This document shows positions 1 through 64,000 of a stretch of DNA of 64,000 nucleotides, one piece after another; position 1 is the first letter of the stretch; each line of letters opens with the position of its first letter. The stretch spans positions 1,860,001-1,924,000 of the forward strand of contig CAJZHL010000001.1 in NCBI GenBank assembly GCA_916048055.1, written 5' to 3'. Made by a program: the position numbers and the translations under genes. Below the pieces are notes generated by a model. That model saw only the letters and a program-made list of their open reading frames with translations, ran no database searches and had not been told where the DNA came from. This stretch comes from Pedinophyceae sp. YPF-701 (taxonomy: Eukaryota > Chlorophyta > Pedinophyceae).

Positions 1-3000
1 TCGTGCCCACCTTGGCCTCCATGACCACCTTGCCGTCGCTGTCCGGCGCCGCCACCGTCAGCTTGACGTCAAACCGCCACCGCCCGCTGCTGCCCGACAC
101 GCGCCGCACGACCGCCGCGACGGTCTTGCTCATCGGGACCATCGGCGTGAACCGCACGCGGAAGCTCAGCGGCTCCTCGGGCGACGTGATGCCGTCCGTC
201 GCCTTGAGCACCTCGAGGCTCTTCTCCAGGCCCTCGTCCAGGCCCTCGAAGGACAGCTCGAACTCCTCGCCCGCCGGGTCCAGCGTGCGCAGGCCCGGCA
301 GCGCGACCGTGAAGTCCGTCTCGACCGCCTCGCGCGCCTTGCACGCCAGGTCGAACAGCACGCCCATGTGCTGCGCCTCGGCGGCGGCCACGATGCTGTA
401 CCGCCAGATGAGGAGGTCCTCGTCGTGCTCGCCCGGGTCCAGCACGACCTGCACCTCCGCGCGGTACTCCGCGTGCTCCAGCGGCGTGAAGCTGATCGGG
501 ATCTGCAGCGTGCTCCCGGGCAGCACCGTGATGCCCAGCGTGCGCTTGAGCAGCAGCCGCACGGCGCCCTCCTCGTCGTCCAGCGCCTCGAGCTCCACGT
601 CCACCGTGACCGCCTTGTCGAGCGGGTTCGTCCACAGCGCCATGCCCGTGCCGCTCTGCCCGACCTCGGCCGTGATGAGCACCTCGTCCACCAGCCCGGG
701 GGGCTCCCCCAGGCCCGACACCTGGAACTCCCACAGGCCCGCCTCGGAGTGCTCGAAGTGCACCTTGCCGTACTCCCACACGCCCACGCTCGTCGGGCGG
801 TACTCGACCACCGCCTCGCCGTGCCCGAACGCGGGCAGCGTCAGCTTGTCGCTGAGCAGCACGAACGACCGGCTCGAGGACGCGGCGGCCAGCGTCACGT
901 CGTGCCGCAGCGGGTTCGTGATGCGCATCGTCGTGCGCGACGACTTGCCCAGCTGGCACTGCAGCGGCGGCAGCGCCTCGGGCTTGGCCGGCGTGGCCTC
1001 CACGTCCACCGTGTACCAGAACTCGCCCAGGTCGTCGCTGCGGAAGGTGACCTTGGCGTACTCCGGCCCGGGCGTGAGCGGCGAGCAGAAGAGCTTGTAC
1101 ACGGTGCGCTCCATGGGCCCGAGCTTGATCTTGCGCGGCCCGAGGAGCGACTTGCTCTCGATGTCCACGTCCATCTCCACGGGCGTCTCGAGCGGGTTGT
1201 GCAGCGGCACGTCGAGCTGCACGGCCTGCCGCACCTCGCACTCGACCACCATGGCGTCCGTGGGCGGCGGCGGGTCCACGTGCAGCTCCAGCGTGTACCA
1301 CACGTAGTTCTTCTCGTCCAGCGAGAACGTGACCGTGCCCTTCTGGATCCCGCTCTTCACGGGCTTGACCTGCAGCGTGTACGTCGCCTTGCCGGACCCC
1401 GGGATGTCCAGCGTCGGCGGGCCCGACACCACGTCCAGGTCGGTCAGGACGTTGTAGGTGCACTTGCTGGCCTTGATGTTGGGCACGCTGAGCGTCACCG
1501 CCGTCCGCGTGCGCGCCTGGCACTCGATCAGGATGTTCTCCTCCGCCACCGGCGCGAGCGCGACGCCCGACAGGTCGTACGTGTTGGTCTCGCCCGTCTG
1601 CGTGATCTGCAGCTCCAGCCGCCCCGAGAACTTGCCCTGCGCGAACGCGCGGAAGGCGATCGGGTACATCACGGTCTGCCCCACGTCCACGTTGAGCTGG
1701 CTCGGCCCCACGAAGCACTCCCCCGAGATCACCGCCTTGATCTGCAGCGCCTTGTCCCCCTCGTTGTTCAGCGGGATCTCCTGCACCACCTGGTGCCGGC
1801 ACGGCGCCTCGAAGTCCAGCTTCGCCGACATCCCGCCCTTGACCGCCTCGAACGTCACCTCGTACACGCGGATGTCGTGCAGCGACACCATCGTGATCGT
1901 CGTCGGGTACAGCCCGGGGCCCTTGGGCAGCAGCTCCAGGCGCACGCTGTTGCCGCCCGACTCCCCCGCGAGCGGCGTGATGTCGAGGTCCTTCGCGCCC
2001 TGCGTCTTGCTCCCGCGCAGCACCACGTACCGCGGCGCCTTGATGAACGCGTTGGCCTGGTCCAGCGAGTACACCATGTTGTGCCCGCGGACCGTGTCCA
2101 GCGCCTTGAGCTTGGCCGTCTCGACCTCGCTCTTCGCCAGCGGGTGCCGCTCGAGGAACGTGCGCTTGGCGCTCTCGCACAGGTTGTTCGAGTAGGACAG
2201 CGCCACGTCGTGCACCGCGTTGCCCTCCTGCTCCACCTGGAACGTCAGGCGCTGGAGCGGGGCCGGCTGCTTCGCGTTCCCGGCGATCTCCACGCGGAAC
2301 ACGCCGAAGTTCTGGTCCTCGAGCACCACGTGGCACGTGTGCTGCCCGGGGAAGAACGGCAGGAAGGCAATGTCCACCTTGTCCGACGCGCCCTGCCGCA
2401 GGCGCAGGCGCTGGCGCTCGCAGCCGAACGCGAGCGGGTACCGCTCCGCGGCGATCTCCTGCTTCCCGCCCTGCGACAGCACGACCTTCGGGTCGGGCAT
2501 CTCCAGGGGCTGGATCACCTGCACGGTGCGCGCGTGGGCGTCCTCGCCGTTGTGCGACGCGTTCGAGCCCTTCTCATGCGCGGCGCCGTCCTTCTCGGCC
2601 GCCTTCTCCGCCTTCTCGTCCGCCTCCTTCCCGGCGCGGCCCCGCACGGTGCGCAGCGGCTGGAGCTGCTTCATGCGGCTGGTCACCCCCGCCGAGGACT
2701 GCTCGAGGTGGATGGTGAAGTCGCAGTCGCCCGGGAAGGGGTTGCGGATCTCGACCTCGACGGAGTCCATCTGGTAGGTGACGCCCTCGATGGCGAGCGA
2801 CTGCACGGGCGCCTGCGTGTTGACCATGCTCTTGAGGGCGAAGACCAGCGTGGCGCCGTGCGCGGTGCCGTCGCGCTTGGACGCGAGCACGAGGTGCCCC
2901 GTGACGGGCTTGGAGATGGTGCTCTTGCAGCGCACGGGGAAGGCGCCCTTGCTCTTGGGCTGCAGGTAGAGCGTCGAGGTGACCAGCTCGAAGTCCGCGT

Positions 3001-6000
3001 GCCCCTCGAGGCGCGCGTAGTACGAGATCGACTTGTTGCTCGGGTTGTTGAGCTCCACGTACCGCTCCTGCACCTCGTTCAGCCGCGCGTCGAACAGGAT
3101 CTCCGCCTGCGGCTCCAGCTGCGGCAGGATCTGGTACAGGTACGCCAGGAAGATCACCATCTCCTGCCCGACGGGCGCGAGGATCTCCTGCGGCCGGATC
3201 TCGAAGGGCAGCTCGAGCGCCTTGAGCATGTCGCACACCACCGACGCGTTGGCCATGCTCTGCTCCTCGTGCAGCTCCTCGCGCGTGGCCCCGTCGGGCG
3301 GCGTGCAGATCTGCGCGCGGAACCGCGACAGGGCCTCCCAGTGCTTCGCGAGGATCGCGTACAGCGCGAGGCCGTCCACGAAGTCGGACTCGAAGTTCCG
3401 CAGCTGCCAGTCGATCAGCGCGGGGAACTCGGCGTGCATCAGGTGCGAGGACCAGCGGAGGAGGACCATCTCGCCGGCGCTGTAGATGTTGCTGGCGACG
3501 AGGGCGCGCTCGACGTGGTTGGTGAGCCCGAAGTCGGCCCGGTGGTTGCCCCGGAGGCTCTTGGGCGAGCACCGCGACACGATGAAGAGCCGCGCCAGCT
3601 GCGCCAGCACGGCGTTCCACGCCTGCTCCGACACGTCGCGGAAGCTCGACTCGACCTGCTCCCAGAACGACAGGTGCTCGTTCTCGTCGTCGTCGGGCTT
3701 CCCGCGCATGGACAGCAGCCGCGTCAGGTCCTCCTCGTCCAGCAGGTACTCGGGCTTGACCGAGTTGACGAGCCCGCCGCACCCGTTGAGGAAGGTCAGC
3801 ACGGTGTCGTACTGCCGCACGACGATGTCGAGCGCCTCGCGGCGGTTGGCGGGGAGCTGCTTGACGCGGCCCTGCACGGGCTTGCCGGAGAGGAGCTCGA
3901 TGATGTCCAGGAAGACGCGCCCGCGGGTGGAGCGGCAGTCCTGGATGACGTCCTTGAAGGGGCCGAGCATCGTGGTGGCGTTGAGGTAGCGCACGAAGAA
4001 CTGGTTGGGGCGCTGCGGGCCGATGCACTGGAGGATGGCGGGGTTGGGCAGGTTGAAGAGCAGCTCGGTGTTGAGCATGATGCGGCCGTCGCGGCCGGGG
4101 CGCGAGAGGTCGAAGCGGTCGCGGTTCTTCCCGATGAACTCGCTCGTCGTGAGGATGCTGTTGTCCGCGATGCCCGACACCGGCAGGCGGTAGCTGTGCC
4201 CCTCGAAGTCCATGAACTCCAGCGCGCTCGTGAAGCCCGTGGCCACGTCCGAGCAGAACGTGACCACCACGGGGAGCCGCTCCTTCGCCACGCCGATCAT
4301 CGTGCCCTCCGGGAACTCGAGCGAGATGGGGATGTGGTCCTTGTCCACCGGCACGTTGACCTTCAGGTCCAGGTTGTCGTACCCGTCGTTGATCACGAAG
4401 AACTGCGCCGTGCTCTTCAGCCCGAGCGGCACGGGCGGCAGCAGCAGCTCGTCGATGTCGAAGCGCAGCCGCGGGAGCGTCCCCACGCCGCCCAGGTGCA
4501 GCTCCAGGTACCGGGTGTCCAGGTCGTTCTCGACGTACAGCGACACGCGCGCGGGGCACGCGCCGGGCTCCGTGGGGCGGAACGACACCGTGAGGCGCAG
4601 GGGCGTGTCGGGCTGCAGGACGCCCTCCGAGGGCGTGATGCTGTACACCGTCGACAGCGAGGTGCCCTTGGGGTCCGCCTGGGGCGCGCTGAAGAGGAAG
4701 TCGAGCGGGCGCTGGGCGCGGGAGACCATGGTGACGACCTGCGTGTACGGGTGCGACGCCGTCGTCCCGCGCAGCACCACGCGCTTCCCGAAGTCCACGT
4801 GCGTGTCCGACAGCAGCAGCTTGGGCTCGATGGCCAGCGTGCTCACCGTCGCCGAGTGGATCGGCGCCGGGAGCTTCACTGGGCTCTCCGTGCCGCGCTC
4901 GACGGCCGACTCCTTGCCGCGCCCCGTGGCCGTCCCCCGCCGCCCGCCCAGGTTGCTGCGCCGACTGGCGCCAGACGCCGCCGTGCCCACGCGCGAGCTG
5001 GGCCGCGACGTCTTGCTCTCGCCGGCCTTGTCCTGGTCCGCGTGCTCCTCGACCTTCTCCGCGAACAGGTCCCCGTTCAGGTCCCGGAGGACCACCTTCA
5101 TGGTGCGCGGGCCCACCTCGCGCGGGCGGTGCACGAGCACGAGCGGGAGCGTGCTGGCCGCCGCGACGGAGATGCGGTACTTCTGCCCGCCCTCGAAGAT
5201 CTGCGTCAGGATCGACGACCGCCGCCGCACCACCTGCCCGTCCTGCGCCCCGCGGCCCTTGGTCTCGCGCACAATCTGCACCGGGCACTGGTCGTACGTC
5301 GCCGCGGACCACGCCTCCTTCGGGAGCTCGAGCGACAGCTCCTGGTGCTCCGTGAGGTCGAGCACGACCGCGCCGAGGACGAGCGAGCGGTTCACGAGCG
5401 TCAGCGGCTGCTTCCCCGCGCCGCCCACGATGACCCCGCCGAAGTCGACCTCCGACTGCGTGAACCCGAGCTCCGGCATGACGACGGTGCCGACGACGGG
5501 CGCGCGGATCTGCTTCCCGCCGCGCACGTTGATGGTGATCGTCCCCGTGATGGTGCACGGGCTCTCCTCGAAGCACGTCACCTCCAGCTCCAGGCTGCCC
5601 TTCGCCGGCACACGCCCGTGCGTGGGGTGGCACTTGAGGCCCGGCGACGGGATGACCTGGTACTGGCACTCGTGCGGCACCTGGTTTCGCAGCACGACGG
5701 TCTTCGTGCGCGGCATCCCCACCGCCACCGTCTCGAAGTCCACCACCTTGGACATGAGCGCCATCTTGCCCTCGGGCAGGTCGCCCTCGAGGTTCACCTT
5801 GACGGGCTCGAGCCCGCCCTGCACGTGCACCAGCAGCGCGCCGTTGTTGCTCCCCTTGGAGTTGGGCCCCTGCGGCGTCCAGCGCACCGTGGCCGTCACG
5901 CGCCCGCGGCCCTCCATCGTGCCCTCCTGCGGCGTGACCTGGAAGATCTCCGACGTCGTCTTCATCTGGTACACGACGGGGAAGTCGAACGGGTTGTCGA

Positions 6001-9000
6001 GGTAGACCGACTGCTCCACAAACGCCCGCCAGTCGTCCGGCGTGAAGTGGAAGTAGAGCTTCTCGTTCGAGATGTCCACCGTCACCGGGACCACGTCCGC
6101 GGCCACGCGGAACGAGAACTGGTGCCCGTTGATCGTGTACGCGATGTCCTGCGCGAAGTTCCCCGGCGTGTGCGTGGTGATGCGGACCTGGAACCCCGCC
6201 GTGGCGCCCGCGGGCACCACCATCTGCCGCGGCGCCACCTCCTTCACCTCGACGCTCTGCCCCTCGACCAGGTCCACGCGGACCTGGATGCTCTGCGCGA
6301 GCCCGTTGGTCACCGTGAAGTGCTGCACCGAGCTCTGCCCGAGCGCCACCTGCCCGAAGTCCAGCACGCGGCACGCCTGGATCTTCGCCACCTCCGGGCC
6401 CATGATCACCGCCTTGCAGTCCACCTTCTCCTTCTCGCTCTCGGGGCGCGGCTTGAACCGGCACCGCGCCAGCAGCTTCGGGTCGTTCGGCAGCGGCGGC
6501 CGGTGCTTGGGCCGCACCAGCACCTTCTCCTGCAGCCACAGCGGGTCCACGACCTGCGGCAGCTGCAGCTGCGGCTCCTTCAGCCCCGCGTGCGACTCCA
6601 GCCCGATCTGGAGCGGGTCCTGCGGGTTGACCAACTTGGCCGCGCGCCGCTTGCGCTCCTTGCGCGACTCCACCAGCAGCGTGTCGTAGTGCTCGCGGTG
6701 CTTCGCGCGCGCGACCGTCTCCTCGAGCGACCACCCGTGCTCGGACGCGTGCTGGCGGTGCGTGGCGAAGAACTGCTTGGCGTGCTCGTCCGCGTCCCAC
6801 GTCCGCTTCCGCGCGAAGTTCAGCCGCCCGTGCGCCTGCGTGCACAGACCCAGCGCCGTCGTCCCGCCGAGCGTGGCCGCCTGGTTCTCCGTCACGAACT
6901 TCCGGGACCGCCCAAAGGCGTCCGCGCCCGGCGGGAGGCCGTCCACCGCGCGCGGCAGCTCCGCGGCCAGCCGCCCGACCACCGAGCTCGACCCGAGCAG
7001 CTTGATGGGCACGCGCTGCAGGAGCCGCCCGCCCTGGCTCTGCACCTCCACGAAGGTCTCCGTCTTGTGCCGCCCGAGTGCCTTGGGGCAGTACGTGTAC
7101 ACCACGCTCGCGCTAGCCCCCGGCCCGAGCGCCACGAGCGGCTGGTCCGGGTGGAAGAACCCGCAGGCCGGCATCTTGACCACGGCCGGGAGCTCGGGCG
7201 TGAGGTTCTGCACCGTCACCACGACGTCGGCGTGCTCGTGCGTGGCCACGTCGCCGAACACCAGGACGGGGTCCGTGAGCTTGATCCCGGGCTTGACCGA
7301 GCGCCCCTCGATCTGCACCGTCAGCGGCGGGTGCTGCGGCGGGAGGCCCTCGTTGCTCCAGCCCGAGGCCTCCGAGTCCTCCTTGGACAGCACGACGCGC
7401 CCCACGCCCGGGCGGTGGTCGTGCGGCAGCGGCACCACCAGCAGCGTCCCGCGCTCCGTCCGCACCTCCCCGTCGGCCTTGAGCGTCGTCAGGAACCCCT
7501 TCTTGCTTTCCACCACCGGCGGCACAAACCGCACCGTCACCTCGCGCTCCTCGAACGGGTCCAGCACGCCCGACCGCGGCGACACCAGCACCGTCCGGCT
7601 GCTCACCAGCTCCGCCAGGTCCGCCTCCACCAGCTGCCCCAGCCGCACCACGTCCTTGACCGCCTGCGCCGCGCCCACCAGCGCCACGAACGGCACCGCC
7701 GTCGGGCCCGCGTTGCGCAGGCGCACGCGCCGCACCACCGTCGTCCCCGTGTACACCGTGCCCATGTCCAGCGCCGCCGGCACCGCCCCGTCGTCCCCCA
7801 CCAGCTGCACCGTGTGCTTCACCACGCTCGCCGACACCGGGATCTTGATCGGCACCGTCTTGTCCGCGAACTGCACGTCCACGCTCGCGTTGCCCCCGCC
7901 CACCACGCCCAGCTCCTCCCCGTGGAACGTCACCACCAGGTCCGCCTCGCTCCCGGGCTCGCCCGCCGGCGCCAGCACGTCCGCCTCGCACACCGCGTCC
8001 AGGCCCGTGATGCTGCGGTCGAACGTGATCGTGATCGGGGCCTCGCGCGGGCCGGTGTTTCGGATGCGCAGGACGCGCTCCGCGACCGTCTCGTGCGCCA
8101 CCACGCCAAAGTCCAGGTTGCCCTCCACCACCTGCGCGCGCGGGCCGGGGACGCGGGGGGGCGGAGGGGTCGCGAGGTGCCGGGGGGCGCGGATGGACCT
8201 GTGTGCGGTGGCAGCGCGGGTGGGCGGTCTCACCACTTTGTGAGAGGGCGCGAGGGCGCGCAGAGGAACGTCGATGCGATCGGTCTCGGTCAGAATCTGC
8301 ACGTTGTCGGCCAGATCGACCTCCTCCTCGCCCGTGAACGTCACTTCGAAGTGCACCTCGAGGCCCGGCGCCACCTTGACCGTAGTTGTTGCAGGCTCGT
8401 CCGAGCCCACGCGCGTCAACGCCCATTGCTTCAGAAGCGGCGGCCGGAGCCTGATTCCCTTGTACTTGCCCGACACATTCTGCAGGCGAGAGGGCGCGAG
8501 GGGGCGGGGTGAGCCCGCGGTGCGCGAAGTCTGAGATCGGTGCCGCTGTGCGCCCACCGTGGCGCGTTTGCGCACACTAGCGCCTGTTTTGAGCAGGCCG
8601 CTGACACACTGACAACTCAAGCGCGTTCGTGATGGCGAGTGAGGTCGCGGAAGCCGCCCTGCACGCTCCCAATAGCTCGAGCATGTGCTGGACCAGCACA
8701 GCACAGCACGGCGCCAGCGCCCGGGCCTCAGCGCCCACGGAGCGCAGCGCAATGGCCCTTGCTCCGTCGCGAGCAATCGCCCCCGCGCGCGCCGCCGTCC
8801 GCGCGCGCACCACGACGCCCGGGTGCACCATCCTGCACCCGCACACCCGCGACGGCCCGCAGCGAGCCTGCGCGCCCCGCGCCGCGCCGCCCCGCGCGCC
8901 CCACGCTCACCTTGACGCTCAGCCGCGCGGTGTAGACCTTGCCGACCTCGTACGGGTTGATTTCGACGCTGTTGGGGAAGACCCGGAACCCGGGGTCCAC

Positions 9001-9024
9001 CCCGTTGCGCGACCGCGTCGCCAT
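1..9024 (-). CDS. CFAP47: CFAP47-like central-apparatus protein (3' part beyond window)
   Basis: Giant axonemal protein; in the known family CFAP47 is needed for sperm and cilium motility and belongs to the central-apparatus proteome. Exons read 9024-8911, 8479-8234 and 8131 to the left edge, giving about 2830 residues with no stop, so the C-terminus is missing. Phases agree at both junctions: a 431-bp first intron, and a 102-bp intron that is open in frame and would otherwise look coding. The start MATRSRNGVDPGF is followed by the family N-terminus (INPYEVGKVYTARLSVK / NVSGKYKG). Many repeated Ig-like ASH/MSP-type beta domains follow (for example EFWYTVDVEATPAKPE). A calponin-homology region lies near residues 1670-1800 (around 3480-3100; DWQLRNFESDFVDGLALYAIL), as in CFAP47. 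A basic Ser/Arg/Gly-rich linker (about 5030-4860) separates domains. HYDIN is the alternative, but the position of the CH domain favours CFAP47. Divergent from MYCBPAP. Confidence 0.87.
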
Positions 9025-9539
9025 GTCGCCGCGCGCGATCCCGGGAGGCCGCGCGGCGCCGCTCTGTGCCTCGCTCGGTCTAACGGACGCCGGAACGCGC
9101 CTCACGTCGTCATGCACGCGCCCGCGCGACGCCCGACATGCCCCCTGCAGGCCCTGCGCTCTGCCTCCGCGCGCTCGCTCGTGAGTGTGCACCTGGGCCG
9201 CTCGCCCCGCAACTCGCGACCGGACCTGCCCTGTCTGCGCCGCCGCGGCGTCGGCGACGCGCAACGGCCGCGCGGTGGGCCGCTCGCGGCCCCCGGAGTT
9301 CAAAGCCGTCACCACCCTCCCGGGACTATTCCCTCGTTCCTCGCTCCCCTCGGCTGCGTGCCGGGGCCTTCGGGGCGCGCCGCGCGCCGCGCGCGCCACA
9401 CCAGGGCGCAGACCACTCCGCGTGGAGCCCCCGCGACTGCATCGCGGCGCCGTGCGGCCACGCACCAGCCCAGCCTTCGCCGAGAGAGCACCACCGCCGC
9501 GCACACCACCACCACCGCCCCGCGCGTCCAGGCGGCGCC
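9025..9539. other. Intergenic divergent promoter region CFAP47/MYCBPAP
   Basis: These 515 bp separate the start codons of two genes transcribed in opposite directions. The sequence is GC-rich and I see no convincing TATA box or RNA gene. Both 5' UTRs and core promoters must fit here, so it is a candidate bidirectional promoter. Confidence 0.5.
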
Positions 9540-12500
9540 ATGGCGACCGCAGCGGCGCCGCCGGCGCCCCCCCCGGACGACTACGGGACGCCCGCGGAGG
9601 ACCCGGGCTCGCCCGCGCGCCGCGGCTTGCCCCGCGTGTCGATGTCGCTGCCAGGCATTGCAGAGTATGCCGAGGCCGACGCGTCGCCGCCGGCGAGCGC
9701 GCGCGACAGCCCGGCGCGGGACCGCACCACGGGCGCGCTGGTGCACTATTTGATCCTCGGGGACCCCGACGAATACGAGAGTCAGCTCCAGAAGCAGGAC
9801 CCAGAGGCCGCGGCCTCCCCGCAGCGGGTCGCCGCGCTGCCCGCGGAGTCCGAGCTCCCCGACGACCTGCGCGAGGCAGCGCAGTCGTATCCGGCCGGCC
9901 GGGACGACATCCTGCGGGTGTACGGGCGCCTCAAGGCGGACAGGTGCGGCCCGGTCGCCCCCGTGCCCAGCGCCCGCAGCCACACCGCGCCGGGCGCGCT
10001 CCCAGCGATCGCTCCGGCCCGGGACGCGCCCGCCGTGGCGCCACGGCCGCGGTTCTCACCGGCACGGGCGCTCGCCGCGTCGGCCAGCGCGCGCCACGGC
10101 CGCGGCTGTGCGCCAGCATGTTGACCACCTGGCGGGCCCTCCGCGGCACCGACGGCGGGCCCGCCCCCGCTCCGACGCGCCGGGCGTGCGACACGCTCCG
10201 TGTCTTCGGAGCCCGGCGACCGCGCCTGCGCGGAGGCCGCTCCGGGACGGCGCCAGCGCGGTCGCCCATGGAGCCCCCGCGCGTGCCCGGCTGCAGGCAC
10301 ACGATGCTGGAGGCGCTCGCGGCCGTCCGCGCGCGGCGGCACCGGGAGGAGGGCACGATGCACAAGCTCGCCCCGATGCGGGCGTCCCTGAACCCGGAGC
10401 GGCAGGGCGCGTTCGGGCAGGGCACCAACTCGCTGTCGCGGTGGGAGGAGCAGGTGCGTGGCGCCCGCGCGCCGCCGCGCGAGCGTTGCGTCGGCTTGTG
10501 TTGCGCTGCCCCCGCCCCGTCTGACCCGTCGCGGCCTTCGTGCGCGCGCCGCAGCTGGACGACTGGGAGCGCACGCAGGCGCGGCTGGCGCGGCGCACGG
10601 GGCGGGACCCGGCGGCGACGGTGATGAACCGGAACGAGTTCCACCGGCCGGAGGTGGAGCTGAAGGACGCGCTCGCGCGCGCGGAGCCGGCGCGCAACAA
10701 GTACAGCGTGGGCGTGTGGCAGATGTCGCTGCGGGACTGCCACGAGCGGCCCGTGCAGGTGGGCAACGACTACCTGTCGGGCCTGTGGTGCGAGGCCGGG
10801 CAGCCGAAGAAGGACCGCGAGCCGCTGCAGCGCGTGGGGAAGCCGCGGCTCACCACGGACCGCATGGGCACCACCGCCGCGCTGTTCGGCGGGGCGTCGG
10901 CGGGCCTGCGCAGCACGCGCACCCTCGCGGAGGAGCTCCGCGGCACCGCGGACGGTGAGGCGATCCTGGGGCGCGCCGCGCTGCTCGGGAGCACGCGCCG
11001 CCGCGGGTGGCAGGAGGGCCCCGCGTTTGCCGACAAGGCGCGCCGCGTGTTCGGGAAGCTGGAGCGCGACCTGGGCCACGAGCCCGACATGGAGGACCTC
11101 TTCGTCGAGGGGTCCTCGCTCGAGGTGCGGCGCGGCGTGGCGTGCGCGCGTGCGGGTGTCGCGCCGTGGCATGCACGAATGCGTGCAACAGGGGCGCGTT
11201 TCATGGTGCGTGCGTGCAGGACGCGCTGTGGGAGCGGGCGAGCCGCGAGGTGACGCTCTTCGACGTCGCGCACGCGCTGCGCGGCGCGCGGCCGGACGTC
11301 GCGCACGCGCTGCTGGACGCGGCCGAGCAGCAGCGCAACGCCATGGCCGACATCTCGTTCGCGGACCAGAGCGGGCACACGGGCGCGGCGAGCCTGGCGA
11401 GCGCGGGCCGCGCGTCGACCGCGGCGCCGCGCGGGGCCTCGGTGGAGCTGGAGGGCGCGCGCGTGCTCCTGCACGCCCCCGTGGGCGGGCACCAGCAGGG
11501 CTGCGCGGTCCTGCGGAACACGGGCTCGACCGTCCTGTACTACGAGTGGCAGCCCGTGGACCTGTTCCCGAGCGAGCTGTCGCAGGCGCGCAGGATGGGC
11601 GCCGCGACGGCCGCGCGCGGGCGGGCCTTCACGCCGCCCATGAGCGTCCTGGCGGCGCGCGACGCGACGGCGCAGGGCGGCCCCGCGGAGGCCCCGGAGT
11701 TCTTCCTCGTGGAGAAGGGCGGCTCGCTGCTCCCCGGGCACGCGCGCGCGGTGTACGTCGGGTTCAAGGGCTCGCGGCCGGGGATGTCGACGGCGGCGTG
11801 GGAGCTCAAGCTGAAGCCGGAGCCCGAGGCCGGCGTCCCGGGCGCGCCCGACGCGCCCCTGCGGCTGGTGGCGCGCGGCGTGGCCACGCGGAGCGAGGGC
11901 AGCAAGCTGGAGCGCGAGGCCCTGGAGCGGCAGCTGGCGGAGCGGCAGATGCGGGTGGCGGTGGCGATGGCGGTGGACCGGGCGGTGGAGGACGCCGCGG
12001 ACGAGACGCGGGCGGCGCGGCCGGAGCAGGACGTGGCGGGGTACAGCCTGGAGGAGCACGCGCTGTGGCAGATGGCCTACTCGTCGTCGAGCGCGACGGT
12101 GGCGGGGGGCGCGGACGACCCGGACATGCCGATCCCGGCGTACTACTGGCCGGACAAGGTCCAGGCGGCGCGCGACGCGTACCTCGCGTGCCGCGACCTG
12201 CTCGTGAAGCCCGTGGAGCAGCCCAAGGGCAAGGCCAAGCCCGACCCCAACGCGGACGCGTACGCGGCGAAGCTGCCGGAGACGTGGCCGTGCAGCCTGA
12301 ACCTGGTGGACGAGGCGGCGCGGCTGGTGGAGGAGGCCACGGCGGCGCTGTCGGAGAAGGACCGCGAGGCGTCGAAGGAGGCGCGCGCGGCGGCGGTGGA
12401 CGCGGCGCGCGCGGCGGCCAGGGCGTGCCGCGAGGCGTCGGCGCTGCCGCCCACGCGGCGGCACATGCTGTTCAACGCCTTCTGGGAGACGGTGTGCCAG

Positions 12501-13202
12501 GGCGTCGACGACGTCGAGACGCAGGCGGAGAAGCTGCGCGCGGAGATGGAGGCGGCGGTGCGCAAGGCGCAGGAGACCACGCGGGCGGAGGAGGCGGAGG
12601 CGGAGGCGGAGGGGGAGGGGGAGGGGGAGGGGGGCGAGAAGGAGAAGCCGGACGCGAAGAAGGACAAGAAGGACGCCGAGGACGACGGCAAGGTGGCGAT
12701 CGACCACGAGCGGTTCGCGGCCAAGGTGGCCGCGCTGCTGAAGCGGCAGCTCAACCACGCGCTCAGCTCGATGCCGCAGCGCATCGTCGACCTCGAGCGC
12801 GGCATCTCCGGCGCCGTCGACGCCCAGGTCCGCAAGCTGGTGAAGGCCGACACCGGCGCCGACGACGGCCACGACCACCCCTCGCGAGTGTACGCCCCCG
12901 CCCGGCCCGCAACGCAACGCAACGCGCAGCGTGCCGCGCCCGTCGCGTCGTGCCCCGCCCCGCGCCGCCCCGTCACGTTGCGCTCGCCGTGCGCTGCGTG
13001 CAGGGAGCTGTCCGAGGGGCCCGCGTGGGAGCGCTACCAGTGGTACGCGCGGAAGACGTCGCTGCTGGACACGCGGTTCGAGCCGTTCTACCAGGACGCG
13101 GCGACGGTGTCGCGGGCGAAGAGCGCGCTGAAGAGCTCCGTCAGCAGGGCCGGGAGCAGCCGCGCCAAGACCGGGAGCATGTCGATGCGACGCCCCAAGT
13201 AG
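9540..13202 (+). CDS. MYCBPAP: MYCBP-associated protein family member (MYCBPAP)
   Basis: Member of the MYCBPAP family, which is found in sperm and in flagellar proteomes. Exons 9540-9943, 10297-10453, 10555-11124, 11220-12889 and 13004-13202 join in phase to 999 residues. The N-terminal half has the family block: DDWERTQARLARRTGRDP, then MNRNEFHR, then NDYLSGLW and VGKPRLTTD. The middle has an ASH-like beta domain (VLRNTGSTVLYYEWQP, then FFLVEKGGSLLPGH and YVGFKGSRPGMSTAAWEL). The C-terminus is helical. A run of alternating Glu/Ala and Glu/Gly codons at about 12588-12635 makes an acidic linker. The last intron uses a GTACGC donor at 12890, chosen because only that choice keeps phase. The first intron is 353 bp. 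Its position opposite CFAP47 supports an axonemal role; that role is inferred. Confidence 0.83.
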
Positions 13203-13457
13203 GTGGCCGCGCGCGTCGATGTGTGATGCGGCGCGTCGACGTCTTCGCTTGCGGTGACACCCCCGGGGCAGTGAGGCGTCAGGTGGCAAACCTGGCGGGT
13301 GGCTTGATGGGCGGGCGCGCGGGGCGCGCGTGTCACGTCGCGCTCGTTTCCGGACACTCGCGCTACCTGCATGCCAGCAGCAGTCGCGCGCAACGCGACC
13401 GCGCCGTAGCAGAGAGAGGCTGGGCCGTCGCGAGGGCTCGGGGGTCCTGCAGCAATC

Positions 13458-14446
13458 ATGGATTTCGCGGAGAAGTCGCTAGATGAAATCATCGCGTCGA
13501 AGCGCAAGCAGGCGGGCGGTCCCCGGAAGGGCGGGGCCGGCAAGCCGAAGGGCCCGAAGCCGGGCAACGCGGGCGGGAAGGGCGGTACGGCTGCCAAGGT
13601 CGTTGTGGTGAAGCCCGGTCTCGGCGCCAAGGGGGCGGGTGTGGCCAAGGGACGGCGAGGGGGCCGCAGGGGCGAGGGGGCCATGGTGAAGGTGCGCGAA
13701 CCAGGGCCTTTCGTCGGCCGCTGCTCCGCCGCGCAGCAGCTGCTGGCGGACGGGCAAAGGTTGCGGCCGTTGCGGGCAGGCTGCGGCGCTTTCTTGGCGG
13801 CATGCGCGCCACCCGGGCACTGGCAACTGCATGAGGCGTTGGGCAAGCCGGGGTGCCGTTCTTCGCGGCCCTCGCGGGTGGAGGCCGTCAACACCTCAGA
13901 GCAAAGAGCCCGCGTCGCACGCAGACGGTCGTGAGGGAAAACCGCGAGGAGAAGCTCGCCGCCATGGACGGCGTGTGGTCCCACGACCGCTTCGACGGCA
14001 GGGGCCGCGGCGGGTACACCGGCGCTCTCAGCTCGCGGCTGCAAGGCGGGCCTGCAGGCGGCAGGTCCACGAAGCTCATCGTCTCGAACCTCCCCGACGA
14101 CATCAGCGAGGACGAGCTGCTCGAGCTCTTCCAGGAGTTCCGGCCACAGTCGGCGCGCATCCGCTGGGACCGCACGGGGCGCAGCACTGGCATCGGCACG
14201 GTGGTCTTCGGGACCGCGAGCGACGCGGCGGCCGCGAAGGACGCGATGAACATGCGCAGCATCACAAACCTCGACGGGACGGCGCCCAAGCCGATCATCG
14301 TCCAGTTCGACGACGCCCTGTCCGAGGCCGCCGCGCCCGGCGTGGTGTCCGTCTCCGCGCCGCGCGGCGGGGGCGGGGGCGGGCGGCGCGGCCGCGGGTC
14401 GCGCCGCGGGAGGGCCGGCAAGGGCGCGCACATGGACATGGACTGA
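13458..14446 (+). CDS. ALY/REF-type mRNA export adaptor (TREX complex)
   Basis: Nuclear RNA-binding adaptor that links spliced mRNA to the export receptor through UAP56/DDX39 (family knowledge). Exons 13458-13691 and 13925-14446 give 251 residues. The N-terminus MDFAEKSLDEIIASKRKQ is a clear UAP56-binding motif, followed by a Gly/Lys/Arg-rich segment. After the junction comes SHDRFDGRG, and then an RRM at about residues 120-200 with RNP2 KLIVSNLP and an RNP1-like stretch STGIGTVVFG. An RGG/RGR-rich tail ends in HMDMD; the usual C-terminal second UAP56-binding helix is reduced to this stub. Both the start and the 233-bp intron are supported by phase. The gene converges on the J-domain gene, with 76 bp between the stops. 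Confidence 0.9.
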
Positions 14447-14522
14447 GCGCGGCGGCAGGAGCTGGGCGGGGGGGGTGTGTGGCCTCTGCTTGTGACGACG
14501 CTGAGGGACGGTTGACGGGGTG

Positions 14523-14873
14523 TCAGCGGGGCGGGCTCGCTGCTGCGGCGATGCGGGAGAAGGCGGCCTGCACGGCGATGAAGCGGGCGGCGTCGCCTCC
14601 GCCACGGTCCGGATGGCACGCCCTGGCCGCCGCCAAGTATGCTCGCCGAACCTCCCGGAGCGACGCGCCCGACCGGAGGCCCAGACTCTCGTACGCGCGC
14701 TCCAGCTCTGGCCCGCGGTCGGCCGGCGCGGCTGTCGCATCCCGCTCGTCGGCCACGTAATCTTGGTGTTTGAAATCTTGGCGTCTGAAGACGTTGGAGC
14801 GCGCGGACTCCCCCGGTCGCTCCTGCGTGCCTCCGCGATACGGCATGGTGTGTGCCAGGGAGCGTCCGGTCAT
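14523..14873 (-). CDS. Small J-domain (DnaJ-like) protein
   Basis: Single-exon frame of 116 residues. The C-terminal half is a J domain: AYESLGLRSGASLREVRRAY, then AARACHPDRGGGDAARF, which contains the HPD tripeptide that stimulates Hsp70 ATPase activity, then AVQAAFSRIAA. There is no G/F region or zinc-finger domain, so it is a minimal type III J protein; its client and Hsp70 partner cannot be inferred. The N-terminal 55 residues are unremarkable. The start shown is the first ATG. An unseen upstream exon is possible because the TPR gene lies just 5' on the same strand. Confidence 0.7.
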   Translation of the reverse strand: MTGRSLAHTMPYRGGTQERPGESARSNVFRRQDFKHQDYVADERDATAAPADRGPELERAYESLGLRSGASLREVRRAYLAAARACHPDRGGGDAARFIAVQAAFSRIAAAASPPR

Positions 14874-14981
14874 GTTTCGCGGCCGCGAGGGCCTCGTCGA
14901 CCGCGGGGAACGACTAGAGTGAGCCGTTCAACCGCTCACTCTCCAAGCGGCGTGTCACGGGCCGATCTGCCGGCCTTGCGG

Positions 14982-15383
14982 TCAATCGTCAAAGCGGCAA
15001 AAGGGAACTTGTCCCACCTGCGCTGGTTCCGGCCCGTCCTGCTCGCGCGTGCGCTCCCGTGATGCTAGGATCTCCAGTTGCTGGATCCGCTGGAGCCGAA
15101 ACGCAGCGCGAGCTATCCCGTCGAAGCCAAGGTGGGCCCCGCAGCGTCGTCTGGCAGTTTCCACGCTATCTAGGGCGCTCCCCGCCTGCCCAAGCTCGAC
15201 CTGAGCGCGCGCCCTCTGGAACCAGGCCTTGATGTTGGCCGGGTCCTCGTCCAGCGCTCTCGAGGCCGCCTCGAGAGCGGCCTCGAAATCCTTCGCGTTG
15301 GCGCGTTCCGCGGCGGTGCGGGCCAGCGCAGCTCCTGCCTGCCGCGAACGGGATGCGTCTCCTTCCATCCTCTGCCTCCTCAT
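14982..15383 (-). CDS. TPR-repeat protein, function unknown
   Basis: Short protein with one clear tetratricopeptide pair: ANAKDFEAALEAASRALDE, then DPANIKAWFQRARAQVELGQ and AGSALDSVETARRR. It probably serves as a protein-binding adaptor. The start at 15383 gives 133 residues; an in-frame ATG at 15368 gives 128 and one at 15569 gives 195. The 62-residue extension from 15569 is Arg/Ala/Ser-rich and could be a transit peptide or noncoding, so the start is uncertain. It lies 108 bp upstream of the J-domain gene on the same strand. TPR and J modules often work together in chaperone pathways, but a fusion transcript could not be built in phase. Confidence 0.5.
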   Translation of the reverse strand: MRRQRMEGDASRSRQAGAALARTAAERANAKDFEAALEAASRALDEDPANIKAWFQRARAQVELGQAGSALDSVETARRRCGAHLGFDGIARAAFRLQRIQQLEILASRERTREQDGPEPAQVGQVPFCRFDD

Positions 15384-15730
15384 ATAAGGGACCGTCGTCC
15401 CGACGGGCGCGAGAAGTGATCGGGCGCGCAAGCGCGACTCGTCGGACGCAGGCACGGAGCACAGTGCGCTGGAAGCGCGTCCTCGGGCTCTGACGCCGGG
15501 GGGCGGCGCCAGGCCTGTGTGCGTTTGACACCCCCGAGGGCGAGACTGTTGTGCCCGACGTTCACTCATCACAGCTGAGAGGTCGCCGACGTGGGGAGTC
15601 CCAGCACGCGGACCGGCCTGGTGTGCACGGGCGCGGTCCGGGTGCTGGCGTGCGGCCGTGCATGTATGCAGATTGCAACCCGATGTGTGCTTGTGTCAAC
15701 GGCCCCGCCCTCGTGTCCTCGTCACTTGCG

Positions 15731-17984
15731 TCACGCCAGCAGCATCAGCGCGAGCATGGACGCCACCGCGACGACCCCCGCGAGCGCCGCCGAGGCCCCG
15801 CTTCCCACGGAGCCGCCCCCCACCGTGGTGACGGAGGCCGTGGTCTTCGTCTGCAGGGCCGCCTGCGTGCCCGTCACCGCCGTGGCCCACTGCTCCAGCT
15901 CGTTGTTGGAGACGGCGTTGTTGAACACCGTCGCGCTGTCCTGCGCCTCCTGCGAGTTCTTGAACCGGCCAGACACTGCCAGGTCGTACCCGACGGTCCC
16001 CTGCAACACCCCCCTGCCCCACCGCCCCGACAGCAGCCCGCGGCGCGAGCTGGCCGGCGTGAGCGCGGCCTGCACGCTGCACACCGCCACCGCGGTGCCG
16101 TTGTTGACGCAGGACGGGTGCATGCGCCGCCGCACGTCCGCCTCCACCGCCGCCTGCTCCGCGGCCGACAGCACCTTCTGGAACGTCATGCGCACGCTGG
16201 CGTCGAAGCCCGTCGCGACGGCGCTGCCCACGTTCCCGTCGTCGTTCATCGTCACCACGTTGCCGTCCTCCCGCGCCGACACAAAGTCCGCCGAGAACGC
16301 CAGCGTCTCGGCGGTGCACGTCCCCGCGGCGCCCGCGACGCTGCACTGCTTGCTGAGCGTGGCGTACGCGTTCAGCACGAAGTTGTCGAAGTTCTGCCGG
16401 ATGAAGGCGGCCTCGTTCTCGCTCAGGCACGACGACGCCGGCTGGAAGTAGGCGCAGGACGGGTTGGCGTTGCACGCCGTCTCGGTGCCGATGCTCGCGC
16501 ACACGTCGCCGGCCCCGGGCTGCACGCCGACCGCCGAGGCGCCCAGGCGCCGCATCAGCAGCGCGATCTGGCACGTCCCCAGGATGTCCGCCAGCAGCCG
16601 GTCGATCTCCGCGGCCGTGGGCTGGTTCCCCGTGAGGCCGCCCAGGCCCAAAGCGATGAAGCTCGCGAACATCTCGGCCTCGAACCCGTCGCTGACGCAC
16701 ACCTCCTGCCTGAAGCCCGAGTTGCCCGAGCTGCCCGAGCTGTCGCCAAACGCCGCGCCGAAGTCGATCGTCTTGAGCGTGCAGCCGGGCTTGTTGCACA
16801 CCGCCGTCTGGCTGCTGGGCTCGAACCCGCACACCTCGGTCGACCGGAAGATCTCGTACCCGGCCGAGCGCTTGCAAAAGAACTGCGCGTACATGGCACG
16901 GGAACAGCTGCGTCACGAGGGGCGGGGGGGGGGGACTTGAGGGCGCGGCGGGCGCGAGGCGGCGGGCCACTCACGTTGAGCGGCGAGGCGCTGCAGGAGC
17001 CGGCCGTCGAGTTGGTTGCCTGCGAGCCCGACCAGCTGCACTCCTCGCCGTTGCCAAAGCCCTCGCACGTGGCCTTCGTCGTGCGCCCCGAGCACACCTG
17101 CATCGCAGCAGGGCCGCGTGCTCGTTCGGCGCTGAGGGTCTCGAGCAGCGCCAGCCTCGGCACGTCTCGGTTTCATGTTGATGTTGTGCCGCGCGCGCCA
17201 CAGTCACGAACACCATCTGACGTCGCCGCGCACGGGCCGACGCACCAGCTCGATGGCACTCATCTCCCAGAGGAAGCGGGTGAAGGGGAACGCGGGCCTG
17301 TCGAACGCGGTGATCGCGGCCGTGCGGACGGTGCACTGGCCCCCCTCCAGCTCGCACTTCGCCACGCTCGTCTGCTGGAGCTCACGCTGCCTGCAGGGAC
17401 CGACCGGCCTCCACCCACGAACGATCTTTCGTCAGTCAGGCGGCACACGGTGGACAAATGTGACAGGGCACCGGCCGCGAATGGGCCTGGCCGGATTCGT
17501 GCCGTTTGCCGCGAAATGCGGCTCTTTAAGACATGCAAGTGAGGCTTCTGGAACGCATGAGCCTTCGATCTCGCCCGCACGGGTTCCTTCGCCCGGACAA
17601 AACGCCTTGCGCTGGCGCAGGGCTCTTTGCCAGCTGGCAGTGACCCCTCTGCCGGCGCGTCGAAATTGCGCAACCTTGGACATGCCCACATGCCTCGGCC
17701 GGATCTTCGTAATCATGTGCATGCGCCGCATGCATCGAACCGTTCGTTCCACCCCGCGACTGGGCCCGCCCCGCCCTCGCGCATCTTTGGCGTTTGGGAG
17801 CCGGCCTGGCGACGCACCTGGCGGCATCAGCTGCCTCGGTCAGGCGGCGCATGAAGGTTCTCGTGTCATGAAGGAGTCTTTCCTTCGCGGCGAGGACCTC
17901 GTCACTCAGGGCCTGTGCCCCGCAGGACAGCACCAGCAGGACCAGGCCGCACAGAAGCGGCAGGGCCGGTCTGGAGCGCCACAT
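15731..17984 (-). CDS. Secreted cysteine-containing protein with hydrophobic C-terminus
   Basis: Not recognised. Exons 17984-17818, 17390-17246, 17097-16975 and 16882-15731 join in phase to 528 residues. The N-terminus is a strong signal peptide (ALPLLCGLVLLVLSCGAQA). The ectodomain has repeated short cysteine motifs of one style: KCELEGGQC, TCEGFGNGEECSWSGSQAT, and later TACNANPSCAYFQPASSC. The last 25 residues are hydrophobic and follow a Gly/Ser stretch (GSGASAALAGVVAVASMLAL), which fits a GPI-attachment signal or a membrane anchor. The sequence therefore suggests a cell-surface or wall-associated protein. The first intron is 427 bp and the last 92 bp. Homology was not evident to me, so no function is offered. 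Confidence 0.75.
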
Positions 17985-18494
17985 TCGTACTGTGTTATCC
18001 AGATATGTGCAGGAAGCATCGCTCGCGGGGGGCGCTGGCGCCCAAAATCATCCCGCAAGCCCGGGCCCAGGAGGGGCCGCGTCCCCCCCCCCCTGTTGTG
18101 GGGGATCCCGGACCCTGAGTCCCACCGCCCACGCCTACGGAGTGACATTGGGACCGCGCGGATCGAAGGGGCCGGTGACGGGCAGGGCGGGTGCGGGGGG
18201 TTGTGGACCTACGAGGGAGCCGGCGGTGCAATGGTGCCTCGGGCGATGCCATGGCCGTTCCTGCCGGCCGCAGCCGGAGCGCCATGCCCTCCCCGCGTGG
18301 ACCCCCGGGGCCCGACCGGGCGACGGCTGGTGCACACGGAGCGAGGCCAAGCCACGACACGCTGCGTGCGCACTCATCACAAGGGTCAATCAGCGGCGGA
18401 CTCCGCGCGGCGGTCCCGGCCGTGCCCGCGGCGCCCACGAGCCCGCGCCGTCGTCGGCCCGCGCGCCGGTCCGAGCGGGCCCCGCACTGCGCCC
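17985..18494. other. Intergenic, secreted-protein gene promoter side
   Basis: These 510 bp hold the 5' flank of the secreted-protein gene and the 3' flank of PRORP. There is a C-run near 18076-18090. I see no further coding exon or RNA gene. Confidence 0.5.
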
Positions 18495-20568
18495 TCAGCT
18501 CCGCGGGTAGCACACCAGCCACTCCCGCCCGAGCTCCTCCTCCTCCTCCTCGTCCCCGACCTCCGCCTCGCCCGCGTTCGGCACCTCGACCTCGACCTCG
18601 ACCTCGACCTCGACCTCGGCCTCGGCCTCGGGCGCGGGCGCGGGCCCCTGGCCGCCGCCGTCGCCCTCGGCAGCGGGCGCGGGTGCAGGGGGCGGCGTGC
18701 GCACGGGGAAGCACCACGCGCCGTTGTCCGGCAAGCGCTGGATGCACCGCGTGAAGGCGGGCGGCGGGAAGAGCTCCAGGTGCTTGTCGGAGACCTTGAA
18801 GCGCAGCTGGTGGCGCTGCCGCCACCGCCAGAAGTAGCGCGGCGCCAGGAGCTGGAAGGAGTGGTCCCGCATGAGGTCGTTCGACACCAGCATGCCGCTC
18901 TGCAGCGCAGCGAGGGGGCGCTCTCGGTGCGGTGGTGCGGGGCCGCGGGCTGCGCGGGGGCGGGAGGGCACACGTGCGAGGCACCGGCGCACCTGCTTGG
19001 CCACGGCGGCGGCGTACATCCAGTACCAGTCGTCGTTGGAGCCCTGCGGGGTGACGTAGAGCGCGTGGTTCGCCTCGAGCTTGTCGAGGAACGCCCGCGC
19101 CTCCCGCGTGCGCGCCAGCTTCGACTTGATGCGCCCCACGTGCAAAAACACCACGGGCCGCAGCTCGGGGTACTCCTCCTGCACGCGGTCGTACACCCGC
19201 TCGATCTGCTCGAACTGGAACCCCCCGGACTTGAAGTTCTGCCCGAACAGCGCCACGTTCGCCCCGTCGATCAGCACGTGGAAGGGCCCGTGCTTCTCCA
19301 GCCACGCCACGAAGGTCTCGAACGCCGCGGGCGCCTGCCCGCCGTGCCGCTGCATCGCGAGCTGCTTCACGCCCTGCAAGACGGAGGGGGGGGGTCGGCC
19401 GAGAGGTTCGGGCGACGGAGCGGGTGGCTGCGCGTGCAGGGCGGCAGGGCACGCGCGCGAAGAGGGCCGCGTCCGCGGGGCGTGCGCACCTCTCGGAACT
19501 CGTCCCACTCCTCGCCCTCCAGGTCGAGCGCGCGCAGGGTCCCCGCGGGGGTGTCGCCCGACCCCTCGACCTCGCACTGCTCGCACACCCACTCCCGCCC
19601 GTCCCTGCGCGCCGCGAACGCCTCCCGCAGCACCGCCGCCGTGTCCTCGTCCACGTCGTCCACCTCCCGCGCCATCTCCCGCAGCACCTCCTCCACCTCT
19701 TCAACGCCCCCCTCCTCCGACAGACACCGCACCACGTGGCGGAACTCCGGCTCCGCCAGCGCGATGCACGCCCCGCGCAGCGCCGCCTGCACCTCCCGCA
19801 GCATCCCCACGTCGCGCCCCGCGCACGCGCCCAGCAGCGCCGGCGCGAACGTCCGCAGCTTGCACCGCGCACCCGCCGCCAGCCCCGCGCGGGCGATCTC
19901 CAGCGCCCCGCGCGCGTCTCCGTGCAGCGCGCGGAGCCGCGCGCGCATCGTGCACAGGACCTCCGCGTTCTTCTTCACGTCCTTCGCGTGGTGCTCGCCC
20001 AGCGCGTCCAGGCTGTCCAGCACCGCCTGCGAGCGCCGCAGCATCTCCGCGGTCTCCGGACCCGCCTGGCCCTCCCTCGCCGCGCGGGCGACCTCCGCCT
20101 CCCATGACTCCGAGCCTGCGGCGCGCGCGGTGCCGGCACGGGACGCTGTGGAGAGCGCGTGGATGCAACAGACCCGGCCTGCGCGCGGCGGGGGATAGGA
20201 CGGGGCACTTGCCCGCAACCAGGCTCAGAATGATGCAGTGTAGCTGGACGCTGTTGAGCGCTACGTCCCCGGCCTCCCGCGCGCGCGTGAAGGCGTCCAG
20301 AGCAGCATCGACGTCCTTCGTGCGGGCCGCCTCGTTGATCAGGAAGCGAACGGTCGTCTTCTTGGCCTTTTTCGAGGACGCCTGACCTCCTGCATCGCAG
20401 AAACGGCGGCCAACACCCACGAGCGCCGCGTCAGCGACCGCATTTGTCGAAGCAATGGTGCTGCGCGCTCACGTGCCGCGCACGGTTGACCTCGCTCGCG
20501 CTAGAGTCACCTGCTTTCCCGTCTAGCTTCTGCCTCTTCGCCTCCGGGGCTTGATCCGCGGGCAACAT
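18495..20568 (-). CDS. PRORP: Protein-only RNase P (PRORP), tRNA 5' end maturation
   Basis: Metal-dependent endonuclease that removes 5' leaders from pre-tRNAs in organelles or nucleus. Exons 20568-20511, 20389-20213, 20115-19490, 19373-18993 and 18899-18495 give 548 residues, normal for the family. Residues 40-250 are helical PPR-like repeats (INEAARTKDVDAALDAF). A CxxC half of the zinc site (WVCEQC) precedes the NYN metallonuclease domain. That domain keeps the catalytic acids: VLIDGANVALFG, then GSNDDWYWMYAA, then LVSNDLMRDHSF. The C-terminal zinc half is altered: GAWCFP has Cys where the family has His, and the final Cys is in EWLVCYP. Between them lies an acidic EV-rich insert encoded by a hexanucleotide repeat. 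Intron 2 starts with GC (GCAAGT). No transit peptide is obvious. Divergent from ADAT2. Confidence 0.93.
18573..18634. repeat. Hexanucleotide microsatellite inside PRORP
   Basis: About nine copies of a TCGACC/TCGGCC-type hexamer on the plus strand encode an alternating Glu-Val tract in PRORP on the minus strand. Because the unit is six bases long, copy-number change keeps the frame. Confidence 0.85.
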
Positions 20569-21190
20569 CGCCGCAGCTACCACGGGCCACCAGTGCACCG
20601 CCGGCGGCAACCTCCCAACGCCCGAACGCCGCCCGTGCGGGGCGAGGGTGCGCCCTAGAAGCTCCAGGCGACGCCGAACCGGGGCTGACCGCCCAGCGCG
20701 GACAATGTGGCCCGACGAAAGCAGTGGTTTGTGTCGCAGTGAGCCGCCGCTGGACGATAGCATGACACGCACTGCTGTCGATCTACAGAGCGCGCACAGC
20801 GCTGGGCGCATCGGCGGGCCGACGTCGACGAAGAGCTTTCGCGCTCGCACGGCAGCGCGCGGGCACATGTGGCCCCTGCTCGCGGCCTCCCGGGGAGTCC
20901 CCGGCCCCACGGCCTCCCCGACGGTGTTCCCCGGGTCGTGCACGGGCGGCGGGGGCCGACACCTGGCCTGAGCGGCTCCCGGCCAATGTTGCCGCCCGTG
21001 CGCGGGTGCGTGGCGGCACATCGCTGGCCCTGAACCCGCCTGATTGCCCCTTGCAAGCGGCTCGGTGATCAGAGCGCTCGAGGTGAATGTGGGCGCGCGG
21101 GCCGCGGCGACGGGTCGCGGCGGGGCGCCGCTCCGCCGTAGAGGAGATCGGAGCAGTATAGCCGGACGTCTGGGCCCCGCCGGAGTGTGA
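20569..21190. other. Intergenic divergent promoter region PRORP/ADAT2
   Basis: These 622 bp lie between the two start codons. Several frames run through it by chance; none has recognisable protein content. No tRNA-like fold was found. It is a candidate shared promoter. Confidence 0.5.
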
Positions 21191-22063
21191 ATGGCGGAGC
21201 AGCCGGCCGCCGGCACGGCGGATGCGGAGCACAGCCGGTGGATGGAGCACGCGCTGCAGCAGGCGCGGACGGCGGCCGCGCGGCGCGAGGTGCCCGTCGG
21301 CTGCGTGTTCGTTCGTGACGGCGTGATTGTCGGCAGGGGCGGAAACGAGACGAACGCGACGAGGTGCGCTGCTCCTCCCTCCACCGCGCGGCGTGTCCGG
21401 CGCGCGCTGCCGGGCCGACGCCGGAACGCGACGCGCTGCCGCTTCCACGAGAATGTCGCAGGGACCGGTGCGTCCGCGGCCCGGAACTGCACCGGCCGCA
21501 CACCGCCACATGCACTGAGGCACATGCATGGCTGCAGGAACGCCACGCGGCACGCCGAGCTGGTGGCGATCGACGGTATGATCGCCGACGCCGGCGGCGA
21601 CTGCGCGCAGCTCCGTCTGCACGAGTGCACGCTGTACGTCACCGTCGAGCCGTGCATCATGTGTGCCGGCGCCCTGTCCATCCTAGGGCTCAAGCACGCC
21701 GTGTACGGTGCGCCCCGCGTAGCCCCGACGTGCCGCACACCTGCGCGTTCGCGCGGCGTCGTGCGCTGCGCTCGAGGGCCGAGCGCGCTGACTGACCGCG
21801 CGCGTGTGTGCCGTGTGTGCTGCACCGCAGGGTGCCGCAACGACAAGTTCGGCGGGTGCGGCTCGATCCTGAGCGTGAGCGACGCTGGATGCGGGGGCTG
21901 CGGCGGGGCCGCGTCCCCCGGGTTCCCCACCACGGGCGGTGTGCGGGCGCAGGAGGCCGTGGAGCTGCTGCGCAGCTTTTACGCCACAGGCAACCCCGCC
22001 GCGCCGAAGCCGCACCGGCCGGTCGTCAGCGCAGATGGCGCCCCGGCGCTGCACCCGTCCTGA
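21191..22063 (+). CDS. ADAT2: tRNA-specific adenosine-34 deaminase catalytic subunit (ADAT2/TAD2-like)
   Basis: Zinc deaminase that converts A34 to inosine in the tRNA anticodon, normally as a heterodimer with ADAT3. Exons 21191-21363, 21538-21707 and 21831-22063 give 191 residues. The fold starts with WMEHALQQARTAAARREVPVG. The zinc/proton-shuttle motif HAE follows in NATRHAELVAID, and the PCxxC motif is in TVEPCIMCAGAL. The junction to GCRNDKFGGCGS matches the family. The C-terminus runs about 30 residues past the deaminase core and is rich in Cys, Gly and Pro (GCGGCGGAASPG). Phases 2 and 1 agree at the two introns (174 and 123 bp). The partner ADAT3 is not in this window. Lies head-to-head with PRORP. 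Confidence 0.92.
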   Translation: MAEQPAAGTADAEHSRWMEHALQQARTAAARREVPVGCVFVRDGVIVGRGGNETNATRCAAPPSTARRVRRALPGRRRNATRCRFHENVAGTGASAARNCTGRTPPHALRHMHGCRNATRHAELVAIDGMIADAGGDCAQLRLHECTLYVTVEPCIMCAGALSILGLKHAVYGAPRVAPTCRTPARSRGVVRCARGPSALTDRARVCRVCCTAGCRNDKFGGCGSILSVSDAGCGGCGGAASPGFPTTGGVRAQEAVELLRSFYATGNPAAPKPHRPVVSADGAPALHPS

Positions 22064-22419
22064 AAGGGGGGCCGGTCGACCGGGCCCCAGCAGGCGCACG
22101 ACACAGCGAGAGTGTTTTTGTGATATTTGTGACCCCCACCTTGTCCTCTCGCTTCGATGCGACGGCCTGACTGACCTGGCGCCGTCCGTTGACGGTGCGC
22201 CGCGCAGGGTGCCGCGCAGAGTCAGGTCAGACTGACCCGTGCCTGCACAGAGCTCCCGCGGTGCCGCCACCGCCGCGCTTCATTGCACGCCGTCGGGGGC
22301 GGATGACCTCGCTGTAGTCTACGCCTGGAAGCAGTCAACGTCTGAGAAATATCAAACGCAGCTTCGGCCCGGTACGCGGGCGAATATCGCAGCCTGTCGA
22401 CGTCCGCTGCGCACGACCC
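22064..22419. other. Intergenic, ADAT2 3' flank and HAD 5' flank
   Basis: These 356 bp are locally less GC-rich (TGTTTTTGTGATATTTGTGA near 22112), which suits the ADAT2 3' end. No gene is seen. Confidence 0.5.
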
Positions 22420-23770
22420 ATGGGTGGCGCGGTGGCGATCCGGGCCGCGGCGACCGTGCGCGCCGGGCATCCACGGGCCTCTCCGCGTCGATGTCGCCTC
22501 TCTATCCCTAGACAGGTGCCGTGGCGGGCGCGCCAAGGCCCGGCACGTGCCAAGGCACGCTCCTTGAGGGCCGCGGCAGGGCCCACCGACGTGTTTGCCA
22601 TCGACGTCGACGGCGTGCTCGTCGACTCAGAGCCTGAGGTCACCCGCGCGGCCATCGCCGCCGCCACAGAGATCTGGCCGGAGACGATGGCGGGCGCAGA
22701 TGAGGGCGCGCTGCGACAAGGTCGGTTTGGCGCTCGCACCGCGGGCCCGCCCGGTATCTGCCATCTCCGGGACGCTCATCGACATGTTCTGGTGCCTCAC
22801 GTGCTCCGCGCCCCTCATCCGCGCAGCTCTGCGTCGCGTGCGCCCGGTGATCGTCAAGGGCTTTGAGGCGGTGGTGCAGGCGCGCATGTTGGCGGAGCAC
22901 CCCGCGCCGGACACAGGTGAGCGCGCCGCGCCGACCGAGCGCGGCGGGACCAGCGCGGCGGCACCAAGGACACCGCGCAGCACCGCGCAACACCCTCACC
23001 TCGCCCGCCCGCCCCCGCGCCCCCTTGCGTCCAGAGACCCGGATCCTCTCCCGCGGTGCCTGGGCGGCCGTGTGGCGCGAGGCGGTGTCCGCCTGGGGCG
23101 CGTCCGCGGAGCACATCGACGCGGTGTTCGGCCGCATCCGCGACGCCGAGGTGGCCGCGGGGACCTACCTCGAGGGGCAGCGGGCCTACCCGGGGGTCGT
23201 GGGCGCGATGCGGGAGTGCCCGTACCCGTCGTACCTGGTGTCGAGCAAGAGCGGCAAGCGCGTCGCCGCGGTGCTCGGGGGCCTCGTCGGCATGGAGGGT
23301 GTCGAGGAGGGGAGTCCGCGGGTCATGGCGTCACTCCTCCCCCCGGAAGAGAAGAAGGTGCGGCGGCGGCGGCGGCGGCACCCCCGCAGCGCGCGACCGG
23401 GAGCCTCCTGCGTGTGCTCAGCCCGCTCAGGTCGTACGCGCGCGCGCGGCCGCAGGTGGAGGCGCTGCGGACCATAATGTCGCGCCCGCTGATTGCGGAG
23501 GGCGGGGCGACGCTGCACTTCATCGACGACAGAGTCGACACGCTGCTGCACGCGGCCGAGGTGCCCGCGCTGAGCGACGTCAAGCTGTACCTCGCGGAGT
23601 GGGGGTACTGCACGGAGGGCGAGAGGGAGCTGGCGCGGGCGTCGCCGCGCATCAAGGTGCTGGACTTGGAGGCGTTCGCGGAGCTGCTGAAGTGGGGCGT
23701 GGTGATGGGGGTCGACGACGGGTGCGAGCCGACGCCGGAGGAGGTCATCAAGGGCGTGCACGACGGGTGA
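22420..23770 (+). CDS. HAD-superfamily hydrolase with N-terminal targeting sequence
   Basis: Haloacid-dehalogenase-fold hydrolase, probably a phosphatase; the substrate is unknown. Exons 22420-22720, 22827-22916, 23035-23357 and 23456-23770 give 342 residues. The first 50 residues are Arg/Ala-rich without acidic residues (RAAATVRAGHPRASPRRC), as in chloroplast or mitochondrial presequences. Motif I is VFAIDVDGVLVDSEPE. The cap region contains YLEGQRAYPGVVGAM. Motif II, with a Ser before the Lys, is YLVSSKSGKRVAAVLGGL. The motif IV acidic pair is in LHFIDDRVDTL. The end of exon 3 (EEGSPRVMASLLPPEEKK) and the weak donor of intron 1 (GTCGGT) are the least certain parts of the model. The start is the first ATG of the open frame. 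Confidence 0.78.
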
Positions 23771-24085
23771 CGCGTGCCGGTGCGATGGCACACGCGGTGC
23801 GTGGCTGTGGCCGCCACGTCGCGGGGAGGCCGCAGGCGCGCGGACTGGCGGCGGTAGGACGCCGACCAGAGCGTCGACGGCGGCGCGCGAGACCCGGCCG
23901 CCCCGCGCCGCGCTGCGGTGCCAGCTCGTCGCGTGACATGGCAGCGTCGTGTTCCTGCGGCCGTGTGACTGCGCGATGTGCGCGGCCCTGCGCCCCGCGC
24001 CGCCACGTCTGGCAGTTGGATGCTCCGGGCCGCGCGCGCGTTGCCTCGCACGCAGGTCCGGGCACCACGGCGCGTTGTTCCGGCC
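23771..24085. other. Intergenic, HAD to glycosyltransferase
   Basis: These 315 bp lie between two genes on the same strand. An in-frame ATG at 23978 would extend the next protein by 36 Arg-rich residues, but the ATG at 24086, directly before the membrane anchor, fits a type II protein better. Confidence 0.45.
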
Positions 24086-25339
24086 ATGAGGGCGCTTGTT
24101 CTCTCCCAGGCGGCAGTGATCGCCGTCTTGGCCTTGGGCATCTTCACGGGGCTATTCACGCAGCCCGAGATTCATATTGTGCAGGTTGGGTGTCGGGACA
24201 CCTGCGTCCGTCCGCGTCCGCCTGCAATTCAAGCTGCGCAATGTTTGGATGCCACGGGCGCCTCCCGCGACATCTGCGCGGCGAGGGCGCTGATGAACGA
24301 CCTGATGCTGTCTGAATCGGACGAAGGGAAGGGCTTCGCAGACCTCGCAGTGAGCGCGCATGCGTGGACCACGTGGGACAGGGCGCTTGCAGCGGCGCCG
24401 CGGTTCGTGCCGGAATCAAGCGCGTGCGCGACGGCCAGCTGCGTGCCGCTGCCGGTCATCGTCGTCACACGGACCGACAGCAACGCGACGAGTCGAGCTG
24501 ACGAGGTGCTCGCTCGCCTCGGCCGAGAACGAACGCTAAACGTGACACTCGAGGTGTTTGTCACCGGCGCCGACCCCCTCGCGGCGTCGACGCCGTCGGG
24601 AGAAGCGATGGCTGACACAGTCGACGCGTTCAGTATCGGCAGCGAGAAGGAGAGCGTCGAGAACGCGCGACGACTCCGGCGAAGGGCGGCAGCAAGTCCA
24701 ACCAATCAAAGCGCCGTGGATGGCGACGCGCTACACCTGAAACAGTTTGGGGCGCGCGCTGCGCACGTCGAAGCTCTGCGCACGTGTCTGGCCACCGGAC
24801 GGTCGGCGTGCCTCGTGCTGGAAGACGACGCGTGGCTGCCGCCCAGCACGTCGTCCTTGTTCGACCTCCTGCCCGGGCTGCTGCGCTCACTGCCGAGGGA
24901 CTGGGGCGTCGTCCGCCTCATCTCTGACTTCGGTGCGCATCGCTGCACGCTGTCGTCCCACAACGCAAGGCTTGATTTTGATTTCATCCAACCGCGCAAC
25001 ACGCCCTTCGCCAACGCAGGATGGGACACAGGCTCGGCAGGCGGGAGCTTCCTCTTTCCACCGATCTCGCGTCCCGAGGACCTCGGCCCCGTGGTCGGCA
25101 GCGCTGGCTTCACAGATGTCAGACTGGCCAAGTACCAGGTCTACTCCGTGGCGTACCTGGTGCGCGCAACGACCGCGAGGACCCTCGTCGCGCGCTGGCT
25201 CCCGGGCGCGGGCGCCCCGTTCGACTGGGAGGTCTCCCTCGCGGCGATGGCCACGTGGCGCGGCCTCCTGCCCCCCGCGGACGCCGTGGTCGACCTGCTC
25301 GTCGACCCCCCGCTCGTCTGCCACGGGCCGTGCCGCTGA
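24086..25339 (+). CDS. Type II membrane glycosyltransferase-like protein (GT25-like)
   Basis: Intronless gene of 417 residues. A short N-terminus and one membrane span ([20 protein letters not shown]) give a Golgi-type topology. The lumenal part has several N-glycosylation sequons (NAT, NVT, NQS). It carries a core resembling glycosyltransferase family 25: [12 protein letters not shown], then [13 protein letters not shown] with the acidic LEDD metal-binding motif, then [10 protein letters not shown], then [14 protein letters not shown] and [11 protein letters not shown]. Family 25 enzymes transfer galactose or glucose to proteins or lipopolysaccharide; donor and acceptor are not predictable here. 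Lack of introns sets it apart from its neighbours. It converges on panB with 33 bp between the coding ends. Confidence 0.6.
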
Positions 25340-25372
25340 GCCGCCCGCCGCTGTGACCCCGGCGCGGCGCCG

Positions 25373-26645
25373 TCAGCAGCCGTACCCGCTCCTGCCGCCG
25401 CCGTACGGGTGGCCCCCGAACGCGCGCAGGACTGCGTCTGCGGCCGACTCCATGCCCATGCCGCGCAGCCCGCGCACGAGGCCCTGCACCTCCTTCTCCT
25501 TGATCGAGTAGGGCGAGTGCTCGGGCCCCGGGAACGTCCCCTCCTCCACCTCCCGCCGGTAGGCTTGCAGCCCCTCCTGAACGGCCTCCCCGATCTGCGC
25601 AAACTGCTTGCAGAACTTCGGGGCCACCTTGGCGTGGTGCGGGTGCTGCATCATCCCCAGCAGGTCGTGGTACACCAGCACCTGCCCGGACACGTGCGGC
25701 CCCGCGCCGATGCCGATGGTGGGGATGTCCAGCATCTCCGTCACCGCCGCCGCGACGCTCTGCGGCACGCACTCCAGCACGACCGCGAAACACCCCGCCT
25801 CCTGCAGCGCCCGCGCCTCCTTGACCACCCGCAGCGCGTCCGACGCCGTCTGGGCCTGCAGACACGCGCACCCACGCTGCGGCGTCCATGCAACGCGCAC
25901 AAGCGACGCGATGCGCGACGGCGAGGCGCTCGGGGCGGGCGTGCGCACCTGCGGGCGGAACCCGCCGAGGACGCTGATGCTCTGCGGGTTGAGCCCCACG
26001 TGCCCCATGACGGCGATGCCCACCCCGACGATGGCGCGCGCCGCCGCCACGCGCGCCGCCTGCCCGCCCTCGAGCTTCACGCAGTCCATGCCGCCCTCCT
26101 TCATCATCCGCACCGCGGACTGCACGGCGTCGTACGTGCCGTTCTCGTACGACCCGAACGGCAGGTCGCCCACCAGCAGCGGCCGCGACGCGCCCCGCGC
26201 CACCGCCTTGCAGTGCGTGATCATGTCGTCCAGCGAGATCGGGAGCGTCGTGTCGTGCCCGTGCACGACCATCGCCGCCGAGTCCCCGACCAGGCACATG
26301 TCGATCCCTGCGGCGCGGACACGCGTCGTCGGTGCGGGCGTGGGGGTGTGGGCTGCGGATGTGTCGCGGGCGACGGTGCGCGGGCGGCGGGGCTGTGGAC
26401 GTGCCTGCGAGGTCGCAGTGCACCGCGCTGGGGTAGTCGTACGCGGTGACCATCGTGAGGCGCTCGCCCGCGCGGAACTTCTTGTCGATCGTCCTGAGGG
26501 TCACGCGCGTCGCAGAGCCATTGCCGCCGTCATCTCCCCCGGCGGCCAACCGCGTGGTGCCCGGTCCCTGGTAAACGACATTCTCTGGCTTGTTGCTCAT
26601 GAAGCGAGATAGGAAGCCAGAGCCCGAGACCGCTCGCGCGGCCAT
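25373..26645 (-). CDS. panB: Ketopantoate hydroxymethyltransferase (PanB), probably mitochondrial
   Basis: Transfers a hydroxymethyl group from methylene-tetrahydrofolate to 2-oxoisovalerate, the first committed step towards pantothenate and coenzyme A. Exons 26645-26405, 26307-25949 and 25855-25373 give 360 residues. Residues 1-40 are basic and Ser/Ala-rich ([15 protein letters not shown]), a mitochondrial-type presequence as in plant PanB. Family motifs in order: [18 protein letters not shown], then [20 protein letters not shown] (metal and substrate site), then [39 protein letters not shown] (catalytic Glu) and [15 protein letters not shown]. Intron 1 must start with GC (GCACGT) to keep phase. 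A GTG-initiated extension upstream of 26645 was not used. Expected partners panC and panE are not in the window. Confidence 0.95.
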
Positions 26646-27419
26646 CGCCGCCAAACCACCTCCCAGGCCCCCCGCAGCCCCTGCAGCGCGCGAAACCACA
26701 GTCCGCACGCAGGTCCGATCCACATCGCCTCTCGTTCCACTGATAAGCGCTCGGCGGCGATGGAACTCGGAAACGGCCCACCGCGGACGGCAACTCAGGC
26801 AGGCAGGCCAGCGCTATCAGCTAGCGAGCCGGCGGAGGCGCTGCAGGGCTTGCACGAATCGCGAAACCACCCCAGGCCCCGCGGCCACATGTGTGAATCT
26901 GCGCGGGCGGCGGCGCCGCGCTCCGGAACGTCGCCGGTCCGCGAGCGCAGAGGCGCCGCTCACCTGGCACCCCTTGCGTCGCAGCTAGCCGGCACAGCAG
27001 CGACGCGGTCCGCGAAGCGACGACCCGACTCATCCTTCAAGTCGATGCCTCGCTGCACGTCGGCGTGGCCCGCCCCGAAACCGCTTCGAGGGATAGACTG
27101 GCCCGCGGGATGCAACTTGCGCCGGTCACAGTGTCCTGCTTCGACGACGTGGCGCGCTCGGCTCGCCGGCTGCACCTGGGGTCACGAGGCGCGTTCGCGT
27201 CGCCGCAGCGTCCGGCCCCGTGACGCGCGAGGTCGCAATGACCTGCTCGCCTACGGCGCAGCCAGTCATCCTCAGTTGGTGGCACACCCCCCCTCTCTTC
27301 GCAGGTGGGCCCGTGAACGATAGTGGCCGTGCCACAGCCGCCAGCAACTCACACGGTGGCTGGGCGCCGTCCGGGAGCAACGAGAGTCACAGTCTGCAGC
27401 CGCAAACACTGCGCGCGCA
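26646..27419. other. Intergenic, panB to SCAPER
   Basis: These 774 bp hold the panB promoter and the SCAPER 3' flank. Several short frames occur on both strands, but none has a credible protein signature, splice partner or RNA fold. I see nothing else in it. Confidence 0.5.
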
Positions 27420-30400
27420 TCATGATGCGTCTGGCCCTGGAGACGCGGTGGTTGGCAGCAACGCGGACAGGAACGCCTGTGCCCGCGGGAGCAGCGCCTG
27501 CGGGAAGCGCGTGCAGATGCTGTACCGCGCGTCCGACTGGTCCTCCCGCCAGAGCGCCGCCCGCGCCGACTGCCGGGCCATGGGCGTGCCCGGCGCGGCC
27601 GCCCCGTCCTTCTCGTCCGTGCCGCGCTTGTACTCCGCGAGCAGCGTCTCCTTCACGTCCGTCACGTACCGCAGCAGCGACTGCAGGTTCAGCCCGTACG
27701 GCGCCGCCTCGGCCTCGGCCGACGCCGGTGTCCGCGGGAGGCCGCTCGCCGGCGACACGGGCGTCTTGCACGCGCTGTCCTCGAGCCGCAGCGCCTCCAC
27801 CGCGGCCGCGCCCGACGGCGGCTGCTTCGGCAGGCTCGCCGCGTCCGCCCGCGGCCCCGGGCTCGCCTTGGCCACCAGCAGGCAGTTGGACGGGCACTCG
27901 AAGACCGCGGCGAGCAGCGCGGGGAGCGCGACGGCGGCGCCGCGCGCGGACCCGGCGTAGCTGGAGGGGAGGGCGAGGAGCTGCTTGAGTATGGGCGTGC
28001 GGCCCCACTGCAGCATGGCCTGGTTGCCCGGGTGCATGAGGACGGCCGCGCCGAGGAGGCGCAGGACCTCGTCGAGCATGGCGTCGTTCAGGGCCGTGTC
28101 CGGGGCGGTGTCGGGCGTCGACGGGCCCGCGGTGTCGCCCGCGGCGTCCTCGAGGCGCGCGCAGCACCGCTGCAGGAGGAACGAGAGCAGGTGCAGGATC
28201 TCCAGGCGCAGGTCCGGGAGGGCGAGGAGGGTCTGGACCGCGCGGATGTCGAGGATCGCGAAGTTGTTGAGCGTGCGCAGGACGCGCAGCGCCACCGAGT
28301 CGAAGTTGCGCGGGAGCGGCGCGCCGGCCCTGCGCGCGCTGGGCGTCTCGCCGTCGCGCGCGGGGCCGGGGGTCTCCGCGCGGGCCGCCTGGTGGCGCAG
28401 GAGGACGGAGGTCAGCACGGACGTGAGCCGCACGAGGTGCGTCTCCTTCACGAAGATCATCAGCGAGAGCGCCACCGACCACGACGACGGGGGGGTGTCC
28501 CGCGGCAGGGGCTTCAGGTCCTCGGGCCGCGGCGCCGACAGCGCCTCGAGCGCCTCGAGCGTCGCCTCGACGTGCGCGGGGACCGCCGTCGCCGCCTCCT
28601 CGCTCTCGAACAGCGCCAGCACCTCGTGCACGCGGTACACCAGCCCCGCCGCGAGCAGCTGCCCGCGCGTGAGCTCCAGGAGCGTCGCCCACTCCTGCGG
28701 CAGCGCGGGCGCCTCCTCGCGCCCCGCCGAGAGCACGCGCGCGATCGTCCCGAACGCGCTCTCGAGGAAGGAGGCCTCCTCGGGCAGCAGCGGGAGGCAC
28801 CCCAGATCCGAAGAGTCGCGGTGCACGGCCAGGTCCACGAGCGTGACCATGCGCGACGCCAGCGACGGGAGCACGCACTCGCGCAGCGCGCGCAACGCCG
28901 GCCGCGGGCCCGAGCGCAGGACGCCCAGCGCGCACGCCAGCAGCCGCGCCGCCGTCGGCAGCGCGATGGGCTCGGCGTCCTTCCGGCGCGCGGCGGCGGG
29001 CTCGGCCTCGCCCGCGCCGTCGCTCCCGCCGTGCTCGCTCCCGCCCGCGCCCCGCTCCGCGTCGCCCCCGCGCAGCGGCCCCTTGGGGAAGGGCGACGAG
29101 GCCAGCCGCACCAGCGCCGTGGCCAGCCGCGCCGTGTCCTCGCCCTGCGGGTCCGGCGGGGACCGCGCGAGGAGGCCCTCGAGGCTCCCCGCGGCCGCCG
29201 CGAGCCGCTCCTGCGCGCGCCCCCGCTCCGCGTGCGACCCCGCCCCGCTGAGCTGCTGCGACAGCAACTCGAGCTCCTTCGCGGTGATCAGCAGCGGCGA
29301 CGTCCACGACCCCGCGCCCTCCATCTTCTCCCCCGCCGGCCGCCGCTTGCGCTCCTCCGCCAGGATCGCCAGCCGCGTGTCGTCCATGCGGATCTGCAGC
29401 TTCTTCGAGCGCCGCCGCATGCCCTTGAAGCGGTTCGCCATCGACGCCGCGGTGCGGAACGCGCGCCCCGCCGCCCACATCTGCCCCGCGTGCGCCCACT
29501 GCGGGTCGTACGACGGACCGCTCGGGGACCCCGGCGCGGCGAGCGTCGGCGACGCCTCCCGCTCCCGCGCCGACGCCCGCTGCGTCCACGGCGACGGCGA
29601 CGGCTGCCCGCTGCGCGCGCGCGGGGAGCCCTCCGCGAGGCGCGCCGACGGCGAACCGCCCTCGCCGTCGCGCGCGACCCCCTCCCGCGGCGCGCCCGTG
29701 TCCTTGCCCACCGCCGCGCGGTCCCGGATCTCCGCCAGGTACCGCGACCGCCGCATGTCCGCCTCCGCCAGCCGCGTCTCCAGCCGACGCCGGCGCTCCT
29801 CGCGGAACGTCTGCACGGGGAACGCAGCGAGCGTCGCGTCACGACGCGCACGGCAAGCAGGCAGCACTGCGCGCATCCACCCACGTCGCACCCACGCGCA
29901 CCTCCGCGTTGAGCTCGGCCTTGTGCTGCGCGGCCCGCTGCTGCTCCTGCCGCGCGCGCATCGCCGCCAGGTGCGCCAGCTTGCGCTCCTCGGCCAGCCG
30001 CAGCTGCGCGGCCTCCTTGAGCTTGGCGCTGGCCTCCAGCCGCGCGAGCCGCTCCTCCTCCATGCGCGCCTTGCGCTCCTGCGCGGACCCGCCGCGCTCC
30101 ACGAAGGTCGACGCCTTGCTGCGGATGCGCTCGAGCGCGGCCTCCTTGCGCGCCCCCGCCGCGCCCACGCGCTCCCGCAGCGCGTTGGCGCGCCCCTCGG
30201 CCTCGAGCTCCTGGATGAAGTGCACCTCGTCGACCTTGATCGACTCCTCGCGCGCGCGCCGCGACACCGCCTCCAGGTACGAGTGCCGCCGCTCCGTCGC
30301 CTGCAGACACGCACGCACAAACACACCATCGCCACGTCATGTCATGTCATGTCGTTTCGCGAACCTCTTCTGCGTGCGCCGGCGAGCTCCCCCGGTGGGC

Positions 30401-31900
30401 GCCGATGCGTGCGCACCATCTGCACGCGCTCGGTGCTGCTCGGCCCCGCGCGCGCGTCGCCCCCCGCGCGCGCCCGCGCGGCCCTCCGCTCGTCCTCTGC
30501 CCTCGCCAGCTTCATGAGCCGCTCGAGCTCCTTGTCCATGCGCTGCCGGCGCCCGCGCCGCAGCTTGCTCCCCACGCGCCGCCGCACGTCCTCGCTCTCG
30601 GACGCCCGACTGCTGGGCTGACTCAGGCGGTCCCGGATCAGCGGCGCCTGCTGCGACGGGGTCACGTCCGAGCCCACCACGACGAGCAGCTCGCGCTGCG
30701 ACCCCGCGCGCCGCGACAGCAGCGACCCCGCGCTCCCCGCGGGGCTCTCCGCGCCCGCGCTCAGTGGCGACTTGGCCGCGCTGCCGTTCGCGCCCTCGAG
30801 CCGCTGGGGCGACCGCTGCGCCGCCGGGCTGCCGCCCTGCCGCGCGGGCGACGCGGGCTCGCTCGCCGACCCCGCGAAGCGCCCCTTGCCGGTCCACACG
30901 GGCGGTGCGGAGGGCGCCAGGGGGGAGTCGGCCGGGAGCGACGCCGCGCCCTGCCCCTCGTCGAGCTCCGGGACGCCCGTGAGCGACCGCGCCGTGCCCC
31001 GGACCTGCGGCGGCGGCGCGCGGGCGCGTCGGCGGCGTCGGCGGCGGGCGGGCGGGGTGGCTGGCGCGCCGCGCGCCGGCGAGCACGCGACGCACGGGGC
31101 GCTGGAGCGCACCTGGAGCTCGTCGTACAGGTCCTGGAAGTCCCGCACGCACATCTCGAGGGCCGCGAGGGCCTGTCGGACGTGGTTGGCGGACCTGCCC
31201 TGCAGGTCGCTCTCGCAGTTGCGGTAGTAGTCGTCGACCGCCAGGTAGATGTGGGCGAGCCCGCGCGGGTAGTTGAACGCATGCGCCACCGGGGTGGACG
31301 AGCCTGACGGACGGACAGGGTCTGGAGCCGCCGCGCCGGCCGCGCAACCACCTTCCGGCAGGGCGCCCTGCTGGGCCGCCGCGTCCGCCTTCCCCGCCCC
31401 AAAGTCCAATCGAGTTCTGCACGCACAGGAGAGAACAACGCCCGTGGGCGCCGCCGTTCCCGGCCGCGGACCGCCAGGAGGCGCCGGCAGGGCGCGCCCA
31501 GCCCCACAGGTGCGTCCAGAGGGCGCGGGATGGGCAATGCGGCCGCAGTGAGCCGCTCAGTGCGGCGCGCGACGCGCCCGCCGGTGCGGTCGCGGAAGCA
31601 GGGCTGCGGGCGGACACGCGGTGCGCCGGCGCGCCGTGGGAGGAGGCGCGGGGAGCCTAGGCGTCCCGTCTCGGCAAAGCTCGCGCGCCGATCCACGGCG
31701 TCACTTCGGCGGCGTCGTGTCCGCACGGGCGGATATTTCGAGCATGTTCTGTCGTCTGGGCACGTCGACAGGCCCGCTCGACGGCGTCCCAGGCGTCCCG
31801 CCGGGCCGTACCTAGTTGGTCGCTGGCCCCGGGGCGAGTCCTGCGCATCCGGCGAGCGCACGACATGACTTGGCGATGTCATCACCACGGGACCTTCCAT
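27420..31900 (-). CDS. SCAPER: SCAPER homologue (S-phase cyclin A-associated protein in the ER family)
   Basis: Large helical protein; in animals it binds cyclin A, associates with ER and ciliary structures, and is needed for photoreceptors. Exons 31900-31812 (probable), 31416-31113, 31004-30417, 30300-29902 and 29810-27420 give 1256 residues. An N-terminal helical block contains LAHIYLAVDDYYRNCESDLQ and VRQALAALEMCVRDFQDLYD. A basic segment RRVGSKLRRGRRQRMDKELE starts a long coiled coil (residues about 290-470, RREESIKVDEVHFIQELE-like, with many KLKEAAQLRLAEER heptads). The C-terminal helical repeat region ends with the family block VALRVLRTLNNFAILDIRAV, then EVLRLLGAAVLMHPGNQAML and QWGRTPILKQLLALPSSY. 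The first exon was chosen because its phase-2 donor (GTACGG) joins a phase-2 acceptor after 395 bp; it has no conserved residues and is the weak point. Confidence 0.83.
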
Positions 31901-33075
31901 CCGACCGGCGCTCGAAGCAGCTATAGCGCCCAGCGCCGTGCGGAGAGGGCCCACACAGAGTGACCTGGCCCCTCAGCGCGCCAGACGCTCGCCCGGCCGC
32001 CCTGTCCAGCCCTACTGACAGCACAGTTTCGCCCGCAACTCTCCACTGGTGCGGGACCGCGCCAGCCTCGACGAACCCCGCCAAGCGCGCCACAATTGCC
32101 TTCCGCGGCCCCCAGTGCACAGCGCACGACCTGTTTCGCTTCACGGCGCCGCCGCGCGGTTCAGGTCGACCGCTGCCCGATACGGGGTGTGCTCTGCGGC
32201 TTCGAGTGCCTGTGCGGGTGCCGCGGCAGCCCTTTCGCGGCGGCCGTGCAGGGCCTGGGGGGGTCCCGGTAGCGACACCCCGGCGGGGCCCGCCGCGTCG
32301 CGACGCGGGGGGCGAGCCCCCCTCTGCACGAACTGTCAGTTTGGCGGCGGAGTCGGCGCGGCCGGTCGGGCGCACCACGCAGGCCGGCGCGACGCACCGT
32401 CGAGGCGGTCCGCGCACTCGCGTGCTGTGCCGCCACACTGGCTTGTTCAAGGTGCCCCGCCCGGGGACGGCCCCTCCGCAAGTGGCCACCTGGCTGCCCG
32501 ATGCACAGGGTCGTAGCGATCGCGCGGGCAGGGCGCAACACAGTGCCTGCCGACCGTCGTGCGTCGCAAGGTCAAAATCAATCACTGCCCGTCAGGCTCA
32601 ACGAGACAGTCTGTCGATGACACGAGGCGCCTCGGCTCCAGCTGGCCCGGCACAGGGTACCCCTGCCTCGTGCATCACGGGCGTGGGCGCCGAGAAGTGG
32701 CCTTCCGGTTGCGGTGTGCCTCACAGGACGATGCATGTTGTCAAACGGTGCAATCGTCTCCCCCCACTGCACCAACACATCCGTGCCAGCCCCGTCCTGC
32801 GCACACACGGTCCTCTCCTGCGTCGCAGAGCATACTTCCTTCCGAAGCGCCGCACACGCACCCTCGCTGGACTGGACGACGTGGTCGTACTCGGCCACAA
32901 GGTGCTGCGAAGGGGCGTGCGTGCATTTTTGCGCGTCAATCAAGAGCCGGGGGACCGACGGCATGTGCCGCGAGAACGCGCAGCCGAAACTCCGCCAGTG
33001 CACGACGAACGCGATCATGGGCCCCGCAGGCGCCCCGCAGGAGACACAGCGTCCCGAGAGGCATCACACAGGTTT
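31901..33075. other. Intergenic, SCAPER to LTN1
   Basis: These 1175 bp lie between the SCAPER start and the LTN1 stop, both on the minus strand. Open frames on both strands (for example 32585-31812 minus, starting MIDFDLATHD) lack splice continuity and recognisable motifs. The part near 32680-33060 is less GC-rich. No RNA gene or repeat is recognised. Confidence 0.45.
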
Positions 33076-36000
33076 CTACCACGGCGACTGGCAGTGCGGG
33101 CAGTTGCTCTTTCCGCTCGACTTGAACCACTTGTACAGGCACTGCGCGTGGAAGTTCTGCGCGCAGGTTTGGCAGGACATGCGTGGGAGGGAGCGGTTGG
33201 CCGGGTGGACCACCGAGTAGCAGATGAGGCACGGCTCGACGCCGGAGAACTTCCGGAGCGCCCGCCGGCGCCACATCGACACCGCCTCGCCCACCGTCCC
33301 GCTGTGGCTCCGCAGGAACACCGCCACGCCCATCACCCACTTCCGCAGCTCCATGTCCGTCAGCCCGACCTGCAAACGCACTCACGCACGCCCCGAGCCT
33401 CAGTGCCGCACCTCGGCCGCACGAGCCACGTCTGCAATGCAACGGGCGGCGACGCACCTTGCGGCGGCACTCCACCTCGGCGTGCCGCAGTGGCCACGAC
33501 GCCGGCAGCTTGATGCATAGCTCGAGCGACGCCCCGTCCTCGACCTCCAGGAGCGCCGACACCTCGCGCGTTCCCGTGCTCGCCCGCAGCTCGAACTGGT
33601 TGTCGTCGTCCAGGCCGTCGGCCTGCATCTTCCCGCCGGCGTCCTGCGCCGCCGCGATCTCCCGCGCGATCGCCGCGGGGGACTCGACCGCGGACACGTA
33701 CTCCTCGACCGCGGTGGCCAGCCGGCGGTCCCGGAGCTCCACGAACCACTGCCGCGCGGGCCCGGGGAGCCGCTGCAGCACCCCGGAGAACACAGCGCGG
33801 CAGAACGCAGCGGTGGCGCTGCCCTGCCCGTCGTCGCTCTCGTCGTCCGAGCCCTCGTCGTCGTCGTCGCCGTGCTCCGCACGCAGCGCCGCGAGCAGGA
33901 GCTCGGCGAGCGGCGCAGTGCTCGGAGACGAAGGCGCTGGGCCAGCGCCGGCCTCCCAGCCGACGACCGTCGCCGCGGCGGCCGCGGTCAGCGCGGGGGC
34001 GACGAGCTCAGAGTACTCCCCGAGGACCTGCTCCACGCGCGCGCACGGGTCCGCCCCCGCCGACGCGCCCTCCCCGCCGGCGTCCAGCAGCATCAGCACC
34101 AGCGCCCACGGAACCAGGCCTGGCCGCCGCAGCGCGCGGACCAGCGCCGGACAGAGCCCGGCGCGCTCCAGGAGCTGCTCGGGCGTCGCGTCCGAGCCGA
34201 CGGCGAGCTCGACGTCCTGCCCGCGGCTCCGCGGCGGCTCCGGCGTGGCCGCGGCGGGTGCGCCGGCGTCCCTCTCTCTTTCGGGCATCGTGCGCTCGCC
34301 CGTGCCGCAGTCCTCGACCATGCCCTCCGGCTCCATCGCCTCGTCCTGCACGGCGGTCTCCGCGTGGTCGACGTCGAGCGCGATGCGCGCCAGGGCCCCG
34401 GGGGCGCACAGGGTCCAGGCGGCGCTGGCGCGCAGGTGGCGCGGGACGTGCGGCCCGCCCGCGGCGACCTCGACGAGCGCAGACGCAGTCGAGGCGCCCG
34501 AGAGCTCGTGCCAGTCCTTGACCTCGGCCAGCGCCTCGGTGACCGCCGCAGCGGCCTGTTTCGGCCCCAGGTGTGCCAGCGCGTCGTTCGCGCTGCGCCA
34601 CACCGCCGCGGTGCCGGACAGCTCCTCGATCCACGCCTCGACGAGCTCTTCCGCCCGCTCCGGCGCCGCCGATGCGCACGCAGCGGCCGCAGCCTCAACG
34701 ACCGCGTGCACCGACCCAACCGCCACAACCGACATGACGATGTCCGCTGCAGCCGAGGTGACGAAGGCGCCGAAGCCGGCCGCGCTGCGGATGCGCACTG
34801 CGCTCGACACCGCTGCGGCCGCGGCGTTGACCGCGTCCGAGCCCCCCGGCGCTCGCACCGCGGTCCCCAGAGACCCCTCCCGCAGCGCAGTGGACACCGA
34901 GCCCAGGAACGCCCCCGCCGACACAGCGTCGACTGCGTCGGCGCGCGCCAGCTTGCGGATGCGCTCGTCGAGGGGCGTCGCTGCGTCGTCGTCACCAGCG
35001 TCCGCGACCTCGTGGACGGCGCACTCCGTGTCGAACGCGTCCTGGCAGCCGTCGGCGACGGCCTCAGCCGCAGCTTGAAGGCTCTGCCGCCACGCGGCCA
35101 TGCCGAGGGACGTGCACTCGAGCAGCGCGGGCAGGTCATCGTCGGCCAGGGCGTCTGCGCACACGATGATGGCACAGCGACACGTCACCAGGAGCTGCCG
35201 CGTCGCCTTCGCGCACAGCTCCGCGAGAGCCCCGCCTTCGTCCTCAGCCTCGTGAAGCTCGTCGCGCGTGGCGCGCTCGTCCGTCAGGTTGCGCCGCAGC
35301 AGCGTCAGGATCGCTGCGTCAGCACCCCTGGTGTTGGACTTCAACGCTCTGGCCAGAGCCGGGTCTTCGGCCGCGACGCACATCCCGCGCATACACGCGA
35401 TCGCAAGCTCTGCGCGTGCGAGTGCAGCCTCGAGGTCAACGATGCCCTGCGACACGGCAGCGAACGGCGTTGGCCCAGCGCGGGCCCGTTCCACCGACCG
35501 CTGCAGGACGTCTGCGACGGGCCCGAGGTCGCCGAAATGCGCAACGGCTGCGCCGACGACGTGCTCGATGAGCACACCGGCGATCTGGTGCGTTGCAAGC
35601 AGCGTTGGCCCCTCCTGCGCCGTGACCGCCTCATGTGCTACCCCTTCCACGATCCTCTTCAGGAACGTGCCCCCCTCGACGGCGTGGTGCGCCCTCGCGG
35701 CGTCAGCGAGCAGCCTCCCGAGCGCGTGCGCAGTGCGCATCGCCGTCGCGGAGTCCGTGCCGCGATGCACCGCAGCTGCGCTCCTGGCGGCAGCCATCAC
35801 CACCTCCGTCAGGCCGCTGTCCGTCACCGAGCGGCGCAGGCACGACTGCAGCGCCGCGGCGTAGCGCTTCGCGTCAGCCCCGCCCGGCGCAGACGCCGCG
35901 CTGAGCGCCACCAAGATGCGGGGCCCCCACTTCCCACGCAGCGTCGCCTCCGGGTCCTGGTCCAGCGCGTGGGACAACACGTGCAGCAGCGGCGACCTCC

Positions 36001-39000
36001 TTCGATCGGTCGCCGCCGACGGGCACCACGGCCGGTCGTCGCCGAGGACCTCCGTCCAAGGCGCATGAGCAAACAGGGCCTCCGCCGTGTGAGGGCCCCG
36101 CTCGCTGGCTACCGTGTCCACGATCCTGCTGGCCCAGGCCTCCGCCCACGGCTGCAGCGCGTCCGCATCGGCCCGCGGCTGCGTGTCCGAGATCGCTCCG
36201 TTGAGCCGCGACGCGACGAAGCCGCGGACATCCACGCAGTCAGCCGCGAGCTGCTGAGGGTCCCCACCCGCACTTGCCGCCCGTGCGTCTTCGCCCAGGA
36301 TGGCCTCGATCGTGGCGCCGTACAGCCCCGCCCGGCCGCGCCCCCACGCCGCGTCCGCCGCCTCGGCAGCGGTGTCGAGCTGTGCGTCTGAGTCTAGCAT
36401 CAGCCGGCGGTCGGCGCGCCACGCCGCACGCTGCACTGCGCCCAGCGCCGCCTTCACGACATCCGTGCGCGCCCTGGAACGCTCGGAATTCGACAGCGCC
36501 GCGGCGGCCCGAGGCAGGCACTTGCCCAGGGCGCTCGTGGCCGCGGACGCAACAGCGCCGCCCTGGCCAACGGCGTCCGCGAGTCCAGTCAGCGCGAACG
36601 GCAGGGCCTCGGCCGATACGAGCGCCTCCCCCTCGGAGCCCGCAAGCAGACCCAGCAGCTGCGCCGCCGCAGGCGACCCCCTGGCTTCCTTGGCCTCGCG
36701 CGCGCACGCACCGTCGAGCGCCGCGCACCGCCACACGCCGCCGTGCCCGCGCGCCACGGAGATACGCAGCACCGCGAGCAGCGCCTCCCTGTTCGCGGGC
36801 TCCGCCAGCACAGTGACCGCGCGGCTGACAGCGTCACCGTCCGCGGCGGCAAGGAGACCGACCAGGAGCGCGCCGTACCCCGAGCAGTCCGAGCCGCCCC
36901 TGGATCGCTCGACGATGGCACGGAGGACCTGGTCTGCCTCCGGGAGCTCGCAGGCAACCTCCCGCGACGCGGTCAGTCGCTCCAGCAGGCCCGCCGCCGC
37001 GTCTGACGCGGTGCCCGCCGCGACGGCCGGAGAGAGCTTGCCCAGCAGCGGGCGCAGGAGCGCAGCGCGCTGCTCGGTGCCGGCCTCCCTCGCGCACAGG
37101 CGGTCCACGAGCGTCGCGACCGCGTGCACGTCAGCGTTGTTGTCAGGCGACAGCGCCTCTGCCGCAGCGGCGCCCACGGCGGAGAGGAGCGCGCGCAGCG
37201 CTGCGCCGGTCGTGCGTGTCGCGACGCTCGCGAGGACCGTCACCGCGTACGGCGCGGTGTCGGGGTGCGTGGCGGCGGGCACCAGCTCGCCCACGATGAA
37301 AGACCGCAGCAGGCGCGCAGCCGCGGCCCCGTCCGCGCCGTCGCTGTGCGCACGCGACAGCTCCACCGCAGCGCAGTCCTCAAGCGCGCCCAACATGGCC
37401 TGCCGGGACGCACGTAGGGGGTCACTGCTCGCCCCCCGCCACATGGCGGTGCACATCTCTGCGGGGCACACCCAACACCGGGGGGACCTCAGCAAGGCAG
37501 CGCGCGGGGACGACTTCAGAAGCTCTGCGCGTACGCACGGCGTGTCGGCGGCGGGCGCGCTCACCTGCGATGCCCTCGCGTTCGGCGCCGACGACGCTCT
37601 CTGGCAGGAGCGAGAGCACGACGGCAGTGGCGGGCCCGCACGCGCCCGACGCGCCCCACCAGCTCGCGCGCAGGGCCGCGACGAGGCGGCCGCGCGCGGC
37701 CCCGCCCGCCGCCCCCGCGTGCGCCCACACCCCCGGGCGGTGTTTCAGGTACAACACCAACATGTCCAGCATCGCCGGGAGCGCCAGCGGCTCGCGCTCG
37801 CCGAGCGCCCCGAGGACGACGGGCGCCACGCAGGCCTCGACGCGGTCGAGCAGCGCCGGCGCCTGCGTCAGCGCGCGCAGCATCGCGTACATTGCGGCGC
37901 GGACGTTGGCGCTCGCGTCCGCCGCGTGCTTCGGGAGGAACTGCCGGGCCTCGAGCACGCCGACGATCTCCCCCGCGAGGTCGGCGCCCCCGTGCTCGAC
38001 GCGCGCGGACGCCGCGGCCAGCGCCCCGAGCGCCAGCAGCGCCTGGCTGTGGGCGCGCTCGCGGCGGTCGGCGAGGTCGTGCGGCTCCTCGCGGCGCGGG
38101 TCGCCGAGCGTGTTCGCGTCCGACGCCAGCACCGACGCGAGGTGCGCCACCACCGGGCCGCGGAACATCACCGCCGCGCTGTCCCGCTTGCTTCCCGGCA
38201 GGAACCCCTGCACAGCGCACACACGCACAGGGCAGGCACGGTCGGTCACGCAGGGGGCGCGAGGGCGGGGCGCCGCGCAGGGCGTCGCGCAGGGCGCCGC
38301 GGTGCGTACCTGGAGGCCCGCGGAGGCCGCCGCGGCGGTGTCTTTGTGGGGGTCCTGCTCAGCCATGAGCCAGGGGCCCAGGAGCTGGGGGAGCGCCGGG
38401 GCAGCGGCACGCCCCAGGGAGGTGGCCAGGTCCGTGGCGACGCCCACGGCCTCCAGTCTGCGCGCAGGGGTTCGTGCGGGCCCGTGGTGGGGAGCCGTGA
38501 CACACAGGAGTGGGCGAGGTCGTGCGCCTGGCAGACGCGGGCGCGCACGGAGCCCTCGCGGCGCGCGGAGGACCGCGCACCTGACCGAGCGGCTGTTGTC
38601 GAGGACGAGGCGCTTGAAGTGGTAGCACCACGGGAGGACGGCGACGCAGAGGGACGCCTGCGGCTTGGACGGAATGGCCGCCCGCAGCGCCTGCAGCGCC
38701 TTCCGGCGCGTCGCCTGGTCGGCCTTCGAGCATTGCTTGAAGTGCTGCGAGATGTCTCCGTCGAGCTCGCTGCTCAGCGGTGGCGCAGCGTCCGCCGACA
38801 CGCCCGGGCTGGGTGCCTGCGCTGGGCTCCTCTCCGCCCCGGGCACAGGGCTCTCCGCCGCGATCTCGACCCTCTGGGAGCCGGAAAACCTGCATCAACG
38901 TCATAAGCAGATGACAGAATGGGACCACGGCGCGGGGCGCGCCCCCCAACCCCCCACGGCCGTCCTTGCGGCAGTGCTGCTGAGGCGAGGAATCGCTGTC

Positions 39001-39322
39001 TGCCTGCCGCGCCATTCTGTCATTTCGAGCCAGCGACGATGATCAACCGGGCTCGGTCCTTCGTGCGCGCGCAGATGCATACATACCACGCGCGGCGCAG
39101 AGGCGTGCCCGGCTGGAAGGCTGAGCGCCTCTGCGCCCGCGCAGCGCCGCATACGGCCACGATGAGAGCGCTGCGCCGCGCTTTCGCGCGCAGAGTGGAG
39201 CGGAGACCTCACCCGCCGAACCCGAAGCCCGCGGCGCCCTTGTGGATCGTGCCAACCTTGGCTGCCGCTGCGGCACTGCTGGCCGAGCGCTCGCCCTTCG
39301 CCCTCCGATCCCCCTTCCCCAT
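33076..39322 (-). CDS. LTN1: Listerin-type E3 ubiquitin ligase (ribosome quality control)
   Basis: Ubiquitinates nascent chains stuck on 60S subunits together with NEMF/Rqc2. Six exons join in phase: 39322-39213, 38889-38581, 38457-38310, 38207-37565, 37458-33458 and 33369-33076, giving 1834 residues, close to animal Listerin. The N-terminus MGKGDRRAKGERSASS...AAGFGFGGFSGSQRV is the typical Listerin start. Long HEAT-like helical repeats follow (KALQALRAAIPSKPQ, AATQLA-like helices). Near the C-terminus is the RWD-like part (SLELCIKLPASWPLRHAEVE, then MELRKWVMGVAVFLRSHSG). The last 50 residues are the RING: EPCLICYSVVHP, SCQTCAQNFHAQCLYKWF and KSNCPHC. The 4-kb exon is unusual in this intron-rich region. 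The first intron is 323 bp. Confidence 0.93.
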
Positions 39323-39575
39323 CGCGCCAGCACGACCCAACACTGCCCCCGCAGGTCGCGCGCGCCGCGCATCAACGCACCACGGGCGGCCACGACAGTG
39401 TCGGACACACAGAGTCCCCCAGGGGTGTCGCTCGCAACGGCGCTCGCCCACGCGGGCCGCCGGCGAGCCCCGGCAGCGGCCCACATCAGCCAGAGAGCAT
39501 TTCACAGCAGTCCGGGGCGCGCGTCGCCCGCCGCGGCCACATCACGTGCCGCCAACTCCGCGGCACCCGGGCGGC

Positions 39576-41276
39576 TCACGCGGCCTGCGCGCCGCCGTCG
39601 GCGCTCCACCCGCCGTCGGAGCCGTCGGAGGTGGCGGCCCCGCTCGCGTAGGGCAGGAAGGCGGGCCGCGAGGTGAGTCCGAGTTCGTCGAAGAGCTCGA
39701 GGTCCTCGTTGCGGTCGTTGTTCTCCGTGGTGAGGAGCTTGTCGCCGTCGAAGATGGAGTTGGCGCCCGCGAGGAAGCAGAGGGCCTGGTCGCCCTTGGA
39801 GAGGCTCACGCGGCCGGCGCTGAGGCGCACGACGGTGCGCGGCATGACCACGCGCGCGGTGGCAATGCAGCGGACGAGGTCGAAGGCGGTGGGCGGGCGC
39901 TGGTTCTCGAGCGGCGTGCCCTTGATCGCCACGAGCGAGTTGATCGGCACGCTCTCCGGGTGCTCCGGCAGCGTCGCGAGCTGGTGCAGCAGCCCCACGC
40001 GGTCGTTGTCCTTCTCGCCGAGGCCGATGATGCCGCCCGCGCACACCGAGATGCCCGCGGACCGCACGTTCGAGAGCGTCTCGAGGCGGTCCTCGTACTT
40101 GCGCGTCGACGTGATCTTCGCGTAGTACTCCGGGGAGGTGTCCAGGTTGTGGTTGTACGCCGTCAGCCCGGCCTCGCGCAGCTGCTGCGCCTGCTCCGCC
40201 GTCAGCATCCCCAGCGTCGTGCACACCTCCATGCCCAGCCCGCGGATCTTCGTCACCATCTCCAGCACGCGCTGCCACTGCTTCGAGTTGTGCTCCGCAC
40301 CAATCTGCGACGGCCCGCGCCACGCCGCGCCCATGCAGAACCGCGTCGACCCCGCGTCGCGCGCCCGCACCGCCGCCTCGTACACCGAGTCCAGGTCCAT
40401 CAGCTTCGTCGCCTTCACGTCCGCCTCCTGCACGCCACGCAACCGCACCCGCGCACACGCACGTCAGGACCGGGCGCGCCGCGCGGGCCGCCGCAGCGAG
40501 CGAGGGCCGCGCCCGCGGCGTGCGGGGGCGCGGGGGGCGCGCCTTGTGGTGCGAGGACTGCGAGCAGTAGGAGCAGTTCTCGGGGCAGCCGCCCGTCTTG
40601 ATGGAGAGCAGGGTGCACCGCTGGACCATCGAGGGGTCGTTGTGCATGCGGTGGACCGACGCGGCCTTGTGGATGAGGTCGAACAGAGGCGTGTCGTACA
40701 CCTCCTGGACCTCGGAGCGCCTGCGTCGCGCGGCGGGGGGCGGCCTCGGCCGTGACGGAGCAGCGGGACAACAGGGCGGATGCTGCGGCCCGGCGCGCGC
40801 CCTGGCGCCCGACCGCCATCGCGGGCGGAAGCACCGCGGATGCTCCAGGGGCCCGCGCATCGCAGAGGTCGCTGCGGGGCTCGGGCACGGTGATTCTCCC
40901 ACATGCTGTCCCGAGGCAACGCCACGCGCGGCGGCGCTGTCGGGCTCGTAGAGGACGCCGCACGCGCACGATCGGGGACGGAACTGCGTCCCTCGTCGCG
41001 TTCGGGGCACGCGCGGTCGAATGTAGGTCGAGCACGTCGCTGCCGGGGGTGGATGTGGTGCGGCAGGAGGGCCCGGGGTGCCACTCACGTCCAGTCGGTG
41101 CGAATGGCGCCCAGCTCGCGCAGCCAGCGCGGCGAGGCGTCCTGCGAGTCCGAGCCCGCCGGCGCCGGCTGCGCGGCCCGCGATCCAGCGTTGGAGGAAA
41201 TCGACCGGACTTGCGGCGCCAGCAGCTGCGCCACCCCGCGGCGGGTCTGCGCCGCTGCCCTGCTCGCGACCGACAT
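39576..41276 (-). CDS. BIO2: Biotin synthase (BIO2/BioB), mitochondrial type
   Basis: Radical-SAM enzyme that inserts sulfur into dethiobiotin. Exons 41276-41089, 40720-40543 and 40427-39576 give 405 residues. Residues 1-45 (SVASRAAAQTRRGVAQLLAP) form an amphipathic mitochondrial presequence. The junction RTDW/TRSEVQEVYDTPLFDLIHKA matches the family. The radical-SAM cluster motif CxxxCxxC is in GGCPENCSYCSQSS. Later motifs are FCMGAAWRGP, GMEVCTTLGML, AYNHNLDTSPEYY, CAGGIIGLGE, PINSLVAIKGTPLE, RLSAGRVSL and FLAGANSIFDGDKLLTT. The last two carry the auxiliary [2Fe-2S] ligands, including the Arg of RLSAGR. Intron 2 starts with GC (GCGCGC): no GT lies near the required junction. The first intron is 368 bp. 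Head-to-head with the fatty-acid hydroxylase gene. Confidence 0.95.
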
Positions 41277-41740
41277 GACTGAAATGCTCTCTGCGACTCG
41301 CAAGTGCCGCCGCGCCGCGGCCCCGCGGGCGATCGGCCGCGCCGCCGGAGGCAGCGTGGGTGGAACTCACCGCTGTTGTACGGTCCGACCCGCCGAGGCC
41401 GTCGCCCGGCTCGCGAGGCCGCGCTGGGGCGGCGCGGCCGCAGTCGCACACTGGCACGGAGCCACGCGCGGTTGCTTCGGAGCACTGGGTTCGACGGCAG
41501 GCGCGCACATTGGCGAGGGAGGATCCAGCCGTGGCGTCGGGCGGGGTCGCTCGGGACGTGTGGGGAACAGAGGTGGCGGGGCGCGGGGGACGTTTCTGGC
41601 TCTAACTCTGACGTCTGCGGTGCTTCGTTTCGGTCTGTGTTCGCGCGTGGGCGACGGGGTGGGTCCTGCTCTGCGGGCGGGTCTGGAGGCGGCGAGGTCG
41701 GTCGTGGCGGGGTCCTGGGGGTTTTCACGGTGTGGGAGCA
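41277..41740. other. Intergenic divergent region BIO2/fatty-acid hydroxylase
   Basis: These 464 bp separate two opposing start codons. The stretch 41600-41740 is T-rich on the plus strand compared with its surroundings. No gene is seen; it is a candidate bidirectional promoter. Confidence 0.45.
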
Positions 41741-43215
41741 ATGCGGTTGTACGGTGATGGATTCTTGGCGGCATTCGCGCAGGTGAGTTGCGCAGGGCGG
41801 CGGGCGGCGCGACACACACCAGTGGTGCAGCAGCTCTGCTCGCGCGCGCCCTGGCGCCTCGCAGCGGCCCCCGCGCGTCGCCGCAGCGCGCTCGGTATCA
41901 CGGAACCTAGCCCGCCCTGCTGCAATCCCACCGGGAGTTCTCCTCGTGGCGCCCGGACCACCCAGCAGCGTGCGCGTCATCCCCTTGGTGCGCAGATCGC
42001 GGGCGTGTACTACGGCTCGTGTCTGCTGCTCGACCTCGCGGGGCACCTCTTCCCGGTCCAGGACGTGCAGCGCAGCCCGCAGCCCAAGGCCGGTGCGCCC
42101 CCCCCCCCCACCATGGCTGCACACCCCAGCCCCGCCCCCGGCGCGCCGCTCACGCCCGCCGCCAGGCACCCCCGTCCGACGCGCGTGCCCGCGCCGTGCT
42201 GCTGCGCAGACCGGCGGAGGGACGCCCTGCTGAGCCTGGGCGCGATCGCCGTCAAGGCCGGCGTGCTGACGGCTGTCGAGCGCCTCCAGGCCGCGGGCGT
42301 CACGCAGCTGTACGAGGGCCCCGTCACCGGCCTGTCCCAGCTCGCGTACCTCGCCCTCTCCGTGGTCGTCCTGGACTACCTCCACGACTCCTGGTTCTAC
42401 TGGACCCACTACTTCCTCCACTGGTGCGCCACGGCCCACGCGCCCGCGCGCCGCACCACGGCCCCCCCGCGCTCCCAGTGCAGCACCCAGCCCGTATGCA
42501 CCCCCCTCCCGCCGCTCGCAGGCGGCCCATGTACAAGCACGTGCACTACCTGCACCACCGGTCGCGGCGGCCGACGCCGTACACGGGGTACGCGTTCCAC
42601 CCCGTCGAGGGCGCGGTGGTGTTCGCGAACGAGATCCTGGTCGCGCTCCTGTTCCCGTTGCACGCGGGCCTGCACCGTGCGTACCACCTCTTCACGACCA
42701 TCATCCACACAGGTGAGCGCGCCGCCCCGGCGCAGCAGCACACTGCGCGCGGCGCGCGGGACGCCGGCGGGGTGCGTGCGCGCGTGTCGTGTGCTCACGG
42801 TCGCGGGCGTCGGCGTTGCGGCGCAGGCGGGCACTGCGGGTACGAGATCGCGCCCTTCATCCCGACGCTGGTGGGGCTCGCGACGCTCGGGACGCGCGCG
42901 CTGCTGGGGGCGGGCGGCAAGGCGGGCGCGGCGGGCGCGGCGGGCGCGGCGGGCGCGCAGCCGCGCACGAGCAAGTGGCTGAACACGGTGCAGCACCACG
43001 ACATGCACCACAGTCACCCGGGGGGGCACTTTTCGCTCTACTTCACGCACTGGGACCGGTGGGTCGGAACGCTGCACCCGAAGTACGACGCCATCGTGGG
43101 CGGGGGGGCGACGGGGGACGCCCGGGCCGACGCGGGGAAGACGGGGCCAGCAGCAGAGAGCCCGCGGCCGCGCAGGGCAGCAGCGGTCGCGGCGCGCGCC
43201 GCGTGGCGGACGTGA
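41741..43215 (+). CDS. Fatty-acid hydroxylase / sterol desaturase superfamily membrane protein
   Basis: Di-iron membrane oxidase of the ER. Five exons (41741-41782, 41996-42092, 42210-42423, 42522-42712, 42827-43215) give 310 residues. Membrane helices surround the histidine boxes: LHDSWFYWTHYFLHW, then MYKHVHYLHHRSRRPTPYTG, and late in the protein TVQHHDMHHSHPGGHFSLYF, which ends in FTHWDRWVGTLHPKYD. These match C-5 sterol desaturase, C-4 methyl oxidase and alkane or sphingolipid hydroxylases; the exact substrate cannot be told. A (GAA)n protein tract from a GCGGGCGCG repeat (about 42917-42960) lies between helices. The first coding exon is only 42 bp, but phase and a perfect GTGAGT donor support it. 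The C-terminal 35 residues are Ala/Arg-rich and probably unstructured. Confidence 0.87.
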
Positions 43216-43410
43216 GCCGGCGGCAGTGTGAGCGCCCGCTGTGCGTTGCTGCTGCGAGGGCCGCGGGCATGGGATGCAGACATGGACGTCGCGGCAGCGT
43301 GACGGGCCCCGGGCGAGCAGCCTGTCGCGCGGCACGCACAGCCATCGCGCGCACATGGCGCTGGAGCACGCACGCCGCTGCGCCCTCTCGGGCCCGCTCG
43401 GTCGAAGTGC

Positions 43411-43680
43411 GTGACTGACATGCCGTCGGGGTCGCAAAGCCGAACGGCTCAGAGCGATTCGTCAGAGTCTGACGGCGGCGGAACAGGTGCGCCAGTCCGG
43501 CGGCGACTCACACCGGCCGAGCAACTTAAATCCTTGTTTGAGTCAGACCGTGGCATTGCCAGTATGGTGAGACCTGAGACCAATGGTGTTAAAGAATCAG
43601 AGGCGTCCACGAGAGCATCCGGACCGGATCTCGCTGCCGCCACCGGCCGTGACCTATTCACGATCATCCAAACATGCTGA
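43411..43680 (+). CDS. Possible small protein, overlapping the next gene tail-to-tail
   Basis: Open frame of 89 residues, or 87 from the second ATG at 43420, with natural-looking mixed codons rather than GC-driven ones. The composition is Ser/Asp/Glu-rich, with a short helical segment TPAEQLKSLFESDRGIASM. It lies in a locally less GC-rich patch, and its last 17 bp overlap the 3' end of the minus-strand Lys/Ala-rich gene. No family is recognised. It could be a real small gene, the first exon of something degraded, or chance. Confidence 0.3.
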   Translation: MTDMPSGSQSRTAQSDSSESDGGGTGAPVRRRLTPAEQLKSLFESDRGIASMVRPETNGVKESEASTRASGPDLAAATGRDLFTIIQTC

Positions 43681-45816
43681 AAATGTTACCGATCGCGTCG
43701 CACGCCCCGGACATGTTGTCCGCAAACTCCGCCACAGACTCCGCCGCGCCCGCCATGTCGCTGAACATGTCCGACACGTCGCCAAGCCCCCCCGTGATGC
43801 CGTCGAGCAGGTCCGTCAGCTCCTGCGCGTTGTCCAGGAGATCTTGCGCGCTGCCCGCGAACTCGGACACGCTGGAAGCCAAGTCGTTGGCTGCGTTTAC
43901 GTAGTCCATGACCGACCCACCGCCGGCCAGGTCGCGGAACGCCGACAGCGAGTCGAACACGCCCTGCATCGACTCCATGACCCCCGTGAACGACTCCACG
44001 ACGTCGGTAGCGGAGCCCATGATGTCGCCGAAGCTCCCGAGCACGTCGCCCACGCCCCCGAGACCCTCCAGGCTCGACAGCGCATCCGACAGCCCCGACA
44101 GCCCGTCGACGACCCCCGTGGCGCCGCTGGCCATGCCCTGGATGCTGTCGGCCGCCGACATCAGGCTGTCCACGTTGCCGAGCGCACCCTGCAGCTGCTG
44201 AACGACGTCCGTCGGCAGGAGGCTCTGCAGGGCCGCAGACGGATCGGCCAGCCCGCTGAACGGCCCCAGCATGTTGTCCTGCATGACCGACGGGATGAGC
44301 TTCGTCGGGCCCGCGCCGGCGGAGATCGCCTCCAGCGCGGAGGACAGGTCGCTCATGCCTGGCAGCCCGGCGCCCTGCAGCGCCTCGACGACCTTCGCGC
44401 CGACGCCCTCCGCCATGTGCGACGAGAGCGCGTTGACGAGCTCGGCAGGCTGCAGCGCGTCGGTGATGCCCAACATCTTCATGTCCCTGCCGGGCAGCGC
44501 CCCCTTGAGGGTGGACACGACCGCGGATACGTCGGCCTGCGACAGGGCGCTGCTGACCCGCGAGGACACCAGGCCCGCCTTAAAGGAGCCGACGAAGGCG
44601 TTGCCGACGACCTGGTTGCTCTTGGCCAGTTCGCCGACCGCCTTGGCGACAGCGCCGCTGGGGGCGAGCATGATGGCCTCGCGGACGGCCGTGACGATGG
44701 CCTCGAGGGACGCCTTGCCGTACGTCCTCTTGCGCTGCTTCTGCTCCTTGGCGTCGGCCGCCGCCGCACCTCCATGCTCCGCGCCTCCTCCCAGTCCTTG
44801 TCGCCGAGCGCGCGGTTGCGCCTCAGGAAGCCCGCCAGGGCAATGACCTGCGCGGGCGTCGCGCACGCCCCCTCGCACAGCCAGTCGGGCGCGCTGCAGT
44901 GCTTCTTTGCAGCCTTTTTCAGCTTTTTGTAGAACCTGTCCACCTCGTCCAGCACCGCGTCGACGCCGGACCGCGCCTGCGAGACCTGCTTCTCCCGCTG
45001 CTTCTCCAGCTGCGACCGTTCCTTGGCCGTCATCTTCACGGGCACGTCGGACACGGCCGTGAACAGCTTGCGCACCGTCTCGATCGACTTCCCCGCCTTC
45101 TCCGGCAGCACCGCGCTGTCGACCATGGCCTGCGCCACCGCAAGCGTCGGCACCATGCTGCCAGCGAGGCAGTCGATGAGGTTCATGGGGATCTTGCTCG
45201 GCTTGGCGGCTCTCCGGAGGTCCTTCTGGATTCCCGCGAGGGCGTCCTGCGCCGCCTTGACGGCGCGAGCGCGCAGTGCCTCGTCGCGCAGCAGCTTGCG
45301 GGCTTCCTGGGTCTGCTGCTTGGCGCGCTTCTTGGCCTCGGCGGCCTCGCGGGCGGCCTTCGCCCGCGCGTCGCGCCGTGCCTGCGCCTCCGCCTTTCGG
45401 CGCTTGCGCTCGGCGGGCGTGTCGTCGGGGTCCTCGCCGTCCGACTCGAACTCCTTGTCGCCGTCGTCGGAGACGTCGTCGGGCGCTTCCTCGCTCGCGG
45501 CGTCCGAGGCCGCATCTTCCGTCTCGTCCGCAGCTGCAGCACGCGGCTCGCTCGTCTTCTCGGTCTTCTCCGCCGTGCCCGGGGAGGCATCAGCGTCGGC
45601 TTTGTTGCCTCCGACGGCCTTCTTCGCCCCGGTGGGCTCCTTGGCTTCGTTCGCTTTCTTGCCTCTCGCAGCTGTCTTCGTTTCGGCGGGCTCCTTCGCA
45701 ACGGCGGCCTTCTTCGCCCCGGCGGGTTCCTTCGCACCGGCGGCCCTCGTCGCCTGAATCTCAGCCGCTGCGCGTTTCCTTTGGTCCGCCTTCGATTCGT
45801 TCACCTTCTGCTGCAT
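43664..45816 (-). CDS. Lys/Ala-rich protein of unknown function, reading frame broken near 44780
   Basis: Not recognised. Starts MQQKVNESKADQRKRAAAE at 45816, directly before the 24-bp repeats. The N-terminal third is a low-complexity run of Lys/Ala/Glu/Pro repeats (AKEPAGAKKAAVAKEPAE), then an acidic patch (SDDGDKEFESDGEDPDD), then a coiled coil (AEAQARRDARAKAAREAAEA). A folded middle part follows (IPMNLIDCLAGSMVPTLAVA; HCSAPDWLCEGACATPAQVI). The C-terminal third is a string of short helices with repeated DxxxSFxDIMxSxxD-like patterns (GDVLGSFGDIMGSATDVVES, FTGVMESMQGVFDSL). At 44770-44800 the frame must shift by one to go from DWEEARSME to KQRKRTYGKASLEAIV. Either the sequence has an indel there or a 29- or 35-bp GT-AG intron exists. 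Otherwise intronless. Confidence 0.6.
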
Positions 45817-47080
45817 TGCACGCCAGCGATGACACGGACCAGGATCGCAGCGATGACACGGACCAGGATCGCGTCGATCGGCATGACGCCTCTGTTCGAC
45901 GAAGACTGCACACGTGTGCGTGTCGCCCACGGCGCATGTCTGCTCAGCACTGCATGACACGCCCAGAGGTGCACGTATCCCACCTTCGCGCCGGGCTGCA
46001 GGTCTTGCTGCGCCCCAGTCTGCGCTGCGGCCCGTTGGGCTTGCGCCGCCTGCGTCGCACGCGAGCGGGTGGCCACGGGGGCGATCAGCAGTCAGACCAG
46101 ATGAGTGCCACCTGGTCGACGTTCCCGCCTGGCTGCGGACTGTGCGAGAGGTGATCCAGGCGCACTCTGCTGGTGCACGCAGACCGTCTTGCGGCGTGCG
46201 CGGTCCATTTGCCGGTGTACGAAGGGCGGAAAATCAACGATACTGACGCTGCATGCCAGATCCCGACCCCCTGCCATGGCCAGGCTGCGGGCGGTAGCTC
46301 ATCGATACTCCCTCCGCACTTCGCTACTGAAGGTGGGTTCTACACAGGCAGGCGTTTGAAATAGGCCGAGCGCATTCGGCCTCGGAGAGCCGAAAAAGGA
46401 CTGTGGGCAGGCACATCGGCCGCGGAGCTCCATGACTTGTACGGCACCACGACTTGCATCTACCGACTCAGACAGCGTGATTCACCATCCATGTGTCCGT
46501 AAACGCGCGAAAACGCGAGATGTACGAGCCCATGCAGAGGCAGGCACGTTGGGGCAACTAGTTTGTCGCCCCACTTGCATCGAGGTCGAGGAAACCTCCT
46601 CTCGACGGGCGATGCAGATACTGACGCGAAGTGGTGTTTCGTACCCCGGCATCAATCGAAGCACCGCATCCCATCTTGAGAGGAAAATGCCTGGTTGGCA
46701 GCTAGGTCCGTGCGAGGCGCAGCTTGTGAACGCCAACCCTGCCTGCGCTGTCGCTCCAGTCAAACCGGCAGATGCTTGTGCCGCGTGCGCGCAGCCACGT
46801 CGGATGTAGGCCGCCCCGGCGGGGCTCAGCCCGGCTGGCCCATCGTGGGGGCGTGGCTGCCACGACCGTCACGTGACGGCGCTCCCCGGTGGGGGCCGAC
46901 GTTGACCCCGTCCGCTCCGATGCCGCGCAGTTGCGTCGGTGTCTGGAGTAGCTTTCCAGCCGCGGCATCGTGGCGACAGCCCTGCCGCGAGGAGGTGCAG
47001 GCGTAGCACAACGGACGAGCGTCGGCACAGTCGCGATCGCATCGCTTTCGCTCCGTGATTGAGGCCCCGGCACGGCAAGG
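45817..47080. other. Intergenic, divergent region with lower GC
   Basis: These 1264 bp lie between two opposing start codons. The part 46240-46720 is clearly less GC-rich than the rest of the window and carries only short frames without signatures (for example 46432-46809 plus). I see the 24-bp tandem repeat at its left end and nothing else. Confidence 0.45.
45825..45872. repeat. Perfect 24-bp direct tandem repeat
   Basis: Two identical adjacent 24-bp units (45825-45848 and 45849-45872, containing GATGACACGGACC) lie just upstream of the start codon of the Lys/Ala-rich gene. They therefore probably lie in its 5' UTR or core promoter. Confidence 0.9.
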
Positions 47081-48858
47081 ATGGGCACCGCGAACGGAGA
47101 TGTCGGCGTGGCCTTTGCCATGGTCATCGGCGCCGGCGCTGCGACGATCCTGGGCGCCTGCTTCGTCTTCTACGGCAAGAAGGCGAACAAAAGCCTGCTG
47201 GCCGGCTCCCTCGGTGCGCACGCGTCCCTCGCGCGCCCCTAGTGGCAGCCGGCGATCCACGACATCGCAGAAATGGTCGTCTGCGGGCCGTTGAGGCAAT
47301 CTGGCCTGTGCACGTAGCTCGCCAGCGAATCGCCGCCGGCCCGCGCTTACCCACAGCCGCGACTCCGCTGCGCGTCGACATGGATTCGGAGAGGCGTGCG
47401 CCGCGCGCTCGCGGCAGTCGCCCCACGCGGCGCGGCCGCGCGGGTGCAGCGTATTTGTTCCAGCACTCGAGGGAATCGCCTCCAACGTGCGCGTCTGGGC
47501 CGTGGATGCAGGCGCGTCCGCCGGCGTCATGCTGTACGTGTCGTTCGTGGAGATCTTCGCCACCAAGTCGTTCGAGGCGTTCGAGGACTACGGCCTGACG
47601 CCCGAAGAGGCCCAGCGCTATGCCACCTTCTGCTTCTTCGGCGGCATGCTCTTCATCTTCCTGCTGGACAAGGTGAGCGACGAGCTCACGTGTCGGAGGC
47701 GCCGCAGGCGGCGCGGCGCGCCCGCTGGGCCCGTCATCCCCCGCCGCGCGCCCCGGTGCCAGAGCGCGGCACCGTCCGGCGGCTGCATCGATCCCCACGC
47801 CGTTCCGTGCACCCCGCGACGCGACGAAGCCTGGCACGCGCGGGAGAGCTGCTGCGCGCCCCCCGGCCCACGGTTCCGACGCGGCGCGCGGTGTGTCCCC
47901 TCTGCAGGTGGTGCACTTCCTCGCTGAGCGCGACAACCACCACGAGCACGACCGCATGAACCCGCACCGCATCGAGAACGTTCCGAGCGACCCCGCCGCC
48001 GCCGCCGGCGGCCGCGTCGTGGCGACGATCGACGACGGGGACGAGGCAGCCCCGGGGCCGTGCCCCGCGCTGCCCGAGGGCAGCTCCGGCGTCGCCGCGA
48101 CCACGGGCGCCGGCGACATCACGCGCGAGGTCACGCCCGCGCCGGCGCGGGAGGGCGCGTCTTCGACCACGCCCAACCCCACGTGCGTGTGCAACGCCGA
48201 CTTGGGCCTCCTGGAGCCCCCGAGCAGCGGGCCCGTGGGCGCCAAGGGCAACGACTGGCACAACATCGAGGTCGGCGAGATCGACGAGTACGAGCGCAAG
48301 CGGTGCGCGCCCGCGCCTCCCCCGCGCGCCCCTGCAACGCGCACGCGTCGCCGCCTGCACCGTCGCTCGAGCCCGAGCGCCGCCCGCCCGCGCTGGCTCC
48401 GCAGGCTGAACAAGATGGGCGTCATGACGGCGCTCGCGATCGGGCTGCACAACTTCCCCGAGGGCCTGGCGACCTTCGTGGCCGCGCTGGCCGACACGTC
48501 GACGGGCATCGCGATCGCGGTGGCCATCGCGCTGCACAACGTCCCCGAGGGCCTGTGCGTCGCGATGCCCGTGTACTACTCCACGGGCTCCCGCTGGAAG
48601 GGCCTCATGTGGGCCGCCATCTCGGCGCTCTCCGAGCCCCTGGGCGGGCTGCTCGGGTACGCCGTGCTGGCCAACTCGTTCTCGGACCTCGCGTACGCCA
48701 TCCTCTTCTCGCTCGTCGGCGGCATGATGGTCTACATCTCGGTCCGCGAGCTCATCCCGACGGCGCTCCGCAACGCCCCCGACGACAAGTTCGTCACCTA
48801 CTCCTGCTTCGGCGGCATGGTCGTCATGGCCGCCTCGCTGCTCCTGTTCCAGATCTGA
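47081..48858 (+). CDS. ZIP-family metal ion transporter
   Basis: Zinc/iron permease that brings divalent metals into the cytoplasm. Exons 47081-47213, 47512-47672, 47908-48302 and 48405-48858 give 380 residues. The first helices are VGVAFAMVIGAGAATILGAC and ASAGVMLYVSFVEIFATKSF; the latter Glu lies at a conserved site. A long cytosolic loop (about residues 99-230) contains a His cluster, RDNHHEHDRMNPH, typical of a metal-sensing loop. Metal-binding helices 4 and 5 carry LAIGLHNFPEGLATF and AVAIALHNVPEGLCVAMPVY. The C-terminal helices include SALSEPLGGLLGYAVLAN and VGGMMVYISVRELIPTA. This is the GufA/ZIP11-like type by motif spacing, a tentative placement. Intron 1 is 298 bp and intron 2 is 235 bp, the longest non-first intron here. 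Confidence 0.93.
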
Positions 48859-49627
48859 GGCGGCGCGCCGCACGTGCAGCCGCGCACGCCCAGCGGGGTG
48901 CTGCGGAGCGCAGTGCCCGCTGGCACTGGCGGTGCGCGGGACACACGCGAACCCGAGCAACATGACGATGCGGGCCCCTCCCTTCCCTAGCGCGCCGTCG
49001 CACAGCGCAGTGCAGCGCGCACACGCATTCAACTACATCGATTCATCCTCCCAACATACAAGCGCCCCCCCGACCGCTGGCGGAGCAGCACGGCACAACC
49101 GCAGCGCCGCACGCCCGTGCAGTCAAGGGCCTCTCCGATCGCCTCGCAGTCGCTGCGCCGCGGCCGATGTGAATCACGGTGACCGAACGGTTTTTTAGAC
49201 GCCACAACCCATGTGTGCGGTGCGATATGAGTAGTGCGTCGTTCGCGCACTGGCCAGACGCCGCGAACGCACCGGCAGCCAGCGGTCATAGCGACCTGGC
49301 CGCCTGCGGACGCTCGGCGCGAGGCTGCCCGCGCGTGCCGTCGCAACGGACTTCAGGCTGCGTGGGGGTGGTCGCGGACCGGCAGACCGCGCCAACGCAC
49401 GCACGTCGCGCGGCGGACCAGCCCGCATTCGCGATCCGCGCACGGTCTGCCGCCGCGGATCTGCGGCATAGTAGTCCCGTCACGGCGTGGCTCGCGCGGG
49501 GGGGTGTCCCTGCGGCGACCGACTGGGTCGAGGTCGGGAGCTCTCGGGCCCTGTAGGCCTCACGCGCGCCCCGCGGGCGCACAGATAGAGCGGTGCAGTC
49601 GAGCGTCGAGCAGGCAGGCGCAGCATC
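48859..49627. other. Intergenic, ZIP to PDI
   Basis: These 769 bp lie between two genes on the same strand. Short frames occur on both strands without motifs. The part near 49020-49200 is lower in GC. No gene is seen. Confidence 0.5.
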
Positions 49628-51163
49628 ATGGTGCAATCGCTCAGGATGGTCGCGCGGCTGGCAGCCCTAGTTGCGGCGCTGGTGTCGGTCGCCCTGGTGC
49701 CCAACGTGGCGCTGGCGACTGATACAGAGGAGTCGATGCCCGGCGTCGTCGATCTTGGTGCGATCCCGCTCCTGAGCGACTCGTCCCGCGGTCCAGGCCG
49801 CGGCGTGCGCTGCGGGTCATCTGTGGCCTTCTGGACCCAGCTGGTGGAGCCGCGCCTGGCTGCCGAGGCGGGCAGACGCGCCTGCGATGCGCTCCGTCAC
49901 ATGCTGTTGTCGCAGCTCGTACACGAACGAACGGAACCAAACGTAGGGAGCCGGACGGCGCCGGCGTGCATGGTTTGCTGATGCTGGCACCACTCTGGGC
50001 CAGCATTGCGTCCCGGAACGGCCGTACATCGCGCGCGGAGTCGCGCAGGCGGGAAAGCATCGAACTGATCGTTCGTGCAACAGCGTCGCGATCGAGGTTC
50101 ACGCGCCGCACACCGGCTGTGCTGGCCACCGCCTCTGCTGAACACACGTCCGCCTCGTTGTGTCCCCTGCGCTTCGCGGCGCGCAGCTGCACTCCAGCGG
50201 CGCACACTCGCGCAGCATCGCACTCCCGCTCGTCCGCGCAGATTCCTCCAACTTCGACACGGTGGTGACGGGGGCCAAGGGCGCGTTTGTGGAGTTCTAC
50301 GCCCCGTGGTGCGGCCACTGCAAGCACCTCGCGCCGGAGTTCAAGAAGCTCGGTGCCGTACGCCCCCGCGCCGGACCACGCCAGCGGCGCCCCGCCCCCG
50401 CCACGCCCCTGCCACGCTCGCCGCTGCCGCACCCGCGCCACGCCCGCCGCTCCCCGCCGCGCCGCGCCGCAGGCCGTGACCGCGGACGCGTCGCTGCGCT
50501 CGCGTGTCACGATCGGCAAGGTCAACGCGGACACGCACCGCGCGCTCGGGCAGAAGTTCGGCGTCCAGGGCTTCCCGACGCTGATGTACTTCCCCCGGGG
50601 GGTCCGCCCGACGTCCGACAAGGACGCCGTGCCCTACAACGGCGCGCGCTCGGCGGGCGCGATCGCCGACTGGATCCGCGACCAGCTCGCGGACGACGAG
50701 GACTTTGCGCGCGTGGCCGACCTGGACGAGCTGGCCATCGACTTCCTGGCGGGCAAGCAGGGCGACGCGCTCGAGGGCGCGCAGGCGTACGCCGCGGGCA
50801 AGACCGGCGACGAGAAGGCCAACGCGGAGGCCTACGTCGCGATCATGAAGAAGATCATCGACAAGGTGCGCGGGGGGGTCACGCAGGTGGCCCGTGGGCC
50901 GCGCGCGCTGCGTGCGCTGCGTGCGCTGCGTGTGCTGCGCGCGCCCGTGTGTGCGACGGCGCCCCCGCGGCGCGTGCTGGCGGCGTGTGCCGTGAGACGC
51001 CGCGTCGCCGTTGTTGTTGTGCGCGCAGGGGAGCGAGTACCCGGCCAAGGAGCGCGCGAGGCTGGGCCGCGTGCTGGCGAGCGGGAGCGTGGCCGCGGAC
51101 CGGCTGCAGGCGATGCGCCGCAAGCACTCCGTCCTCGGCGCCTTCGTCGACGACGAGGAGTAG
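49628..51163 (+). CDS. Protein disulfide isomerase, one thioredoxin domain plus ERp29-like domain
   Basis: ER-lumen oxidoreductase. Exons 49628-49757, 50242-50357, 50473-50865 and 51029-51163 give 257 residues. The signal peptide is MVARLAALVAALVSVALVP. The thioredoxin domain starts DSNFDTVVTGAKGAFVEFYA and holds the active site APWCGHCKHLAPEFKK, with the usual cis-Pro loop GFPTLMYFP. The C-terminal third is an all-helical ERp29/PDI-D domain (KTGDEKANAEAYVAIMKKII; SEYPAKERARLGRVLAS), as in plant PDIL2-type proteins. Those normally have two thioredoxin domains; this one has one. It ends FVDDEE with no KDEL-type signal. Intron 1 is 484 bp, the longest in the window, and the donor of intron 2 is GTACGC, forced by phase. 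Confidence 0.9.
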
Positions 51164-51334
51164 GGCCGCGCTGCCGGGGCGGGGCGTGCACCGCCGGCCG
51201 TCCGCCGCCAGGCAGCGCGCGGACGCGACGCGCCTCGCAGCCTGCTGAGGTGAGGTGAGGTGTTACATTCTTCGCGTCGTCAGCCATAAGGCTTTGGGAC
51301 CTGAAAAGATCATTCGACTAGGTGGCGAGTCATG

Positions 51335-51700
51335 CTAGCCCCCCACCGTTATGGTAGCGACAGGTTCGGCAGCTGTGACAGAGTCAGCCTGGAGCAGATC
51401 CTCGATGCCATGAGCGAAGATCGCCATGCCTCGCTGATTCGGCAGGTTCAGAAGACAACGCACGGCAGCGTTGGCAGCGGCTTCCGAGTCAAGTACTGCG
51501 GCACCGTGCAGGTCCTCGAGGTGCTGGCGCAGCCGGCGGCTGAGCGCGAAGCGGCGGCGCTGTCCAGCAGTTGCCGTGGACGACAGGGGCGCGTCGGCAG
51601 CGGGCGTTGGCGGTAGCATGAGCTGCCCAGACGAGTCCACGGCCAAACCCGCGCGTTCCACGTTGGAACGAAATCGTCTCACTGATCGTTCATCACACGC
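51335..51700 (-). CDS. Possible gene fragment next to LRR tandem
   Basis: Frame with protein-like composition (RRLRQHLEDLHGAAVLDSEA, AVRCLLNLPNQRGMAIFAHG, IEDLLQADS) that ends at 51335. No ATG suits it, and its upstream part runs into the repeated flank shared with the LRR genes. It may be the last exon of a gene cut off by the duplication, or chance. No family is recognised. Confidence 0.3.
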   Translation of the reverse strand, partial: ACDERSVRRFRSNVERAGLAVDSSGQLMLPPTPAADAPLSSTATAGQRRRFALSRRLRQHLEDLHGAAVLDSEAAANAAVRCLLNLPNQRGMAIFAHGIEDLLQADSVTAAEPVATITVGG

Positions 51701-52547
51701 CGCCGACGGTGAGGGTCGACACGCTCCTACTGGAGTCGGCGGTGGCACCGCGCCCTGGATGTCGCATTCATGGAGTCGTCGCACCTTGCAAACAGTGTAT
51801 CCGTGTCAGTGTAACGCTGCGAGCGTGTAGAAGTGCGACTCGTCCCGCGTGGATGGCCCTGGAGCTCAGCGGGCGGGAAGCGCCTGCCATGTGCGCCGCG
51901 GTGCGTTTTCGATGGCCGTGGTCTGTCAGCGGCCGAGTTGTACCACCATACGCACTCCCCCAACCGTCCCGAGCGGCACCATGCGATCGCGCCCGCCTCG
52001 CACATGGTCAGTGTGACTGGCGCGCGATCGGCCGCACATCGGCATCGCGCCGGGACGACAGCAGGCCGTGCAACTGCTTGTAGCAGGTGAGACGCGGGGC
52101 GGTGGTCGCGGAACGCGCTTGCGGCGGTTGGCGCTGATCGCACGGGCGTGGTGGGGGTGTGCGCTATCTCGCGGGCTGCCGTGCGAGTCGCATGGAGCGC
52201 CCAACACGCTGCGCACCGCGTGCGTCTCTTGCGCTGGAGGGAGCTCGGCCGTGGGGCTGCGTTGCGGGAGACCCTTGCTCGGTTGTCACGATGTCACGTG
52301 ACAGACACTAGGTGTCATGCCGAGCCCGGCTGCATGCGCGCGCCGGACGGCTCTCACAGCTCCCGCTACCTCACCTCCTGGAATCTCTCTCATTGGCACC
52401 CGCAGGACCCGTCCACGGGGCTCCGGCGGCGGCGCGGCATCACGGGCACGATCTCTGCAGTCGATGGAACTGCGAGGTGGCCGCTGCGTGTGCGGGTGGG
52501 GGCCCTCGCAGCGCCCACGCGCTGGTGACGATGACGCACACACTCTG
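51690..52547 (+). repeat. LRR-unit flanking repeat, copy 1
   Basis: About 860 bp upstream of the first LRR gene that recur, highly similar, at 55100-56000 and in part at 57630-58128. Landmarks such as CATTCATGGAGTCG (51768), GTGAGACGCGGGGCGGTGG (52087, 55535, 58061) and the segment before the LRR start line up in order. Coding content, if any, is not evident. Confidence 0.85.
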
Positions 52548-54975
52548 ATGGATCTGTCGTTCGGGCCGGGCGGCGGTCCGCTGGGAGACATCGTCCGCCT
52601 GCTGCCCATGGGGTCGCGCGTCGCCCTCGCGGCTGCGTCGTCGGGCACGATGGCGAGCGTGCTGGAGGGCTGCGGGGGGGCTCGGTGGACCGCACGCACA
52701 AGGGAGGTGGGCAGGGCGGTGGCGGGGAAGGTGGAGGGGCGCGTGTACGCGGGGGCGAGATCGCTGGTGGGGCGGGCGAGCGACGACGGGCGGTGGTGGG
52801 TGTACCGGCGGGCGGGTGCGGACCCCGCCAGTGTGGCGGCGATCGTGGGGCTGGAGGTCAGGCGGTCGGGCCAGGGAGAGGGGCCTGTGGCGAACGCGGG
52901 TCGGCTGGTGATCACGGAGGAGATGACGGGGCTGGAGGTCGTCCGGGCGTCGCGGCATCATTTTGACATCGCTGAGGAGTGGGGGGGGGACTGGCTGCCT
53001 GCAGGCGTCGCGGCGCGGTTGAAGGAGCTAGTGGTGTGGGGGCAAGGTCTGCGGAGGCTGCCGGAGGGGATGGGGTCGCTGGAGATGCTCGACGTGAGCA
53101 AATGCAAGCAGCTGGCGGAGGACGGGTGGCTGCCGGCGTCGAGCGGCGGGAGCGTGAAGAAGCTGGATGCTTATGACTCGTCGCTGGCGAGGGTGCCGGA
53201 GGGGATGGGGTCGCTGGAGGAGCTGAACGTGGGGTATTGCGAGCAGCTGGCGGAGGGGTGGCTGCCGGCGTCGAGCGGCGGGAGCGTGAAGAAGCTGGAT
53301 GCTCATGGCTCGTCGCTGGCGAGGGTGCCGGGGGGGATGGCGTCGCTGGAGATGCTCGAAGTGAGCAAATGCAAGGAGCTGGCGGCGCAGGGTGGCTGCC
53401 GGCGTCGAGCGGCGGGAGCGTGAAGAAGCTGGTTGCTCGGGACTCCTCGCTGGCGAGGCTGCCGGAGGGGATGGGGTCGCTGGAGGTGCTGGACGTGCGT
53501 AACTGCTCGCAGCTGGCGGGGGAGGGGTGGCTGCCGGCGTCGAGCGGTGGGAGCGTGAAGAAGCTGGATGCCCATGGCTCGTCGCTGGCGAGGGTGCCGG
53601 AGGGGATGGCGTCGCTGGAGATGCTCTACGTGCGTGAATGCAAGGAGCTGGCGCAGGGGTGGCTGCCGGCGTCGAGCGGCGGGAGCGTGAGGGCACTGTA
53701 TGCTACACACTCGTCGCTGGCGAGGGTTCCGGAGGGGATGGGGTCGCTGGAGATGCTCGACGTGAGCGAATGCAAGGAGCTGGCGGAGGGGTGGCTGCCG
53801 GCGTCGAGCGGCGGGAGCGTGAAGAAGCTGTTTGCGTGGGAGTCCTCGCTGGCGAGAGTGCCCGAGGGGATGGCGTCGCTGGAGGCGCTCAACGTGAGCG
53901 GATGCAAGGAGCTGGCGGAGGGGTGGCTGCCGGCGTCGAGCGGCGGGAGCGTGAAGAAGCTGGCGGCATGGCGCTCGTCGCTGGCGAGGGTGCCGGAGGG
54001 GATGGCGTCGCTGGAGGCGCTCGACGTGAGCGAATGCAAGGAGCTGGCGGCGGAGGGGTGGCTGCCGGCGTCGAGCGGCGGGAGCGTGAAGAAGCTGGAT
54101 GCTGCGAAGTCCTCGCTGGCGAGGGTGCCGGAGGGGATGGCGTCGCTGGAGGCGCTCAACGTGAGCGAATGCAAGGAGCTGGCGGTGGAGGGGTGGCTGC
54201 CGGCGTCGAGCGGCGGGAGCGTGAGGGAGCTGTGTGCTACACACTCGTCGCTGGCGAGGGTGCCGGAGGGGATGGGGTCGCTGGAGGTGCTCAACGTGTT
54301 CGCCTGCAAGCAGCTGGCGGAGGAGGGGTGGCTGCCGGCGTCGAGCGGCGGGAGCGTGAAGACGCTGCTTGCTCGGGGTCCTCGCTGGCGAGGGTGCCGG
54401 AGGGGATGGGGTCGCTGGAGGTGCTCAACGTGTTCGCCTGCAAGCAGCTGGCGGAGGAGGGATGGCTGCCGGCGTCGAGCTGCGGGAGCGTGAAGACGCT
54501 GCTTGCTCGGGAGTCCTCGCTGGCGAGGGTGCCGGAGGGGATGGCGTCGCTGGAGGAGCTGAACGTGGGGTATTGCGAGCAGCTGGCGGCGGAGGGGTGG
54601 CTGCCGGCGTCGAGCTGCGGGACCGTGAAGAAGCTGGAGGCACGGGGCTCGTTGCTGGCGAGGGTGCCGGAGGGGATGGGGTCGCTGGAGGAGCTCGACG
54701 TGAGGTGGTGCGAGAAGCTGGCGGCGGAGGGGTGGCTGCCGGCGTCGAGCTGCGGGAGCGTGAAGAAGCTGCATGCTGTGCACTCGTCGCTGGCGAGGGT
54801 GCCGGAGGGGATGGGGTCGCTGGAGGTGCTGAGTGTACTTTGCTGCACGCGATTGGCTGCGGGCTGGCTGCCGACGTCGAGCTGCGGGAGGCTGCGGGAG
54901 CTGTTTGCCACGGACTCGCAGCTGCAGATGCTGCCGGAGGAGCAGATGCGGTCCCTGGCATCTCTACGACGTTGA
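52548..54975 (+). pseudogene. F-box-like/LRR repeat gene, copy 1, two frameshifts
   Basis: Starts MDLSFGPGGG. The first 60 residues (LGDIVRLLPMGSRVALAAAS) look like an F-box-type helical motif, which is an inference. A conserved domain follows (DDGRWWVYRRAGADP; VITEEMTGLEVVR). Then come about 14 tandem units of about 44-46 residues (132-138 bp). Each holds two leucine-rich repeats: one LxxLDVSxCKxLAxEGWLPA and one SVKKLDAxxSSLARVPEGMG. The end is QLQMLPEEQMRSLASLRR. The frame breaks near 53388-53394 and near 54377, each by one missing base relative to its sister units. An in-frame ATG at 52317 would lengthen the N-terminus. Either the gene is decaying or the assembly has homopolymer errors; every unit keeps its consensus, so decay is recent if real. 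Confidence 0.75.
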
Positions 54976-55099
54976 GCGATCAGTGTGAGCGCACGTACGA
55001 ATGTCGACTCCCGGGAGGACGATGCGATAGGTCACTGCCGGCGCCCGCCTCGTACAGCCCTCAGCGGCGAAGTCATGAGGCCACAACAGGCTGCAAGAC

Positions 55100-56000
55100 A
55101 GTCGTCTTGGACGTAGCTTGCACACCGCCGACGGTGCGCGTTGACGCCGCGATGGCCCCGGAGTCGGCGGTGTCACCGTGCCCTGCTGGATGCCGCATTC
55201 ATGGAGTCGCACCCTGCAAACAGTGCAGCCGTGTCCATGTGACTCTGCGAGCGTGTAGAAGTGCGACTCGTCACGCGTGGGATGACGGCCCTGGCGCTCA
55301 GGCCGGCGGGAAGCGCCTGCCATGTGCGCTGCGGTGCGTCTTCAATGGCCGTGGTCCGTCAGCGGCCGAGTTGTACCCTCATAGAGGAGGTGTTAGTGCG
55401 CACTCCCCCAACCGTCCCGGGCGGCACCATGTGACCGCGCCCGCCTCGCACAAGGTCAGTGTGGCTGGCTCGCGATCGGCCGCACATCGGCATCGCGCCG
55501 GGACGACAGCAGGCCGTGCAACTGCTTGTAGCAGGTGAGACGCGGGGCGGTGGTCGCGGAACGCGCTGGCGGTGGCTGGCGCTGATCGTAAGGGCGTGCT
55601 GGGGGTGTGCGCTATCTCGCGGGCTGCCGTGCGAGTCGCATGGAGCGCCCAACACGCTGCATGCGGCGTGCGTCTCTGGCGCTGGAGGGAGCTCGGCCGT
55701 GAGGCTGCGTTGCGGGAGACCCTTGCTGGGTTGTCACGATGTCACATGACAGGCACTAGGTGTCATGCCGAGCCCGGCTGCATGCGCGCGCCGCACGGCT
55801 CTCACAGCTCCCGCTACCTCACCTCCTGGAATCTCTCTCATTGGCACCCGCAGAATCCATCTACGACCCCCGGCGACGGCGAGGCATCACGGGCACGATC
55901 TCAGCACTCGATGGAGATGCGAGGCGGCCGCTGCGTGTGCGGGTCGGGGCCCTCGCAGCGCCCACGCGCCGGTGGCGATGACGCGCCCACATTCGCGCTG
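55100..56000 (+). repeat. LRR-unit flanking repeat, copy 2
   Basis: Matches copy 1 along its whole length and copy 3 over its first part, with scattered substitutions and small indels. The offset to copy 1 is about 3448 bp, so the tandem unit is flank plus LRR gene. Confidence 0.85.
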
Positions 56001-57496
56001 ATGGACCTGTCGTTCGGGCAGCACGGCGGCGCGCTGGCGGAGGTGATCCGCCGGCTGCCCGGGGAGTCGCGCGCCGCCCTCGCGGCTGCGTCGTCGAGCG
56101 CGATGGCGAGCGTGCTGGAGAGCTGCGGGGGGGCTCGGTGGACCGCACGCACAAGGGAGGTGGGCAGGGCGGTGGCGGGGAAGGTGGAGGGGCGCGTGTA
56201 CGCGGGGGCGAGATCGCTGGTGGGGCGGGCGAGCGACGACGGGCGGTGGTGGGTGTACCGGCGGGCGGGTGCGGACCCCGCCAGTGTGGCGGCGATCGTG
56301 GGGCTGGAGGTCAGGCGGTCGGGCCAGGGAGAGGGGCCTGTGGCGAACGCGGGTCGGCTGGTGATCACGGAGGAGATGACGGGGCTGGAGGTCGTCCGGG
56401 TGTGGGGGGGGGGGCATTTTGAAATTGTTCGGGAGTGGGGGGGGGACTGGCTGCCTGCAAGCGTCGCGGCGCGGTTGAAGGAGCTGGCGGTGATCGGGCA
56501 AGGTCTGGCGAGGCTGCCGGAGGGGATGGGGTCGCTGGAGGTGCTGACGTGGAGACTCAGCAATCAGCTGGCGGAGGAGGGGTGGCTGCCGGCGTCGAGC
56601 TGCGGGGAGCGTGAGGGAGCTGGTTGCTTCATGCTCGTCGCTGGCGAGGGTGCCGGAGGGATGGGGTCGCTGGAGGTGATCGACGTGAGTCGGTGCGCAA
56701 GCTGGCGGGAGGGGTGGCTGCGGCGTCGAGCGGCGGGAGCGTGAAGAAGCTGGATGCTTCATACACGGTGTTGGCGAGGCTACCGGAGGGGATGGGGTCG
56801 CTGGAGGAGCTTGTCGTGAGGTGGTGCAGGCAGCTGGCGTGGGAGGGGTGGCTGCCGGCGTCAAGCAGCGGGAGCGTGAAGAAGCTGGATGCACGGGGCT
56901 CGTTTATGTCGAGGGTGCCGGAAGGCATGAGGTCGCTGGAGGTGATCGACGTGGGTGAATGCACGCAGCTGAAGGAGGGATGGCTGCCGGGGTCGAGCTG
57001 CGGGAGCGTGAAGGAGCTGCTGGCTGATATCTCCTCGTTGGCGAGGGTGCCGGAGGGGATGGGGTCGCTGGAGGTGCTGAACGTGAGCAAATGCAGGCAG
57101 CTGATGGCGGAGGGGTGGCTGCCGGCGTCGAGCGGCGGGAGCGTGAAGAAGCTGGATGCTGCGAAGTCCTCGCTGGCGAGGCTACCGGAGGGGATGGCGT
57201 CGCTGGAGGAGCTGGACGTGAGCGGGTGCAGACATCTCGCGGAGGAGGGGTGGCTGCCGGCGTCGAGCGGCGGGAGCGTGAAGAAGCTGCTTGCTGATGA
57301 CTCGTCGCTGGCGAGGGTGCCGGAGGGGATGGGGTCGCTGGAGGTGCTGAGTGTACTTGGCTGCGGGCGTTTGGCTGCGGGCTGGCTACCGGTATCGAGC
57401 TGCGGGAGGCTGCAGGAGCTGCACGCCACGGACTCGCAGCTGCAGATGCTGCCGGAGGAGCAGATGCGGTCCCTGACATCTCTATCACGTTGTTGA
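56001..57496 (+). pseudogene. F-box-like/LRR repeat gene, copy 2, several frameshifts
   Basis: Paralogue of the gene at 52548. The N-terminal part (MDLSFGQHGG, RRLPGESRAALAAAS, then the same DDGRWWVYRRAGADP domain) is nearly identical, while the repeat part is shorter, about 7 units against 14. The frame is lost in a short stretch: an extra G near 56604, a missing G near 56657, a rearranged unit at 56686-56702, and a missing C near 56718. After that the frame is open to LQMLPEEQMRSLTSLSRC at 57496, which ends differently from copy 1 because of one more shift near the stop. It is probably a pseudogene, and the changes cluster within about 120 bp. Confidence 0.75.
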
Positions 57497-57629
57497 GCGA
57501 TCAATGTGAGCGCACGTACGAATGTCGACCCCCGGGAGGACGACGCGATAGATCACTGCCGGCGCCCGCCTCGCTCAGCCCTCAGCAGTCACGTCATGAG
57601 GCCACAACAGGCTGCAAGACAATCGTCTT

Positions 57630-58128
57630 GGGCGTAGCTTGCACACCGCCGACGGTGCGCGTTGACGCCGCGATGGCCCTGGAGTCGGCGGTGTCACCGC
57701 GCCCTGCTGGATGTCGCATTCATGGAGTCGCACCCTGCAAACAGTGCAGCCGTGTCCGTGTAACTCTGCGAGCGTGTCGAAGTGCGACTCGTCCCGCGTG
57801 GGATGACGGCCCTGGAGCTCAGTCCGGCGGGAAGCGCCGGCTGCCATGTGCGCTGCGGTGCGTCTTCAATGGCCGTGGTCTGTCAACGGCCGAGTTGTAC
57901 CCGTTGTCCCCTCGTGGAGTTGTGCGCACTCCCCCAACGGTCCCGGGCGGCAGCATGCGACCGCGCCCGCCTCGCACATGGTCAGTGTGACTGGCGCGCG
58001 ATCGGCCGCACATCGGCACCGCGCCGGGACGACAGCAGGCCGTGCAACTGCTTGTAGCAGGTGAGACGCGGGGCGGTGGTCGCGGAACGCGCTGGCGGTG
58101 GTCGGCGCTGATCGCACGGGCGTGGTAG
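57630..58128 (+). repeat. LRR-unit flanking repeat, copy 3, truncated
   Basis: Third copy of the flank. It follows copies 1 and 2 up to about 58126 (before the CACGGGCGTGGT landmark ends) and then stops abruptly at the inverted repeat and the retroelement relic. No third LRR gene follows. The offset to copy 2 is about 2526 bp. Confidence 0.85.
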
Positions 58129-58175
58129 ACGAGGGGGCTGCGCTTCTGTGAGTCTGAGAAGCGCAGCCCCCTCGT
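58129..58175. repeat. Perfect 19-bp inverted repeat with 9-nt loop
   Basis: Arms 58129-58147 (ACGAGGGGGCTGCGCTTCT) and 58157-58175 are exact reverse complements, with loop GTGAGTCTG. The right arm belongs to the reverse-transcriptase relic (it encodes its YEGAALL part on the minus strand), so the left arm is an inverted extra copy of relic sequence at the junction with the flanking repeat. Confidence 0.95.
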
Positions 58176-58480
58176 ACAAGCGTGTCAGTGTGGGGGCAAC
58201 ACTCATCCCTCGCGTTTTTGCGCGGTCGCTGACGTTGTTCGTTGTCGGCAGCACGCGGAGGTACGAGACTGCCATGCTGCGTGGCAGGTGCGGGCAGCGC
58301 GCGACGGCGCGCAAGATGGCCGTGAGGGTTGACAGGAGGAGGTTGGGGGGTTTGTCGAGATGGGGGTGGTGGTCGGGGGGGGGTAGGGGGGGTACTGTAC
58401 TTCAAGAGCTCGGGGATGATCCCCCCCGGGCCTGACGACGTTCGGTTGTTCAGGCGTTTGAGGGCTGAGAGTCTCATCGG
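58130..58480 (-). mobile_element. Non-LTR retrotransposon (LINE-type) reverse-transcriptase relic
   Basis: On the minus strand two frames together resemble the N-terminal part of a LINE reverse transcriptase. The first, at 58477-58390, reads SALKRLNNRTSSGPGGIIPE then LLKYS, the typical 'AxKxLKxxKAxGPDGIxxELLK' block. After a C-rich break the second frame reads LSTLTAILRAVARCPHLP, then MAVSYLRVLPTTNNVSD, KTRGMSVAPTLTRLYEGA and LLRL, like 'PxxKxxxxSDxxNTRGISLxPTLxRLYExxLLxRL'. Catalytic motifs (the YxDD region) and both ends are missing. It is a short fragment of about 350 bp squeezed between the LRR flank and the RING gene. Confidence 0.6.
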
Positions 58481-58510
58481 CGTACGGTCGTCGACGCCTC
58501 GGAGCGGGCG

Positions 58511-59716
58511 TCACAACAGCGCGTTCCAGACCTGCAGGGCTACCAGCGCGGCCACCACACCCAGCGTGCTGCTGCTCAGCGCCGCGCCCAGCGGAGTCAA
58601 GTGCTCCGGAGCTGCGTCTCCGTGCGCGTGCGCGGGCCGCTGCTGCGGCGCGGGCCGCTGCCGGGGACCCCCCCCCGCGCCCTGCTCCCCGCCCGGCTCA
58701 GGCATCCCCGCAGACCCCACCCGGGCCTCCTCGGGGGGCGCGTCCTCCCCGTGGACCTGCCGCCTCCGGAGCCCCGACGCGCTCCCCCACACGTCGCCCC
58801 CAGGGCCGGTGACGCCCCCCTCGGCACCCGCGCGCTGCTCCTGCCCAGGCGCGCGCCCGTCCTGCCCCGCCGCGGCCGCCGCGGCCGCCGCCGCCGCCGC
58901 GTCGCACAGCGGGTGGTTGCATATCGGACAGGAGCTCGGCCGCGAGTACTGCGTCGAGGTGATGGCCCAGCGGTGGATGCAGTGCGCGTGGAACTTGTGC
59001 GAGCACGGGAGGCGCCGCAGCTTGTCGCCGTCCTCGTAGTCGTCGAAACAGATCCCTGCGGAACAGGCAGGGCGCGGGGCGACCGTCAGGCGGCTCGGGG
59101 TCGGGAGCGCACGTGGAGGGGGTTGCGGTGGGGGCTGCGCGCACCGCACGAGGCGCCGGTGGTCCCGCCCTGGTCGATCAGGCGCTGCACGAGCTCCTCC
59201 TTGTCCGACGGCAGCTCGCCCCCCGCCGCGCCGCCGTCGGCGCTGCTTGCCGCGCCCGCAGGGTTCAGGCCGGCCTCGCGTAGCCGCGCGCGGAGCTCCT
59301 CGACGGACATCTCGCGCAGGCGCGCGGGCGTCCTGTGCTCCTCCTCGGGCATCGCGCTCAGCGCGAACGACACTGCAACGGCGGGGAACACAGTCGGTCA
59401 GCGTCGGCACTGCCGCCACCCGACGCACCCGTCCGCCCGTCCGCGCGCGCGGCCTCCGGAGCCGCGCAGGCGCACCTTGTCGCAGCCGCTCGGCGTGCGA
59501 GGGTCCGTGCCGCGCGGTGCCGGACTGCGGGACGCCGACGCGGAAGTCGAAGAGGAGCTGCAGCGCGCCCCAGGAGCCGTGTTCGCGGCGGAGGAGGAAG
59601 TACCGGAACATGAGGAAGGACAGGAGGCCCGGGAGCAGCATATTGAGGATGAGGAAGACGGGCGACGGCCCCCACACGTCGGCTTCCGCAGCGCGCGCCC
59701 GGTGGTGCCGCGCCAT
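58511..59716 (-). CDS. Membrane RING-H2 E3 ubiquitin ligase with SAP-like helix
   Basis: Exons 59716-59476, 59372-59145 and 59055-58511 give 337 residues. The N-terminus has a membrane segment (PVFLILNMLLPGLLSFLMF). A short SAP/LEM-like helix pair follows (MSVEELRARLREAGLNPAG; KEELVQRLIDQGG). The RING-H2 finger is complete after splicing: SCGICFDDYEDGDKLRRLPC, then SHKFHAHCIHRWA, then SCPICNHPLC. A poly-Ala run and a disordered Gln/Gly/Pro region lead to a C-terminal hydrophobic tail (GVVAALVALQVWNALL) that could be a second anchor. Likely role: ubiquitination at an internal membrane; substrate unknown. Its stop lies about 30 bp from the retroelement relic, which probably falls in its 3' UTR. 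Confidence 0.85.
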   Translation of the reverse strand: MARHHRARAAEADVWGPSPVFLILNMLLPGLLSFLMFRYFLLRREHGSWGALQLLFDFRVGVPQSGTARHGPSHAERLRQGAPARLRRPRARTGGRVRRVAAVPTLTDCVPRRCSVVRAERDARGGAQDARAPARDVRRGAPRAATRGRPEPCGRGKQRRRRRGGGRAAVGQGGARAAPDRPGRDHRRLVRCAQPPPQPPPRALPTPSRLTVAPRPACSAGICFDDYEDGDKLRRLPCSHKFHAHCIHRWAITSTQYSRPSSCPICNHPLCDAAAAAAAAAAAGQDGRAPGQEQRAGAEGGVTGPGGDVWGSASGLRRRQVHGEDAPPEEARVGSAGMPEPGGEQGAGGGPRQRPAPQQRPAHAHGDAAPEHLTPLGAALSSSTLGVVAALVALQVWNALL

Positions 59717-59897
59717 GTGCGGCGGTGTCCGCGGGGGCGCCGCGGGGGTCGGGTCAGGGGGCGCTATGTGCGAGGTATACGCCTGCGTCGCGGAGCGGGG
59801 GGAGGCGGGGCGTGTGAGCACGCGCCGGGCGAGGAACCACCCGGGCTTGGCTCGGGACCGCGTCGGCGCCGCCTGCTGGGGCGTCCCGGGCTGAGAG

Positions 59898-60065
59898 TCA
59901 GGGGGTCACCTGGCCGAATATCGCCGTGAGGAATACGCGCGTGACCGCCTCGAGCACCCCGGTCGAGAGCAGCCACGGGAGCAGCACCAGGGCCAGAGGG
60001 GCCAGGCCCGAGCCCTCGTAGTGCATGACCACGCCGGGTCCGAAGTGGAAGCTGTAGAACAACAT
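59898..60065 (-). CDS. Small (55-residue) membrane protein
   Basis: Starts MLFYSFHFGPGVVMHYEGSG and has one long hydrophobic stretch (LAPLALVLLPWLLSTGVLEA) before VTRVFLTAIFGQVTP. The composition is protein-like and unlike GC-driven chance frames. An in-frame extension upstream (GPGAAA) could be coding. Small single-span proteins of this kind are often subunits of respiratory, translocase or photosynthetic complexes; no family is recognised, so no role is given. It lies 182 bp upstream of the RING gene on the same strand. Confidence 0.5.
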   Translation of the reverse strand: MLFYSFHFGPGVVMHYEGSGLAPLALVLLPWLLSTGVLEAVTRVFLTAIFGQVTP

Positions 60066-60675
60066 GGCTGCGGCACCTGGGCCGGCCTGGCGCGGCGGCG
60101 TCGCCTGTCGAGTGCGCACAGGAGGTTCGAATCACCGCGGAGAGTCCAGGGCGTGACGCCCGCGGTCCGGCGCGGCTGGACGTGCTGGCCCGGCAGCCAT
60201 TCCCCGTCGCACAGCAACTGCCCCGAGCGCCGCCGGGCGTCTCCCGAGCAGGCGCCCCGAGCGGCCGGGCCGCCCGCCCGACCCCGCGGGAGGCTCCGGG
60301 GGCGCGGTGCAACTCGGGGCGTTCAGGGGCGCTCTGGCGCGCTCATTGGGCCGCTCCGTGCGCGCGCTGCGGGGACTCCTCGGCTCACGATCAGACCGAA
60401 TCGCGTGCCCCGTTGCTGTGCGCAGTTCGGCCCCGCCAGGCTGAATTCCTTGCCCGTCTCTTCCGCGGGCCAGCAGCCGCTTCGAACCGCCTCGGGAGCC
60501 CCGAGCACCGCGGCAGCGGCCTCTCTACGTCTGTATACAGGCGGCACTGATAGCGGGCGTCGCTGTTCGCGACGGCGCGATGCTCCCGCCTCGTTGCTTG
60601 TAGCTGCGCGGAGCCTGGCGGTGCTGGTGGGCGCGGGCAAGGGCGCACAGCAGCGCTCCGCGCGACGCTGCGGGC
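60066..60675. other. Intergenic, divergent region before LRR gene
   Basis: These 610 bp lie between the small membrane protein (minus) and the LRR protein (plus). The T-arm-like GGTTCGAATC at 60123 has no matching stem or acceptor, so no tRNA is called. Nothing else is seen. Confidence 0.45.
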
Positions 60676-63999
<3,324 letters not shown>

Positions 64000-64000
64000 G

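Follow-up and report, generated by a model that had tools for sequence, protein, structure and literature searches.

A green-algal family of F-box-like/LRR genes with exchanged repeat units and diversified codons, candidate receptors of SCF ubiquitin ligases

Results

The 64,000-nucleotide stretch of DNA analysed here (the window) carries two members of a large green-algal gene family that combines an F-box-like N-terminus with leucine-rich repeats (LRRs), and the products of this family are probably germline-diversifying SCF substrate receptors, a role for which they are candidates. That the host is a green alga is indicated by its nuclear RbcS and LHC genes; a 16-base rRNA motif found no match in the genome. 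In the mechanism we propose, the F-box-like part would attach the protein to an SCF ubiquitin ligase through SKP1, the concave face of the LRRs would bind a target protein, and recombination and selection would renew the binding faces over generations. The likeliest targets would be foreign or fast-evolving proteins, such as those of viruses or other invaders. The initial annotation had read the two genes as part of a recombining recognition repertoire. Its claims on copy number, volatile array length, unit exchange and selection at exposed codons are supported at the sequence level, as is the F-box-like assignment, but the last is weak member by member.

Organization of the two window genes

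In both cassettes, an N-terminal domain of approximately 170 residues lies ahead of an array of LRR units. As judged from the alignments, the gene pair represents array-length variants of one cassette, with frames that are broken in this assembly. The features are as follows.

51246..51659, strand not assigned: dispersed repeat of ~415 bp, immediately left of the cassette (genome matches)
51693..52547, + strand: shared 5' flank of gene 1 (blastn with an upstream query; 88% identity to 55121-55990, which precedes gene 2)
52548..53047, + strand: N-terminal domain of gene 1 (genome-wide matches to window 52548-53500)
~52578-52673, + strand: F-box-like segment of gene 1 (placed by eye)
53049..54917, + strand: array of gene 1, 14 units of two LRRs each (DNA unit profile and Tandem Repeats Finder)
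54918..54975, + strand: C-terminal end of gene 1 to the stop codon (ORF end)
54976..56000, + strand: part of the cassette between the two genes, most of it recurring after gene 2 (direct repeats D2 and D3)
56001..56503, + strand: N-terminal domain of gene 2 (92% identical to its gene 1 counterpart)
56505..57435, + strand: array of gene 2, 7 units of two LRRs each (DNA unit profile and Tandem Repeats Finder)
57436..57496, + strand: C-terminal end of gene 2 to the stop codon (ORF end)
57497..58126, + strand: shared 3' flank of gene 2 (blastn similarity)

The duplicated segment, which extends from ~51693 to ~58126, is wider than the interval first noted (52548..57496), and window positions 54830-55560 and 57348-58086 are 91% identical. 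The N-terminal domains had been described as near-identical, which is borne out by an exact 279-bp match (56122-56400 in gene 2, 52669-52947 in gene 1) within their 92% overall identity. Arrays estimated initially at about 14 and 7 units contain 14 and 7 according to the DNA profile of the unit, with a spacing of 132-135 bp in gene 1 and 128-136 bp in gene 2, and the proposed two LRRs per unit were recovered. Tandem Repeats Finder detected a 135-bp period in both genes (53054-54830, 13.3 copies, 87% matches; 56505-57348, 6.3 copies). The ~415-bp repeat has at least 40 matches: of 176 candidates, 40 were scored, one being the window's own copy and the remaining 39 having 91-95% identity.

Copies in the genome

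The search for further copies that the initial annotation had called for was productive. The 953 bp at window positions 52548-53500 matched, from the start of the query, 30 places that are spread over 11 contigs and include the window's two, with identities of 81-100%, and the N-terminal protein query gave at least 148 matches genome-wide, a lower bound that includes a few split genes. The matches point to approximately 30 near-identical cassettes, most of which have shared flanks, spread over the genome. The upstream flank was matched, over varying lengths, at 17 of the 18 other subfamily loci examined (L009-L026), L026 being the exception. Relatives of the family were not found in the viral and prokaryote collections (viral_contigs and genome_contigs).

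Frame breaks and assembly quality

Neither window gene is one open frame. Frame changes occur near 53390 and near 54380 in gene 1, and at least two occur between ~56540 and 56720 in gene 2. Similarly, 21 of the 28 near-identical N-terminal matches sit in open frames of less than 500 residues, while 105 of the 120 remaining matches sit in frames of at least 500 residues, a count to be read with the caveat that long frames are more easily kept by chance in GC-rich DNA.

The 28 near-identical N-termini are open across the query (residue 1 or 3 to 174), unlike the arrays, in which frame breaks are many. The upstream flank has 0.081 frame-changing indels per mismatch, the N-termini 0.026. Both observations would suit frame breaks that are real and used, such that each cassette yields LRR proteins that are truncated after more or fewer units and so differ in length. 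This explanation is nevertheless highly improbable, as most differences between several arrays and their nearest units are indels, which makes these arrays look like uncorrected long-read consensus: one array on contig C18 shows 3 mismatches and 12 frame-changing indels, and the array at the end of contig C21 shows 14 mismatches and 17 frame-changing indels. Moreover, the diverged genes at L027 and L028 keep one frame each. These figures were taken from nearest-unit comparisons, in which only six diverged units passed the length filter, so that diverged arrays provide no fair control. Alignment of arrays to concatenated units was rejected for counting frame breaks because it finds too many where codons are variable (601 events over 39,450 bp).

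Unit exchange and array length

Comparisons among arrays indicate that units have been duplicated in blocks, that exact tracts are common to arrays on different contigs and that array length has changed. The 32 arrays examined, some of which are cut by contig ends, contain 4 to 19 units each, in line with the length change postulated from the window. Exact tracts of at least 100 bp were found in 15 of 496 array pairs, and in 10 of the 433 pairs located on different contigs. For instance, arrays on contigs C28 and C30 share an exact tract of 659 bp inside surroundings of 66-94% identity. Within a single locus, L019 features a repeated block of 405 bp (three units), with 444 bp exact. For 20.8% of units, the nearest framework neighbour belongs to the unit's own array, compared with a mean of 3.5% in 200 shuffles. 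Tracts and neighbours alike argue for the recombination proposed at the outset, and exchange both within and between loci, as in NWD-like genes, is thus found in this family.

Diversification of exposed codons

Variation is concentrated in 7 of the 45 codons of the unit, at or beside exposed LRR beta-strand positions, the strands being placed from the LRR consensus and sequence matches. From 550 unit matches, 267 were kept (182 of the window subfamily and 85 diverged), units with more than four gaps being dropped. Among the 182 near-full units of the window subfamily, entropy is highest at positions 16, 18, 19, 21, 41, 43 and 44, and the variable residues are found at the fixed spots where they had first been noticed. 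All seven residues are present in 152 units, 139 of which have distinct combinations. No two of the 18 near-full window units have the same seven-position string, and 17 strings are clearly distinct, because two agree wherever both have a residue (one is gapped).

The dN/dS analysis excluded identical pairs and pairs below the stated identity. Over 1232 unit pairs of at least 93% framework identity, dN/dS is 1.94 at the seven variable codons (bootstrap over genes, 1.56-2.31) and 0.70 (0.57-0.88) at the other codons; neutral simulation with the flank spectrum gave 0.91-0.92 and 1.09-1.12, respectively. Over 16459 unit pairs, the values are 1.31 and 0.68. As the post-hoc choice of codons could inflate dN/dS, the ratio was re-tested with consensus positions and split halves. 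Ten LRR-consensus positions, fixed when the entropy profile was already available, gave 1.39 (1.18-1.61) versus 0.77 (0.65-0.91) elsewhere. When positions were chosen in one half of the genes and the ratio was computed in the other, the median was 1.64 (1.40-2.05), the halves not being independent because genes exchange units. In 68 units of the cleaner genes, dN/dS is 1.64 at variable codons versus 0.81. At the variable codons of diverged units, the ratio is 1.02-1.09, which is no clear excess. The variable codons and their neighbours also have more synonymous differences, and part of the dN/dS excess may therefore correspond to old retained variation or locally different mutation.

Overall, these ratios indicate that each unit contains seven codons, on or beside exposed beta-strand positions, that have diversified above neutral expectation. 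The earlier suggestion that exposed residues diversify is upheld in this form, and diversifying selection at exposed residues, a hallmark of NWD-like genes, is found for the window subfamily.

Genomic drift would regard most F-box/LRR copies as non-functional and as expanding and shrinking at random, with unit similarity reflecting recent duplication and variability reflecting relaxed constraint. It would agree with the frame breaks in most near-identical copies and with the N-terminal dN/dS, which is near neutral (0.98 in 26 window-subfamily sequences and 1.05 in 13 diverged sequences; neutral simulation, 1.04), and Hua et al. (2011; PMC3030570), in the available part of their paper, favour drift for the F-box families of plants and see many pseudogenes among them. 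Drift is an unlikely explanation here, since relaxation does not lift LRR-exposed codons above the neutral simulation while the framework stays below it; the long frames of most remaining N-terminal matches also speak against it, subject to the GC caveat given above.

F-box-like N-terminus and LRR identity

Profile and sequence comparisons indicate that the proteins have an F-box-like N-terminus and, behind it, a solenoid built of double-LRR units. The F-box-like assignment of the initial annotation gains sequence-level support that is weak for any single member. In hhalign, the family segment scored 26.5 against Pfam F-boxes of the same genome, whereas none of 200 column shuffles exceeded 17.1 and a reversed control scored 16.3; the score was 22.6 without the two closest F-boxes. 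When six family N-termini were tested singly against Pfam, one F-box match was obtained (L041, E 0.0091), below the cut-off. By its matches, L058 is a bridging gene, joining a Pfam F-box (20.7 bits, cut-off 20.5) to LRRs similar to those of the family (blastp, 2e-33). Taken by themselves, the first 130 residues of L058 show a weak match to the family (best blastp E 0.005, with L045; 0.07, with L019), and the strong match of this gene therefore rests on the repeats.

In the intact member L019, the models LRR_6, LRR_RPS2 and LRR_4 exceed their cut-offs, providing the C-terminal LRR domain typical of FBXL proteins; window pieces reached LRR models only below the cut-off. The closest solved LRR by sequence is 7crb (E 1.1e-05), which we take to be a plant TIR-NLR. 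The family was not classed with the NLRs, as no NB-ARC match was found in four window pieces, six N-termini and the L019 protein. The whole genome has two NB-ARC matches, both on contig C2.

The weak F-box match in the family itself would be compatible with intracellular LRR receptors that act independently of ubiquitin, in self/non-self or mating recognition, their F-box-like part having lost the ability to bind SKP1; fungal NWD genes are described as evolving likewise without an F-box (PMC1805685, in part). We regard such receptors as rather improbable in this genome, where L058 combines a Pfam F-box with similar LRRs and the SKP1 family is represented by three matches.

Discussion

Fast change at likely contact residues, together with module swapping between chromosomes, is the pattern expected for proteins with many changing partners, and would fit germline-diversifying SCF substrate receptors. 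More tentatively, the family may constitute a germline repertoire of more than 100 F-box–LRR proteins, which renew their binding faces by exchanging double-LRR units between chromosomes and mark foreign (e.g., viral) proteins for degradation. If so, the family would be a ubiquitin-based equivalent of the NLR repertoire of plants; the genome itself has no more than two NB-ARC matches. To our knowledge, little is established on how green microalgae recognise invaders. A single genome here displays what may be the raw material of a recognition repertoire, namely many units, inter-locus exchange and selection on residues that are likely to make contacts, with an F-box-like domain in place of an NLR chassis. 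Should an intact member prove to bind both SKP1 and a foreign protein, the proposed role of F-box families in innate immunity would become directly testable in a small genome.

Comparison with known systems

The titles and abstract openings covered by our literature search, which lay outside most subscription journals, contain no account of the algal family.

Nematodes possess F-box families that, like the algal one, are large, specific to their lineage and divergent in the substrate-binding domain, and that have been proposed to face pathogens. Plant F-box families share these features and have been proposed for the same role, and positive selection in them is disputed (Hua et al. 2011, PMC3030570, available part). 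We know of no high-identity tandem double-LRR units in either plant or nematode F-box families. The F-box/LRR families of Neochlamydia (NEX1; PMC4209131, available part) differ in that they are bacterial genes, proposed to interfere with host ubiquitination.

As far as the available parts of PMC1805685 and PMC2873952 describe them, the NWD/HNWD genes of Podospora anserina (het-d, het-e) are similar in their high-identity units of variable number, in concerted evolution within and between loci, in diversifying selection that acts, within each unit, on a small number of surface codons and in the participation of pseudogene members in exchange. In contrast, they comprise 10 genes, with a WD40 propeller behind a NACHT domain, and their repeats have been shown to set allorecognition specificity.

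The LRR-ROCO genes of brown algae (PMC11378527, available part) are likewise candidate immune receptors in an alga, with shuffled LRR units and positive selection at concave-face sites (14, 16, 18 and 19 of the LRR). They carry a ROC-COR domain instead of an F-box and have one exon per LRR, and their shuffling works with alternative splicing; the F-box-like/LRR units, unlike these, run on in one frame where intact.

Organization and spread of the cassettes

The 27.9-Mb genome, assembled in 32 contigs with the window on C1, is that of a green alga, with RbcS in the nuclear assembly and 24 LHC matches. The GC content of the window is 72%. The initial annotation described two genes with a common N-terminal domain and 14 versus 7 units, an arrangement that was borne out:

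52548-54975, forward strand: cassette 1 (gene 1), N-terminal domain followed by 14 units
56001-57496, forward strand: cassette 2 (gene 2), N-terminal domain followed by 7 units

The duplicated segment reaches past the genes, upstream by about 850 bp and downstream by 600-700 bp. Of the 18 other window-subfamily loci compared (L009-L026), 17, all except L026, match the upstream flank over varying lengths; most cassettes therefore appear to have been dispersed as segments of DNA.

A dispersed repeat of about 415 bp (51246-51659) occurs on many contigs, with at least 40 matches counting the window's own (40 of 176 candidates scored). Pieces of it adjoin cassettes at loci L012, L015, L018 and L021, and it may mark ends where cassettes inserted or recombined. 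An exact 18-bp inverted repeat (arms 58130-58147 and 58157-58174) lies directly past the right end of the cassette. A further LRR-like reading frame at 61217-62692, by eye not of the double-unit type, shows sub-threshold matches to the LRR portions of bacterial effector models.

Family size and array length

The genome search proposed in the initial annotation revealed more than two copies. The query 52548-53500, which comprises the N-terminus and the first units, is matched from its start at 30 places on 11 contigs (81-100% identity), the two cassettes of the window included. Protein searches with the N-terminal domain yielded at least 148 matches, a few split genes among them. Window-subfamily arrays range from 4 to 19 units (n = 32, some cut by contig ends); the complete C10 arrays examined contain 7-9 units according to the unit profile, which derives from window-subfamily units and is approximate outside that subfamily. 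The assembly breaks within family arrays at C4:1, C17:504722 and C21:436384, where three contigs start or end, and the number of arrays counted is therefore a minimum. A cluster of 23 matches at C20:144412-232468 (loci L043 and L044) includes one or more segmental duplications that are long and nearly identical.

Exchange between arrays

The longest exact tract between two arrays, 659 bp, links C28 and C30, with surroundings 66-94% identical, although the alignment to either side may have slipped in register. Further exact tracts measure 301, 284, 262 and 247 bp (median 47 bp, 496 pairs). Gene 1 has exact tracts of 155 and 147 bp in common with C4 arrays, and 279 bp with the N-terminus of gene 2; at locus L019 a block of 405 bp is repeated in tandem, with an exact match of 444 bp. 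Units of one array have a framework identity of 0.889 and units of different arrays 0.870 (higher within arrays in 18 of 24 genes). With so slight a difference, loci seem to be linked, through exchange or a recent common origin, nearly as tightly as the units of a single array.

Reading frames

Neither gene 1 nor gene 2 is a single open frame, and most arrays of the near-identical subfamily change frame. Its N-termini are open over the query in 28 cases, 7 of them in open frames of at least 500 aa; two further ones, on C18, are broken. Outside these 28, the open frame reaches 500 aa or more for 105 of 120 N-terminal matches; the two broken C18 copies account for 3 of the remaining 15. Compared with the nearest units elsewhere, the L013 array differs by 3 mismatches and 12 frame-changing indels, and the L012 array, at a contig end, by 14 and 17. 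As such differences are mainly indels, they point to uncorrected consensus in the repeats of several arrays. Frame-changing indels per mismatch number 0.14 and 0.16 in the window arrays, 0.081 in the upstream flank and, fewer still, 0.026 in N-termini. In the window arrays and some others the ratio is nearer to that of the flank, and these may be real pseudogenes. Over their first 6.5 kb, two C20 segments 20.9 kb apart differ by 2 mismatches without any indel; over the last 3.4 kb they differ by 68 mismatches and 4 indels. Each segment contains three genes, which keep long frames in both pieces examined, so duplication in itself does not always entail damage.

Variable codons and selection

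In 182 near-full window-subfamily units, entropy peaks at positions 16, 18, 19, 21, 41, 43 and 44 of 45, the variable letters of L-x-V-x-x-C-x and L-x-A-x-x-S. These correspond to the LRR consensus letters exposed on the beta-strand, plus the letter after the cysteine. No variation occurs at C20, W28, L29 and L40, and almost none at L12 and L23. In diverged units (n = 85), the five most variable positions all belong to the seven entropy peaks, and 41 and 16 rank behind, for instance, 10 and 22.

At the seven codons, dN/dS is 1.31 over all pairs and 1.63, 1.94 and 1.96 at 90%, 93% and 95% framework identity, versus 0.68-0.76 elsewhere in the unit. As the genome is GC-rich, neutral evolution was simulated using the substitution spectrum of non-coding flank, which gave 0.91-0.92 at the variable codons and 1.09-1.12 at the others. 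The pattern of positive selection that the initial annotation had proposed to look for is found in the window subfamily. Positions taken from the LRR consensus yield 1.39 (1.18-1.61) versus 0.77 elsewhere; variable codons of diverged units yield 1.02-1.09. The N-terminus is near-neutral (0.98 in 26 window-subfamily and 1.05 in 13 diverged sequences). Drift of F-box/LRR copies, argued for plant F-box families in PMC3030570, is the main rival and would account for the broken copies, but it leaves codons evolving above the neutral ratio unexplained, and we consider it unlikely.

Synonymous diversity is also high in codons beside the variable ones. These codons are associated most strongly with the ones next to them; their association with codon 16 and with some codons of the framework is weaker. 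Such a pattern is expected if short patches keep diversity and conversion evens out the remaining sequence; mutation that differs locally may also underlie it.

Relationship to F-box proteins

No single N-terminus exceeds the Pfam F-box cut-off among the window pieces and six N-termini tested (best E 0.0091, locus L041). In a profile comparison, ten family segments and eleven Pfam F-boxes detected in this genome align over 29 columns with a score of 26.5 (22.6 without the two closest F-boxes), versus a maximum of 17.1 in 200 column shuffles and 16.3 for the reversed profile. One of the two closest, L058 on C1, has a Pfam F-box at 20.7 bits (cut-off 20.5), and its LRRs, which carry the WLPxSS signature of the family, match a member by blastp at 2e-33; the family match of the first 130 aa of L058 by themselves is weak (best E 0.005). 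On these results the family is labelled F-box-like/LRR, with FBXL membership probable.

Proposed function and comparison with known repertoires

Repeated modules, common tracts, length change and the selection pattern are all documented at the sequence level. In a recognition repertoire of this kind, the F-box-like part would dock on SKP1 and the concave LRR face would bind a target, presumably a foreign protein. The genome has three SKP1 family matches and two NB-ARC matches. Pfam scans of the window pieces, six N-termini and the L019 protein gave no WD40, NACHT or ROC-COR match, and the family is therefore a member of neither the NWD nor the LRR-ROCO group. It would nevertheless work like the Podospora NWD repertoire (PMC1805685, PMC2873952) and the brown-algal LRR-ROCO genes (PMC11378527).
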